NCBI GenBank assembly: GCA_937868725.1
Contig: CALMMQ010000116.1
Span: 1-51,078, forward strand
DNA: 51,078 nt
Source of the DNA: an uncultured Pleomorphomonas sp.
Lineage (GTDB): Bacteria; Pseudomonadota; Alphaproteobacteria; Rhizobiales; Pleomorphomonadaceae
Direction: 5' to 3'
The position numbers and the translations under genes were made by a program. Below are positions 1-51,078 of the stretch, in pieces (the stretch's first letter is position 1; every line of letters starts with the position of its first letter). Below the pieces are notes generated by a model. That model ran no database searches and had not been told where the DNA came from. It was given only the letters and a program-made list of their open reading frames with translations.

Positions 1-56
1 CAGTCGCCTCAACCTAACCAGAGACAACCTCTTGAGGCTTCACAGCTAGAGCATCG

Positions 57-85
57 GTCGATCCGGTTGCAACAACCGGATCGAC
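57..85. repeat. Perfect 13-bp inverted repeat with 3-nt loop
   Basis: Arms 57-69 (GTCGATCCGGTTG) and 73-85 (CAACCGGATCGAC) are exactly complementary around the loop CAA. The hairpin lies about 100 nt beyond the stop codon of the leftward dehydrogenase gene. It could help end that transcript, but no T-tract follows on either strand, so a simple intrinsic terminator is not supported. It could also be a protein-binding palindrome for a gene beyond the left edge. The rest of 1-183 shows no gene that I can support. Confidence 0.7.
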
Positions 86-183
86 AAGCGGCGGCTCAAG
101 TCTTTGACTCTGGCGCGATTTCTGACCGACCTGCCGGTTCCGTCAGATCGGAAAGCGCTTCCAGAGCCACCGCGAGCCCCCTG

Positions 184-1047
184 TCACGACCGCACGGCCT
201 TGGCGACGGCGCACATGTCCTCGTCGGCAAAGCCGGCGGCCATGGCGCGCTTGTAGTCCTCGTTGGCGGCGGCGATGACGTTGAGCGGCTGGCGCAGTTC
301 GTCGCCAAGCAGCACGGCGAGGCGCAGGTCCTTCTGCATGTGCTTGAGCGGGAAGTTGGCGCTGAAGTCGCCCTTGCCGATCATGGCCCCCTTGCCCTTG
401 AACATCGGGCAGGCCATGGCGCCGGCGTCGAGCACGTCGAGCAAGGTTTCGGCGTCGAGGCCGCTCTTGCCGGCCAGCGTCAGCCCTTCGCCGAGCGAGG
501 CCATCATGGCGCCCATGATCATGTTGACGATCAGCTTCATGCGGGCGCCCTGGCCGATGTCGCCGAGATAGACGCGCTTCTTGCCCATGCGGTCGAATGC
601 CGGGGCGGCGGCGTCGTAGAGCGAGCGGTCGCCGGCGGCGAGGAAGATCAGCGTGCCGTCCTCGGCCGGCTTGCGCGTGCCGGACACCGGCGCTTCCAGG
701 AAACGGGCGCCGGTGGCGGTCACCGCCGCGGCGATGGTGCGCGAGGTGTCGTCGTCGACGGTGGACAGGTCGATGTAGTCGTGGCCGGGACCGGTGCCGG
801 CAAGCACGCCATCCTTGCCGAAGCAGACGACGCGGGCGGCCTCGGGGTCGGCCAGCATGGCGAAGGTGATGTCGGCGCCGGCCACCACCGCACGCGGTGT
901 CTGGCCAACGCGCGCTCCGGCGGCGGCGAGGGCCTTGGCCTTGCCGGGGCTGCGGTTCCACACCGTGACGTCATGGCCGGCGCGGACCAGATTGCTGGCC
1001 ATGGCGAAGCCCATGATGCCCAGGCCAAGAAAACCGTATTTGGTCAT
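184..1047 (-). CDS. NAD(P)-dependent dehydrogenase, 3-hydroxyisobutyrate dehydrogenase/GarR family
   Basis: 287-residue cytosolic oxidoreductase of the beta-hydroxyacid dehydrogenase family, which oxidises or reduces small 2- or 3-hydroxy acids with NAD(P). The N-terminus has the Rossmann motif GLGIMG (residues 8-13). The substrate-binding signature APVSGTRKPAEDGTL follows at about 119-133, and the catalytic lysine is K171 with N175 in the GxxxKxxxN motif. I start at the ATG at 1047 because GAGGA sits just upstream; an upstream in-frame extension to 1104 has no family similarity. It lies 11 bp downstream of the DUF3830 gene and is probably cotranscribed. The locus is divergent from a sugar operon, so a sugar-acid or glyoxylate-type substrate is possible but unproven. 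Confidence 0.88.
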   Translation of the reverse strand: MTKYGFLGLGIMGFAMASNLVRAGHDVTVWNRSPGKAKALAAAGARVGQTPRAVVAGADITFAMLADPEAARVVCFGKDGVLAGTGPGHDYIDLSTVDDDTSRTIAAAVTATGARFLEAPVSGTRKPAEDGTLIFLAAGDRSLYDAAAPAFDRMGKKRVYLGDIGQGARMKLIVNMIMGAMMASLGEGLTLAGKSGLDAETLLDVLDAGAMACPMFKGKGAMIGKGDFSANFPLKHMQKDLRLAVLLGDELRQPLNVIAAANEDYKRAMAAGFADEDMCAVAKAVRS

Positions 1048-1058
1048 GTGTGGCGTCC

Positions 1059-1475
1059 TCATGCGTCGGCCAGGGCGAAGCGCAGCGGCTGGGCGCCCTG
1101 CCATAGACAGGTCTTGCCGAGCTCGGCCAACTGGTCGAGGCCGGAGGTGACGGTGATGAAGTGGTTGCCGGCCAGCTGACCAACCTTGGAGGCGAAGCGC
1201 ACGCCGCCGTAGGCCAGCAGGATCTCGGTTTCGCTGAGGCCACCCGGATAGAGAATGAACTGGCCCGGCGCCGGGTAGCTGGTGTGGTTCTCATAGTCGA
1301 CGCCGAAGTCGTAGTCACCGAGCGGCGCCCACACGCCCTCGCCCGACCAGCGAACGTGGACGAACTGCGTCTCGAAAGGCAGGCGCTTCAGGAAGGCGGC
1401 GGCTGTCTTGGGCGCCAGTTCGGTCTCGAGGCGGGCATCGAAGACGAAGGGACCAGCGGTGATCTTAAGCTTCAT
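1059..1475 (-). CDS. DUF3830 family protein (cyclophilin-like fold)
   Basis: 138 residues, recognised as DUF3830 by the conserved HVRWSGEGVWAPLGD segment, the ENHTSYPAPGQFILYPGG segment (about residues 68-85) and the ASKVGQLAGNHF segment. Members have a small cyclophilin-like beta-barrel, and the biochemical function is not established. They often sit beside amino-acid, hydroxyacid or transporter genes. The start is the ATG at 1475; a longer open frame upstream to 1796 runs through the regulatory region and lacks similarity. It is the first gene of the leftward pair and reads away from the LacI regulator, so it may be under the same operator (1697-1713). Confidence 0.82.
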   Translation of the reverse strand: MKLKITAGPFVFDARLETELAPKTAAAFLKRLPFETQFVHVRWSGEGVWAPLGDYDFGVDYENHTSYPAPGQFILYPGGLSETEILLAYGGVRFASKVGQLAGNHFITVTSGLDQLAELGKTCLWQGAQPLRFALADA

Positions 1476-1563
1476 AATGTGGCGTACCTTTCGCGAGCGT
1501 GAACATGGCGGGGCCGGCGCCAACGCCCGGCCGTCCCGCCCATCCATAAACGGCCGGCCGGTT

Positions 1564-1584
1564 GGCCGCCAGTGCCGGGCGGCC
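1564..1584. repeat. 7-bp inverted repeat in the DUF3830 leader
   Basis: GGCCGCC at 1564-1570 pairs exactly with GGCGGCC at 1578-1584 around a 7-nt loop. It lies within the probable 5' untranslated region of the leftward DUF3830/dehydrogenase transcript. Any role in that leader is inference. Confidence 0.4.
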
Positions 1585-1669
1585 ACGGAGCGGCAACATA
1601 TACATATTTTCCCTTGGGTTTCCCCTGACTTTCCGACTTTTGTCGCAATCGACGGGGCAGGCAAGCCTC

Positions 1670-1713
1670 TTGACAGCGGGGGACGCCGATGCGATTGAGT
1701 AAACGATAACCCA
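1670..1713 (+). promoter_or_regulatory. Divergent regulatory region with LacI-type operator copy 1
   Basis: A perfect -35 hexamer TTGACA lies at 1670-1675. At normal spacing the -10 position falls at about 1693-1699 (weak match). That position abuts or overlaps the operator at 1697-1713. Read on the minus strand the operator is TGGGTTATCGTTTACTC. It matches 2806-2822 (TGGGTAATCGTTTACTC) at 16 of 17 positions and has the near-palindromic core GTAA-type/CGTTTAC typical of LacI-family sites. This suggests autoregulation of the regulator at 1765 and control of the divergent genes. The 289-bp interval also has an AT-rich stretch (1597-1610) that could be the leftward -10 region. Confidence 0.65.
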
Positions 1714-1764
1714 AGCTGGAAGCGGGGTGCTTCAGGGCTTGGCGGGAGGAAGGAATCCAGGTTC

Positions 1765-2769
1765 GTGGCTGTCTCGCTCCAGGACATAGCCCGCATCGCG
1801 GGAGTGTCGGTGAAGACCGTGTCGGGCGCTCTGCACGGCGGTCAGGCCCGCATGGCCGACGACACACGGCAGCGCATCTGCGAGCTGGCCGAGAAGATGG
1901 GCTACGTCACCAATCTGGCGGCCCGGTCGATGCGCCAGGGCTGGATGCCGCTGATCGGCCTGATCGCCGATGAGCTCCTGACCTCGCCGTTCGCCACCGA
2001 GATCATGCGCGGCATCGACAACACGGCGCGCCAGAGCCAGATTTCGGTGTTCTCGATCTCGCTCGGCAGTTCGCCCGACGTGCTCAAGACCTTCGAGGAC
2101 ATCCGCCGCTTCCGGCCGCGGGCCATCGGTTACGCTGCCATGTATCACAAGGTGGTGGAGCTGCCCGAGGCGCTGACCGACGGGATCGGCGTGATGATCA
2201 ACTGCCGCGACAAGGCCAACAACGTCGCCTCGCTGGTGCCGGACGAGGAAGCGGCCGGGCAGACCATCGTCAACTACCTTATCGAGCACGGCCGCCGTCG
2301 CATCGCCTTCATCAACCTGCCAGGGCTCCTGGCCGGCCAGTTGCGCGCCGCCGGCGTGCGGCGGGCGCTGGCCGACGCCGGCATCGATCCAGCCTCGGTG
2401 CCGGAACTGCCGGCGGTGCGCCGGGCCATCTACAACGACCGGGCCAGCAGCCTCGTCGATCAGCACGTGCGCGAGCTGATGGCCGGCCCGAACCGCCCCG
2501 ACGCCATCCTGTGCGGCAACGACCGCGTGGCGATGGAAGTCTATGCGGCGCTGCATCGCCTCGGCATCGTCATTCCCGACGACGTCGCCGTCGCCAGCTT
2601 CGACAACCAGGTCGACATCGCCACGCGCCTCGACCCGCCGCTGACGACCATGGCGCTGCCGCATCGTGCTCTCGGCCGCATGGCGGCCGAAATCCTGCTT
2701 GCCGACTCCCCGCCGGTGCGGGGGCTCAAGTTACTTCCTTTCCAGTTGGTCGAGCGCGCCTCGGTCTGA
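1765..2769 (+). CDS. LacI-family transcriptional regulator of the fructoside locus
   Basis: 334 residues. The N-terminal LacI helix-turn-helix reads SLQDIARIAGVSVKTVSGAL (residues 4-23) and is followed by the hinge region and a periplasmic-binding-protein-like effector domain (about 60-334) with the CGNDRVAMEVYAALHRLG and DDVAVASFDNQ motifs of the family. Translation starts with GTG at 1765, preceded by GGAGGAAGGA; no suitable ATG is near. The gene heads the rightward operon, 35 bp before the binding-protein gene. The two near-identical operators at 1697-1713 and 2806-2822 flank it and are its likely targets. The effector is probably a sugar from the GH32/transport pathway, by inference. Confidence 0.93.
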   Translation: MAVSLQDIARIAGVSVKTVSGALHGGQARMADDTRQRICELAEKMGYVTNLAARSMRQGWMPLIGLIADELLTSPFATEIMRGIDNTARQSQISVFSISLGSSPDVLKTFEDIRRFRPRAIGYAAMYHKVVELPEALTDGIGVMINCRDKANNVASLVPDEEAAGQTIVNYLIEHGRRRIAFINLPGLLAGQLRAAGVRRALADAGIDPASVPELPAVRRAIYNDRASSLVDQHVRELMAGPNRPDAILCGNDRVAMEVYAALHRLGIVIPDDVAVASFDNQVDIATRLDPPLTTMALPHRALGRMAAEILLADSPPVRGLKLLPFQLVERASV

Positions 2770-2804
2770 CGGAAAAGGAAGGGTTCACGGAGGAGAATGT
2801 GACT

Positions 2805-4091
2805 ATGGGTAATCGTTTACTCGCCTTGCTGACCGCCTCGGCCGCCCTGGTGGCGCTCGCGACCGCCGCCGACGCCAAGACGGTGATCACCGTCATGCAT
2901 CAGGGGGATCCGGGCTGGGTCGCCCTCTACGGTGACGTCGCCAAGCGCTTCGAAGCGGCCAATCCGGACATCGACGTGCAGCTCAACTACGCCCCGCATG
3001 ACGCCTACAACGAGAAGTTCTCGGCGGCGGTGATGTCCAAGCAATTGCCCGACATCATGGAGCTCGACGCGCCGTTCCTGGCCAACTACGTCTGGTCGGG
3101 CTACCTCAAGCCGGTCGCCCCCTACGTTGACAAGGACCTGCTCGACGACATGACGGCGTCGAACATCTCGCAGGGCACCTACCCGATCGACAAGAAGCTC
3201 TATGCCATCGGCCTCACCGACAGCTCGGTGGTGCTCTACGGCAACAAGACCTACCTCGAAAAGATCGGCGCCCGCATTCCCAAGTCGGTGGATGATGCCT
3301 GGACGCGCGAGGAGTTCGAGACCAACCTCGAGAAGCTGTCCAAGCTCGAAGGCGTGCAGTGGCCGATCGACACCTTCCGCGGCTACGGCATCAAGACCGA
3401 GTGGATCACCTATGCCTACGAGCCGATCCTGGCCTCGTTCGGCTGCGACCTCATCGATCGTACCAGCTGGAAGTCGGAAGGCGCGCTCGACAGCCAGCCG
3501 TGCGTCGACGCCCTGACCATGATGCAGAAGTGGGTGAAGAACGGCTGGGTCGTTCCCAACTCCTCGGGCACCAACCAGTTTTACTCGGGCGAGAAGGCGG
3601 CGCTGGCCTGGGGTGGTCACTGGTTCTACGCCGAAGCGGCGGCCAAGATGAAGGACAACATCGTCGTCATGCCGCTGCCGAAGTTCGGCGCCAAGAGCGC
3701 CAGCCCCAACGGCACCTGGATCTGGGCCATCACCTCGGGCTCGAAGAACCCGGAAGCGGCCGGCAAGTGGCTGAGCTTCCTGCTCAAGGACAAGGCCTAC
3801 CGCGAGTATGCCGTCAGCCAGAGCGCCGATCCGGGCCTCAAGAGCTTCGCTGCTGAATCGCCGCTCTACGCCGCGGGCGGTCCGCTGGCCGTTGCCTTCG
3901 AGCAGGCCTCCAAGGTCGCCGTGCCGCGGCCGCCGCATCCGGCCTACCCGACGATTACCTCGGCCTTCATGCAGGCCGTCGATCAGATTTTCAACGGCGA
4001 GGACGCCAAGAAGATGCTGACCGCCGCCGCCCAGAAGATCGACGAGGACATCGCCGACAACGACGGCTACCCGCCGTTCGATGGCAAGTGA
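2805..4091 (+). CDS. Extracellular sugar-binding protein of ABC importer (SBP family 1)
   Basis: 428 residues with an N-terminal signal peptide (MGNRLLALLTASAALVALATAADA, written here as residues 1-24, cleaved near ADA-KT). The mature protein has the MalE/UgpB-like fold, seen in the early DIDVQLNYAPHDAYNEKFSAA region and the later GEKAALAWGGHWF and PNGTWIWAITSGSKNPEAAGKWL segments. It should capture the transported oligosaccharide in the periplasm and deliver it to the two permeases downstream. ATG 2805 is preferred over an in-frame GTG at 2799 because GGAGGA ends about 10 nt before it. Unusually, the second LacI operator (2806-2822) overlaps codons 1-6. Confidence 0.93.
   Translation: MGNRLLALLTASAALVALATAADAKTVITVMHQGDPGWVALYGDVAKRFEAANPDIDVQLNYAPHDAYNEKFSAAVMSKQLPDIMELDAPFLANYVWSGYLKPVAPYVDKDLLDDMTASNISQGTYPIDKKLYAIGLTDSSVVLYGNKTYLEKIGARIPKSVDDAWTREEFETNLEKLSKLEGVQWPIDTFRGYGIKTEWITYAYEPILASFGCDLIDRTSWKSEGALDSQPCVDALTMMQKWVKNGWVVPNSSGTNQFYSGEKAALAWGGHWFYAEAAAKMKDNIVVMPLPKFGAKSASPNGTWIWAITSGSKNPEAAGKWLSFLLKDKAYREYAVSQSADPGLKSFAAESPLYAAGGPLAVAFEQASKVAVPRPPHPAYPTITSAFMQAVDQIFNGEDAKKMLTAAAQKIDEDIADNDGYPPFDGK
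2806..2822 (+). promoter_or_regulatory. LacI-type operator copy 2, over the start of the binding-protein gene
   Basis: TGGGTAATCGTTTACTC, with core GTAATCGTTTAC only one base from a perfect palindrome. It matches the minus-strand site at 1697-1713 at 16 of 17 positions, about 1.1 kb away in the opposite orientation. A repressor bound here could block elongation from the upstream promoter, or loop with the first site and repress the downstream transport genes more tightly than the regulator itself. Confidence 0.65.
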
Positions 4092-4103
4092 TGTCGTGAT
4101 CTC

Positions 4104-4128
4104 GCCGGGGCGGCGCGCCCGCCCCGGC
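4104..4128. repeat. GC hairpin downstream of the sugar-binding protein gene
   Basis: GCCGGGGCGG (4104-4113) and CCGCCCCGGC (4119-4128) form a perfect 10-bp stem with a 5-nt loop, 12 bp after the stop codon. There is no T-tract, so it more likely protects the 3' end of the binding-protein message or attenuates read-through than terminates fully. The remaining gap to the permease start at 4308 shows no gene. Confidence 0.65.
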
Positions 4129-4307
4129 CCCGCGTTCGACAGGCCGCCAAGGTGAGACTTGAAGAGCCCGCGTTTTCGGCAAGGGCCTCCCTGCTTGCCG
4201 GCGTGCTCCGGCGGCCTTGCGTGGCCGCCGTCGGGATTGTCAGGATCCGGACGGCGGCCCCTTCGAACTCCCTGTTGCACAACCGAACCCATTCCGGTGA
4301 GGGCAAG

Positions 4308-5249
4308 ATGTCCGCGCTACCTTCCGCACCACCGTCCCGGCCACCCCGGGTTTCACTGATCGCCCGCATCGGCTGGAGCCGCTTCCTGCAGGAAGCCGGC
4401 ATGCTGGCCCCGGCGGTGATCCTGATGACGCTGTTTCTGATCACGCCGTTCATCCTGTCGTTCTGGACGGCGATGACCAACCAGCCGCTGGTGCCCCGCC
4501 CGACCCCCGTCCGCTTCGTCGGCATGGCCAACTTCGTCCGCATCCTCACCGACGATCTGTTCTGGACCTCGCTCTGGAACGTCACGCGGTTCACCGTCTG
4601 GGTGCTGCCGGTGCAGTGCGGCTTCGCCTTCCTGACGGCGCTGATCCTCAATCAGAAAATGCCGCTGCGCGGATTGTTCCGCGGCATGTTCTTCCTGCCG
4701 GCCATCACCTCGATGGTGGTCGTCTGCGTCATCTGGGGCACGCTGTTCCAGTATCCGTCCGGCCCGCTCAACCAGATCGTCGGCTTCGTGTCCGGCGGCC
4801 GCATCCAGCCGATCGACTGGATGGGCAATCCCGACTGGGCGATGTTCTCCATCGTGCTGCTGTCGGCCTGGCAGGCCTACGGCTTCCAGATGATCATCTA
4901 CCTCGCCGGTCTGCAGGGCATTTCCGAAGAGCTCTACGACGCCGCCCGCATCGACGGCGCCGGCCTGTGGGGCCGCTTCTGGCACGTCACCATGCCCGGC
5001 CTCCGGCCGACCCACGTCTTCGTTCTCGTCATCACCACCATCCAGGCGTTCAAGCTCTACACCCAGGTGGCCATCCTGACGCAGGGCGGGCCGAAATCGT
5101 CGACCGAAACCGTGGTCCACTACATGGTCCGCGCCGGTTTCGAGGAACAGAAGCTCGGCTACGCATCGGCCGTGTCGGTGATCCTGTTCCTCATCGTTCT
5201 CGTCATCGCTCTTGTCCAGCGCCGGCTCATGAGGCGTTTCGATGTCTGA
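4308..5249 (+). CDS. Sugar ABC transporter permease, MalF/UgpA type
   Basis: 313-residue inner-membrane protein with about six hydrophobic segments, the first at about 26-50 (GMLAPAVILMTLFLITPFIL). The EAA loop that contacts the ATPase reads ELYDAARIDGAGLWGRFWHVTMPGLRP (about 206-232). I start at ATG 4308 with GGTGAG ten bases upstream; an in-frame extension to 4152 has no homology and lacks a signal for initiation. The stop overlaps the next permease start by 8 bp, indicating translational coupling. It imports the ligand of the binding protein encoded upstream. Confidence 0.94.
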   Translation: MSALPSAPPSRPPRVSLIARIGWSRFLQEAGMLAPAVILMTLFLITPFILSFWTAMTNQPLVPRPTPVRFVGMANFVRILTDDLFWTSLWNVTRFTVWVLPVQCGFAFLTALILNQKMPLRGLFRGMFFLPAITSMVVVCVIWGTLFQYPSGPLNQIVGFVSGGRIQPIDWMGNPDWAMFSIVLLSAWQAYGFQMIIYLAGLQGISEELYDAARIDGAGLWGRFWHVTMPGLRPTHVFVLVITTIQAFKLYTQVAILTQGGPKSSTETVVHYMVRAGFEEQKLGYASAVSVILFLIVLVIALVQRRLMRRFDV

Positions 5250-6129
5250 TCTTGCTTCCCCCACCACCGCCGCCTTCCATCCCAAGGAATCGGTGCGGGC
5301 CTACCGCATCGTCCAGTCGATCTGCGTGGCCATCGTCGCCCTGGTGGTGATCTCGCCGCTGTTCATGCTGCTGATCGCCTCGCTCAAGGACGACCGCTTC
5401 CAGATTCTCGCCGACATGGGTTCGTTCCGGGCCTTCTGGGTCAGCGATCCGACGCTCAACAACTTCCGCGAGGTCGGCCACTTCTCGGGCGAGCTGGCCT
5501 TCGGCCGCTACCTCGCCAACTCGCTGTTCATCCTGACCACGACCGTCATCTCCGGCCTCGTCGTCAACGCCATGGCCGGCTTCGTGCTGGCCTGGGGCTC
5601 GCTGCCGGGACGGGCGGTGATCCTGTCGGTGATCATCGCGCTCTACGTCATCCCGCAGGAAAGCATCATCATGCCGCTGCTGATCATCGTGTCACGCGCC
5701 GGCCTGTCCGATACGTTCATCGCCCAGATCCTGCCCTGGGTGGCCAGCCCGCTCTACACCTTCCTGTTCTACCAGTTCTTCGCCCAGCTGCCGAAGGAGC
5801 TTTACGAAGCCGCCTCGATCGACGGCGCCTCGCCATTCCGCATCTGGCGGTCGATCTACATGCCGCTCAGCCTGCCGGCCATCGCCACGGTGTCCATCCT
5901 GCTCGGCATCGAGACCTGGAACCAGTACCTCTGGCCGATCCTGATCACCCAGACGGACTACGCCCGGCCAATCTCGGTTGCCATCGCCACCTTCTTCGGA
6001 CAGGACAGCATCTATTGGGACCGGGCCATGGCCGCCTCGGTGCTGATGATGATCCCGATCCTGATGCTCTATCTCGCCTTCCAACGCTGGTTCATCAGTT
6101 CCTTCGTCGGCTCGGCTGTGAAAGGTTGA
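5242..6129 (+). CDS. Sugar ABC transporter permease, MalG/UgpE type
   Basis: 295-residue polytopic membrane protein that pairs with the permease at 4308. Its EAA motif is KELYEAASIDGASPFRIWRSIYMPLSLPAI (about 180-209), with the conserved glycine in DGAS. Six transmembrane stretches are evident, starting near residue 30 (CVAIVALVVISPLFMLLIASL). The short C-terminus ends in VGSAVKG, typical of this subfamily. The start overlaps the upstream gene, and the stop is 2 bp before the GH32 start, so the three genes form one tightly packed unit. Confidence 0.94.
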   Translation: MSDLASPTTAAFHPKESVRAYRIVQSICVAIVALVVISPLFMLLIASLKDDRFQILADMGSFRAFWVSDPTLNNFREVGHFSGELAFGRYLANSLFILTTTVISGLVVNAMAGFVLAWGSLPGRAVILSVIIALYVIPQESIIMPLLIIVSRAGLSDTFIAQILPWVASPLYTFLFYQFFAQLPKELYEAASIDGASPFRIWRSIYMPLSLPAIATVSILLGIETWNQYLWPILITQTDYARPISVAIATFFGQDSIYWDRAMAASVLMMIPILMLYLAFQRWFISSFVGSAVKG

Positions 6130-6131
6130 CC

Positions 6132-7832
6132 ATGTCCAATACCTGCCAGCCGGTCAGCCAAGCCGACCGACAGACCATCGCCTTCGCCGAGCTTGCCGCC
6201 GGAACGATCGTCGAGGTCTACTTCCGGGCGCGGGGAGCCGTCGCCGCCGAGGTCGCGTTCGATGGCCCCGCCGGCCCGGCCGGAACGCTGTCGGGCGCCG
6301 GTGCCGATCACTTCGTTCGCCACCGCCTGACACTGTCCTGCCCGGCCAGCCGTCTCAGCGTCGATCCGGCGACGACGGAGCTGTCGATCGCCTACGCCTA
6401 CAGCCCTGAAACGGTGATGGCGCGCGGCGTCACCATCCTGCACAGCGGCGCCGCGCCGACGCCGGCGGCGCTCGCCGGCTATCACTTCCGACCGCCGTTC
6501 GGCTGGATGAACGACCCCAACGGTTTCGGCCGCTTCGATGGCGTCTTCCACCTCAGCTACCAGCACTATCCCCACAGCTTCCGCTGGCACGCCATGCACT
6601 GGGGCCACGCCGTCTCCGCCGACCTGGTGCGCTGGCGGCATCTGCCGATCCTCCTCGATCCGAGCGAGGAGACCTTCGAGCTGGCCAAGGGCCACGGCGG
6701 CGCCTTCTCGGGTTCGGCCATCGCCGTGGCGGGCGAACCCGGCTTCCGCGCCTTCTTCACCGACCACATCGACGGCCGCGAGCCGGAAATGGAAGTGCAG
6801 CGCTCCGTGCGCTCGCGCGACGGCTACTCGGTCGACGCGGCACGCCTCGTTCTGGCCGGCCGGCCGGCCGGGCTGGACCTCAGCCTCGACAACCGTGACC
6901 CGTACGTGTTCAGCGGCCCCGACGGCAAGCTGCATCTGCTGCAGGGCAGCCGCGACAGCGAGACCGGCGTCGTGCTGCACTACGTTACCGACGACCCGGA
7001 AGGGCTCAGCGGCTGGACCTTCGTCGACCGGCTCTACCGCGAGACCGAGTTCACCCGCACCATCGCCGAGTGCCCGGCCATGGTGCCCCTCGACGGCCCG
7101 GCCGACGATCCCGAAACGCGCTGGGCGCTGGTGTTCGGCCTGCTGCTCAGCCGCGATCCGGCGACGCGGCGCCGCCACCTGACCATGGCCGTGGTGGGCC
7201 GCTTCGACGGCCGAACGCTGGTGCCGGAGTTCCGCCAGGAGCTGGATTTCGCCACCGACGCCTACGGCTTCCAGGCTTTCGCCGACGCCGACGGTCCCGT
7301 CGCCATCGCCTGGCTCGCCAACTGGGCCGACGTCGACAAGTCGGTCGACCTGCCGACGGCCATGACGCTGCCGCGCCGCCTGCATCTTGACGGCGACCGG
7401 TTGCTGTCACCGCCGGTGGCGGCGGTGGAGACGCTGCGCCAGACCTCGCTCGACGCCGCCGCCTTCACCGCCGGCCGGCCGGTGGCCATCGACGGCAGCG
7501 CCGAAATCGAGATCGACCTCGTCGCGGCCGGCGCCTGCTTCAGCGTCGAGTTCGCTCACCCGCAGCTCAAGCTGGCCGTCCGGTCGGACGCCCGTGGTCT
7601 GATGGTGCTGTTCGACGATGGCGGCCGCCCCTCGCCCGACTATCTGGTGGCCGGGGCCCGCGTTGAAACGCTGCGTCTCTTCGTCGATCGCGGCTCGATC
7701 GAGGTGTTCGCCGATGGCGGCCGTCTGGTCGGCACCAAGCGTCTTCCCGGTACAGAACCGGTCACCGCCGTCCAGTTCGTCGGCCAGTCCGACGACATCC
7801 GCTCCGCCCGACTGTGGCGCCTGGCACTCTGA
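6132..7832 (+). CDS. Glycoside hydrolase family 32 (beta-fructosidase/invertase-type)
   Basis: 566 residues. The three GH32 signature boxes are present: WMNDPNG (residues 125-131, nucleophile D128), RDP (255-257, transition-state Asp) and EC (313-314, general acid E313). A five-bladed propeller should span about 115-440 and the C-terminal beta-sandwich about 460-566 ([17 protein letters not shown] is the usual late motif). There is no signal peptide, so cleavage is probably cytoplasmic after import. Residues 1 to about 110 precede the usual GH32 start and look like an extra beta-rich domain. It should split terminal beta-fructosides such as sucrose or short fructans. The ribosome site AAAGG lies in the end of the upstream permease gene. 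Confidence 0.93.
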
Positions 7833-7867
7833 ACGCGGTCATCCGTTCCTTTCAGGAGAGTTTTCCC

Positions 7868-8905
<1,038 letters not shown>

Positions 8906-8916
8906 TGGTCAAACGC

Positions 8917-8941
8917 TCCGGCGGCGCCAGACGCCGCCGGA
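8917..8941. terminator. Hairpin between converging transport operon and serine dehydratase gene
   Basis: TCCGGCGGCG (8917-8926) and CGCCGCCGGA (8932-8941) form a perfect 10-bp stem with a 5-nt loop. It fills the 42-bp gap between the converging ATPase and L-serine dehydratase genes, where a bidirectional terminator would be expected. No T-run follows on either side, so efficiency is uncertain. Confidence 0.6.
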
Positions 8942-8947
8942 CCCGCC

Positions 8948-10327
8948 TCAGCACTCGACGATGTTGACGGCAAGGCCGCCGGTGGCGGTTTCCTTGTACT
9001 TGTTCATCATGTCGGCGCCGGTCTCGCGCATGGTGCGGATGACCTGATCGAGGCTGACGAAGTGCTTGCCGTCGCCGCGCAGCGCCATGCGGGCGGCGTT
9101 GATGGCCTGAACCGAGGCGATGGCATTGCGCTCGATGCAGGGGATCTGCACCAGACCGCCGACGGGATCGCAAGTCAGGCCGAGGTGGTGTTCCATGGCG
9201 ATCTCGGCGGCGTTCTCCACCTGCTCGGGCGTGCCGCCCATGACGGCGCAAAGGCCGGCGGCGGCCATGGAGCAGGCAACGCCAACCTCCCCCTGGCAGC
9301 CGACCTCGGCACCGCTGATCGAGGCGTTTTCCTTGTAGATGAGACCGATGGCGCCGGCCGTCAGCAGGAAGTCGCCGACACCGGCCGGCGTGCCGCGCAG
9401 GAAGCGGGTGTAGTAGTGCAGCACGGCCGGCACGATGCCGGCGGCGCCGTTGGTGGGGGCGGTGACGACGCGGCCGCCGGCGGCGTTCTCCTCGTTGACG
9501 GCCAGCGCGTAGAGATTGACCCAGTCGATGATCTGCATGGGATCGCTGAGCGCGGCTTCCGGATTGGCAGTCAGCGCCGCGTAGAGCGAGCGGGCGCGTC
9601 GGCGCACCTGGAAGCGGCCGGGCAGCACGCCCTCGCCCTGCAGGCCGCGCCGGACGCAATCCTGCATGGCCTGCCAGATGCGGGCGATGCCGGCGTCGAT
9701 CTCGGCGTCGTCGCGCCAGACACGCTCGTTGGCCCGCACCAGAGCGGCGATGCTGAGGTTGTTGCGACTGGCGAGGGCGATCAGTTCGGCGGCCGAAGCG
9801 TAGACGAACGGCGCGGCGTCGGCCGCCTGCTCGCCCTCGGCCGCCAGCTCGGCGCCGCCCTCCTCGGCGACGTAGCCGCCGCCGACCGAATAGTAGACGC
9901 GTTCGAGCAGCGTTTCGCCGGCGCCGTTGTCGACCGACAGCCACAGGGCGTTGACGTGGCGCGGCAACACTTCCTCGCCGAGAAACTGCAGGTCCTGCGC
10001 TTCCTCGAAGGCAACGGACTGGCGCCCCAGGAGCGTGAGGCGGCCGCTGGCCCGTACGCCGGCCAGGAGGCCGGCAATGGCGTCGACGTCGACGGTGTCG
10101 GGCTTGAGCCCGTTGAGGCCGAGAATCACCGCCGTGTCGGTGCCGTGGCCGCGACCAGTGGCCCCGAGCGAACCGTAGAGACGGCAGCAAAGGTGCGCCG
10201 CCTCACCGAGACGGCCGCTTTCCTCCAGCGCCAGCGCAAACATGCGGGCGGCGCGCATCGGCCCCACAGTGTGGGAACTGCTCGGTCCGATGCCAATCTT
10301 GAACAGACTGAAGATGGAATGCGGCAC
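8948..10327 (-). CDS. L-serine ammonia-lyase (iron-sulfur L-serine dehydratase), single chain
   Basis: 459 residues converting L-serine to pyruvate and ammonia with a [4Fe-4S] cluster. The N-terminal beta domain begins with [24 protein letters not shown]. The C-terminal alpha domain carries the cluster cysteines in the [14 protein letters not shown] region and in [18 protein letters not shown] (two Cys ten residues apart). The chain ends exactly in Cys (NIVEC), matching the tail-in-mouth C-terminal cysteine described for this enzyme type. It is full length and fused, as in E. coli SdaA. A 57-residue helix-turn-helix gene ends 44 bp upstream on the same strand. Confidence 0.95.
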
Positions 10328-10371
10328 GGGTGGTTCCTTTCACATGGAGCCGGTCTGGCGAGAGTGCGCGC

Positions 10372-10545
10372 TCAGCCGAGGGCCTTCTTCACGGCTTCGG
10401 TGGTTTCCGGCGCATAGAGCTTGCAGACGCCGCGCTTGGCGACCGGCTCGATGGCCAGCGTTTCGATCGCCTTCTTGACCTTGGCGTCGGACACCCCGAG
10501 TGTCTTGGCGATGACGCCGACGGTCACGGTCGCTTGCTCGTTCAT
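10372..10545 (-). CDS. Small helix-turn-helix protein upstream of serine dehydratase
   Basis: 57 residues beginning MNEQATVTVGVIAKTLGVSD. The segment VIAKTLGVSDAKVKKAIETL (about 11-30) reads as a helix-turn-helix, followed by a possible wing or strand (VAKRGVCKLYAPET) and a C-terminal helix. I do not recognise a named family. ATG 10545 is preceded by an excellent ribosome site, AGGAGGT, five bases away, which strongly supports translation; an upstream in-frame extension to 10581 lacks one. It lies 44 bp upstream of the serine dehydratase gene in the same direction, so they may be cotranscribed. It could regulate that gene or act with a partner; both are inference. Confidence 0.7.
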   Translation of the reverse strand: MNEQATVTVGVIAKTLGVSDAKVKKAIETLAIEPVAKRGVCKLYAPETTEAVKKALG

Positions 10546-10711
10546 GACAGACCTCCTCGTTGAACCGGTTGATCCCCCCAATGGCTATGCTGCCGGACGG
10601 CGTCCGTCAACGGTGGTGAAACCGCGTTCCAATGCCCCGGCATTTCCTCGGCAAGCCGTTCGCCACATCCGTAAAAAAACGCAAATTCAGACCACTACAG
10701 CGGCGCCGTCC

Positions 10712-10738
10712 TTGCCTAGTGTTGCCGGCATCAGGCAA
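10712..10738. repeat. Short inverted repeat upstream of the hydrolase gene
   Basis: TTGCCT (10712-10717) and AGGCAA (10733-10738) face each other across 15 bp in the 240-bp gap between the leftward small gene and the rightward hydrolase. The gap also contains a short A-rich run at 10671-10686. This may be a regulator site or chance; nothing else is evident in the interval. Confidence 0.3.
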
Positions 10739-10785
10739 TGCGGCGCGCCGGACGGGCTATCCGGCCGCCAGGACGGAGAGACAGG

Positions 10786-11448
10786 ATGACGACGCTCGTT
10801 CTTCCCGGCTGGCATGGTTCCGGCCCCGAGCACTGGCAGGCTCACTGGCTCGACCTCATCGACCGGACGGTGCTGGTGCGGCAGCGCGATTGGAACCATC
10901 CCGATCTCGAAGACTGGCTGTCGGTGGCCATCGCCGCCGTCGAGCGGCATCCGCGCGCCATTCTCGTTGGCCACAGCCTCGGAGCGGTGCTGATCGCCCA
11001 TCTGGCCGAGCGCCGACCCGACCTGCCGATCGCCGGAGCGCTGCTGGTGGCGCCGGCCGACGTCGACGCCAAGGCGGCCGACGTCGCCGAGGTCGCTTCC
11101 TTCGCCCCCATCCCGACCAGTCGCCTCGGCTTCCCCGCCGTTGTGGTCGGCAGTCGCAACGACCCGTGGATGACGGCAGCGCGCGGCCGCACCCTCGCCC
11201 GGCTGTGGGGGGCCGACTACGTCGATCTCGGCCACGCCGGCCACATCAACGCCGCCTCCGATCTCGGCGCCTGGCCGGCAGGCCAGCGCCTGCTCGCCGA
11301 ACTGACGGCGACCGTGCGGCGACAATCGCTTTTCGCCGGCACCGGCTTCTGCGGCACGGCCGGAGAATTCAATTTCAAAAATGCCGGCTTCAGAGAACCG
11401 AATTTGCGCACCGTCGGCTATCAAAACAATAGCCGCTCTGTCGCCTGA
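10786..11448 (+). CDS. RBBP9/YdeN-family alpha/beta hydrolase
   Basis: 220 residues. The nucleophile elbow is GHSLG with S64, the acid is in the SRNDPW segment (about 138-143), and the catalytic histidine is in LGHAGHIN (about 160-167). The N-terminus LVLPGWHGSGPEHWQAHW is characteristic of this family of small cytosolic serine hydrolases, whose substrates are mostly unknown. The family fold normally ends near WPAGQRLLAEL; here about 40 more residues follow (from position 11311), more asparagine- and phenylalanine-rich and of lower GC, and not obviously part of the domain. The start is ATG 10786 after GGAGAGACAGG. It is followed by the metY-type gene 82 bp downstream. Confidence 0.85.
   Translation: MTTLVLPGWHGSGPEHWQAHWLDLIDRTVLVRQRDWNHPDLEDWLSVAIAAVERHPRAILVGHSLGAVLIAHLAERRPDLPIAGALLVAPADVDAKAADVAEVASFAPIPTSRLGFPAVVVGSRNDPWMTAARGRTLARLWGADYVDLGHAGHINAASDLGAWPAGQRLLAELTATVRRQSLFAGTGFCGTAGEFNFKNAGFREPNLRTVGYQNNSRSVA
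11415..11435. repeat. 7-bp inverted repeat at the end of the hydrolase gene
   Basis: CGGCTAT (11415-11421) and ATAGCCG (11429-11435) form a perfect stem with a 7-nt A-rich loop. It lies inside the last codons of the hydrolase frame, about 100 nt before the PLP-enzyme start. A second possible stem, CTGGCG (11449-11454) with CGCCAG (11482-11487), follows. They may form a structured leader for the methionine gene; I do not recognise a known riboswitch class. Confidence 0.45.
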
Positions 11449-11530
11449 CTGGCGCTGGTGGTGAAATCATTGCAACTGATCCGCCAGGAGCCGGTGCGGT
11501 CCGGCGGGTGGAACGCGAGGAGACAAGAGC

Positions 11531-12847
11531 ATGGTAAAGTCGCTGCATCCTGAAACCCTGGCCCTGCATGGCGGTTCGTTCCGCGCCGATCCGACGACCG
11601 GGTCGGTGGCCGTGCCCATCCATCAGACGACGTCCTTCCAGTTCCAGGACGCTGGCCACGCCGCCCGGCTGTTCGGCCTGCAGGAGCTCGGCTTCATCTA
11701 CACCCGCATCGGCAACCCGACCACCGACGTCCTCGAAACGCGCATCGCCGAACTTGAAGGCGGCGCGGCCGCCGTCGCTGTCGCCTCGGGCCAGGCCGCC
11801 TCGACGTTCGCCATCCTCAACGTCGCCTCGGCCGGCGACAACGTCGTCTCGTCCACCGACCTCTACGGCGGCACCTGGGCGCTGTTCGCCGACACGCTGA
11901 GCCAGTTCGGCATCGAGGTCCGCTTCGTCGATCCGTCCGATCCGGAGAACTTCCGCCGCGCCACCGACGACCGCACCCGCGCCTACTACGCCGAACTGCT
12001 GCCCAACCCCAAGCTCAACGTCTTCCCGATCAAGGAAGTGGCCGACATCGGTCGCCCCCTTGGCATTCCGCTGATCATCGACAACACCGCCGCGCCGGTG
12101 CTGTCCAAGCCGTTCAAGCACGGCGCCGCCGTCGTCGTCTATTCGGCCACCAAGTATATCGGCGGCCACGGCACCACCATCGGCGGCCTGATCATCGACG
12201 GCGGCAATTTCGACTGGGAGGCCTTCCCCGAGCGCCAGCCGCTGTTCAACACCCCTGACCCGGCCTATCACGGCGCCGTCTGGTCGCAGGCGGTCAAACC
12301 GCTCGGCCCCATCGCCTTTGCCATCCGCGCCCGCGTCAAGCTGCTGCGCGACGTCGGCGCCGCCCTGGCACCGGCCAGCGCCTTCCAGCTCATTCAGGGG
12401 CTCGAGACGCTGCCGCTGCGCCTGCGCCAGCACGTGGCCAACGCCGCCAAGGTCGCCGACTATCTCAACAAGCACCCGCAGGTGGCGCGCGTCATCTATC
12501 CTGGGCTGCAGACGGGCGAACAGAAGCGCCGCGCCGACACCTATCTCGAGGGCGGCTACGGTGCGCTGGTCGGCTTCGAGATCAAGGGCGGCGTCGAGGC
12601 CGGCGCCCGGTTCATCGACGCGCTGAAGCTGTTCTACCACGTGGCCAACATCGGCGACGCCCGGTCGCTGGCCATCCATCCGGCGTCGACGACGCATTCG
12701 CAGCTCACCGCCGAAGATCAGCTGAAGACCGGCGTGACGCCCGGCTACGTGCGCCTGTCCATCGGCATCGAGCATGCCGACGACATCATCGCCGACCTCG
12801 ATCAGGCACTGGCCGTGGCTGGCGCAACCGCCGCGGCGGCCGAATAA
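11531..12847 (+). CDS. metY: O-acetylhomoserine (thiol)-lyase family PLP enzyme
   Basis: 438 residues of the Cys/Met-metabolism fold-type I PLP family, whose MetY members make homocysteine from O-acetylhomoserine and sulfide. The N-terminal PETLALHGG is characteristic of MetY. The active-site tyrosine lies in FIYTRIGNPTTDVLE, the pyridine-binding Asp is D184 (IIDNT), and the PLP lysine is K208 in YSATKYIGGHGT. The usual MetY insertion after the lysine (GGLIIDGGNFDW) and the length support MetY rather than cystathionine synthase. ATG 11531 is preceded by GAGGAGA. It converges with another family member at 12930, with a shared terminator between. Confidence 0.92.
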   Translation: MVKSLHPETLALHGGSFRADPTTGSVAVPIHQTTSFQFQDAGHAARLFGLQELGFIYTRIGNPTTDVLETRIAELEGGAAAVAVASGQAASTFAILNVASAGDNVVSSTDLYGGTWALFADTLSQFGIEVRFVDPSDPENFRRATDDRTRAYYAELLPNPKLNVFPIKEVADIGRPLGIPLIIDNTAAPVLSKPFKHGAAVVVYSATKYIGGHGTTIGGLIIDGGNFDWEAFPERQPLFNTPDPAYHGAVWSQAVKPLGPIAFAIRARVKLLRDVGAALAPASAFQLIQGLETLPLRLRQHVANAAKVADYLNKHPQVARVIYPGLQTGEQKRRADTYLEGGYGALVGFEIKGGVEAGARFIDALKLFYHVANIGDARSLAIHPASTTHSQLTAEDQLKTGVTPGYVRLSIGIEHADDIIADLDQALAVAGATAAAAE

Positions 12848-12877
12848 GGCGCCTCAAGCTCCCCACCCGAGAAAACG

Positions 12878-12908
12878 AAGCCCCGGCCATCTCTGGTCGG
12901 GGCTTTTT
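12878..12908 (+). terminator. Rho-independent terminator after the metY-type gene
   Basis: AAGCCCCGGCC (12878-12888) pairs with GGTCGGGGCTT (12895-12905) in an 11-bp stem with one G-T wobble and a 6-nt loop, followed by TTT to 12908. It is the clearest intrinsic terminator in the window. The complementary A-run at 12871-12879 gives a partial signal for the opposite strand too, which suits the converging gene at 12930. Confidence 0.9.
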
Positions 12909-12929
12909 GCTGATGCCGGCCGCCGGCCG

Positions 12930-14117
12930 TCAGGGAGCCAGCGCCTGATCCAGGTCGGCGATGATGTCGGCCGCGTCCTCGAGCCCCACCGACAGACGGA
13001 ACACGCCCTCGCCGGCCCAGGCGCGATAGCTGTCGGCGTCGGCACCCGTGAGATGGAACGAGGTGCGCAAAAGGTCCTCGGTCGGAATGTGGAAGATGAG
13101 GCTGCGCGTCTTGCCGAGCGAGACGGCGTAGGCCACCAGCTTGAGCTTCTGGGCCAGCCGCCGGGCCACCGCCGTCCCATCATCGACGACGAACGACAGC
13201 ATGCCCGAGAAATTGTTCATCTGCCGCCGGGCGAGCGCGTGCTGCGGATGGCTCGCGAGGCCCGGGTAAAGGACGCGGCGGACGCCCGGGCGCCCTTCAA
13301 GGAAGGTGGCGACGGCAAGGGCGTTCTGCTCGTGGCCGGCCATGCGCCAGGGCAGCGTTTCGAGGCCGCGCAGGATCAGCCAGGCGGCGAACGGGTTGAT
13401 GGCGGCGCCGAGGTGGATGAGCGAATCGCGCCGCAAAGCGGCGATGGCGTCGGCGCCACCGATCACCGCGCCGCCAAGGGCGTCGCCGTGACCGCAGGCG
13501 TATTTGGTCAGCGAATGCACGACATAGTCGGCGCCGAGCCGCAGCGGCTGCGTGGCGATCGGCGTCGCCATGGTGGCGTCGACCGACAGTTCGGCGCCGG
13601 CGGCGTGGACCGACGCGGCGATGGCGGCGATATCGGCGAGGCGCAGGATGGGATTGGCCGGCGTCTCGATGTGGACGAGGCGCGTCTGCGGCCGCAGCGC
13701 GGCGGCGACGGCTGCAGGGTCGCCGGCGTCGACGGTGGTGACGGCAATGCCGAGGCGCGGCAGGTTGACGTGGGCGAACTCAGCGACGCCGGCGTAGCAG
13801 ACGTTGGAAAGCACGAGATGATCGCCGGCCTTGAGGCGATTGAGGAACAGGCCGGTGACGGCGGCCATGCCGCTGGCGAAGGCCAATGCCGCTTCGCCGC
13901 CTTCGAGCCGGGCGAGCCGCGTCTCGAGCGCCGCCGCCGTCGGGTTGCTCCAGCGGCTGTAGAAGTGCGGCGCCTCATCGCCGAGATCGTCGGCGGAAAA
14001 GCCGATGGCGTCGGGATCGGCATAGAAGCTCGTCGCCGGCACCAGCGGACTGAGGACCGGTTCGCCGGGGCGAGGGGCGGCAAGCCCGGCGTGGATGGCG
14101 GTGGTGGCGACTTTCAT
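12930..14117 (-). CDS. Cystathionine gamma-synthase/lyase-type PLP enzyme
   Basis: 395 residues of the Cys/Met-metabolism PLP family. The PLP lysine is K205 in HSLTKYACGHGDALGG, the cofactor Asp is D180 (LSVDATMATP), and the substrate-pocket tyrosine lies in HFYSRWSNPTAAALE. ETPANPILRL (151-160) is the usual loop. It acts in transsulfuration-type chemistry (beta- or gamma-elimination or replacement), but the exact reaction cannot be assigned from sequence alone. The start is ATG 14117 with GGGAAC upstream; a longer frame to 14189 has no similarity. The 178-bp upstream gap holds no gene. It converges on the other PLP gene. Confidence 0.88.
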   Translation of the reverse strand: MKVATTAIHAGLAAPRPGEPVLSPLVPATSFYADPDAIGFSADDLGDEAPHFYSRWSNPTAAALETRLARLEGGEAALAFASGMAAVTGLFLNRLKAGDHLVLSNVCYAGVAEFAHVNLPRLGIAVTTVDAGDPAAVAAALRPQTRLVHIETPANPILRLADIAAIAASVHAAGAELSVDATMATPIATQPLRLGADYVVHSLTKYACGHGDALGGAVIGGADAIAALRRDSLIHLGAAINPFAAWLILRGLETLPWRMAGHEQNALAVATFLEGRPGVRRVLYPGLASHPQHALARRQMNNFSGMLSFVVDDGTAVARRLAQKLKLVAYAVSLGKTRSLIFHIPTEDLLRTSFHLTGADADSYRAWAGEGVFRLSVGLEDAADIIADLDQALAP

Positions 14118-14295
14118 GGCAAGTTCCCAGAGACGATGGAGGGCCGGCGAGCGGCCGGGTCGGCGCCAGCAAATCACGCGAGACCTCAAGGCGACAACTC
14201 ACCGGATTGCGAAAGTCGCGCCATCACGGCAAATTCAGTGCGTGAGACGACCGCAACGGGGATGAATTTTCCGGTCCACAAGCCGAACCGGCCAG

Positions 14296-14715
14296 TCAGA
14301 GCGCTTTCTTCAGGAACAGCCGACGGCGGCCGATGGGAAAATCGTCGAGGGCGCCAAACACCTCATAGCCCTGACGCCGGTAAACCTTCTCGGCCAGCGG
14401 GCTGAAGGTGTCGATCAGGGCGCCGTGGCAGCCGCGGCCCCGGGCTTCGGTCTCGGCCGCCCGCAGCAGCCGGCCGGCCAGCCCCTCGCCCCGGCGGGCG
14501 GCGGCGACCCATAGCCATTGCACGTAGAGCCAGCCCCAGGCGGTGTAGCCGTTGAGACCGGCGATGAGGCTGCCATCGTCGGCCCGACCGAAGACGACGA
14601 GCGGCCGGCGCTCGGAAGGACCGACGTCGGCGTCGTTGAAGGCGGCGAGTTCGCGGCCGACGAGGCGGAGATCATCCGGGTCGGGCGCGTCGGTGACGGC
14701 GAGTTCGGCGTCCAT
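14296..14715 (-). CDS. GNAT-family N-acetyltransferase
   Basis: 139 residues forming a single GNAT domain. The acetyl-CoA binding motif A is VAAARRGEGLAGRLLRAAETEARGRG (about 70-95), preceded by the strand GWLYVQWLWV. The C-terminal VYRRQGYEVFGALDDFPIGRRRLFLKKAL is the usual end of this subfamily. The acceptor is unknown. It lies 18 bp downstream of the LacI-family gene at 14734-15753 on the same strand and may be cotranscribed with it. Confidence 0.88.
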   Translation of the reverse strand: MDAELAVTDAPDPDDLRLVGRELAAFNDADVGPSERRPLVVFGRADDGSLIAGLNGYTAWGWLYVQWLWVAAARRGEGLAGRLLRAAETEARGRGCHGALIDTFSPLAEKVYRRQGYEVFGALDDFPIGRRRLFLKKAL

Positions 14716-14733
14716 GGGCTGAACCTTTCGGGA

Positions 14734-15753
14734 TCAGGCGCCGCGCGGCGGCCGGGTGCTGTCGCGGAAGATCAGGTCGACCGGCCAGACCTCCTGGCAG
14801 TCGGCGACCGGCTTGCCGGCGATGACGTCCATCGCCAATTCGGCCACCCGGCTGCCGGCGCGGCGAATGGAGGAATAGGTCGTGGTCAGCGCCGGATGGT
14901 GGGCTTCCGGCCGCACCGAGTTGAGGCCGTCGTCGTGGGCGATGACCGAGATGTCGGCGCCGATGGCCAGCCCCCGGTCGCGGATGGCGCGGCAGCAGCC
15001 CATGGCGAGGAAAATCGACGAGCACAGGATGGCCGTCGGCGCCGCGTCGCCGTCGAGCATGCCACGCGTCAGGCGGTAGCCGGCCTCATCGGTCATGACG
15101 TCGGAGCCTTCGAGGCTCGGCGGCGCCGCCAGACCGCGCGCGGCGAGCGCCTGACGCCAGCCGGCGGCGCGGTGGACGGCAAAGGTCTGGCGCAGATCGC
15201 CGTTGACGAGACCGACGCGGCGATGGCCGAGGTCGAGCAGCAGATCGGTGGCGCGGCGAAACGCCCCCTCGTTGTCGATGTCGAGAAAGGCGCCGGCCGG
15301 CGGCGCGCCGGTGCGACCATGAACGACGTGCGGCAGACCGAGCTTGTCCAGCATGGCCAGGCGCCGGTCCTCGACCAGCGGGCTCGACAGCACGATGGCG
15401 TCGACCGACTTCTTGCGGGCGAGGCGGCGGTAGCAGGCCTCCTCGTCGTCAATGGCGGCGCCAACCAGAATGTCGACCTCGGCGCGGGCGGCGCGATCGG
15501 TCAGGCCGGACAGGAAATCGGTGAACAGCGGATCGAGCAGCGGCTCGCCGCCGGAGGGGAAGACGATGCCGATGGCCCCGGACTGGCCGGTGGCGAGACG
15601 GTGGGCGTTGGCGTTGGGGGCGTAGCCGAAGCGCTTGGCGGCGTCGCGGACGCGCTGACGCGTCTCCTCGCTGACATCCTGATAGCCGTTCAACGCCCGG
15701 CTGACCGTGCTCTGGGAAAGCTCCAGATGTCGCGACAGTTCCTTGAGATTCAT
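14734..15753 (-). CDS. LacI-family regulator of the alpha-glucoside phosphorylase locus
   Basis: 339 residues. The helix-turn-helix is LKELSRHLELSQSTVSRALNG (residues 3-23), with the hinge around AHRLATGQSGAIGIVFP. The effector-binding domain contains the CSSIFLAMGCCRAIRDRGL and DISVIAHDDGLNSV segments. It is divergent from the phosphorylase fusion at 16167. Two operator-like palindromes lie in the shared 413-bp interval (15829-15842 and 16108-16125), the second directly at the phosphorylase promoter, so simple repression relieved by an alpha-glucoside or its phosphate is the likely scheme. Confidence 0.92.
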   Translation of the reverse strand: MNLKELSRHLELSQSTVSRALNGYQDVSEETRQRVRDAAKRFGYAPNANAHRLATGQSGAIGIVFPSGGEPLLDPLFTDFLSGLTDRAARAEVDILVGAAIDDEEACYRRLARKKSVDAIVLSSPLVEDRRLAMLDKLGLPHVVHGRTGAPPAGAFLDIDNEGAFRRATDLLLDLGHRRVGLVNGDLRQTFAVHRAAGWRQALAARGLAAPPSLEGSDVMTDEAGYRLTRGMLDGDAAPTAILCSSIFLAMGCCRAIRDRGLAIGADISVIAHDDGLNSVRPEAHHPALTTTYSSIRRAGSRVAELAMDVIAGKPVADCQEVWPVDLIFRDSTRPPRGA

Positions 15754-15828
15754 TGCCAGGCAACCGGACCGACCATGCCGCCTCTATAGCGGCTGCGCCG
15801 GCCATTGTACAGCTTGGCCGACAAAAAG

Positions 15829-15842
15829 CAAAAGCGCTTCTG
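15829..15842. promoter_or_regulatory. LacI-type operator, regulator-proximal copy
   Basis: CAAAAGCGCTTCTG differs by one base from the core CAAAAGCGCTTTTG of the palindrome at 16110-16123. It lies 76 bp upstream of the LacI start (15753), where it could mediate autoregulation or loop to the second site. The interval 15843-16079 shows no gene that I can support. Confidence 0.65.
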
Positions 15843-16079
15843 AAACGCCGCCTGCGACAGGATCCGCGGAATGGTTGGCGGCAGAACGGCGCGGCGCCGG
15901 CCCAAACGCGACCTCGCCGATCCGGCCGGGCCCAACCGAGGCGGACAGGCATCCGGACGGCGCCGTTTTGCGCCGTTGCGGCGGTCGTCGGACCGTTGGC
16001 CACGGCCACGACGGCACGCGCAGTGCCCCGGGTTCACCGGCGCCGGCATCGACTATCGTCGCAGTGTCATGACGAGGCA

Positions 16080-16125
16080 TTGACTCGCAATGGCCGCTTC
16101 AGCTATTACCAAAAGCGCTTTTGGT
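16080..16125 (+). promoter_or_regulatory. Promoter and operator of the GH65 fusion gene
   Basis: The -35 TTGACT (16080-16085) and -10 TATTAC (16104-16109) are separated by 18 bp. They abut and overlap a perfect 18-bp palindrome ACCAAAAGCGCTTTTGGT at 16108-16125. A repressor bound there would cover the transcription start. The site lies 42 bp before ATG 16167. Confidence 0.75.
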
Positions 16126-16166
16126 GAGCTGGTGAGGCCCAAAGTCAGTATATGGAAGGAGTGCCC

Positions 16167-19100
16167 ATGCGCGTCCCCCGGCTGACCCTGGATGACCTCA
16201 GGGCGCGCTTTGCCGAGCGCCCTGCGGCCCTTCTGGATATGGTCGAAGACATCGCCGCCCGCCTGTCCAGGTCAGGCGAGCCGGGCGGATTGCCGACGCC
16301 GATGGCCGCCGATGCCCTGAGAGCCGCCGCGCGGACGCTCCTGACCGACGCGCCCGATCCCGCCAGCCGGCCGCTTTGGGGCGTACCCTACGCGGTGAGC
16401 GATTCCATCGACGTCGCCGGCCTGCCGTCGATGGCCGGAGTGCCGGGCCTTGCCTACGTGACCGATTGCGACGCCGATCTGGTCGGCCGCCTCAAGGCCG
16501 CCGGTGCGCTTTTGGTCGGCAAGACGGGCCTCGCCAGTCCCGACCTTACGACGGCCAGTCCGGACACCGGCACCGCGATCGTCAACGGCTTCGTCGCCTT
16601 TACCGTTGGCATCAGCGCCCTCGACCACGCCGCCGGCACCGTCGTGTCGGTGCGGCCCAGTCCTGGCGACATCAGCACGGCCGGCATCTTCGCTTTTGCC
16701 CCCCACCTCGATCGCCTCGACATCGACGCCGCCGACCTTGGCACGGCCAGCGCCGTCCGGGTCGTCATCGCCGGCCATCGTGCCGGCCGCCCGGCCGGCG
16801 CGCTGCCCGCGCCGCTTCGGGTCGGCGTCGTCAAAGCCGATCGCCCGACCAGCGCACAGCTGGACCTGCGCGGCTGGTCGACCGTGGGAATCGAAGGCGC
16901 CATCTTCTCCGAACTGTCCGGCTGGCTGCGCGACGGCCCGTGGGCGGCCGAACGGCTCGTCGAACTCGAGACCGTCGTCGCCGAAGTACCGGACGTGTTT
17001 GAAGCGGTGATCGGCGCGCGGCTCGGCCGGGCGCGCGCGATGTCGGCCGCCGAGGTGTTCCGGGCCTACGAACGGCTCCGGCTGGCGCAGCGACGGCTCG
17101 CGGCCGCCGCCGCGACGTTCGACGTGCTGCTCGCCCCCGCCGCCCTGCCGCTCTCCGCCTGCGGCTGGGCTTCGGTGGCGGTACCGGTCACCGATCGCGA
17201 AAGCCCCGCCGCCTTGGCCTGGTTCGGGCCAGCGGGCAGCGACGACACGCTGGCCGAGATTGCCACTCTCTTCGCATCCTCCCCGTCGCCGGCGATGGCC
17301 ACCACCCCCCCTCGCCAACCCTCATCCCTGACCTCCCAGGAGACCGTCATGTCCGCCCATCCGCAGAGCAGCGTCCGCGCGCCGGCCCTTCCCACCCATC
17401 CCTGGCGCCTTGTCGAAACCCGCTTCGAGCCCGAGGCCAACCTGCTGCGCGAAACGCTGTTCGCCCTTGGCAACGGTCACATCGGCACACGCGGCAGCCA
17501 TGACGAGGACTGGCGCGGGGACGCCAGCGCCAGCATGGAAGGCACCTACATCAACGGCTTCTACGATACCGAAGCCATCCGCTATCCCGAGAACGCCTAC
17601 GGCTTCGCCCGCACCAACGAGTTCATGCTCAACGTGCCCAATGCCAAGGGTGTCACCATCCTGGTCGACGGCGAGCGTTTCAACCTTGCCGAGGGCGAGA
17701 TTGTCGCCTACGAGCGCCGGCTCGATTTCCGCGATGGCGTGCTGGTGCGCGTCGTCGACTGGACGTCGCCGGCCGGCAAGCGGCTGCGCATCGAGACGGC
17801 CCGTCTCGTCAGCCTCGCCCACAGCGCCATCCTGGCCCAGCGCACGCAAGTGACACCGCTCGACGGTCCGGCCAGCATCACCTTCATCGCCAGCATCGAC
17901 AGCCGCGTCGGCAACGTCGAGGCCGGCGACGATCCGCGCTTCGGTTCGAACGGAGCCGCCGGCGCACTCACCGCCGTCGACACCAGCCTGTCGGCCGGTC
18001 GGTCGGCGCTCGTCTCGCGCACGCGCCATTCCGGTTTGACGTTGCGCACCGAGACCTGGGCCAAGGCGACCGGCGGCGCCGCGCAGGCGCACGGCTTCGA
18101 GACGAACGACGGCCAGCTGCGGCAGACGTTCACGGTCGCCGCCGGGGCCGGCGAGACGGTCAGCCTGCAGAAACTGACGGCGATGGTGACGAGCCGCGAC
18201 CATCCGGCCGACGATCTGGCCGATCGCGCCGCTCAGGCCCTGTCGGCAGCCGAGGCCCTCGGGTTCGACGGCCTGGTCGCCGCCCAGCGCGCCGCCCTCG
18301 ACGCCTTCTGGGCCACGTCGGACATCGAGATTGCCGGCGACGACGCCTTGTCGCAGGGCCTGCACTTCAACCTCTTCCACCTGTTCCAGTCGGCCGGACG
18401 CGACGGCCACACCAACATCGCCGCCAAGGGACTGACCGGCGAGGGCTATGAAGGCCATTCGTTCTGGGACACCGAGATCTACGTGCTGCCGGTGTTCCTG
18501 CGCACCCATCCGGAGATCGCCCGCGCCCTGCTCTGCCACCGCATCGGCTATCTCGACAAGGCGCGCGAACGGGCCCGCGCCCTCGGTCACGACCACGGCG
18601 CCCTCTACCCCTGGCGGACGATCACCGGCGAGGAATGCTCGGCGTACTTCCCGGCCGGCACGGCGCAGTACCACATCAACGCCGACATCGCCTATGCCAT
18701 CAAGCAGTACGTCGACGCCACCGGCGACCTCAGCCTGCTGACGGAAGGCGGCGCCGAAGCCGTGTTCGAGACGGCGCGCATCTGGGCTGATCTCGCCCAT
18801 CTCGTCGACGACAGCTACCGCATCGACGAGGTGACGGGGCCGGACGAATACACCGCCCTCGTCAACAACAACTTCTACACCAACGTCATGGCCAAGACGC
18901 ACCTCGCCTTCGCCGTCGAGGTGGCCGAGCGCCTCGGCGCGGCGGCGCTGGCGCCGCTGATGGCCAGGCTGGCGCTCCGTCCGGACGAGATCGCCCATTG
19001 GGCCGACGTGTCGGACCGCCTGTACCTGCCCTACGACGAACGGCGCGGCATCCACGCCCAGGACGACGCCTTCCTGTCGCGCAAGGTGTGGGACTTCGCC

Positions 19101-20348
19101 AACGTGCCGCGCGAGAATTACCCGCTGCTGCTGCACTACCACCCGCTGGTCATCTACCGCCACCAAGTGTGCAAGCAGGCCGACGTGGTGCTGGCGTTGT
19201 TCCTGCGCGGCGACCTGTTCAGCCGGGCGCAGAAGCAACGCGATTTCGCCTATTACGAGCCGATCACCACTCACGATTCGTCGCTGTCAACCTGCATCCA
19301 CTCGATCATCGCCTCGGAGATCGGCCACCACCGTCAGGCCTACGACTTCTTCATGGACACCGTTCGCCTCGACATCGACAACACCCACGGCAACACCTTC
19401 CACGGCGTGCACACGGCGGCCATGGGCGGCGCCTGGATGGGGGTGGTGCACGGTTTTGCCGGCCTCCGGGCCGAAAACGGCGTACTGCGCTTCAATCCCT
19501 ACCTGCCGGCCGGCTGGAGCAAATACCGCTTCCGCCTCGTCGACCACGGCTGCACGCTCGAAATCACGGTGACGGCGGCAGCGGCCGAGTACCGGCTGGT
19601 GGCGGGCGCGGCCATGCGCATCTTCCATGCCGGCGTGGCCGTCGATCTCGACGCCGCGCAGCCGGTGGCCCGCCAGACGATCCGGCCGCCGTTCACCCGC
19701 CGACGCTTCAAGGCGGTGGTGTTCGACCTCGACGGCGTCATCACCGACACCGCCCGCTTCCACCATCTGGCCTGGAAGCGCCTCGCCGAGAGCATCGGCA
19801 TCGGCTTCGATGCCGAACTGGCCGAGAGCCTCAAGGGCATCGATCGCAAGACGTCGCTGGAGATGATCCTGGCGCGCGGCCACAAAGAGCTGCCCGAAGC
19901 CGAGAAGGCGCGCCTCGCCGATCTCAAGAACGACTGGTACAAGGAACTGATCGGTACCATGACCGAGGCCGACCTGCTGCCGGGGGCGGTGGCGACGCTG
20001 ACGGCGGTGCGCGCCGCCGGGCTCAAGATCGGCCTCGCCTCGGTGAGCCAGAACGCCCCCACCATCCTCAACCGCCTCGGCATCGCCGACCTGTTCGACG
20101 CCGTGGTCGACGCCCGCCTGCTCAAGCGCGGCAAGCCCGATCCGGAGATTTTCGTCAAGGCGGCCGAACAGCTCGGCGTCGCCGCCGCCGACTGCCTCGG
20201 CGTCGAGGACGCGGTGGCCGGCGTCGCCTCGATCAAGGGGGCCGGCATGCCGGCGCTCGGCATCGGCTCGCCCTCGGTGCTGACCGAGGCCGACGCGGTC
20301 ATCCCCGGGCTCGACGCCTTCGCGCTCGACGATTACCTCCTGGGCTGA
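16167..20348 (+). CDS. Pseudo-amidase / GH65 disaccharide phosphorylase / beta-phosphoglucomutase fusion
   Basis: 1393-residue open frame with three modules. Residues 1 to about 370 resemble amidase-signature enzymes of the allophanate hydrolase type (GVPYAVSDSIDVAGLP at 72-87, RLKAAGALLVGKT at 108-120). However, the catalytic Lys is Ser78 and the GGSSSGS segment with both catalytic serines is missing. Residues 395 to about 1170 are GH65, with general acid E894 in VTGPDEYT, and should phosphorolyse an alpha-glucoside (maltose, kojibiose, nigerose or trehalose class) to beta-glucose 1-phosphate. Residues about 1181-1393 are a HAD-type beta-phosphoglucomutase (FDLDGVITD, nucleophile D1187) giving glucose 6-phosphate. 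ATG 16167 has GGAAGGAG five bases upstream. An in-frame ATG at 17349, with its own AGGAG, could start a shorter GH65-PGM protein. Confidence 0.88.
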   Translation: MRVPRLTLDDLRARFAERPAALLDMVEDIAARLSRSGEPGGLPTPMAADALRAAARTLLTDAPDPASRPLWGVPYAVSDSIDVAGLPSMAGVPGLAYVTDCDADLVGRLKAAGALLVGKTGLASPDLTTASPDTGTAIVNGFVAFTVGISALDHAAGTVVSVRPSPGDISTAGIFAFAPHLDRLDIDAADLGTASAVRVVIAGHRAGRPAGALPAPLRVGVVKADRPTSAQLDLRGWSTVGIEGAIFSELSGWLRDGPWAAERLVELETVVAEVPDVFEAVIGARLGRARAMSAAEVFRAYERLRLAQRRLAAAAATFDVLLAPAALPLSACGWASVAVPVTDRESPAALAWFGPAGSDDTLAEIATLFASSPSPAMATTPPRQPSSLTSQETVMSAHPQSSVRAPALPTHPWRLVETRFEPEANLLRETLFALGNGHIGTRGSHDEDWRGDASASMEGTYINGFYDTEAIRYPENAYGFARTNEFMLNVPNAKGVTILVDGERFNLAEGEIVAYERRLDFRDGVLVRVVDWTSPAGKRLRIETARLVSLAHSAILAQRTQVTPLDGPASITFIASIDSRVGNVEAGDDPRFGSNGAAGALTAVDTSLSAGRSALVSRTRHSGLTLRTETWAKATGGAAQAHGFETNDGQLRQTFTVAAGAGETVSLQKLTAMVTSRDHPADDLADRAAQALSAAEALGFDGLVAAQRAALDAFWATSDIEIAGDDALSQGLHFNLFHLFQSAGRDGHTNIAAKGLTGEGYEGHSFWDTEIYVLPVFLRTHPEIARALLCHRIGYLDKARERARALGHDHGALYPWRTITGEECSAYFPAGTAQYHINADIAYAIKQYVDATGDLSLLTEGGAEAVFETARIWADLAHLVDDSYRIDEVTGPDEYTALVNNNFYTNVMAKTHLAFAVEVAERLGAAALAPLMARLALRPDEIAHWADVSDRLYLPYDERRGIHAQDDAFLSRKVWDFANVPRENYPLLLHYHPLVIYRHQVCKQADVVLALFLRGDLFSRAQKQRDFAYYEPITTHDSSLSTCIHSIIASEIGHHRQAYDFFMDTVRLDIDNTHGNTFHGVHTAAMGGAWMGVVHGFAGLRAENGVLRFNPYLPAGWSKYRFRLVDHGCTLEITVTAAAAEYRLVAGAAMRIFHAGVAVDLDAAQPVARQTIRPPFTRRRFKAVVFDLDGVITDTARFHHLAWKRLAESIGIGFDAELAESLKGIDRKTSLEMILARGHKELPEAEKARLADLKNDWYKELIGTMTEADLLPGAVATLTAVRAAGLKIGLASVSQNAPTILNRLGIADLFDAVVDARLLKRGKPDPEIFVKAAEQLGVAAADCLGVEDAVAGVASIKGAGMPALGIGSPSVLTEADAVIPGLDAFALDDYLLG
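17337..17351 (+). promoter_or_regulatory. Internal ribosome site and ATG at the GH65 domain boundary
   Basis: CCCAGGAGACCGTC precedes the in-frame ATG at 17349, exactly where the amidase-like region ends and GH65 homology begins (MSAHPQSS). The SD-like AGGAG is 5-10 bases from the ATG. This suggests the phosphorylase is also, or mainly, made without the N-terminal domain, and that the two were once separate genes now joined by loss of a stop codon. Confidence 0.6.
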
Positions 20349-20355
20349 CGGGCCG

Positions 20356-22527
20356 TCACAGCTCCAGCAGGAAGTAGGTGGTCGGGCCGGCGGGCGTGTC
20401 GTTGGACAGACGAAAACGCACCGGCCCGCTGCCGCTGGCCATTGCCGCGTGGACGACGCCGTCGAGGCCGACGGGGCTGAGCTTCCAGGCCGGCGAGGCG
20501 CGATCGAGGCTGATGTCGGCGCTGCCGGCCCGGATCAGCACCGGCAGGTGGCCGAAATCGTCGATCACCCGCTCGCCGCCGTCGCGGAAGCGCATGTCGG
20601 TGTTGCGGGCGTCGGTGGCGAAGATGAGCAGCAGGCGCCTGGCGCGGTCGAGCGGCGCCTCACCGTCGATGGACGACAGCGCCAGCAGCGCGCCACCGTC
20701 GGCGGTGTCGATGCGCAGGCGCCCGAGAGCCAACGGGGCGCGCAAGGCCGGAAACACCGCCGCCTCGGTCATCGGCGTGACGAGGCGCACCGTGCCGCTG
20801 CCGACGTCGAGCGTTATCTCGCCGGTGTCGCTTTCGAGGCGATGGCTGGCCAGATCGGTGAGGTTGCCGGCCGTCACCGCGCCGCGCTGGCGCAGCGCCG
20901 CCAGGAGTGCCTCGGGTTGGCTGGCGGCGCGCGGCAGACCGATGGCGAGGGGATTGCCGGCCGTGGCGGCCGGCGGCGCGAGGCCGATGCGCGACAATAG
21001 CGCCAGCTGCGTCAGCCGATCGGGTTCGGTCGTCTCCATGCCGCCGACGGGCTCGGGACCGAGGGCGAAGGGCAGCGTGGCGTGGGCCGTCGCCACGTCG
21101 CCGCGCCGGAACAGCAGCGCCGCCAGCGTTTCGCCGGCTCGCGCCACCGGATCGAGGGCGATGGCGTAGGGCAGCATGGCGCGCTTGTGCGGAAACGGCT
21201 CGCCGTAGGCGAGGACGATCGGCCCGTGACCGTGACGGCAGAGGCCGTCCCAGCCCTGCAGCGCGGCGTAGGCCGGCATGACCAGCCCGGCCTCGTAGCG
21301 GAAGCGGTTCCAGAACAGGTGGTCGTACTCGGTGACGACGAACGGCTGGCCGAGCCAGCGGCTGGCGGCGGCAAGGCGGATGTAGCGGACGCCGTCGGCG
21401 ATCGAGCTCGTCTGTTCGAGCCGGCTGCCCGGCGCGTAGCCGCTGGCCCAGTCGTGGTAGGTGTTGATGGTGACGACATCGAGGCCCTGCCGCGATAGGG
21501 CGGTCTGCTCGGTCGGCCAATTGTTGTAGCTCGTCACCAGACCGCGATAGCCGAGGGCGCGCAGCGCCTCGGTCTGGCGGGCGGTGGCGGTGCGTTCGAG
21601 CGCGACGACAAAGCGCGCCATGTCGCGACCGCGGCCGTCGTCGGCGCGGCGGTCGCCGGGGAGGCGCACCGTGCCGTCTTCGAGGCGTTCGCCGGCCGCG
21701 AGACCGCCCCAGGCGGCGGCAAGGGCCGTCGTGTCGGCGTAATGCGCCTTCAGCCAGTCATTGAACGGGGCGGCGAGCAGCGCGTCGTAGGGCGGCGCGC
21801 CGTTGCCGTGCCGCAGCACGCTGTCGAATTCGACGCCGTTCTCGTTGACCAGAACCACCAGCGCCAGCGCTGCGTCGCGGATGGGGGCAAGGCCGGTGTA
21901 GGGATTGACGCGGGCAAGGAACCGCTCCTGGAAGGTGCGCCAATGCTGGAAGGCCGCCTCGTCGAGGGACAGGCGCAGCTTGAAGTCGCTGACCGGGTCC
22001 CAGCGGTCGTCGTGATCGCCGAAGGCGCCGCGCCAGGACGTCATGCCGTCGATGATCCAGGCGATACCGTTGCGCTTCAGGGCGGCGAGCAGATAGTCGA
22101 CGCGGTCGAGCGTCTCCGGATCGAAGTCGAAATCCTTGGCGCGGCCGTTCATCAGGCTGGCGTCGACGAAATGCAGGCGGGCAATGTCGTAGCCGTGCAG
22201 GGCCAGCTGGCGGGCGTAGGCATCGGCGCCGGCGTGATCGGGAAAGCCACCGGAGGCCGGGCTCCAGGCCAGCGAAGCGCACATCAGGCGCAGCGGCCGA
22301 TCGGGCGCGTCGGCGCGCACCAGATGGCCGTCGGGGCTGGCGATGATGCGGCTTGCCGGCGTCAGCGCCGGATTGGGCAGGAGAGCGGAGAAGTCGAGCG
22401 GACTGCCCGGAGACAGCGCCAGCGACACCTCGCGCACCGGCAGCCAGCGATCGCCGGCCGGCACGGCCGATGGCCCGAGAGCGAGCAGCAGCGCCGCGGC
22501 GGCGACGATGCCAGCCGGCCGCGTCAT
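20356..22527 (-). CDS. Secreted clan GH-A-like glycoside hydrolase of the exopolysaccharide cluster
   Basis: 723 residues. An N-terminal signal peptide (TRPAGIVAAAALLLALGPSAVPA) indicates export. A TIM-barrel hydrolase region follows: LVNENGVEFDSVL holds the Asn-Glu acid/base pair and VVTEYDHLFWNRF a plausible nucleophile Glu, the usual clan GH-A arrangement. The C-terminal 200 residues look beta-rich. I cannot name the GH family. ATG 22527 overlaps the stop of the glycosyltransferase by ATGA, so it is the last gene of that operon. A polymer-trimming or polysaccharide-release role is inferred from position, by analogy with hydrolases in other exopolysaccharide operons. Confidence 0.78.
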   Translation of the reverse strand: MTRPAGIVAAAALLLALGPSAVPAGDRWLPVREVSLALSPGSPLDFSALLPNPALTPASRIIASPDGHLVRADAPDRPLRLMCASLAWSPASGGFPDHAGADAYARQLALHGYDIARLHFVDASLMNGRAKDFDFDPETLDRVDYLLAALKRNGIAWIIDGMTSWRGAFGDHDDRWDPVSDFKLRLSLDEAAFQHWRTFQERFLARVNPYTGLAPIRDAALALVVLVNENGVEFDSVLRHGNGAPPYDALLAAPFNDWLKAHYADTTALAAAWGGLAAGERLEDGTVRLPGDRRADDGRGRDMARFVVALERTATARQTEALRALGYRGLVTSYNNWPTEQTALSRQGLDVVTINTYHDWASGYAPGSRLEQTSSIADGVRYIRLAAASRWLGQPFVVTEYDHLFWNRFRYEAGLVMPAYAALQGWDGLCRHGHGPIVLAYGEPFPHKRAMLPYAIALDPVARAGETLAALLFRRGDVATAHATLPFALGPEPVGGMETTEPDRLTQLALLSRIGLAPPAATAGNPLAIGLPRAASQPEALLAALRQRGAVTAGNLTDLASHRLESDTGEITLDVGSGTVRLVTPMTEAAVFPALRAPLALGRLRIDTADGGALLALSSIDGEAPLDRARRLLLIFATDARNTDMRFRDGGERVIDDFGHLPVLIRAGSADISLDRASPAWKLSPVGLDGVVHAAMASGSGPVRFRLSNDTPAGPTTYFLLEL

Positions 22528-23555
22528 GGCCGGCCGTCCCGGACAATGGCGCTCTCGATGGCGCCCCCGGGCGGGCGGCGGGGCGACAGCAAGCCGACCG
22601 GCAACGCGGCGGCGTGGAACAGCCAGGTGACCAGCGTGTACAGGCCCATGCGGACGCCGCGCTTGCGCCAGACGAGCAGGGCGAAAACGGCGAGCAGCAG
22701 AGCGACGGCAAGGGCCAGCGCCAGCCCCTTGTCGGGCACGGCCACGAGCAGCAGCAGCGTCAGCGCCCACCAGACATAGACCATGCTCCAGAGCCGGAGT
22801 TCGGGCAGCTCGCGCCACAGCGTCGTGAGATAGGGCTGGCCGCAAGCGGCGCGAACCAGTTCGCCGATGCCCATCAGGTAGCGGCTCTTCCAGCGCCGCG
22901 CCAGCAGGCGATAGGAGTTGCCGGTGTGGCCGAAATGGCGGACGAAGCAGCGGTCGAGGCGCGTCAGGTGCCAGCCGGCGGCGCGCAGGCGGATGCCAAG
23001 CTCATATTCCTCATAGCCGTGCAGGTTGCGGTCGGTGAGATAGCCGACGCTGTCGATGGCGGCGCGACGGTAAAGGCCGCCGCCGTTCATGCGGTCGATG
23101 TCGCCGATGCGGTTCTCCGGCGCGGCGCGGGTGACGCGGCGGGCGTATTCGAGATTGGCGGTCTGCATTTCCTCGACGTGGCCGGTAACGCCGGCCAACG
23201 TCGGGTCGGCGGCGAGCGCGGCCAGCGCGTCGGCAACAAAGGACGGATCGAGCAGCATGTCGCCGTCCATGACGCAGACGTAATCGCCACGGGCGTACTG
23301 GAACCCCATCTGCGGGCCGAGACCACAGCTGCCGCGGGCCGGCGGCCTGACCTCGACGACCAGCACCGGGTAGGTGGCGGCGATGGCGGTGGTGTCGTCG
23401 GTCGAGCCGCTGTCGGCGACGATCACCTCGCCGTCGCGGCCGGCCAGCGCCGTCAGGGCGCTGTCGATGGCGGCGCCGATGCGCTTTGCCTCGTTGAGGG
23501 TCTTGATGATCACCGAAACGGTCAATGGTACCTCCGCCTCGCCTCTGCTGGTCAT
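22524..23555 (-). CDS. Glycosyltransferase family 2 protein with C-terminal membrane segments
   Basis: About 343 residues. The GT2 domain starts with VSVIIKTLNEAKRIGAAI, includes the nucleotide-binding ADSGSTDDT region and a DxD-type motif in VMDGDMLLD, and has the acceptor-side motif NLHGYEEYELGIRLRAAG (an ED-like motif). At least two hydrophobic segments follow (ALTLLLLVAVPDKGLALALAVALLLAVFALLV). It adds a sugar to the growing repeat unit on the inner membrane. The start is uncertain: ATG 23555 has no ribosome site, whereas TTG 23525 has CGGAGG eight bases upstream and starts just at the GT2 domain. It overlaps the hydrolase gene by 4 bp. Confidence 0.88.
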   Translation of the reverse strand: MTSRGEAEVPLTVSVIIKTLNEAKRIGAAIDSALTALAGRDGEVIVADSGSTDDTTAIAATYPVLVVEVRPPARGSCGLGPQMGFQYARGDYVCVMDGDMLLDPSFVADALAALAADPTLAGVTGHVEEMQTANLEYARRVTRAAPENRIGDIDRMNGGGLYRRAAIDSVGYLTDRNLHGYEEYELGIRLRAAGWHLTRLDRCFVRHFGHTGNSYRLLARRWKSRYLMGIGELVRAACGQPYLTTLWRELPELRLWSMVYVWWALTLLLLVAVPDKGLALALAVALLLAVFALLVWRKRGVRMGLYTLVTWLFHAAALPVGLLSPRRPPGGAIESAIVRDGRP

Positions 23556-23571
23556 CGTTCGGGCGCGGCCA

Positions 23572-24783
23572 TCATAGCCGACGCCGCATCGCTTCGGCAT
23601 AGACGACGCCGGTCTTCTGGGCCACCGAGCTCCAGTCATAGGCGCAGGCGATGTCGCGCATGCGCTGCTGCGCCTTGGCGGCGTCCTCGGGTTCGCTCAG
23701 CTTGCGGGCCATGGCGCGGGTCAGCGCTTCGGTGTCGCCCAGCGGGAAATAGTCGTCGAGGGTCAGCTCGAGGTCGAGATTGGCCCTGATGTTGCTCGCC
23801 AGCACCGGCAGGCCGTGCGCCAGCGCCTCGAGCAGCGCGATGGGCATGCCCTCATGGCTCGAAGGCAGCACGAACAGCGCCGCCCGGCTGAACAGTTCGG
23901 CCAGCCGCTGACCGGTCTGGAAGCCGGTCAGCACGACGTTGGGCGTCGCCGCCGCGGCCGCCGCCACCTCGCGGGCGTAGGCCGATTCGAACTCGGCGTT
24001 GCCAGCCAGCACCAGCTTGATGTCGGAGCGGCCGAGTTTTTCGAAGGCGCGGATCAGGTCGAGCTGGCGCTTTTCCGGCACGAAGCGGGCCGCCAGCAGG
24101 ATGTAGCGCCGCGGCGCGAGCGCGAACTCATCGAGAATGCCGGTCTCGCCGATCACGGGCAGAGCGTTGACGCCGTTGGGGATGAAGGTCACCGGCACGC
24201 CATAGCGGCCGCGCATGGTGTCGGCCACGTCCCTGGCAATGGAGATGCGGCCATTGGCGATGCGCATGCCGAGAAACTCGCCGACGTGCAGCATGGCCTT
24301 GGCAAAGCGGCCCCACTTCTGGCGATCGTAGTCGTAGCCATGGTGGGTGACGACGACATTGAGGCCGAACAGGCGGGCCAGCGGCACGGTCAGCGACGGG
24401 CCGATGGCGTGGATGTGCAGCACGTCCGGCCGCTTCCAGGCGGCGTAGCAGACGCCGAGCAGGGTGTGGACCAAGGCCTCGAGCGTGGTGCTGCGCGGCG
24501 CCCACAGCGAGCGGATGGTGATACCCTCCCAGTAGGTCATGGACTGGCAATAGCGGCTGCGGCCGATCACCTCGATCTGCCAGCCGCGCTTGGCCAGCTC
24601 CCAGCCCAGCATTTCGACGTGCTTTTCGACACCACCCTGGACATTGGGAATGCCACGCAGGCCGACCATCATCACCCGGCCGATGGCCGGGCGGACGGCC
24701 GCGTCGGCAGGCGCGACCGGCGGCGCCAGCACAGTCGATGCCGGATTGATCGTGGTTGGCGACTTGTCGGTCTGGGCGGACAT
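23572..24783 (-). CDS. Glycosyltransferase family 4 (DUF1972-type N-terminus)
   Basis: 403 residues. The GT-B N-domain begins RVMMVGLRGIPNVQGGVEKHVEMLGWELAKRGW (about 36-68), with VTHHGYDYDRQKWG typical of rhamnosyl- and glucosyltransferases carrying the DUF1972 domain. The C-domain has LLAARFVPEKRQLDLIRAFEKL and the EGMPIALLEALAHGLPVLAS donor-site motif (E-x7-E). It transfers a sugar in repeat-unit assembly in the cytosol. I start at ATG 24783 with GGGGAA upstream; a GTG at 24804 is an in-frame alternative. It begins the three-gene block that follows the AT-rich gap at 24784-25002. Confidence 0.88.
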   Translation of the reverse strand: MSAQTDKSPTTINPASTVLAPPVAPADAAVRPAIGRVMMVGLRGIPNVQGGVEKHVEMLGWELAKRGWQIEVIGRSRYCQSMTYWEGITIRSLWAPRSTTLEALVHTLLGVCYAAWKRPDVLHIHAIGPSLTVPLARLFGLNVVVTHHGYDYDRQKWGRFAKAMLHVGEFLGMRIANGRISIARDVADTMRGRYGVPVTFIPNGVNALPVIGETGILDEFALAPRRYILLAARFVPEKRQLDLIRAFEKLGRSDIKLVLAGNAEFESAYAREVAAAAAATPNVVLTGFQTGQRLAELFSRAALFVLPSSHEGMPIALLEALAHGLPVLASNIRANLDLELTLDDYFPLGDTEALTRAMARKLSEPEDAAKAQQRMRDIACAYDWSSVAQKTGVVYAEAMRRRL

Positions 24784-25002
24784 GGTGTTCCCCGTGTGTG
24801 ACACATGGGAGAAACACTAGCTCGCAGCTCCGTAAATCCGTTGAAGCCAATCGGTACAATTTTATCAAAATCGGAGATTACTCAAATTGGACAGCAGATA
24901 ATTTCTTGGTTAACCTGAATTATACACTATTCAGAATCCGGATTTTCGTTCGATTTACCATATCCGTCTCGACACCGTCTCCAAGGCTTGCGCCAGCTCA
25001 CC
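24784..25002 (-). promoter_or_regulatory. AT-rich promoter region splitting the exopolysaccharide operon
   Basis: The 219-bp gap is markedly AT-rich compared with its surroundings. On the minus strand a TTTGAG (24881-24886) and TAAAAT (24859-24864) pair with 16-bp spacing makes a plausible sigma-70 promoter. A perfect TATAAT lies at 24919-24924 but has no good -35. Transcription would enter the glycosyltransferase gene at 24783. I see no coding sequence in it. Confidence 0.5.
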
Positions 25003-26241
25003 TTACCCATCGACACCTAGAGCGCGGTAGAGGTCGAGCATGCCCTGGCGATAGCGGGCGGCGGAGAAGGCATCGGCCACCCAGGCGCGACCGGCCGTGC
25101 CCATGCCGGCCCGTGTCGCCGGCGACAGCGTCGCCATGTCGGCCAGCGCCGTCGCCAGACACTCGGCGGCGGCCGGCGGCGTCAGCAGGCCGGTCTCGCC
25201 CGGCCGGATCATCTCGGGAATGCCGCCGATGGCGGTGCCGATCACCGGCCGGCCGAGGGCGTAGGCTTCGAGCAGGCTGATGGGAGCGTTCTCGTACCAT
25301 TCCGACGGCAGCACCAGCGCCAGCGACTGACCGATCAGCCGATGCAGCGCCTCACCGGCGAGGTAGCCGGCAAAGCGCACGTCGGCACCGGTCGTCTCGG
25401 CCAGCCGGCGCAGCGCCGCCTCCTCGGGGCCGGTGCCGGCGATGACCAGCCGCTGGCCGGCGAGAGCGGTCGCGCGGATCAGCGTGTCGAGGCCCTTTTC
25501 CGGCGCCAGCCGACCGGCGAAGACGAAATAGTCGCTCTCGTCCCAGCGCTGGGCGTAGCCGGTCACGTCGATGAAGTTCGGGATGTGCACCATGCGCTCG
25601 CGCGGCCAGCCCCACTCGGCCAGCTTGTCGCGGTAGAAGGCACTCGGCACGACGAAGCGGTCGACCTTGTCGCGGTAGAGGCCGAGCACGGTCTGCGTCA
25701 GCGTCTCGGCCAGGATGACGGCCGACAGCAGCGTCGAGCCCTTGATGCAGCGGTGGCGCAGCACGTTGAACACGTGGCCGCCGCGGCAGTCTTCGCAGAC
25801 CTGGCCCTGCCGCAGCATCTTGTAGGCCGGGCAGGCAATCTTGAGGTCGTGCAGCGTCAGTACCGTCGGCACCCCGGCCGCCCGCAGCGTGGCGAAGATG
25901 GCCGGCGACAGGTGGTGATAGACGTTGTGGGCGTGGGCGACGGCGGGCTGCGTCCGCTCGATCAGCGCCTTGAGGCGCCGCCGCGCCTCGAAGGAATAGA
26001 TAACGCTCGCCGCCTGGCCGACGCGGCGCGCCAGACTGGCCGGTTCGCCGAACTCGATCTCCGACACGAAATACGCCGACCACGGCGACGGCTCGTTGCG
26101 CCCGTGCTGCATGGCGAAGGGCACGACGTCCCAATCGAGGCGACGGAACATCTCCATGTGGTCGAAGAACACCGCCTCGGCGCCGCCGCGGCGATAGAAG
26201 TAGTTGTTGATCGCCAGCAGGCGCCGGGCCGGCACGTTCAT
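25003..26241 (-). CDS. Glycosyltransferase family 4
   Basis: 412 residues. The N-domain starts LLAINNYFYRRGGAEAVFFDHMEMFRR. VPTVLTLHDLKIACPAYKML is followed by a Cys-rich loop (CEDCRGGHVFNVLRHRCIKGS), common in GT4 enzymes of this branch. The C-domain has FAGRLAPEKGLDTLIRA and the donor-site PSEWYENAPISLLEAYALGRPVIGT. It is a cytosolic or peripheral membrane sugar transferase in polysaccharide repeat-unit synthesis. ATG 26241 overlaps the stop of the deacetylase gene by 4 bp (ATGA), showing translational coupling. Confidence 0.9.
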   Translation of the reverse strand: MNVPARRLLAINNYFYRRGGAEAVFFDHMEMFRRLDWDVVPFAMQHGRNEPSPWSAYFVSEIEFGEPASLARRVGQAASVIYSFEARRRLKALIERTQPAVAHAHNVYHHLSPAIFATLRAAGVPTVLTLHDLKIACPAYKMLRQGQVCEDCRGGHVFNVLRHRCIKGSTLLSAVILAETLTQTVLGLYRDKVDRFVVPSAFYRDKLAEWGWPRERMVHIPNFIDVTGYAQRWDESDYFVFAGRLAPEKGLDTLIRATALAGQRLVIAGTGPEEAALRRLAETTGADVRFAGYLAGEALHRLIGQSLALVLPSEWYENAPISLLEAYALGRPVIGTAIGGIPEMIRPGETGLLTPPAAAECLATALADMATLSPATRAGMGTAGRAWVADAFSAARYRQGMLDLYRALGVDG

Positions 26242-27026
26242 CGGCCGGTCCGCCAGCCAAAGCGATCGAGGGCGGCGGCGACGGTCAGGATGTCGCAGCC
26301 GCGCTGCCGGGCGTGGCCGACGATGGCCTCCAGTTCCTCGGGGCGACAGCCAAAGCGCGTCGGCCGGTCGGCAACGTCGTGGGTGACGAAGATCAGCCAG
26401 CCGGGACGGGCGACGAGGTCGTCGACCCAGGCCAGCGCCGGTCCGAGGTCGCCGTCGACGACGTGGATCTCCACCGCCTTCAGCATGACCGGATCGGTCG
26501 GCCCGCGATTGATCGCCTCGCCGCCGGCCCGGCAACTGCGGTAGCGGCGCCTGAGCCGGGCGCGGGCCGGTGGCCAGGCGGCGTTGTAGGGAAAGGCGAA
26601 GTCGAACGGCCGGCCGGCGGCCCCGGCGGCGGCGAGAAAGGCGGCATTGCGATCGAGATCGGTCGCGAGCTCGCGGCCCGTCAGTGCCCGCACGTGGCGG
26701 TGCGAAAAGGTGTGGCAGCCAAGCTCATGACCGCGCCGGACGAGTTCGGCGCAGCCGTCGGGCGAAATCAGCGTGCGCTCGCGTTCGACGAGGCCGGCGA
26801 GACCGCCGGAGATGTAGAAGGTGCCGCGACCGCTCTGGCGCTCGAGGATGTCGGCACCGTGGCGCAGAGCGCTGTCGGGCACATCATCGAAGGTGAAGGA
26901 GACCAGCGGCCGGTCCATCGGCACGGTGAGGGGCGTCGAGGCAAAGCGCCAGATCAGCCGGTTGGCGAGGCGATCGACATAACCGCCGAGCTTGCGCGCC
27001 AGATCACCCACGGACACCTCCCCCAT
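26238..27026 (-). CDS. Polysaccharide deacetylase (NodB/CE4 domain)
   Basis: About 262 residues. CE4 motif 1 is SFTFDDVPDSA (metal-binding Asp pair), motif 2 HTFSHRHV (His-x3-His), and a later motif FVTHDVADRP supplies the distal His. It should remove acetyl groups from N-acetylhexosamines of a glycan or precursor. There is no clear signal peptide. The start is ambiguous: ATG 27026 has no ribosome site, whereas GTG 27011 follows GGGAGG at good spacing. Both overlap the end of the polymerase/ligase gene (stop at 27004), so translation is probably coupled. Confidence 0.85.
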   Translation of the reverse strand: MGEVSVGDLARKLGGYVDRLANRLIWRFASTPLTVPMDRPLVSFTFDDVPDSALRHGADILERQSGRGTFYISGGLAGLVERERTLISPDGCAELVRRGHELGCHTFSHRHVRALTGRELATDLDRNAAFLAAAGAAGRPFDFAFPYNAAWPPARARLRRRYRSCRAGGEAINRGPTDPVMLKAVEIHVVDGDLGPALAWVDDLVARPGWLIFVTHDVADRPTRFGCRPEELEAIVGHARQRGCDILTVAAALDRFGWRTGR

Positions 27027-28329
27027 TCGCCGTCGCAGCGGCCGGCGCCACCAGCACGGCGCCCGACTGCAGGCGCAAACCATAGATGGAAAAGATGAAT
27101 GCAAACCAAAGTACGCTGCCGCCTTCGTAGAACAGGCTTTCGAGGCCGGCGTTGAACATGGCGTATAGCCAGATCTGGGTATAGAGGCGGGTCAGCGGCG
27201 TGTGGCGGTTCTCCGGCCGGAGGGCGGCGTAGCGGCGGAGCGGCAGGATGATTAGCCACAGCACCGTCAGCAGCAGACCGGGCAGGCCGGCGGCCAGGGC
27301 GATGTCGAGGTAGGAGTTGTGGCCGTTCTCGGCGTCCACCGCCCAGGTCTCGACCGAACCGCCGCTGTAGACCAGTTCCGGTGTCTGCCAGAAGGCGTGG
27401 AAACCGTAGCCGGTGATGGGGTGGCGGGCGAGCGCGGTGAAGGCGAAGCGCCAGATATCGGCACGGTTGGTGAAGGTGGCATCGATGCCGAAGCTGGCGA
27501 TGAGGTCGCTGAGCGGCTTGATCACCGCCGCCCCGACGGTCAGCAGGTTGAACAGCGCCACGCCGCCGACGACGATCGGCAGGCGCAGGACCGGCAAGCG
27601 CTCGAAGGCCAGCGCCACGAGCACGGTGGCGGGCAGCATGGCCGTCGCCGTCTTGCCGCCGGTGTGGGCGAGGAAGACCACCGACAGCACCAGGATGGCG
27701 GCGCCGGCAAGCCGCGACCAGGCACTCCAGGCGTAGAGGCCGACGAAGGCGGCCAGCACCATGGCGGCGGCGGCGCTGTTCTTGTGCGGGAAATGGCCGC
27801 GCCAGAAGCCGGCGTTCATCGGCTCGCGCAGTTCCGAAGCCTGATGGATCGACAGCGTCGGCAGGAAGATGACGCCGTAATAGGCCACGGCCAGCATGAC
27901 CAGCACGCAGGCGCCGGTCAACCTGGCGAACTGGCGCTCGGAGGCCGGCAGCAGCAGGAACACCGAAGCATTGATCGCCACCATCAGCGCCAGGATGATG
28001 CCCTTGACGCCGAGTTCGGGATGGACGGAGGCGGCGGAGGTGTAGAGCAGCCAGGCGAACAACGGCAGCAGCAGGGCGCGCGGCGCCAGCATGATGGCGC
28101 GCAGATCGTGGCGGTAGCCGTGGAGGAGAATGCCGGCGAACAGACCGAGCGTGACGATCTGGTTAAGGCGATTGGAGGCGCCGGCCGACGGATCGAAGAC
28201 GCTGTCGCCGGTCAGGTCGACGAACGGCGACAGGCTGATCCAGTAGAACAGCGACAGGGCCACGAACAGCGCCGCGGCGAGGCCGAAGGCGTCCTGCCGA
28301 TCCGTGGGGGGGACTGTGGGCTCGGACAT
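27004..28329 (-). CDS. O-antigen ligase/polymerase family membrane protein (ExoQ/Wzy-like)
   Basis: 441-residue polytopic membrane protein with about ten hydrophobic segments. The conserved Wzy_C region carries FTNRADIWRFAFTALARHPITGYGFHAFW and the AENGHNSYLDIALAAGLPG motif, where Arg and His residues are typical of this family. It should polymerise lipid-linked repeat units at the periplasmic side of the inner membrane. It lies 15 bp after the chain-length regulator gene on the same strand, forming the Wzz-Wzy pair expected in a Wzx/Wzy-dependent cluster. Confidence 0.9.
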   Translation of the reverse strand: MSEPTVPPTDRQDAFGLAAALFVALSLFYWISLSPFVDLTGDSVFDPSAGASNRLNQIVTLGLFAGILLHGYRHDLRAIMLAPRALLLPLFAWLLYTSAASVHPELGVKGIILALMVAINASVFLLLPASERQFARLTGACVLVMLAVAYYGVIFLPTLSIHQASELREPMNAGFWRGHFPHKNSAAAAMVLAAFVGLYAWSAWSRLAGAAILVLSVVFLAHTGGKTATAMLPATVLVALAFERLPVLRLPIVVGGVALFNLLTVGAAVIKPLSDLIASFGIDATFTNRADIWRFAFTALARHPITGYGFHAFWQTPELVYSGGSVETWAVDAENGHNSYLDIALAAGLPGLLLTVLWLIILPLRRYAALRPENRHTPLTRLYTQIWLYAMFNAGLESLFYEGGSVLWFAFIFSIYGLRLQSGAVLVAPAAATANGGGVRG

Positions 28330-28344
28330 CGGCGCCGGCCCGCG

Positions 28345-29925
28345 TCAGCGCGCCGGGCCGGGCCGGCGCAGGAACGACCACAGGCCGAACAGCAGCGCCA
28401 GCGCCGTGCCGACCGCCAACCCGCCGATGCCGCCGAGGGCCAGCAGGATCAGCGTGCGCGGCGGCCAGATCGGCGCCTGCGGCGGCATGGCCGGCGAGAT
28501 GACGCGCACGTTGGTGGCGTCGATGCCCTGCCGCTCGGCCACCTCGCGGGCGCGCGTCAGATAGGTCTGGTACATGCCGGCCTTGACCGAGGCGTCGCGT
28601 TCGAGATCGCGCAGCATCACCTGGGCATCGTAGTCGGCGAAGACGGTGGCGCTCTTGTCGCTGGCCTTGGCCGTCAGCTTGTCGACGGTGGCACGCTGCT
28701 TGGCGAGATCGGAGGCGGCCACCTCGGCGAGGCGGCGGGCTTCGCGCGTCATGGCCGTCTCAAGGGCGTCACTCTCGCTGCGGGCGGTCACCAGGCGTGG
28801 ATGGCGCGGACCATAGGTCAGGCCGAGGGCGCTGATCTGCTGCTGCAACGCGTCGTACTGGTCGCGCAGGCTGGTCATGGTCGGCGAATCGAGGGCCGGA
28901 GCGCCGGCCGGCCGGCGGCTGGCCAGCGCATCCTCGATCTGGCGGTAGCGGCTTTCGGCCTCGATCAGCCGCTGCTGGGCGTCGAGAACCTGAGTGTTGA
29001 TCTCGTTGGTCTGCTGGTTGCTCGCCAACTCGCCGTTGGTCGAGCGCAGGCCGTGGGCGCGCCGGAAGTCCTCGACCTTGCGTTCGGCCTCGGTGACGTC
29101 GGCGCGCAAGGCATCGAGGCGATCCTTGAGGTTCTGCGCCAGCCGGCCGGCACTCTCGGCGTCGGACTGCGACAGCTCGGCCTGGAAAGCGGCGACGATG
29201 GCGTCGGAAAGTGCGATGGCCTTGGGCGGGCTCGCCGCCCAGACGCCGAGCGCCACGACAAACGACCGTTCCTCGCGCTTGGCGACGACGCGTTCGTCGA
29301 GGGCGCGCAGGGCGGCAAGGCGGGCACCGTCGGCGTCGACGGTCTTGGGGAAGAAGAAGGCCTTGAGGCGGCCGATGGCGCCGGGATCGGCAAACTCGCG
29401 ATCGTGAACGAGGTCGAGCTTGTCGACGACGCGGGCCAACACGTTGCGCGAGGTGAGAACCCGCAGCTTGCTCTCCACCTCGAGCAGTTGGGCGTCGCGC
29501 TGCGGACTGACGGTGAACACGTCGTTGGTGACGACGTTGAGGCTGGCCGGATCGACGATGAGGTCGGTGAACACCTGATAGCGCGGGCTGGCCGTCATGG
29601 CGTAGAGCGCCGCAGCGGCAAGACCGAGGATCAGGCCGATGACCATCCACTTGACGCCGGCGCCAAGCCAGCGCAGCAGCAGGTCGAGGCCAATGCGGTC
29701 GAGCCGGCCAAAGCCGGGGAAGCGCTGACTGAGGCCTGCCAGCGCCGAGGGCTCTGCAGCGGGCGGCGGCTCGACCGGCTCAGCGGCGACGATGACGGCA
29801 GGCGGGGCGGCGGCGACCGGCGGCGCCTCGACGAGCGAGCGGTCGAAGACGACAACCGGTGCGCCGGCCGATCGGTCGGGCCGGCGCGGGTCCTGCCGCA
29901 GATCCAGTTGGCTCGCTCTGTACAT
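28345..29925 (-). CDS. Polysaccharide chain-length/co-polymerase protein (Wzz/GumC-like)
   Basis: About 526 residues. A proline- and alanine-rich cytosolic N-terminus precedes the first membrane segment (VKWMVIGLILGLAAAALYAM). A periplasmic region then begins with SPRYQVFTDLIVDP and contains long coiled-coil helices (about 230-400). The second membrane helix is near the C-terminus (LILLALGGIGGLAVGTALALLFGLW). No Walker motifs or tyrosine tail are present, so a separate kinase would be needed. ATG 29925 is chosen; an in-frame TTG at 29997 gives 24 more residues of no known domain. It controls chain length and export of the polymer. Confidence 0.87.
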   Translation of the reverse strand: MYRASQLDLRQDPRRPDRSAGAPVVVFDRSLVEAPPVAAAPPAVIVAAEPVEPPPAAEPSALAGLSQRFPGFGRLDRIGLDLLLRWLGAGVKWMVIGLILGLAAAALYAMTASPRYQVFTDLIVDPASLNVVTNDVFTVSPQRDAQLLEVESKLRVLTSRNVLARVVDKLDLVHDREFADPGAIGRLKAFFFPKTVDADGARLAALRALDERVVAKREERSFVVALGVWAASPPKAIALSDAIVAAFQAELSQSDAESAGRLAQNLKDRLDALRADVTEAERKVEDFRRAHGLRSTNGELASNQQTNEINTQVLDAQQRLIEAESRYRQIEDALASRRPAGAPALDSPTMTSLRDQYDALQQQISALGLTYGPRHPRLVTARSESDALETAMTREARRLAEVAASDLAKQRATVDKLTAKASDKSATVFADYDAQVMLRDLERDASVKAGMYQTYLTRAREVAERQGIDATNVRVISPAMPPQAPIWPPRTLILLALGGIGGLAVGTALALLFGLWSFLRRPGPAR

Positions 29926-30035
29926 TCCGCCCGTTTCCGGGGAGACCGCCAACGTCGGTTGGCACGGCCGGCCCGTGTTTCGACTAGGGTCCGACAATGG
30001 GCGTTTACGGTGAATTATTGATTAAGGCGGACCGG

Positions 30036-31157
30036 TCAGAAGTCGTCCAAGAGCCGGCTCCAACTCTCCGAGGCGAGGCCGCCGATGTAGATGTCGCCGT
30101 GACGGGCGGCATCGCGGATGTCGGGGTAGCGAGTGGTCAGGCAGAAGTAGCCGCGGTGGCGGAACCACAGCCAGTTCTGGCGGCCGAGGGCGTTCATGAG
30201 GAAGGGCTGGGCCATGCCGATGGCTACGGCGTAGCCGGCGGCGTCGAGGTCGGCCATGACCTGACGCACCACGTCGTTCTCAAGGCCGGGCAGGCTGACG
30301 ATGTTGAGCACCCGCGCCGCCTGACCGGCCTTGCCGTAGTAGAGCACGGCGCCGATACGGCGGTCGTGCGCATCGGTGACGAGGCGGCAGTGCAGATCAC
30401 CGGCGCAGTGGTTGACGGCGGCCATGCCGAGCAGCCAGCCGACCTCGCCCTCGCCCCAGGCCGGGCGGACGGCGAAGCGCTCGATCATCGGCCGGGCGCA
30501 GTCGAAAAAGGTCGCGAGCGGGGCCTCGCTGCCGCGCGTCGTGCCGGGGGTGGCTGGCCGCAGCGACGGCTTCAGCCGGCGGGCCAGCGGGTCGACCAGC
30601 AGGGCAAGACCGCGGAGCAGCGCCCGCGCCAGACCGGCCTTGTGGGCGCCGGCCCGGACGGCCAGCGCCGCCGCTGGCCGGAACACCCGGTGCCAGTCGA
30701 GGCTCTGGATGGGCAGCACGATGCCGCCGCCGGCGGCGAAATGGTCGGCGCTGACAGGCGCGGCATTGTCGGAGAACGCCAGTTCCTGGCTGCGGGCCCG
30801 GACGCTGAGGCCGATGCGGGCGGCGCCGTGGGCGCCGTCGCCCTCGAGCGCCATGAACGAGCACAACAACCGGGCAACGACCGGCCGCCCCACGGCCATG
30901 AACTGCATCGGCACGGCCAGCAGCGCGGCGGTGATGCCCTCCGGCCCTTCGTAGACGACACCGCCGGTCTCGGCGCTATAGAGCGGGCTGCCGAACGACA
31001 GCGCCTCGACGTAGGCGGAGAAGTCGGCGGCGGCCGGACTGTCGCGGTGGCGAAAGACGTGGGTGAACAGTCGGGCGACGGCGGCGATGTCGTCGCGGCG
31101 CAGGGCGCGCAGACCGTAGTGCCGTCCGCCGGCCGCTTCCGGGGTGCCGTTGCGCAT
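30036..31157 (-). CDS. GNAT-like acyltransferase of the exopolysaccharide cluster (copy 1)
   Basis: 373 residues. The N-terminal half resembles a GNAT fold (LRRDDIAAVARLFTHVFRHRD; AARIGLSVRARSQELAFSD), and a second related half begins near FAVRPAWGEGEVGWLLGM. It is homologous along its length to the protein at 32812-33924: both share the SLDWxxxxRPAA, FAVRPAW and (L/F)xYY blocks. ATG 31157 shares a base with the flippase stop (TGATG), so translation is coupled. An acyl-transfer role on the polysaccharide or its lipid intermediate is inference from the family and location. Confidence 0.75.
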   Translation of the reverse strand: MRNGTPEAAGGRHYGLRALRRDDIAAVARLFTHVFRHRDSPAAADFSAYVEALSFGSPLYSAETGGVVYEGPEGITAALLAVPMQFMAVGRPVVARLLCSFMALEGDGAHGAARIGLSVRARSQELAFSDNAAPVSADHFAAGGGIVLPIQSLDWHRVFRPAAALAVRAGAHKAGLARALLRGLALLVDPLARRLKPSLRPATPGTTRGSEAPLATFFDCARPMIERFAVRPAWGEGEVGWLLGMAAVNHCAGDLHCRLVTDAHDRRIGAVLYYGKAGQAARVLNIVSLPGLENDVVRQVMADLDAAGYAVAIGMAQPFLMNALGRQNWLWFRHRGYFCLTTRYPDIRDAARHGDIYIGGLASESWSRLLDDF

Positions 31158-32467
31158 CAGACCGCGCCCTCCCCGGTGGCCGCGAACGCCAGCCGGCGGT
31201 CGCTGCGTACCACCGCCACCAGCGCCGTCCAGGCGACGACGACCATGGCGATCTCGATGACGTAGAATGAAATGAAGGCGCCGGTGGCGCCGTCCAGCCA
31301 GATGGCGGCGGCGGTGACGGCCGTGCCGATGATGCTGCCGCCAGCCATGACGGCGGCGCGCACCGGATGGTGGCCGGAGGCGCCGAGCGCCTCGAGGGCC
31401 ACCGCCCAGATGGCCATGGGCACCACCACCCAGCAGAGAACGCGGACGAAGGCGACGAGCGAGACGTAGTCGTGACCGAAGAGGTGGGGCAACACCGGTG
31501 CCAGCACGGCGACGGTGACGGCGGCGGCGATGCTGATCGCCGTGGCAGCCATCAGCACCTTGCGCACCCGGTCGAAAGCGTGATGCAGCCCGGCCGCCGC
31601 GGCCCGGGCGGAGCCGGCGTAGATCAGCCGGTTGAGGGCCTCGACCGACAGGTAGCTCGAATCGAGCATGCGGCGGGCCACCGAATAGCTGGCCATGATC
31701 TCGGCCGAGCCGACGACGGAAAGCACCAGCAGATCGACGTTCTGGCGCGCAGCGCGCAGGATGAACGGGATGGAGAACAGCAGGCCCTGGCGCAGTTCCT
31801 CGCGAACGATGGCGTAGCGGGGGCGGCCGAGACCGGCCAGCGCCCGGGCGCAGCCGAGGGCGACGACGACATGGATGGCGAACTGCCAGACGGCCCAGCC
31901 GGCCACCGTCGACACGCCGCAGACGACGCAGGCGACGACCGCCGCCGCCGTGCGGGCCAGGGCAAAGCCGACCACGACCTTGTTGGCGGCGGCAAAGTTC
32001 ATGTGAGCGAGAAACACCTGTTCGGTGAAGACGATCACCCGCACCAGCACGATGTTGGTGGCCATCATCAGCGCCATGACGGCGACGTTGGCGATCGGGC
32101 CGGCGGCGAGGGTGAAATAGAACGGCAGCACGATGGTGCCGAGCAACGTCAGCGCGGCGCCGCTGGCCGCCGTCAGGATGATGTTGTGGCCGAGCATCAC
32201 CGGGTACATCGACCGGTCCTGGGCGACGCGGCGGACCAGGCACTCCATGGCGCCGACACCGCAGAGGTGAACGGCGATGCTGGCGATGGCGGTGACGGCG
32301 ACGAACAGGCTGAACTCGTCGACACCCAGCCAGCGGGCCAGGATGGCGAACGTCACGAGCTGAGCCAGCGAACCGATGATCAGGCTGCCGCCCGAGGCGG
32401 CGTAGGACAACGCCAGCGACAGCAGCGATCGACGCTCATGCGATGCCGTGAGAACCTTGAAGACCAC
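31157..32467 (-). CDS. Polysaccharide flippase (Wzx/MATE-like)
   Basis: 436-residue membrane protein with about twelve hydrophobic segments. The first reads LSYAASGGSLIIGSLAQLVTFAILARWLGVDEFSLFVA, the typical start of the polysaccharide transporter family. It should flip lipid-linked repeat units across the inner membrane to the polymerase. The start is GTG 32467 with AAGGG six bases upstream; no suitable ATG is near. It is the first gene of the long leftward operon and is coupled to the GNAT-like gene after it. Confidence 0.9.
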   Translation of the reverse strand: MVFKVLTASHERRSLLSLALSYAASGGSLIIGSLAQLVTFAILARWLGVDEFSLFVAVTAIASIAVHLCGVGAMECLVRRVAQDRSMYPVMLGHNIILTAASGAALTLLGTIVLPFYFTLAAGPIANVAVMALMMATNIVLVRVIVFTEQVFLAHMNFAAANKVVVGFALARTAAAVVACVVCGVSTVAGWAVWQFAIHVVVALGCARALAGLGRPRYAIVREELRQGLLFSIPFILRAARQNVDLLVLSVVGSAEIMASYSVARRMLDSSYLSVEALNRLIYAGSARAAAAGLHHAFDRVRKVLMAATAISIAAAVTVAVLAPVLPHLFGHDYVSLVAFVRVLCWVVVPMAIWAVALEALGASGHHPVRAAVMAGGSIIGTAVTAAAIWLDGATGAFISFYVIEIAMVVVAWTALVAVVRSDRRLAFAATGEGAV

Positions 32468-32811
32468 GCCACCCTTCCCGCCTTGTGCCGGTGATGGGCC
32501 GACCGGGCCAGCGAGACGATCGCCGGCGCGGCCGCGGGTTCACCAAGCCTTGCGCACCCGGCTTCCGATTGCTTCGCAACGGAATCCGAAAACCTATCGG
32601 ACCATAAGGGCGACGAATGAATTGGCGGTTAAGGCAGGGCCCGGCGGCGCTTAATGGTTGCTTTACCGACGCTGTATAGTCATTTGCAACAAGAGCGACG
32701 CCGGTGAAGCCAGGCGCCGGCGGCGATGGTCGCCCGCCGCCGCCCGACCTCGACCGGAAGCTTCGCATCCCGCCGCCGCTGCGGGCGAACACAGCCCGGG
32801 ACGCGCCAATC
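32468..32811. promoter_or_regulatory. Divergent promoter region between flippase and GNAT copy 2
   Basis: The 344-bp interval separates the leftward exopolysaccharide operon from the rightward GNAT-like gene. A good -10 hexamer TATAGT lies on the plus strand at 32675-32680 with a weak upstream -35 (TTAATG, 18-bp spacing). The stretch 32555-32700 is AT-richer than its surroundings. An in-frame GTG at 32704 could extend the GNAT gene, but no homology supports it. I find no other gene here. Confidence 0.45.
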
Positions 32812-33924
32812 ATGGGTGATATCCGACCAGCCGCGCCGAGCGATCTTCCCGAGATCGCCGCCATGTTCCAGAGGGTCTTCCGCAAGGCGGCGCAGGCTGG
32901 CGGCGTGCCGCTCGCCCGGCATCTCGGCCGGCACTATTTCGAGGCGCCCGGCTGCGAAGCCAACATCGGTCCGCTCGTCCATGTCGGCGACGGCGGCCAC
33001 ATCACCGGCTTCGTCGGCGTCAACGCCTTGCCCATGGTCCATGACGGCCGGCCGCTGCGCGCCGCCATCTGCGGCTCGTTCATGGTCGAGGGCCGGGAAA
33101 AGGACCCCTACGCCGGCGCCCGCCTGATGAAGGCCATGCTGGCAGGACCGCAAGACGTGACATTCAGCGAGACGGCGAGCGAGGTGTCCACGGACATGTG
33201 GACGCGGCTGCGCGGCATCGTGCTGCGCCGCCACAGCCTCGACTGGATCAAGATCATCCGCCCGGCCGCCTTCGGCATCGACGCGGCGGCGAGCCGCTTG
33301 CCGCTGCTGGCGCCGCTGGGCGGACTGGCGCGGCCGCTCGACAACTGGTTGCTGCGGCGTCAGGACGACGGCGCCCCGCATTGGAGCAGCGCCGCGGCCA
33401 GCCCGGCGCCGGGGCGGCGCTTCGCCGTCGAGGTGGTCGGCGTCAGCGACTTCGCCGCGCTGATCGAGCCGCTGCTGGCCGGCTTTGCCGTCCGTCCGGC
33501 CTGGACCGGCGGCCAGCTCGACCACATCCTGGCCGAAGCCTTGGACAAGCCCGCCTACGGCGAGCCGATCCTGGCCGCCGTGCGGGCACCGGGCGGAGCG
33601 ACGGTCGGGGCCTTCTTCTACTATCGGGCGCGGGGACGCATCGGCCGGGTGCTGCAGGTGCTGGCCCGCCCTGGGCAGGAGGGCGCCGTCATCGCGGCGC
33701 TGATCACCGACGCGGCGCAACGGGGCGTCGCCGGCCTGCGCGGCCGCACCCAACCGGCGCTGATCGGCGCCATGATCGGCCGCCGCATCGGCTTCGTCCA
33801 CGTGGCCTCGACCGTCATGCATTCGCGCCATCGCGAACTGATCGACGCTTTCACGACCGGCGCCGGCTTCGTCAACGGCCTCGTCGGCGAGGAGTGGAGC
33901 GCCATCGTCGGCGGCCGCTACTGA
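32812..33924 (+). CDS. GNAT-like acyltransferase of the exopolysaccharide cluster (copy 2)
   Basis: 370 residues from ATG 32812. It begins DIRPAAPSDLPEIAAMFQRVFRKAAQ, a GNAT-type N-terminus, and continues GHITGFVGVNALPMVHDGRPLRAAICGSFMVE. A second half starts near FAVRPAWTGGQLDHILAEAL. It shares the ordered blocks SLDWIKIIRPAA, FAVRPAW and FFYY with the protein at 30036-31157 on the other strand, so the two are old paralogues. It stands alone on the plus strand beside the flippase. Its target is not known; modification of the polysaccharide or its precursor is inferred from context only. Confidence 0.76.
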   Translation: MGDIRPAAPSDLPEIAAMFQRVFRKAAQAGGVPLARHLGRHYFEAPGCEANIGPLVHVGDGGHITGFVGVNALPMVHDGRPLRAAICGSFMVEGREKDPYAGARLMKAMLAGPQDVTFSETASEVSTDMWTRLRGIVLRRHSLDWIKIIRPAAFGIDAAASRLPLLAPLGGLARPLDNWLLRRQDDGAPHWSSAAASPAPGRRFAVEVVGVSDFAALIEPLLAGFAVRPAWTGGQLDHILAEALDKPAYGEPILAAVRAPGGATVGAFFYYRARGRIGRVLQVLARPGQEGAVIAALITDAAQRGVAGLRGRTQPALIGAMIGRRIGFVHVASTVMHSRHRELIDAFTTGAGFVNGLVGEEWSAIVGGRY

Positions 33925-33941
33925 GGCCGGCGGATTTCACC

Positions 33942-33976
33942 CTGTCATTTTGTTCAAGGATCGATGAAAATGACAG
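33942..33976. repeat. Perfect 10-bp inverted repeat after GNAT copy 2
   Basis: CTGTCATTTT (33942-33951) and AAAATGACAG (33967-33976) are exactly complementary across a 15-nt loop, 18 bp after the stop codon of the GNAT-like gene. The same decamer recurs at 34237-34246. It could be a 3'-end hairpin or a binding site; the third copy argues for the latter. Confidence 0.65.
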
Positions 33977-34105
33977 CGTGCGCTGGCCGCTGAACGGCTG
34001 GATCGTCGCTCGCCGCTTTTTTCGATGTCCCGCCGGTCAGAATGATGGTTTTTCTCTTATTTATCAGCTTGTTATAACGACATTTCTACTTAAGTCTATA
34101 TGACA

Positions 34106-34130
34106 GGAAAGCGCTTGCGCAAGCGTTTGC
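34106..34130. promoter_or_regulatory. LacI-type operator candidate upstream of the importer operon
   Basis: The stretch contains the perfect 14-bp palindrome CGCTTGCGCAAGCG (34112-34125), flanked by AAAG and TTTG. It follows directly on the AT-rich promoter-like segment, as expected of a repressor or catabolite-type site. Its likely ligands are the LacI-family proteins of the window, especially the one at 42402-43412. Confidence 0.55.
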
Positions 34131-34292
34131 TTCTGCTATCTTGACGCCATGGATAGCCCGTAGGGAGACGGGCAACAGCAAAGCCTCGCTACACCGCCCC
34201 CCCTGGAAGCGCCGTTGCATAACGCGGCGCCAAGCGCTGTCATTTTGGCGTCTGAACCGGAGCGGCGACGAGGCAAGGGAGGAGCCGCCAAC

Positions 34293-34322
34293 ATGCACAC
34301 ACCTGCCGTGAAGGGCGCATAG
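34293..34322 (+). CDS. Putative 9-residue leader peptide (MHTPAVKGA)
   Basis: ATG 34293 is preceded by GGGAGGAG at 8-base spacing, one of the best ribosome sites in the window, and the frame ends at TAG 34320-34322. The stop overlaps a perfect 6-bp hairpin (GGGCGC 34313-34318, GCGCCC 34322-34327). No family similarity is possible at this size. A leader peptide coupling translation to expression of the downstream importer is an inference. Confidence 0.4.
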   Translation: MHTPAVKGA

Positions 34323-34440
34323 CGCCCAAGCTTCGGCCGACGGTCGTCGCGCCCATCCGATTTCACACCGCCCTCGCCCGGCGGCGTCCGCACGAGACGC
34401 CGAGGGCTGGGCATTGCCTCGAACAAGGCCGGCACCGGCG

Positions 34441-34459
34441 TGGAAAACGACGTTTTCCA
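34441..34459. promoter_or_regulatory. Perfect 19-bp palindrome upstream of the first importer ATPase
   Basis: TGGAAAACG (34441-34449) and CGTTTTCCA (34451-34459) are exact inverted repeats around a single A. The form GAAAACG-N-CGTTTTC is that of a dimeric repressor operator. It lies 64 bp before ATG 34524, downstream of the promoter-like region, so a bound repressor could act as a roadblock. The LacI protein at 42402 or the ROK protein at 43648 are candidates. Confidence 0.6.
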
Positions 34460-34523
34460 GCATTGCCCCTGCCTGCCCAGCGACCGGTCGGTGGAACACC
34501 GCCGACAGCAGGAGCCAATCTGC

Positions 34524-36020
34524 ATGTCTGAGAAGAACGTTCTGGCGCTGCAAGGCATTTCCAAGTCCTTTCCCGGCGTCAAGGCCCTGAAGGACGTCAG
34601 CTTTTCCCTCGCCGCCGGCGAAATCCGGGCGCTGGTCGGCGAGAACGGCGCCGGCAAGTCGACGCTGATGAAGATCCTGTCTGGCGCCTATACCGCCAAT
34701 GCCGGCACCATTTCGGTGTTCGGCGAGACCATCGAACACCCCAGTCCGGCGACGATGATCGGCAAGGGCGTCGCCGTCATCTATCAGGAAATGGCGCAGG
34801 CGCCGCACCTGTCGGTGGCCGAAAACGTGCTGCTCGGCCGGCTGCCGCGCCGGGCTGGCGGCCTGGTCGACTGGCCGGAAGCCCGGCGCCAGACCGCCGC
34901 CGTGCTGGCGCGGCTCGGCTTCGACATCGATCCCCGCGCCCGCATCGACACGCTGTCGGTGGCCAAGCGTCAGATGGTGGAGATCGCCCGCGCCCTGACG
35001 CGCAACGCCCGCATCATCGTGCTCGACGAGCCGTCGGCGGTGCTGGCCGCCTCCGAGATCGCCCAGCTGTTCGCCATCATCCGCAAGCTGTCGGCCGAGG
35101 ACGGTGTCGCCTTTGTCTACATTTCGCACCGTCTGGTGGAGGTGTTCGACATCGCCGAGACCGTGACCGTGATGCGCGACGGCGAGGTGGTGCACCAGTG
35201 CCGCACCGACGAGATCGACAGCGAAACGCTGATCCGCCACATGGTCGGCCGCGAGGTCGGTGACATCTTTCCCAAGCGCGTGCCGAAGATCGGCGCCGAG
35301 GCGCTGCGCGTTTCCGGCCTTTCGGCCGGCGGCCTCGTGCAAGACGCCAGCCTCTACGTCCGGCGCGGCGAGATCGTCGGCCTGTTCGGTCTGGCCGGCG
35401 CCGGTCGCACCGAGACGCTGAAGGCCCTGTTCGGCGCCGACCGCGCCGCCCGCGGCACGCTGACGCTCGACGGCAAGGCCATCCACCTCGCGTCGCCGCG
35501 TGACGGCCTCGCCAACGGTCTCGGCCTGGTGCCGGAAGACCGCAAAGTGGCCGGTCTGTTCCTCAAGCAGTCGGTCGGCTTCAACATCACCATCTCGTCG
35601 ATGCGTCACCTGGTCACCGGGCCGCTGCTGTCGCGCGTCAAGGAAAACGCCATCGTCGACACCATCATCCGCCGGCTGCGGGTGAAGACGCCGAACGCGC
35701 ATGCCGCCGTGCAGAACCTGTCGGGCGGCAACCAGCAGAAATGCGTCATCGGCCGTCTGGTCGGCGCCGAGTGCTCGATCATCCTGGCCGACGAGCCGAC
35801 GCGCGGCGTCGACGTCGGCGCTAAACGCGAGATCTACGACCTGCTGTTCGAACTCAGCGACAGCCGACAGCTGGCCATCCTTATCGCCAGTTCCGAACTG
35901 CCGGAAATCCTCAACCTCTGCGATCGCGTCTACGTGATGCGCGAAGGCCGGATTACCGCCGAACTCGACGCGCGCCGGACTTCCGAAGAGGAAGTCATGC
36001 GTTACGCCACCCACAACTGA
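34524..36020 (+). CDS. Ribose-type sugar ABC ATPase (RbsA/MglA family), first copy
   Basis: 498 residues with two tandem ABC domains. Domain 1 has Walker A GENGAGKST (39-47) and Walker B IIVLDEPSAVL. Domain 2 has a degenerate Walker A (GLAGAGRTE), a canonical signature LSGGNQQK and ADEPTRGVDVGAKREIY, the usual asymmetry of this family. It energises uptake of a monosaccharide. ATG 34524 is preceded by AGGAG; upstream in-frame codons back to 34440 lie in the palindrome-containing leader. It is followed 20 bp later by its permease. Confidence 0.94.
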   Translation: MSEKNVLALQGISKSFPGVKALKDVSFSLAAGEIRALVGENGAGKSTLMKILSGAYTANAGTISVFGETIEHPSPATMIGKGVAVIYQEMAQAPHLSVAENVLLGRLPRRAGGLVDWPEARRQTAAVLARLGFDIDPRARIDTLSVAKRQMVEIARALTRNARIIVLDEPSAVLAASEIAQLFAIIRKLSAEDGVAFVYISHRLVEVFDIAETVTVMRDGEVVHQCRTDEIDSETLIRHMVGREVGDIFPKRVPKIGAEALRVSGLSAGGLVQDASLYVRRGEIVGLFGLAGAGRTETLKALFGADRAARGTLTLDGKAIHLASPRDGLANGLGLVPEDRKVAGLFLKQSVGFNITISSMRHLVTGPLLSRVKENAIVDTIIRRLRVKTPNAHAAVQNLSGGNQQKCVIGRLVGAECSIILADEPTRGVDVGAKREIYDLLFELSDSRQLAILIASSELPEILNLCDRVYVMREGRITAELDARRTSEEEVMRYATHN

Positions 36021-36040
36021 GCCGAGCCGAGACGAAGCAA

Positions 36041-37003
36041 ATGTCAGCTACAACCTCTTCCCGTCCGACGTTCCGCAACCTGCCGCGAGGGTTCGGCCTC
36101 ATCGTCGCCCTCGCCGTCCTCGTCGTCGCCGCCAGCCTGATCTCGCCGCACTTCCTCAACCCGATCAACATTCTGAACGTGCTGCGGCAGGTGGCGCTCT
36201 ACGGCATCCTCGGCGTCGGCATGACGTTCATCCTGCTGACGGCCGGCATCGACCTGTCGATCAGCTCCATCGTCGGCTTCGTCGGCGTGGTGGCGGCGAC
36301 GCTGATGGGCATGGGCTATCCCATCCTGATCGCCTGCCTGATCGCCGTGGCCGGCGGCCTGCTGATCGGCGTCATCAACGGTCTCGGCATCGTCGTCGGC
36401 CAGGTGCCGCCGTTCATCATGACGCTGGGCTCGATGGTGATGACGCGCGGCATCGCGCTGATGATCGCCAACGGCTCCACCGTCAACCTCGGGCCGCGCG
36501 GCGACGACTTCTTCTTCCTTGGCGGCGGCTTCATCTTCGGCGTGCCGACGCCGATCTGGGTGTTCGCCCTGGTCTGCGTCGCCGCCTTCGTCGTGCTGCG
36601 CCTCACCCCGTTCGGCCGTGCGATCTACGCCGTCGGCTCGTCGCCGGAGGCCGCGCGCCTTGCCGGTATCAACGTCAGCCTGGTCACCTTCGCCGTCTAC
36701 CTGATCTCGGCCGGTCTCGCCTCGCTGTCGGCGCTGATCTTCCTGTCGCGCCTTTCGGTCGGCGATCCCAACTCCGGCGTCGGCCTGGAGCTCGAGGCGA
36801 TCACCATCGCCGTCATCGGTGGCACCAGCCTGTTCGGCGGCGAAGGCGGCATCGCCGGCACCATCGGCGGCGCCATGGTGCTCGCCATCCTGGCCAACAT
36901 CCTCAATCTCGCAGGCGTCTCACCGTTCTCCCAGCAAGTGGTGAAGGGCCTGATCATCGTATTCGCCGTCCTGTTGGAGGCGGGGCGTCGGAAGCGCGCC
37001 TGA
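36041..37003 (+). CDS. Ribose-type sugar ABC permease (RbsC family), first copy
   Basis: 320-residue inner-membrane protein with eight to ten hydrophobic segments. LYGILGVGMTFILLTAGIDLSISSIVG (about 50-76) is the family hallmark, and the late motif AVIGGTSLFGGEGGIAGTIGGAMVLAILANILNLAGV is conserved. It forms the channel for the sugar delivered by the binding protein encoded 32 bp downstream. The order ATPase-permease-binding protein is usual for one complete importer. Confidence 0.94.
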   Translation: MSATTSSRPTFRNLPRGFGLIVALAVLVVAASLISPHFLNPINILNVLRQVALYGILGVGMTFILLTAGIDLSISSIVGFVGVVAATLMGMGYPILIACLIAVAGGLLIGVINGLGIVVGQVPPFIMTLGSMVMTRGIALMIANGSTVNLGPRGDDFFFLGGGFIFGVPTPIWVFALVCVAAFVVLRLTPFGRAIYAVGSSPEAARLAGINVSLVTFAVYLISAGLASLSALIFLSRLSVGDPNSGVGLELEAITIAVIGGTSLFGGEGGIAGTIGGAMVLAILANILNLAGVSPFSQQVVKGLIIVFAVLLEAGRRKRA

Positions 37004-37035
37004 TCGGCGCGGAACACCAAAGGAGGAACACTTTC

Positions 37036-38040
37036 ATGAATACGATCAAGACTTTCGGGGCGACGCTGGCCCTGCTGCTCGCCACCACCGCCTTTGCCGG
37101 CACCGCCGTTGCCGCCGACCAGGTCGTCATCGGCTTCTCGCAGGCGGCGTCCAACTCGGCCCACCGCAACACCATGACCGAGCGCAACAAGGCGTACGCG
37201 GCCGAGAACTTCAAGGACACGACGCTGATCGTCACCAACGCCGAAGGCAAGTCGGCCAAGCAGATCACCGACATCGAGAGCCTCGAGGTGCAGGGCATCC
37301 AGGCGCTGATGATCTCGCCGCAGGACTCGGCGGCGGTGACGCCGATCATCAAGGACGTGCTCAAGCAGGGCATCAAGGTGGTGACGCTCGAGCGCTCCAT
37401 CGAAGGCGTGCCGGTGACGCTGCACATCGGTCCGCACAACAAGCCGATCGGCGCCCTGGCCGGCCAGTACGTGGTCAAGGCGCTCGGCGGCAAGGGCAAC
37501 GTCGTCGAGATCAAGGGCGACCCGGCCGTGGCGCCGGCCGTCGAGCGCTCCGAGGGCTTCCATGAGGCCATCGCCGGCTCGAACATCAAGATCATCGCCG
37601 AGCAGCACGCCGACTGGGACGAGGAGAAGGCCCTCAAGTTCATGGAAGACACGCTGCAGCGCTTCGGACCTGGCGAAATCCAGGCCGTCTACGCCCACAA
37701 CGACAACATGGCCTTCGGCGCCCTCAAGGCCATCAAGGCCGCCGGTCGCGACAAGGAAGGCATCCTGATCATCGGCATCGACGGCGAGAACCGCGCCATC
37801 CGCGCCGTGGCCAAGGGTGACTTCAGCGCCACCTTCACCTACTCGACGGTGGCGCCGGAAGGCGTGATCGCCGCCCATGCCCTGGTGACCGGCGACACGG
37901 CCGCGCTGGAAAAGCTCGGCAAGATGACCAAGCACGCCGATGGCACCATGGAAATCGAGATCGCCTCGAACATGGTCACCAAGGACAACGCCGCCCAGTT
38001 CTTCTGCAAGGGCTTCGGCGACGATCCGGAATGCAAGTAA
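37036..38040 (+). CDS. Periplasmic sugar-binding protein (SBP family 2, RbsB-like), first copy
   Basis: 334 residues with a signal peptide cleaved near TAVAA-DQ (about residue 27). The mature protein is a two-lobed periplasmic-binding-protein fold: VVIGFSQAASNSAHRNTMTERNKAYA at the N-terminus and EIQAVYAHNDNMAFGALKAIKAAG plus ILIIGIDGENRAIRAVAKGDFSATFTY in the C-lobe. The aromatic and charged positions resemble hexose or furanose binders such as YtfQ, but the ligand cannot be fixed from sequence alone. A ribosome site AGGAGGA lies before ATG 37036. A strong hairpin follows the gene. Confidence 0.92.
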   Translation: MNTIKTFGATLALLLATTAFAGTAVAADQVVIGFSQAASNSAHRNTMTERNKAYAAENFKDTTLIVTNAEGKSAKQITDIESLEVQGIQALMISPQDSAAVTPIIKDVLKQGIKVVTLERSIEGVPVTLHIGPHNKPIGALAGQYVVKALGGKGNVVEIKGDPAVAPAVERSEGFHEAIAGSNIKIIAEQHADWDEEKALKFMEDTLQRFGPGEIQAVYAHNDNMAFGALKAIKAAGRDKEGILIIGIDGENRAIRAVAKGDFSATFTYSTVAPEGVIAAHALVTGDTAALEKLGKMTKHADGTMEIEIASNMVTKDNAAQFFCKGFGDDPECK

Positions 38041-38093
38041 CCACCACGTAACTGACCGGGGAAGCGCGAGGCACCGCAGGCGCCTCCCCGCCA

Positions 38094-38144
38094 GGCCCGC
38101 CGGCGTTGACTGCTCCTCCCCGACTAGCCGGCGGGCCGTTTTCT
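38094..38144 (+). terminator. Attenuator-like hairpin between binding protein and second permease
   Basis: GGCCCGCCGGC (38094-38104) pairs perfectly with GCCGGCGGGCC (38127-38137) over 11 bp, with a 22-nt loop, followed by GTTTTCTTG. A weaker stem (38058-38067 with 38080-38089) precedes it. Its place within an operon suggests partial termination, which would favour high expression of the binding protein over the downstream genes. Confidence 0.65.
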
Positions 38145-38168
38145 TGAACGATCAAGGACCTGAAACCG

Positions 38169-39185
38169 ATGAACGACGTCCCCACCGACGCGAAGGTTGA
38201 CCTGTCCGCCAAGGGTTCGGTTGGCGGCCGCTTTATCCGATCGATCCTTCGCTCACGCGAAACCGGCATCGCGCTCGCCATCGTCATCATGGTGATGGTG
38301 CTGGCCATCCTGGCGCCGAGCTTCCTCAGCGCCGACAATGTTTCCAACAACGCCCGCAACATGTCCTTCGTCGGACTGGCCGTGCTCGGCGAAGCGCTGG
38401 TGCTGATCATCGGCGGCATCGACCTGTCGGTCGGCTCCATCTGGGGCGTGACGGCCGTCGCCTCGGCGGCGCTGATGGGCTACGGCCTGCCGACGCCGGT
38501 AGCCATCGCCGGCGGTCTGTCGCTGGCGGCGCTGTTCGGCCTGTTCAACGGCCTGTGCATCACCTGGCTCCGCATGCCGCCGTTCGTGCCGACGCTCGCC
38601 ACCATGAGCATCGCCCGGGCCACGGCGCTGATGATCACCCGCGGCCGGTCCATCGACGAGTTCCGCCCCATCGGCGACAGCTTCTTCGAACTCGGCGGCG
38701 GCTCGATCCTCGGCATTCCGACGCCGTTCCTGCTGTTCGTCGTGCTGTCCATCATCATGTGGATCGTGCTCGACCGCACCGTCTTCGGCCGTCGCCTCTA
38801 CGCCATCGGCGGCAACGAGACGGCCGCCCGTCTGTCGGGCATCGAAGTCGATCGCATGAAGATCATGGTCTACGTGCTGTCGGCGCTGTTCGCCGGTCTC
38901 GCCGGCCTTGTCGAGGTCAGCTACCTGTCGTCGGCCATCGCCAACCAGGGCACCGGCAAGGAACTCAACGTCATCGCCGCGGCGGTGATCGGCGGCACCA
39001 ACCTCATGGGCGGCGAGGGCACCATCCTCGGCGTCTTCTTCGGAGCCATCATCCTGGAAATCCTCAGAAACGGCCTGGTGCTCATCGGCACCGACGCCTA
39101 CTCGCAGGGGATTTTCGTCGGGCTTGTCATCATCATTGCGGTCTTCATCGACCAACTGCGCAAGGGCGTTTGGAGACGCAAGTGA
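38169..39185 (+). CDS. Ribose-type sugar ABC permease (RbsC family), second copy
   Basis: 338 residues with a polar N-terminal arm of about 35 residues before the first membrane helix ([20 protein letters not shown]). The family hallmark is [25 protein letters not shown], with [37 protein letters not shown] near the C-terminus. It is clearly a paralogue of the permease at 36041 but only moderately similar, so it probably serves the binding protein at 39271 and a different or related sugar. Confidence 0.94.
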
Positions 39186-39270
39186 AGGGGAGGGCGAACC
39201 GTCCGTTCGCGACGGCTCGCTTGGGTAAACCTGCCGGGCAGAGGCCACGGCAGACAACGGAGGAAATGAG

Positions 39271-40209
39271 ATGAAGAAGTTCCTGCTTTCGACGGCCGCC
39301 ATTGTCGCCGTCAGCCTGTCGTTCGCCAGCGCCGCCAGCGCCGCCGGCAAGACCTTTGCCATGGTTCCCAAGCTGATCGGCCATCCGTTCTACGCCGAAG
39401 TCGAGAAGGGCTGCGAGGACGCGGCCAAGAAGCTCGGCGTCGAGTGCCTGTTCACCGGTTCGCCCCAGGCCGACGAGGCCGAGCAGGCCCGCGTCATCCG
39501 CGACCTGATCACCAAGGGCGTCGACGGCCTGGCCATCGCCCCCAACAACGCCGCCTCGATCGCCCCGGTGATCGCCGCCGCCAAGGCCAAGGGCATCCCG
39601 GTCATCACCTTCGACAGCGATGCGCCCAAGTCCGAGCGCGTCCTGTTCGTCGGCACCAACAACGTCCAGGGCGGTGCCGAGGGCGGCAAGGCCTTCGTCG
39701 GCGCCCTGCCCAACGGCGGCAAGTACGCCATCATCACCGGCGGTCTCGCCGCTGCCAACCTCAACGACCGCATCGCCGGCTTCAAGTCGGCGCTGACGCC
39801 GGCCTTCACCGAGGTGTCCGGTTCGCCGTTCCCGTGCGACGACGATTCCAACCGCGCCATCCAGATCATCCAGGATCTGCTGGTGAAGAACCCCGACCTC
39901 AAGGGCATCTTCATCTCCGGCGGCTGGCCGATGTACGCCTACGAAGCCTTCTCGCGCGCCCTCACCAGCCGCCACGACGACATCAAGTCGGGCAAGCTGG
40001 TCATCGTCTCCTACGACACCGTCACCTCGCAGCTCAAGCTCTTGAAGGACGGCTACGCCACGGCCCTCATCGGCCAGCGTCCCTATGCCATGGGCACGGA
40101 GTCGGTCGACATCCTGAAGAAGCTCTCCGAGAAGGCGGCCGTGCCGGACGTCGTCGACACCGGCGTCGATCTCGTGACGGCGCAGAACGTCGACAAGTTC
40201 CTCAAGTAA
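39271..40209 (+). CDS. Periplasmic sugar-binding protein (SBP family 2), second copy
   Basis: 312 residues with a signal peptide (FLLSTAAIVAVSLSFASAASA region, cleaved about residue 24). The mature chain starts GKTFAMVPKLIGHPFYAEVEKGCEDAA, and LNDRIAGFKSALTP and GIFISGGWPMYAYEAFSRAL follow. It has two Cys (in GCEDAAKKLGVEC) close together, possibly forming a disulfide. It differs substantially from the binding protein at 37036, so a different ligand is likely. AGGAGG-like sequence precedes ATG 39271, and a strong hairpin follows at 40220. Confidence 0.92.
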   Translation: MKKFLLSTAAIVAVSLSFASAASAAGKTFAMVPKLIGHPFYAEVEKGCEDAAKKLGVECLFTGSPQADEAEQARVIRDLITKGVDGLAIAPNNAASIAPVIAAAKAKGIPVITFDSDAPKSERVLFVGTNNVQGGAEGGKAFVGALPNGGKYAIITGGLAAANLNDRIAGFKSALTPAFTEVSGSPFPCDDDSNRAIQIIQDLLVKNPDLKGIFISGGWPMYAYEAFSRALTSRHDDIKSGKLVIVSYDTVTSQLKLLKDGYATALIGQRPYAMGTESVDILKKLSEKAAVPDVVDTGVDLVTAQNVDKFLK

Positions 40210-40219
40210 GCCCAACGAC

Positions 40220-40247
40220 GGGCGGCGGTCCAGACGGGCCGCCGCCC
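40220..40247. repeat. GC hairpin downstream of the second binding-protein gene
   Basis: GGGCGGCGGTCC (40220-40231) pairs with GGGCCGCCGCCC (40236-40247) in a 12-bp stem with one G-T wobble and a 4-nt loop, 11 bp after the stop codon. No T-tract follows. It resembles those at 4104 and 38094 in position and composition, but not in sequence, and probably stabilises the binding-protein message. Confidence 0.65.
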
Positions 40248-40274
40248 CCTCAGATTAGCAAGATGGAAAAGGCC

Positions 40275-41792
40275 ATGTCCGCGCTTCTCACGATCGATGC
40301 CGTCAGCAGGACCTTCCCCGGCGTCAAGGCGCTTGAAAACGTCAGTTTCGACATCGAAGCCGGCCGGGTACACGCCATCGTCGGCGAAAACGGCGCCGGC
40401 AAGTCGACGCTGATGCAGATCATCGCCGGGGTCCAGCAGCCCAACGGCGGTCGCCTGCTGCTCGACGGTCAGGAAATCCACCTGAGCGGCACGCGCGAGG
40501 CGCGCAAAAAGGGCATCGGCATCGTCTTTCAGGAACTCAACCTCGCCCCCAACATGACGGTGGCCGAAAACATCTGCCTCGGCATCGAACCGCCGCGCGG
40601 CAAGGTGTTTCTCGATCGCGAACGCCAGCGCAGCCTGGCCCGCGACGCGCTCGGCCGCATGAGCGTCGACATCGACCTCGACACGCGGGTCGGCGACCTG
40701 TCGATCGCCCAGCAGCAGCTGATCGAGATCTGCAAGGCGCTGATCCACGACCCGCGCCTGCTCATCCTCGACGAGCCGACCTCAAGCCTGTCGGAAGCGG
40801 AAACAGCCTTCCTGTTCAAGGTGATGGCCGACCTCAAGGCGGCCGGCGTCACCATGCTCTACATCTCCCACCGCATGCCCGAGATCTTCTCGGTGTGCGA
40901 TGCCATCACCATCCTGCGCGACGGCCACCACGTGCGCACCATGGCCCTCGCCGACACCAGTCCGGAAGAAGTGGTGCGCCTGATGGTCGGCCGCGACCTC
41001 TCCAACGTCGGCCGCAGCCCGGCCGCCAATCCCGATCAGCCGGTGGTGCTCGACGTGCGCGGGCTGACGCGCGAACCCCACTATCGCGACATGTCGTTCC
41101 GCGTCCGGGCTGGCGAGATCGTCGGCTTCGCCGGCCTGGTCGGTGCCGGCCGTTCGGAGACCATGCTCGGCCTGTTCGGCTCACCGCCGCCGGAAGCCGG
41201 CGAAATCCGCATCGACGGCAAGGTCGTGACCATCGACCGCGCCGCCACCGCCATCGCCCACGGCATCGCGCTGCTGCCGGAAGACCGCAAGCGCCAGGGG
41301 CTGGTGCTCGGTCTGTCGGTCTCCAACAATCTGGCGCTCGCCGCCCTCGGCCAGAACGCCCGCCACGGCCTGATCGATTTCCCGGCCGAGCGCTCGCTGG
41401 TCGGCGACTACATCGCCCGGCTGCGCATCAAGACGCCGAACGCCGCCGCCAAGGTCGGCAACCTCTCGGGCGGCAACCAGCAGAAGGTGGTGCTGGCCAA
41501 GTGGCTGGCCACCAACCCGCGCGTGCTGATCGTCGACGAGCCGACGCGCGGCGTCGACGTCGGCAGCAAGGCGCAGATCTATGCCTTCCTGCGCGAACTG
41601 GCCGCCGGCGGCCTCGCCATCATCGTCGTCTCCTCCGACCTGCCGGAGGTGATCGCCATTTCCAACCGCATCCTGGTGATGCGCGACGGTCGGCTGGTGG
41701 GCGAACTGGCCGGGGCAGACGCCGACGAGGAAAAGATCATGGCGCTCGCCGCGCTCGACCAGACGGGTGGCGCTGTCGCGGCGGCCCGGTAG
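40275..41792 (+). CDS. Ribose-type sugar ABC ATPase (RbsA/MglA family), second copy
   Basis: 505 residues with tandem ABC domains. Domain 1 has Walker A GENGAGKST (37-45), signature region LSIAQQQLIEICKAL and Walker B LLILDEPTSSLSEAE. Domain 2 has GLVGAGRSE, LSGGNQQKVVLAKWL and IVDEPTRGVDVGSKAQIY. ATG 40275 is preferred over ATG 40263 because AAAGG precedes it. It completes the second importer with the permease at 38169 and binding protein at 39271, in the reverse gene order of the first set. Confidence 0.94.
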   Translation: MSALLTIDAVSRTFPGVKALENVSFDIEAGRVHAIVGENGAGKSTLMQIIAGVQQPNGGRLLLDGQEIHLSGTREARKKGIGIVFQELNLAPNMTVAENICLGIEPPRGKVFLDRERQRSLARDALGRMSVDIDLDTRVGDLSIAQQQLIEICKALIHDPRLLILDEPTSSLSEAETAFLFKVMADLKAAGVTMLYISHRMPEIFSVCDAITILRDGHHVRTMALADTSPEEVVRLMVGRDLSNVGRSPAANPDQPVVLDVRGLTREPHYRDMSFRVRAGEIVGFAGLVGAGRSETMLGLFGSPPPEAGEIRIDGKVVTIDRAATAIAHGIALLPEDRKRQGLVLGLSVSNNLALAALGQNARHGLIDFPAERSLVGDYIARLRIKTPNAAAKVGNLSGGNQQKVVLAKWLATNPRVLIVDEPTRGVDVGSKAQIYAFLRELAAGGLAIIVVSSDLPEVIAISNRILVMRDGRLVGELAGADADEEKIMALAALDQTGGAVAAAR

Positions 41793-41817
41793 CAAGAAGA
41801 AAGCTGAGAGGACAATC

Positions 41818-42249
41818 ATGCTGAAAGGTATCTCGCCCGTGGTCAACGGACCGCTGCTGTCGGTTCTCGACCGCATGGGACACGGCGACGAAATCGTGCT
41901 GGCGGACGCGCATTTCCCGTCGTTCTCGTCGAACGCCACGGTGCTGAGCGCCGCCGGCATCGGGGTGACGACCCTGCTCGACGGCATTCTGCCGCTCCTG
42001 GAGATCGACACCTACGTCGCCGATCCGCTGGTCATGGTCGAGCCGGTGCCCGGCGACAGCATGGACCCGGAGGTGCTGGCCGACTATCGCGCCGCCCTCG
42101 CCCGCCACGCGCCGACGGCCGCGCCGATCGTCTTTCTCGAGCGCTTTGCCTTCTACGAGCGGGCGCGACGGGCCTTTGCCATCATCGCCACGGGAGAAAC
42201 GCGCAAATACGGCAACATCCTCTTGAAAAAGGGCGTGACGCCGGTTTGA
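41818..42249 (+). CDS. fucU: L-fucose mutarotase-type protein (FucU/RbsD family)
   Basis: 143 residues. It matches FucU nearly end to end: MLKGISPVVNGPLLSVLDRMGHGDEIVLADAHFP at the start and RFAFYERARRAFAIIATGE plus RKYGNILLKKGV at the end. The catalytic His lies in ADAHFPSFS. The enzyme interconverts alpha and beta sugar anomers after uptake. ATG 41818 follows GAGAGG. The gene follows the second ATPase, suggesting that the imported sugar is fucose or a similar pyranose; ribose is possible through family overlap. Confidence 0.9.
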   Translation: MLKGISPVVNGPLLSVLDRMGHGDEIVLADAHFPSFSSNATVLSAAGIGVTTLLDGILPLLEIDTYVADPLVMVEPVPGDSMDPEVLADYRAALARHAPTAAPIVFLERFAFYERARRAFAIIATGETRKYGNILLKKGVTPV

Positions 42250-42401
42250 ACCACAGCCGGGCCTCATTGGTGGCGGACAGCGTTGATTTGTCCGGTGTTT
42301 GCCTCTTGAGGCGGCGGCGCGCATGGGCGAAGATTTGCCCGAACCGGCGCGGAGCAACGTGGCCGCGCCGGCCCCGGTGCCGGGTGAAAGAGAGGTCTGA
42401 C

Positions 42402-43412
42402 GTGGCTACCATTTTCGACGTCGCGCGCCATGCCGCGGTTTCGACATCGACGGTATCGCATGTCGTCAACGGCACGCGGAAAGTCAGCGCCGAGACGGCG
42501 CGGCGGGTACAGGAGGCGATCGCCGCCGTCGGCTACACGCCCAACGGCATCGCCCGTGCCCTGGCGGTCTCGACGACCAACAGCGTCGGCATCGCCGTGT
42601 CGACCATCACCAACCCCTATTTCGGCGACATCATCTGCGCCATCGAGCGCGAATGCACGCGGCTCGGGTTGATGGTGTTCCTGTCCGATACCCACGACGA
42701 CCCCGAACACGAGCTGCGCGTCGTCAAGGCGCAGCACCTGCGCCGCGTCGACGGCATCATCCTGGCGCCGTCGGAGACCGGCGACAGCGAGACGCTGAAC
42801 TACATCGAGGCCAACAAGATCCCCTGCGTCCTGGTCGACCGCCTGACCTCGACCAAGTTCGACCGCGTCGGCATCCAGAACCGGCACGCCATGGGGCTGG
42901 TGGTCGACCACCTTGCCGATCATGGCCACCAGCGCATCGGCTTCATTTCCGGTCAACCGGGCTTTGCCACGGCCATCGAGCGCACCGAGGGCTTCCGCGC
43001 GGCGCTGTCCGAGCGCGGCCTCGCCGTCGACGAGGCGCTGATCCGCAGCGGCGACAGCATCGACGGCGCGGCGGCGGCCGCCGCCGAACTGCTGGCGCGG
43101 CCCGATCGTCCGTCGGCGCTGGCAGTCGGCAACAACATGTCGATGATCGGCGTCATGCGGGCCATCCGCTCGGCCGGCCTCAGCGTGCCCGGGGACATTG
43201 CCCTGGTCGGCTTCGACGATTTCGAATGGGCCGACTGCTTCGAGCCGCGCCTCACCGTCATCGCCCAGCCGGTGGAAGAGATCGGTCGCAAGGCCGCTGA
43301 ACTGCTGGTCCGCCGCATCGCCGCCGACCAGAGCGAGGAACCGCTGAAGCCGCAGATCATCCGCCTCAAGCCGACGCTGGTGATCCGCGAATCCTGTGGC
43401 TGCCGCGCCTGA
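42402..43412 (+). CDS. LacI-family regulator of the doubled importer
   Basis: 336 residues beginning with GTG 42402 (GAGAGGT upstream). The helix-turn-helix is TIFDVARHAAVSTSTVSHVVNG (residues 3-24), the hinge follows at PNGIARALAVSTTNSVGI, and the effector domain ends with IALVGFDDFEWADCFEPRLTVIAQP. A longer open frame back to 42246 has no homology and poor start signals. It lies 152 bp after fucU in the same direction. The palindromes at 34112-34125 and 34441-34459 are candidate targets at the head of the importer operon. Confidence 0.92.
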   Translation: MATIFDVARHAAVSTSTVSHVVNGTRKVSAETARRVQEAIAAVGYTPNGIARALAVSTTNSVGIAVSTITNPYFGDIICAIERECTRLGLMVFLSDTHDDPEHELRVVKAQHLRRVDGIILAPSETGDSETLNYIEANKIPCVLVDRLTSTKFDRVGIQNRHAMGLVVDHLADHGHQRIGFISGQPGFATAIERTEGFRAALSERGLAVDEALIRSGDSIDGAAAAAAELLARPDRPSALAVGNNMSMIGVMRAIRSAGLSVPGDIALVGFDDFEWADCFEPRLTVIAQPVEEIGRKAAELLVRRIAADQSEEPLKPQIIRLKPTLVIRESCGCRA

Positions 43413-43647
43413 GCGGCGGCGCCATGCGGGCTTTTCCGCTCCGCCTGCCGGCCATCGCCGCCTGGGAATTGCGCCAAGCTGCGCCAGATTCATTACCTTT
43501 AGCCGCCGCTTTGCGATCATTTTGTTTCAACATGATCAGCGGATGCTCTAGAGTTTGCCTCTGGCGATCAATGTCGTAGTCGCGGCTGATCGGGCCGGAT
43601 GGTCTCCGGCCAGCCGGCAGCGACAGGCTCCAGGAGGTGGCGACAGG
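43413..43647 (+). promoter_or_regulatory. Intergenic region before the ROK regulator gene
   Basis: The 235-bp gap contains an AT-richer stretch at about 43490-43560 (TTGTTTCAACATGATC, then CTCTAGAG) that may hold a promoter for the gene at 43648, but no confident -35/-10 pair can be picked. There is no coding sequence or terminator that I can support. Confidence 0.3.
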
Positions 43648-44799
43648 ATGATGACCCGTGGTCGATCGACGACACGCCAGCGGCGGCCTGCTATCGCCGC
43701 CAAGGACGGACCGGGCATCAGCCACAGCGATATCGCCGATCACAACTCCCGCGCCGTGCTCGAGATCCTGCGGGTTGCCGGCCCGCTGACGCGGCGCGAG
43801 TTGTCTGCCCGCGTCGGCCTCACCGAGCCGGCGATCACCGGCATCCTGCGCCGGTTGCAGGACGACGGCCTCGTCGCCTCGCGCCGCCAGAGCAACGCCA
43901 ACCGCTATCCCTCGACCGAGTTCCTCATCCGCCGCAACGGCGCCGTGGCGGTCGGCATCCGCCTGCTGCCGACGCGGGCCGAGCTGCTGCTGATCAATCT
44001 GGCCGGCGAAACCCTGGCCGAGCGGCACGACATCCCCGTCGCCGAAGCCGCCATGGCGGCGCTGGCGCTGGCCCAGGACAAGCCGGCCGGCGCACGGCTG
44101 ATCGGCATCGGCCTCGTCAGCGCGCCCAGCCTCGTCGTCGACGTCGAGGCTCTGCGCCAGACGCTGGCGCCGCTGCCGCTGGTGTTTTCGCCCGACACCG
44201 CCGCCGCCGTCACCGCCGAGCGCCTTTACGGCTACGGCGAGCACGACGGCTCGCTGGTGTCGCTGATCCTGGCCGAGGATGGCGTGCGGGCCGGCCTGTC
44301 GATCGCCGGCCGACCGTTCAGCGGCCGACACGGTTTCGCCGGCTCGATCGGTGCCATGCACACCGGCCGCGACCGGGCCAGCCTGTCCGAACGGGTGTCG
44401 GTGTCGGCGCTGACCGAACGGCTGCGTCGGGCCGAGGCCGACGGCGTGGCGGCGACAGAGGCCGCCGCCGACTGGGCCGGCGAAGCGGCCAGCCACCTGC
44501 TCGACGCCGCCGTCGCCATCTCCGGCCTGCTGGCGCCGGGCATGCTGGTGGTGGGCGGCGACCTGCCGGCCGACATCGTCGACATGGTCATCGCCCAAAT
44601 GGAACGGGAACGGCTCGACAAGGCCAGCCGGCCGATGGCCTCGCCCTGGATGCCGCCCATCCGCTCGTCGCGTCTGCCGGCGGCCGGCATCACCACCGGC
44701 GCGGCGCTGCTGCCGTTCCTGGAGTTCCTGCTGCCCAACCCGCAGCCGGCGCGCGAAGCGTCGTCCGCTCAGGTGGCGGCGGCCTCGGCCAGCGGCTGA
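43648..44799 (+). CDS. ROK-family transcriptional regulator with degenerate ROK domain
   Basis: 383 residues. A winged helix-turn-helix lies at about 30-85 (SRAVLEILRVAGPLTRRELSARVGLTEPAITGILRRLQDDGLV). The C-terminal ROK fold (about 95-360) lacks the usual kinase Asp motif, and where a ROK protein has GIGAG-IxxxG it reads DGVRAGLSIAGRPFSGRHGFAGSIG. The zinc-binding Cys cluster is not apparent. It is therefore a repressor-type regulator rather than a kinase. ATG 43648 is preceded by AGGAGGTGG. Its end overlaps the converging ROK gene by 31 bp. Confidence 0.88.
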   Translation: MMTRGRSTTRQRRPAIAAKDGPGISHSDIADHNSRAVLEILRVAGPLTRRELSARVGLTEPAITGILRRLQDDGLVASRRQSNANRYPSTEFLIRRNGAVAVGIRLLPTRAELLLINLAGETLAERHDIPVAEAAMAALALAQDKPAGARLIGIGLVSAPSLVVDVEALRQTLAPLPLVFSPDTAAAVTAERLYGYGEHDGSLVSLILAEDGVRAGLSIAGRPFSGRHGFAGSIGAMHTGRDRASLSERVSVSALTERLRRAEADGVAATEAAADWAGEAASHLLDAAVAISGLLAPGMLVVGGDLPADIVDMVIAQMERERLDKASRPMASPWMPPIRSSRLPAAGITTGAALLPFLEFLLPNPQPAREASSAQVAAASASG

Positions 44800-45983
44800 T
44801 TGAGCGGCACGCGCGTGCGCTGGGCCGGATCGGCCGACGGCAGGCCAAGGCGATGGGCGAGCGGCATGGCAGCGGCGCCGAGGGCGGCGGCGTCTTCCGA
44901 ACAGGCCGCCCGATGCAGGGCCGGGGCCGGCACGCCCAGCCGGCCGAGCTCCTGGTGAACGTGGATCAGCAGTTCGTCGATCAACCGCACCGGAAAGCGG
45001 CCGCCGATCAGCACCGCCTCGGGGTCGACGATCATGCCGATGTGGGCCACCGCCTCGGCGATTTTGACGGCGGCGCGCTTGAGCCAGGTCGAGACGAGGC
45101 CGCGACCGCGGCTGTCGAGCGCCATCAGCTCGGCCGGCGTCGTCGCCTTGACGCCGTGACGATCGAGCCAGTCGTAGAGCAGGAACAGCGAAAACATCTC
45201 GCCGAGCGGCTGGATCTGGCCGGCGGAGGGACCATCGTCCGACACCACCGGCAACCAGCCGATCTCGCCGTTGAGGCCGCTCGCGCCCTTGTGGCGCACG
45301 CCGTCGATGACCAGGGCGCCACCGAGGCAGGCGTTGGCCAGGATGTAGAAGAAGCTGTCGATCTCGGTGCCGAGGCCGTAGTCGATTTCGCCCATGGCCG
45401 AGGCGTTGGCGTCGTTGTCGATGAACACCGGATGGCTGGTGATGCCTTCGACGGCGCGGCGGATGTCGAACCCGGTCCATTTGCCGTAGGCATCCGGCCG
45501 GCCGATGACCGAGATTTCGCCGAGCCAGTCGGGGATGGCGAGGCCGATGCCGGACAACCGGCTCTCGTCGACGAGGCGGCGGCGGCGGAAGCTCGACAGC
45601 GCGTCCTCAAGCAGTTCCATGAACTCGTTGGGCAGCATGAAGCGCCGCTCGTGGTGGATGCGGCCGCGGACGGTGCCGGTGGCGTCGACGGCGACGATGG
45701 TCAGGTGGTCGCGGTCGACGTTGGCGCCGACCGAGAACATGCCCTCGGGGTCGATCTCCAGCTCGATGGCCGGCTGGCCGCGCAGACCGTGACGACGGCG
45801 CGCCTCCATCACCAGGCCTTCATCGGCGAGACGATCGACGATGCGGGCGATGGCCTGCTTGGTCAGACCGCAGCGCTCGGCCAGTTCGGTGCGCGAGATC
45901 GGCGCGCCACGGTGGATGGCCGCCAGCACCAGCTGGCGGTTTTGCGCTGCCGCCTGTTCGGTGTTCGACCCGAGAACGTTCAC
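44769..45983 (-). CDS. ROK-family transcriptional regulator of the mannoside locus
   Basis: 404 residues from GTG 45983, preceded by GGAGG at five bases. The winged helix-turn-helix is RQLVLAAIHRGAPISRTELAERCGLTKQAIARIVDRLADEGLV (about 17-60). The ROK domain has FIDNDANASAMGEIDYG and ILANACLGGALVIDGVRHKGASGLNGEIGWLPV, but the zinc-binding Cys motif is not evident. It lies 75 bp downstream of the alpha-mannosidase gene in the same direction and probably controls that locus. Its last 31 bp overlap the end of the converging ROK gene at 43648. Confidence 0.9.
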   Translation of the reverse strand: MNVLGSNTEQAAAQNRQLVLAAIHRGAPISRTELAERCGLTKQAIARIVDRLADEGLVMEARRRHGLRGQPAIELEIDPEGMFSVGANVDRDHLTIVAVDATGTVRGRIHHERRFMLPNEFMELLEDALSSFRRRRLVDESRLSGIGLAIPDWLGEISVIGRPDAYGKWTGFDIRRAVEGITSHPVFIDNDANASAMGEIDYGLGTEIDSFFYILANACLGGALVIDGVRHKGASGLNGEIGWLPVVSDDGPSAGQIQPLGEMFSLFLLYDWLDRHGVKATTPAELMALDSRGRGLVSTWLKRAAVKIAEAVAHIGMIVDPEAVLIGGRFPVRLIDELLIHVHQELGRLGVPAPALHRAACSEDAAALGAAAMPLAHRLGLPSADPAQRTRVPLNQPLAEAAAT

Positions 45984-46057
45984 CCTGCCCTCCAGGTCGC
46001 CGGCGGTCCGAACTTGCCATTCGTGCTCCGGCGACCGGAAGCAATCTAGCGAGCCGG

Positions 46058-49000
46058 TCAGGCCTTGGAAAGACGCCAGCTCTTGACCTCGAACGGTTTG
46101 AGGCCGCGCGCCGGACCGTCCATCGGCTCTTCGAGGATGCTGAGCGGGCCACTGACCGTCCAGCCGTCGGGCACCCTGAGGCCGAAGTCGCCGCGCCGGC
46201 CGGCCGGTTCCCAGACGCGCAGGATGAGACCGTCGCCCGCCTCGGCCGGCTTGATCGCCGACAGCGCCGCCGGGATGCCCTCGGCCGCGAGCGGCTGCCA
46301 GACGCCAGCGGCGACGCCCTTGACCGGCAGCACCAGCAGCGGCCGGTTGAGATCGTCGGCCTCCTCGCGCACGCCGCCCTCGTGCCAGGAGCCAGCGTGC
46401 GGCATCAGGGCGTAGGTGAAAGTCTGCGGGCCCTCGTCGGCCATCGGGTCGGGGTAGACCGGCGAGCGCAACAGGCTGAGGCCGAGCTCGCTGCCGTGTA
46501 CCGAGTGGCCGTACTTGGCGTCGTTGAGCAAGGCGAGACCGAAATCCGGCTCCGACAGGTCGAGGAAGCGATGGGCCGCCGCCTCGAACATCGCCTTTTC
46601 CCACGAGGTGTTGCGGTGGGTGGGACGATTGACGACGCCATAGGCGCATTCGGCGGTGGCCAAGCGGCTGCGGACGGCGGCGGTGGTCAGGGTGCGCAGG
46701 AAGACACGGCGATCGTGCCAGTCGAGCGTCGTCTCGATGTCGAGCCGGCGGGCGCCGGCGCCGAGCGACAGCACCTGGGTGATGGTCGAGGCGCGATAGC
46801 GGCGGACGAGGCGGATGGCAACGCGGTGCGGCCCGCGCTCGATCACTTCGAGACTCTGGAGATCAGTGATCTCTTCGCCGCGCTCGACGTAGTCGGGCTC
46901 GATGTCCCAGGCGTCCCAGTTGCGTGGCTTGTCGACGGGATAGGCCATCAGCCGGTTGCCGCGCCCCTCGATGGCCTGACGGCCGGTCGGCTTGTGCAGG
47001 ATGGCGGCGATGGACCCATCGGCGGCGAGACTGACCTTGAGCACGTCGTTTTCGAGCGTGCGCTCGTCGACGGCAACGCTGCCGGCCGGAACGAGGCTGG
47101 CGGCGTCGACGACGGTGACGGCGAGCGACGGCACGGTCTGGCCGGCGTGGATCGGCGCGGCGCCGCCAAGACGGATCGGCCGGGCGTCGAGCGAGGGGTT
47201 GACGATCAGCAGCCGCTCGCCTTCGCCCGTGGGCAGTTGGGCGGCGATGGCGGCAAGGCCGGCGGCCGTCGCCTGATCGCCGGCGGCGATGACGGCGCCG
47301 AGCTCGGCGGCGGCGTCCTCGTAGACTTCATGGATCGACGAGCCCGGCAGGATGTCGTGGAACTCGTTCTTGAGCAGCTGCCGCCAATCGGGTTCGAGGC
47401 TGACCGGCCGGCCGGCGCCAAGGAGATGGGCCAGCGAGCCGACGGTCTCGGCGGTGATCAGGGCGCGCTCGGCCCGGCGGTGCAGGCGCTTGACGACGCT
47501 CTGGCTGGTCAGCGTGCCGCGATGCAGTTCGAGATAGATCTCGCCCTGCCAGACCGACAACGGCGTCGCCGCCGCCGTGGCGTTGGCACGGGCGAAGAAG
47601 TCGCGCACGCGCGTCCAGCGCGCCTTGGGCAGCGTCGGGAACACGCGCAGCTGCGCCTCGCGCTCGACCATTTCCGGCGTCGGGCCACCGCCGCCGTCGC
47701 CATAGCCGACGGTGAGCAGCGTCTCGGGATGGCTGGCTTTCTCGCGATAGTTCTTCCAGGTCGGCACCAGACAGTCGGGGCGGACGAAGCCGTTGTAGCC
47801 GGCCATGGGATTGTCGAAGGTGTGGGTCAGCACGCGGCTGCCGTCGAGACCTTCCCACCAGAACAGGTCGGAGGGGATGTGGTTGGTCTCCGACCAGTTG
47901 ACCTTGATGGTGAAGAAGTTGCGGATGCCGGCCTGATTGAACAGCTGCGGCAGGGCGCCGGAGAAGCCGAAGCAGTCGGGCAGCCAGCAGATGTCGTGGC
48001 GGATGCCGAAGGTCGCCTCGAAATAGCGCTGACCGTAGAGAAACTGGCGCGTCAGGCTTTCGCCGGTGGGCATGTTGGTGTCGGGCTCGACCCAGCTGCC
48101 GCCGAGCGTCTCCCATTCGCCGGAGCGGACGCGCTCGGCGATGCGGGCGAACAGGGCCGGATCGTCCTCGGCCAGCTGGGCGTAGTAGTGGGCCGTCGAC
48201 TGGTTGAAGCGGAAGTCGGGCGCGGCATCCATCAGCGACAGCACGGTCGAGAAGGTGCGGCGCGTCTTGCGCCGCGTCTCGCCATAGGGCCACAGCCAGG
48301 CGAGGTCGATGTGGGCGTGCCCGGTGAGCGCGATCTCGCCCTCGGGCGGGAAGCGCTGCTGCAACCCGGCGAGGCGGGCGATCAGCGCATCGTAGGCGGC
48401 CTCGACACTGGCCCGCTCGGCCTGATTGAGGCCGGCGGGGCGGTCGATCAGCTCGGGCAGCGCCCAGATCTTGCGCTGGGCTTCGGCGCTGGCGGTGCGG
48501 GCGACGTAATCGGCGGTCGACGACGGCCAGTCGAGGCCGCGCAGGGTATCCTCGGCGGCGGCGATGAGGTGGGGCACCACCTCGTGGCCGGCGAGCACCG
48601 ACAGCGCCTCGACGATCTGGGTGAGGAGCAGCCACAGCCGGTCGACGGCCGGCTCGCGCAACTGCAACTCGGCACGGTTGACGACCGGCTGACGCACCGG
48701 CTCGCCGAACGGCAGGCGGGCCACCGTCTCGGTGGTGACCGAGAAGCGGCGGGCGGTGAGCGGGAAGCTCTGGTGGTAGGGGTCGAGGCCGTAGGGCACC
48801 GGCGCACCGTCGCCGCAGGCGATGGCGATCAGGCTTTCGCCGCCGAGATCGAGGCTGAGGCGGGTGTCGGCGAGCGGCCAGGCGGCGGGCACCTCGCCGG
48901 TCAGTGCGAAGCGCACCAGGCCGTCCCGGCGCGGCCAGGGCGCACCGACGGCGATGGCGGCGCCGTCGCAGGCGATGGTGGCGACGGCGGCCGTCTCGCG

Positions 49001-49075
49001 CACCTTCCAGAACTCCAGTTCGGCGAGGCGGACCACGAGGCGTTCGTGACGTTGAGCGAGGGTAAGTGACATCAT
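46058..49075 (-). CDS. Alpha-mannosidase, glycoside hydrolase family 38
   Basis: 1005 residues, the usual length of bacterial GH38. The metal site motif GHAHIDLAWLW has H253 and D257 (with H255), and the nucleophile is D367 in WLPDCFGFSG. NEFHDILPGSSIHEVYEDA is the late zinc-ligand segment. The C-terminal half is the beta-sandwich domain with VYPDPMADEG and the YALMPHAGSW end motif. There is no signal peptide, so imported mannosides are cleaved inside the cell. The start is the ATG at 49075 or 49072. It follows the permease pair by 35 bp. Confidence 0.94.
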   Translation of the reverse strand: MMSLTLAQRHERLVVRLAELEFWKVRETAAVATIACDGAAIAVGAPWPRRDGLVRFALTGEVPAAWPLADTRLSLDLGGESLIAIACGDGAPVPYGLDPYHQSFPLTARRFSVTTETVARLPFGEPVRQPVVNRAELQLREPAVDRLWLLLTQIVEALSVLAGHEVVPHLIAAAEDTLRGLDWPSSTADYVARTASAEAQRKIWALPELIDRPAGLNQAERASVEAAYDALIARLAGLQQRFPPEGEIALTGHAHIDLAWLWPYGETRRKTRRTFSTVLSLMDAAPDFRFNQSTAHYYAQLAEDDPALFARIAERVRSGEWETLGGSWVEPDTNMPTGESLTRQFLYGQRYFEATFGIRHDICWLPDCFGFSGALPQLFNQAGIRNFFTIKVNWSETNHIPSDLFWWEGLDGSRVLTHTFDNPMAGYNGFVRPDCLVPTWKNYREKASHPETLLTVGYGDGGGGPTPEMVEREAQLRVFPTLPKARWTRVRDFFARANATAAATPLSVWQGEIYLELHRGTLTSQSVVKRLHRRAERALITAETVGSLAHLLGAGRPVSLEPDWRQLLKNEFHDILPGSSIHEVYEDAAAELGAVIAAGDQATAAGLAAIAAQLPTGEGERLLIVNPSLDARPIRLGGAAPIHAGQTVPSLAVTVVDAASLVPAGSVAVDERTLENDVLKVSLAADGSIAAILHKPTGRQAIEGRGNRLMAYPVDKPRNWDAWDIEPDYVERGEEITDLQSLEVIERGPHRVAIRLVRRYRASTITQVLSLGAGARRLDIETTLDWHDRRVFLRTLTTAAVRSRLATAECAYGVVNRPTHRNTSWEKAMFEAAAHRFLDLSEPDFGLALLNDAKYGHSVHGSELGLSLLRSPVYPDPMADEGPQTFTYALMPHAGSWHEGGVREEADDLNRPLLVLPVKGVAAGVWQPLAAEGIPAALSAIKPAEAGDGLILRVWEPAGRRGDFGLRVPDGWTVSGPLSILEEPMDGPARGLKPFEVKSWRLSKA

Positions 49076-49109
49076 GCTATCCGATCGAAAGAAAACCGGG
49101 CGAACCGGG

Positions 49110-49952
49110 TCAACCCTTGACGGCGCCGGCGGTCATGGCGCTGAGGATCAGCCGTTGCAGGGCGAGGAAGGCGACGATGGCCGGCACCACCGAGATTAGG
49201 CAGGCGGCCGCCAGCACCTGGATGGTGCTGTCGTTCTGCGTGCCGGCGTACTGGAAGATGCCGACACCGATGGGCACCAGCGCATCCTTGGTGAGCAGCA
49301 GGAACGGCACCAGGAACTGCGACCAGCCAGCGATCACCGTGATGATGAAGGCAGAGGCGACGCCCGGCGTCGACAGCGGCAGGATGATGCGCACGAACAC
49401 CGACAGACGATTGCAGCCATCGATCAGCGCCGCCTCGTCGAGGCTCTTGGGGATGCCGTCCATGAAGCCCTTGAGCAGCCAGGTGACCATGGGCACGCCG
49501 AGGGCGATGTAGACCATGACGGCGCCGAAGTGGCTGTCGAGCAGACCGAGCCAGGCCATGTAGCGGTAGAGTGGCACCATGATGACCAGCGGCGAGATCA
49601 TCTGGAAGGCGAGGATGCCGAGCATCCAGGCGGCCTTGCCCTTGAAGTCGAAGCGCGAGAAGGCGTAGGCGGCCGGGGCGGCGACGATCAGGCAGCCGAC
49701 GGCCGACAGGCACGACAGCTTGAGGGCGTTGACGAGGTAGGACGGGAACTGGCTCGAGGTCAGCACCTGCACGAAATTGTCGAGCGTCGGATACTTGGGG
49801 ATCAGGCGGGCGACGCCGAGGAACACTTCCTTGCGCGTGCGCAGCGCCATGGAAATGAGCCAGATCAGCGGCCAGGCGAAGAAGACGAACATCAGCGCCA
49901 TGAAGGCATAGCTGAGCACGTCGCCGAGACGGTCGCGGGAGCTGAGTTTCAT
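49110..49952 (-). CDS. Sugar ABC transporter permease, MalG type (mannoside locus)
   Basis: 280 residues with six membrane segments. The EAA loop is KSLDEAALIDGCNRLSVFVRIILPLSTPGV, and the C-terminus ends LSAMTAGAVKG. It partners the permease encoded just upstream, whose stop codon overlaps this start by ATGA. No ATPase gene is seen in this locus within the window, so it may rely on one beyond the edge or on the MalK-type ATPase at 7868. Confidence 0.94.
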   Translation of the reverse strand: MKLSSRDRLGDVLSYAFMALMFVFFAWPLIWLISMALRTRKEVFLGVARLIPKYPTLDNFVQVLTSSQFPSYLVNALKLSCLSAVGCLIVAAPAAYAFSRFDFKGKAAWMLGILAFQMISPLVIMVPLYRYMAWLGLLDSHFGAVMVYIALGVPMVTWLLKGFMDGIPKSLDEAALIDGCNRLSVFVRIILPLSTPGVASAFIITVIAGWSQFLVPFLLLTKDALVPIGVGIFQYAGTQNDSTIQVLAAACLISVVPAIVAFLALQRLILSAMTAGAVKG

Positions 49953-50878
49953 GCCTTGTCGTCCTTGGGCAGGAAGGCGGCGTAGACGAGCGCCAGCCCG
50001 AGACTGATGACCAGCATCAGCACCGACAGCACCGAGCCGGCGGCAAGGTCGTAGTTCCGGAACACGATGTTGAAGGTGTAGAGCGACAGCACCTCGGTGG
50101 CCCGCCCCGGTCCGCCCGAGGTCAAGGCGATGATGGCGTCGAAGGTGTTGAGCGTCTGGATGGTGATGAGGATCATGTTGACCAGAATGGCCGGCCGCAG
50201 CTGCGGCAACGTGACGTAGAGGAGGCGCTGGCGCGCCGTGGCGCCGTCGACCTCGGCCGCCTCGTAGAGCGAGGGGTCGATGCCCTTGAGGGCGGCGTAC
50301 ATCACCACCATCGAGAAGGCGGTGCCGCGCCAGACGTTGGACAGCACCACCGACCACATGACGATGGACGGGTCGGACAGCCATTGCACCGGCGCAAGGC
50401 CCATCAGGCGCAAGAGCGAGTTGAGGCCGCCGAACGGCGCCTCGTTGAACAGCATCTTCCAGATGATGCCGCCGGCGATGCCGGGCACCACCCAGGCGAC
50501 CAGCGCCGTGGTGCGCAGGATGGTGGTGCCGAACAGCCGGCGCTTCTCCGAACGGACGACGACCAACGCCATGACGAGGCCGAGCAACTGCTGGCCGAAC
50601 ACCGAGCCGAGGGTGAAGACGGCCGTCACGCCCAGGATCTGCAACAGCTCCGGCCGGCTCAGCACGTTGGCGAAGGTGGCGAGCGTGTAATGGCCCTCGC
50701 CGCCGAGCAGCGTCAGGTCGGTGAAAGCGAAACGGAAAACGTCGACGACCGGATAGAGGTAGAACAGCCCCATCACCAGGATCACCGGCATCAGCCAGGG
50801 ATAGGGCGAGGGAACGCGATTGTGCCCGCCGACCGCCCCGAAGCGGAGCGAGGGGAACTTGGCGAGGCTTGCAGCCAT
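49949..50878 (-). CDS. Sugar ABC transporter permease, MalF type (mannoside locus)
   Basis: 309 residues with six membrane segments, starting PYPWLMPVILVMGLFYLYPVVDVFRFAF. The EAA loop is SLYEAAEVDGATARQRLLYVTLPQLRPAI. ATG 50878 follows AGAGAGG; an in-frame extension to 51019 would start in the hairpin-rich gap. It should receive sugar from a binding protein encoded beyond the right edge and form a heterodimer with the MalG-type partner. Confidence 0.93.
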   Translation of the reverse strand: MAASLAKFPSLRFGAVGGHNRVPSPYPWLMPVILVMGLFYLYPVVDVFRFAFTDLTLLGGEGHYTLATFANVLSRPELLQILGVTAVFTLGSVFGQQLLGLVMALVVVRSEKRRLFGTTILRTTALVAWVVPGIAGGIIWKMLFNEAPFGGLNSLLRLMGLAPVQWLSDPSIVMWSVVLSNVWRGTAFSMVVMYAALKGIDPSLYEAAEVDGATARQRLLYVTLPQLRPAILVNMILITIQTLNTFDAIIALTSGGPGRATEVLSLYTFNIVFRNYDLAAGSVLSVLMLVISLGLALVYAAFLPKDDKA

Positions 50879-51032
50879 GGGGGCCTCTCTCGGGACGGAC
50901 CAGCGGCGGCGCCGCAGGCGGTGGGAGCTGGCGGGAACAGCCGGCGGGCGACGCCGCCGGGACGCATCCGCCGACCACATTGCCATGCGGGCGGGGCGGA
51001 GGATGCGGCGAAAACACACCTTTCAACAGCCG

Positions 51033-51065
51033 CCGCGGGCCGGGTCAAGCCGATCCGGCCCGCGG
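51033..51065. repeat. 11-bp GC hairpin at the right edge
   Basis: CCGCGGGCCGG (51033-51043) and CCGGCCCGCGG (51055-51065) are a perfect stem with an 11-nt loop. A smaller stem, CCGGCGG/CCGCCGG, lies at 50941-50960. The 200-bp region before the permease contains no gene that I can support. By analogy with the gaps at 4104, 38094 and 40220, this is where the 3' end of a binding-protein gene would be expected, beyond the edge. Confidence 0.6.
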
Positions 51066-51078
51066 GGGACACGTCGAG

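Follow-up and report, generated by a model that had tools for sequence, protein, structure and literature searches.

The window, i.e., the whole stretch of DNA analysed here, comprises positions 1–51,078 of contig CALMMQ010000116.1 from Pleomorphomonas sp. (GCA_937868725.1), and on its forward strand a single open frame spans 16152–20348 between its mechanical limits. A purine-rich site (GGAG or GGGG, then TGCC or TACC) lies directly upstream of ATG 16167 in the window and at the equivalent place in all 12 relatives, i.e., the congeners that carry the same module, and for this reason ATG 16167 is most likely the start, as the initial annotation had it. Pfam matches in the frame comprise Amidase, the GH65 N-terminal, central and C-terminal domains and a HAD hydrolase. 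Together with the NCBIfam results, these bear out the earlier description of one uninterrupted frame carrying an amidase-like region, GH65 and a HAD phosphoglucomutase. The features of the locus are collected in Table 1.

Table 1. Positions of genes, domains and putative control sites in the window
Feature	Position	Strand	Basis or remark
Divergent LacI-family regulator gene	14734–15753	-	LacI and Peripla_BP_3 above cut-off (Pfam)
Imperfect operator-like site CAAAAGCGCTTCTG near LacI start	15829–15842		281 nt before the exact operator
Perfect palindromic putative operator CAAAAGCGCTTTTG	16110–16123		Exact match, genus genomes
Shine-Dalgarno AAGGAG of pseudo-amidase	16156–16161	+	Purine-rich site at equivalent place, 12/12 relatives
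Pseudo-amidase region, allophanate-hydrolase-type amidase domain devoid of catalytic residues	16167–17345	+	Profiles, alignment, structure prediction
Position of catalytic Lys codon, reads AGC (Ser; AVSD)	16398–16400	+	Alignment with reference amidases
Junction, where the frame runs open into GH65 and lacks both the C-terminal tail conserved in relatives and their stop codon	17260–17348	+	Comparison with relatives
Shine-Dalgarno AGGAG of GH65-mutase, within the fused frame	17338–17342	+	GGAGAC at equivalent place, 12/12 relatives
GH65-mutase gene encoding 999 aa, with a separate ATG start (relatives use GTG)	17349–20348	+	72–76% identity, 12/12 relatives
All three GH65 domains (N-terminal, catalytic, C-terminal), with SAY in loop 3	17415–19646	+	Pfam, alignment
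Beta-phosphoglucomutase domain	19707–20267	+	TIGR01990, 237.3 bits against cut-off 189.4

The downstream gene, here called GH65-mutase, scored above cut-off for all three GH65 domains (PF03636, 217.7 bits; PF03632, 409.5 bits; PF03633, 56.3 bits) and for the NCBIfam beta-phosphoglucomutase equivalog TIGR01990, which confirms both enzyme assignments of the initial annotation. The loop-3 residues SAY are present in 13/13 GH65-mutases. In published work on GH65 (consulted: PMC8537180, PMC3899277, PMC8950772), the correlated-position motif of trehalose phosphorylases is TRIGPP, with G at position 402. The CsKP positions 392 (R), 394 (I) and 585 (P) fit this motif, position 402 is A instead of G, and the alignment leaves positions 64 and 416 ambiguous. 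GH65-mutase shares three domains, SAY and R/I/P with GH65 trehalose phosphorylases, but differs from them in the residue at 402 and in its fused beta-phosphoglucomutase; trehalose activity is predicted from motifs, and trehalose is the most likely substrate. The fusion of GH65 to the mutase occurs in all 12 relatives as well as in a Niveispirillum replicon, and alone it is not special to the window. The same two enzymes are adjacent in E. coli (ycjT with pgmB) and form a single frame in Niveispirillum cyanobacteriorum. At the GH65/beta-phosphoglucomutase locus L161, the five neighbouring frames scanned, including LacI and a TonB receptor, held no amidase-like gene.

The upstream part of the frame, the pseudo-amidase, matched the Pfam Amidase profile PF01425 above its gathering score (E 2e-15, covering only 79 residues), and an amidase fold was predicted with confidence; it belongs to the amidase signature (AS) fold family, as the initial annotation had surmised for this N-terminal region. 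The allophanate hydrolase equivalog TIGR02713 (NCBIfam) reached 111 bits against a cut-off of 511. The domain of the second step is also missing, with pseudo-amidase genes of 381–389 codons that end after the amidase domain in 12/12 relatives, compared to 595 codons including AH_C in locus L069; by score and domain content these proteins are not allophanate hydrolases. Neither are they AS enzymes, which possess a Ser-cisSer-Lys triad. When aligned with reference amidases, which were selected among the 70 other loci mostly because their motifs are intact (two selected rows, L089 and L133, were omitted), the catalytic Lys and the nucleophile Ser are each present in 36/36 references and 0/13 pseudo-amidases, and the cis-Ser column holds Ser in 36/36 and 7/13, respectively, the window not being among the seven. 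The alignment confirmed that the Lys position reads AVSD and that GGSSSGS is absent from the window's pseudo-amidase region, and supports the earlier reading of a dead amidase. The assumption that GGSSSGS holds both catalytic serines was wrong, since this motif carries the cis-Ser and the nucleophile follows 24 residues further, in TDTAGSGR, a spacing that was counted on the alignment and agrees with the malonamidase mutants S131A and S155C in PDB entry titles; this nucleophile is likewise lost in the window. The Arg of WxAER and the fold are kept in 13/13 pseudo-amidases, and the Tyr of LLY is lost in 13/13. A 22-residue loop before the cis-Ser position is deleted, and two further deletions are shared. 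Judged by alignment, profiles and predicted fold, the region represents the amidase domain of allophanate hydrolase, a urea-pathway enzyme (AtzF or the DUR1,2 amidase domain; PDB 4cp8, 4gyr, 4iss), stripped of its active site and predicted to be catalytically dead. Which allophanate hydrolase lineage is its closest sister is uncertain, as the tree, which used 38 of the 70 other loci, has long branches (1.49 for the window) and the forks beneath the pseudo-amidase clade are unresolved or poorly supported.

A stop codon separates the pseudo-amidase and GH65-mutase genes in all 12 congeners with the module, which rules out a conserved triple fusion; compared with these relatives, the joined frame was found only in the window genome. 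Because the genes are separate elsewhere, the three-domain fusion is not supported as the biological unit. The N-terminal region itself is retained by the congeners with identical losses, its frame being open in 13/13 genomes, which is the outcome that the initial annotation had named as support for a maintained pseudoenzyme. The module is missing as a unit from one congener, G005. A contig scan built on two conserved peptides, which divergent members may escape, kept 80 loci. Ten were pseudo-amidase loci, all within the genus and with the dead gene paired with GH65, and the other 70 had no GH65 in the fetched flanks (up to 8 kb, often shorter at contig ends). A GGSS-type motif was found in 67 of these 70, the pattern being unmatched in L089 (a short frame), L133 and L142. 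L090, one of the 70, is a genuine amidase found in a member of the genus. Among 297 genomes of the order, with no more than six candidates scored in each, E values of 1e-130 or better were obtained only in the genus, and the next best (3e-58 and 8e-49) came from frames of 625 and 601 codons.

The LacI gene is located upstream and divergent in 12/12 relatives with 69.5–75.5% identity; the best LacI homologue of G005, which lacks the module, reaches 49%. In 13 of the 14 genus genomes the palindrome CAAAAGCGCTTTTG has a single exact occurrence, invariably at the pseudo-amidase/GH65-mutase operon; G005 has no copy. We infer that LacI binds this palindrome. A second site, AAAGCGCTT, precedes the exact operator by 151–162 nt in 10/12 relatives, with none in G003 and G006. 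The imperfect site of the window is weak as a part because its 9-mer recurs at two other places in the window.

Our analysis of all 66 pairs of relatives revealed a median dN/dS of 0.30 for the pseudo-amidase gene and 0.11 for GH65-mutase; as the former is nearly three times the latter, the constraint on the pseudo-amidase is moderate. In pairs involving the window the pseudo-amidase values are as high as 0.39–0.60, with bootstrap upper limits of 0.52–0.79 in the four of 12 window pairs tested, and a relative-rate comparison gave equal rates, with no acceleration in the window. The pseudo-amidase combines purifying selection with catalytic residues lost in common and is, on these estimates, evolutionarily maintained across the genus. 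The initial annotation had suggested a scaffold, an oligomerisation domain or a decaying gene; dN/dS and the equal rates disfavour the last, and a scaffold or oligomerisation role is possible.

Inspection by eye of the three window frames upstream of the GH65 start showed no trace of the tail seen in the relatives, and a single frameshift was therefore rejected as the origin of the open junction. The joined frame could be an assembly or sequencing error, with the genes separate in the window too: it is found in one genome only, a draft of 128 contigs, an out-of-frame TGA (17329–17331) stands just before the GH65 ribosome-binding site, and seven C run from 17305 to 17311. However, a single base error alone would not explain the missing tail, because no frame of the window holds it, and we consider such an error unlikely. 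Having been lost, the tail is dispensable at least in the window; it is predicted to be disordered in the P. oryzae protein. In the relatives, synonymous identity over the last 25 codons of the pseudo-amidase is 0.84–0.88, compared to 0.43–0.68 in other 20-codon blocks, and therefore part of the constraint acts on nucleic acid. Several AT-ending codons are kept in this tail though the loci are 61–70% GC, and a conserved block (CCGrTTGACATC, CCGTTGGCTC), located about 50–125 nt upstream of the GH65 start, is able to pair with the intergenic region. These features would suit a translated leader, i.e., a frame kept mainly to couple or tune GH65-mutase translation via a nucleic-acid element around the stop. 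Both candidate helices outscore versions slid by 1–3 columns, as consensus-derived structures tend to, but their pair counts are no better than column shuffles, there is no covariation beyond shuffles, and foldings of individual sequences disagree. The window lacks the block although it keeps the rest of the operon, and purifying selection and the confident predicted fold extend all along the pseudo-amidase gene, which makes a leader quite unlikely. A sigma-54-like promoter in the block was rejected by eye, its -12 element being lost in several species; a sigma-70 consensus scan of one relative found none, and no Rfam family scored above its gathering threshold in the window or at loci L056 and L064.

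The pseudo-amidase might alternatively be a slowly decaying relic, a hitchhiker inactivated after operon capture, for which the fusion would be a further step of decay. The universal loss of Lys and nucleophile, the missing C-terminal domain, its roughly threefold faster evolution and the window's loss of tail and stop all fit this course; the frames open in every genome, dN/dS below 1 with its bootstrap limits, the unaccelerated window and the conserved ribosome-binding site and operator speak against it and render it very improbable. A role as ligand sensor or LacI co-factor, in which a small molecule bound in the emptied pocket would trigger a signal to regulator or enzyme, would agree with a fold and WxAER Arg that outlasted the catalytic residues and the LLY Tyr, and with the adjacent LacI gene and single operator. 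LacI-family proteins, however, sense their own ligand, and the loop deletions may leave no pocket; this role seems improbable.

We favour, at slightly better than even confidence, a dedicated LacI-controlled phosphorolysis operon with the pseudo-amidase as a non-catalytic partner of a trehalose phosphorylase-mutase. Upon inducer binding, LacI would leave its single operator and both genes would be made together. GH65 would phosphorolyse trehalose, releasing glucose and beta-glucose 1-phosphate, and the beta-phosphoglucomutase domain would turn the latter into glucose 6-phosphate; the pseudo-amidase may serve as a subunit for assembly, stabilisation or ligand sensing. In the window lineage, where the stop codon between the genes is lost, translation of the first gene should therefore continue into the second, giving a 1393-residue fusion, and the retained Shine-Dalgarno and ATG 17349 would still yield the free 999-residue enzyme. 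A more specific version, rather unlikely at present, makes the dead domain an obligate non-catalytic subunit that would dock by its conserved tail in most of the genus, the fusion replacing the tail here.

With its small size, its single exact operator in each genome and its absence as a unit from one congener, the module offers a clean test of what a dead enzyme does. Furthermore, the window lineage seems to be a natural fusion experiment, and a direct partnership can thus be tested against the relatives with separate genes. Term searches of the open-licence literature, a scope outside which most subscription papers fall, gave no paper on AS pseudoenzymes or on an amidase beside a GH65 phosphorylase. 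AtzE/AtzG-type and GatA amidase-signature proteins keep the catalytic triad. They act in complexes, according to PDB entry titles (6c62, 3kfu); in contrast, the pseudo-amidase lacks the triad and its partner would be a sugar phosphorylase.

In the window, one uninterrupted open frame, most likely translated from its ATG at 16167, gave Pfam matches to Amidase (residues 49-127 only), Glyco_hydro_65N, 65m, 65C and a HAD hydrolase. NCBIfam placed the HAD part over the cut-off as beta-phosphoglucomutase, and the top match for the N-terminal part, allophanate hydrolase, was far under the cut-off. The two databases agree with the single frame of amidase-like, GH65 and HAD phosphoglucomutase regions proposed in the initial annotation. 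No second amidase-like match was detected in the window's own genome.

Coordinates of the features discussed (window positions unless a locus of a relative is named)
Feature	Position	Strand	Remark
Open frame	16152-20348		uninterrupted
Pseudo-amidase (gene 1)	16167-17345	+	amidase domain lacking catalytic residues
Shine-Dalgarno	17338-17342		retained in window
GH65-mutase (gene 2)	17349-20348	+	999 aa; ATG 17349 retained
829-aa frame	20356-22845	-	3' neighbor
LacI-family gene	1774-2766	+	29% identical to module LacI
LacI-family gene	42417-43325	+	30% identical to module LacI
Downstream frames, locus L056	3570-7036	+	relatives' operon
Conserved stop region, locus L064	4398-4562		example

We compared this frame with 13 congener genomes (14 genus genomes including the window's). 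In 12 of them, hereafter the relatives, an amidase-like protein (35-39% identical) adjoins a GH65-mutase (72-76% identical), while the remaining congener, G005, has neither, only weaker matches, among them HAD-type pieces and a frame of 632 codons, as long as an allophanate hydrolase. The N-terminal region sought in relatives was therefore found, as a separate gene and not as an extension. All 12 relatives close gene 1 with a stop codon, followed after 39-85 nt by a GGAG-type Shine-Dalgarno and the GTG of the GH65 gene, so that the three-domain fusion does not stand as the general arrangement. The C-terminal tail of the relatives (STRPIDI...SSPLAHR) and the stop are absent from the window in every frame checked by eye. 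Given these two observations, the joined frame is, at sequence level, private to the window's genome among the 14 compared. Since the Shine-Dalgarno and ATG are kept, a free GH65-mutase can putatively still start there. About 60-75 nt across the pseudo-amidase stop are conserved as nucleic acid in the relatives (loci L056-L067).

Across all 66 relative pairs, the pseudo-amidase had a dN/dS of 0.21-0.43 (median 0.30), compared with 0.07-0.26 (median 0.11) in the GH65-mutase; pairs with the window (n=12) gave 0.39-0.60 and 0.18-0.38, respectively. Window pairs are more diverged than every relative pair (GH65 dN 0.18-0.21 versus up to 0.11). The ratio of pseudo-amidase to GH65-mutase dN was 1.9-18.2 (median 3.6) across all relative pairs, and its range of 3.0-3.6 with the window matches the 2.8-3.7 of the 23 most diverged relative pairs, which argues that the window copy is not accelerated. 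These substitution patterns indicate that the pseudo-amidase is maintained, contrary to the decaying gene considered initially, although very recent decay of the window copy may have occurred.

Most likely, the pseudo-amidase would be a non-catalytic partner of the phosphorylase-mutase, because of constant adjacency, joint presence and absence, a shared operator, a maintained fold and the natural fusion. Induction would probably take LacI off its single site, and the enzyme would then convert trehalose and phosphate to glucose and glucose 6-phosphate. Alternatively, gene 1 could be a leader or translational coupling element for the GH65-mutase, as the relatives' gene 1 has a synonymous identity of 0.84-0.88 over its last 25 codons versus 0.43-0.68 in the other blocks; however, the window lacks this block. 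The block may pair with the intergenic region, but this candidate pairing outscores slid versions and not shuffles, and is hence unproven.

In PMC8537180, one maltose phosphorylase has HNE as its loop-3 triplet, one kojibiose phosphorylase TPK and one trehalose phosphorylase SAY. By alignment, all 13 GH65-mutases carry SAY, and the equivalents of CsKP 392, 394 and 585 are R, I and P, the residues that the published trehalose motif TRIGPP has there; the 402 equivalent is A where the motif has G, and the alignment is ambiguous at 64 and 416. Trehalase PF01204 occurs in none and OtsA PF00982 in two of the 14 genus genomes, which, judged from these two families alone, is compatible with trehalose being used by phosphorolysis.

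A single-frame GH65-mutase outside the genus was found in Niveispirillum (46-47% identical), joining GH65 and beta-phosphoglucomutase as in the window; it was the sole full-length match besides the window's own among 289 genomes of the class. No report of a dead allophanate-hydrolase partner of GH65 was found in the open-licence literature, which omits most subscription papers. What is seen is a sugar phosphorylase with a maintained pseudoenzyme next to it, plus one lineage-specific fusion. Four of the 14 genus genomes also carry a match of allophanate-hydrolase length, 595-641 codons (G003:C19, G005:C5, G007:C147, G012:C1); the one read, locus L090 of G007, has Lys and GGSSSGS intact.

The LacI gene lies divergently 5' of the operon in all 12 relatives (69.5-75.5% identical); its best G005 homologue reaches 49%. 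The exact palindrome CAAAAGCGCTTTTG occurs at one place per genome, just upstream of the pseudo-amidase, in 13 of the 14 genus genomes and is absent from G005, and its backward-read control pattern has zero occurrences across the 14. In 10 of the 12 relatives a second site, AAAGCGCTT, is located 151-162 nt away on the LacI side, and in the window the distance is 281 nt; we infer that LacI binds both candidate sites. The outer 3' neighbor in 9 of the 12 relatives, as judged by frame length, is a frame of 491-493 aa on the other strand, which a scan of the G013 copy identified as an HWE histidine kinase, and the window instead has the 829-aa frame and two glycosyltransferases. Since these outer neighbors differ, the conserved unit is, from gene order, limited to LacI, operator, pseudo-amidase and GH65-mutase. 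The sole matches of the 829-aa frame, which adjoins the glycosyltransferases, are to GH42 and cellulase, both below threshold. Frames of 94-96 aa and 563-564 aa follow the 491-493-aa frame in 8 of the 9 relatives; in G013, these two are KaiB and a KaiC-like protein, and with the kinase they form a clock-like cluster, absent here in the window.
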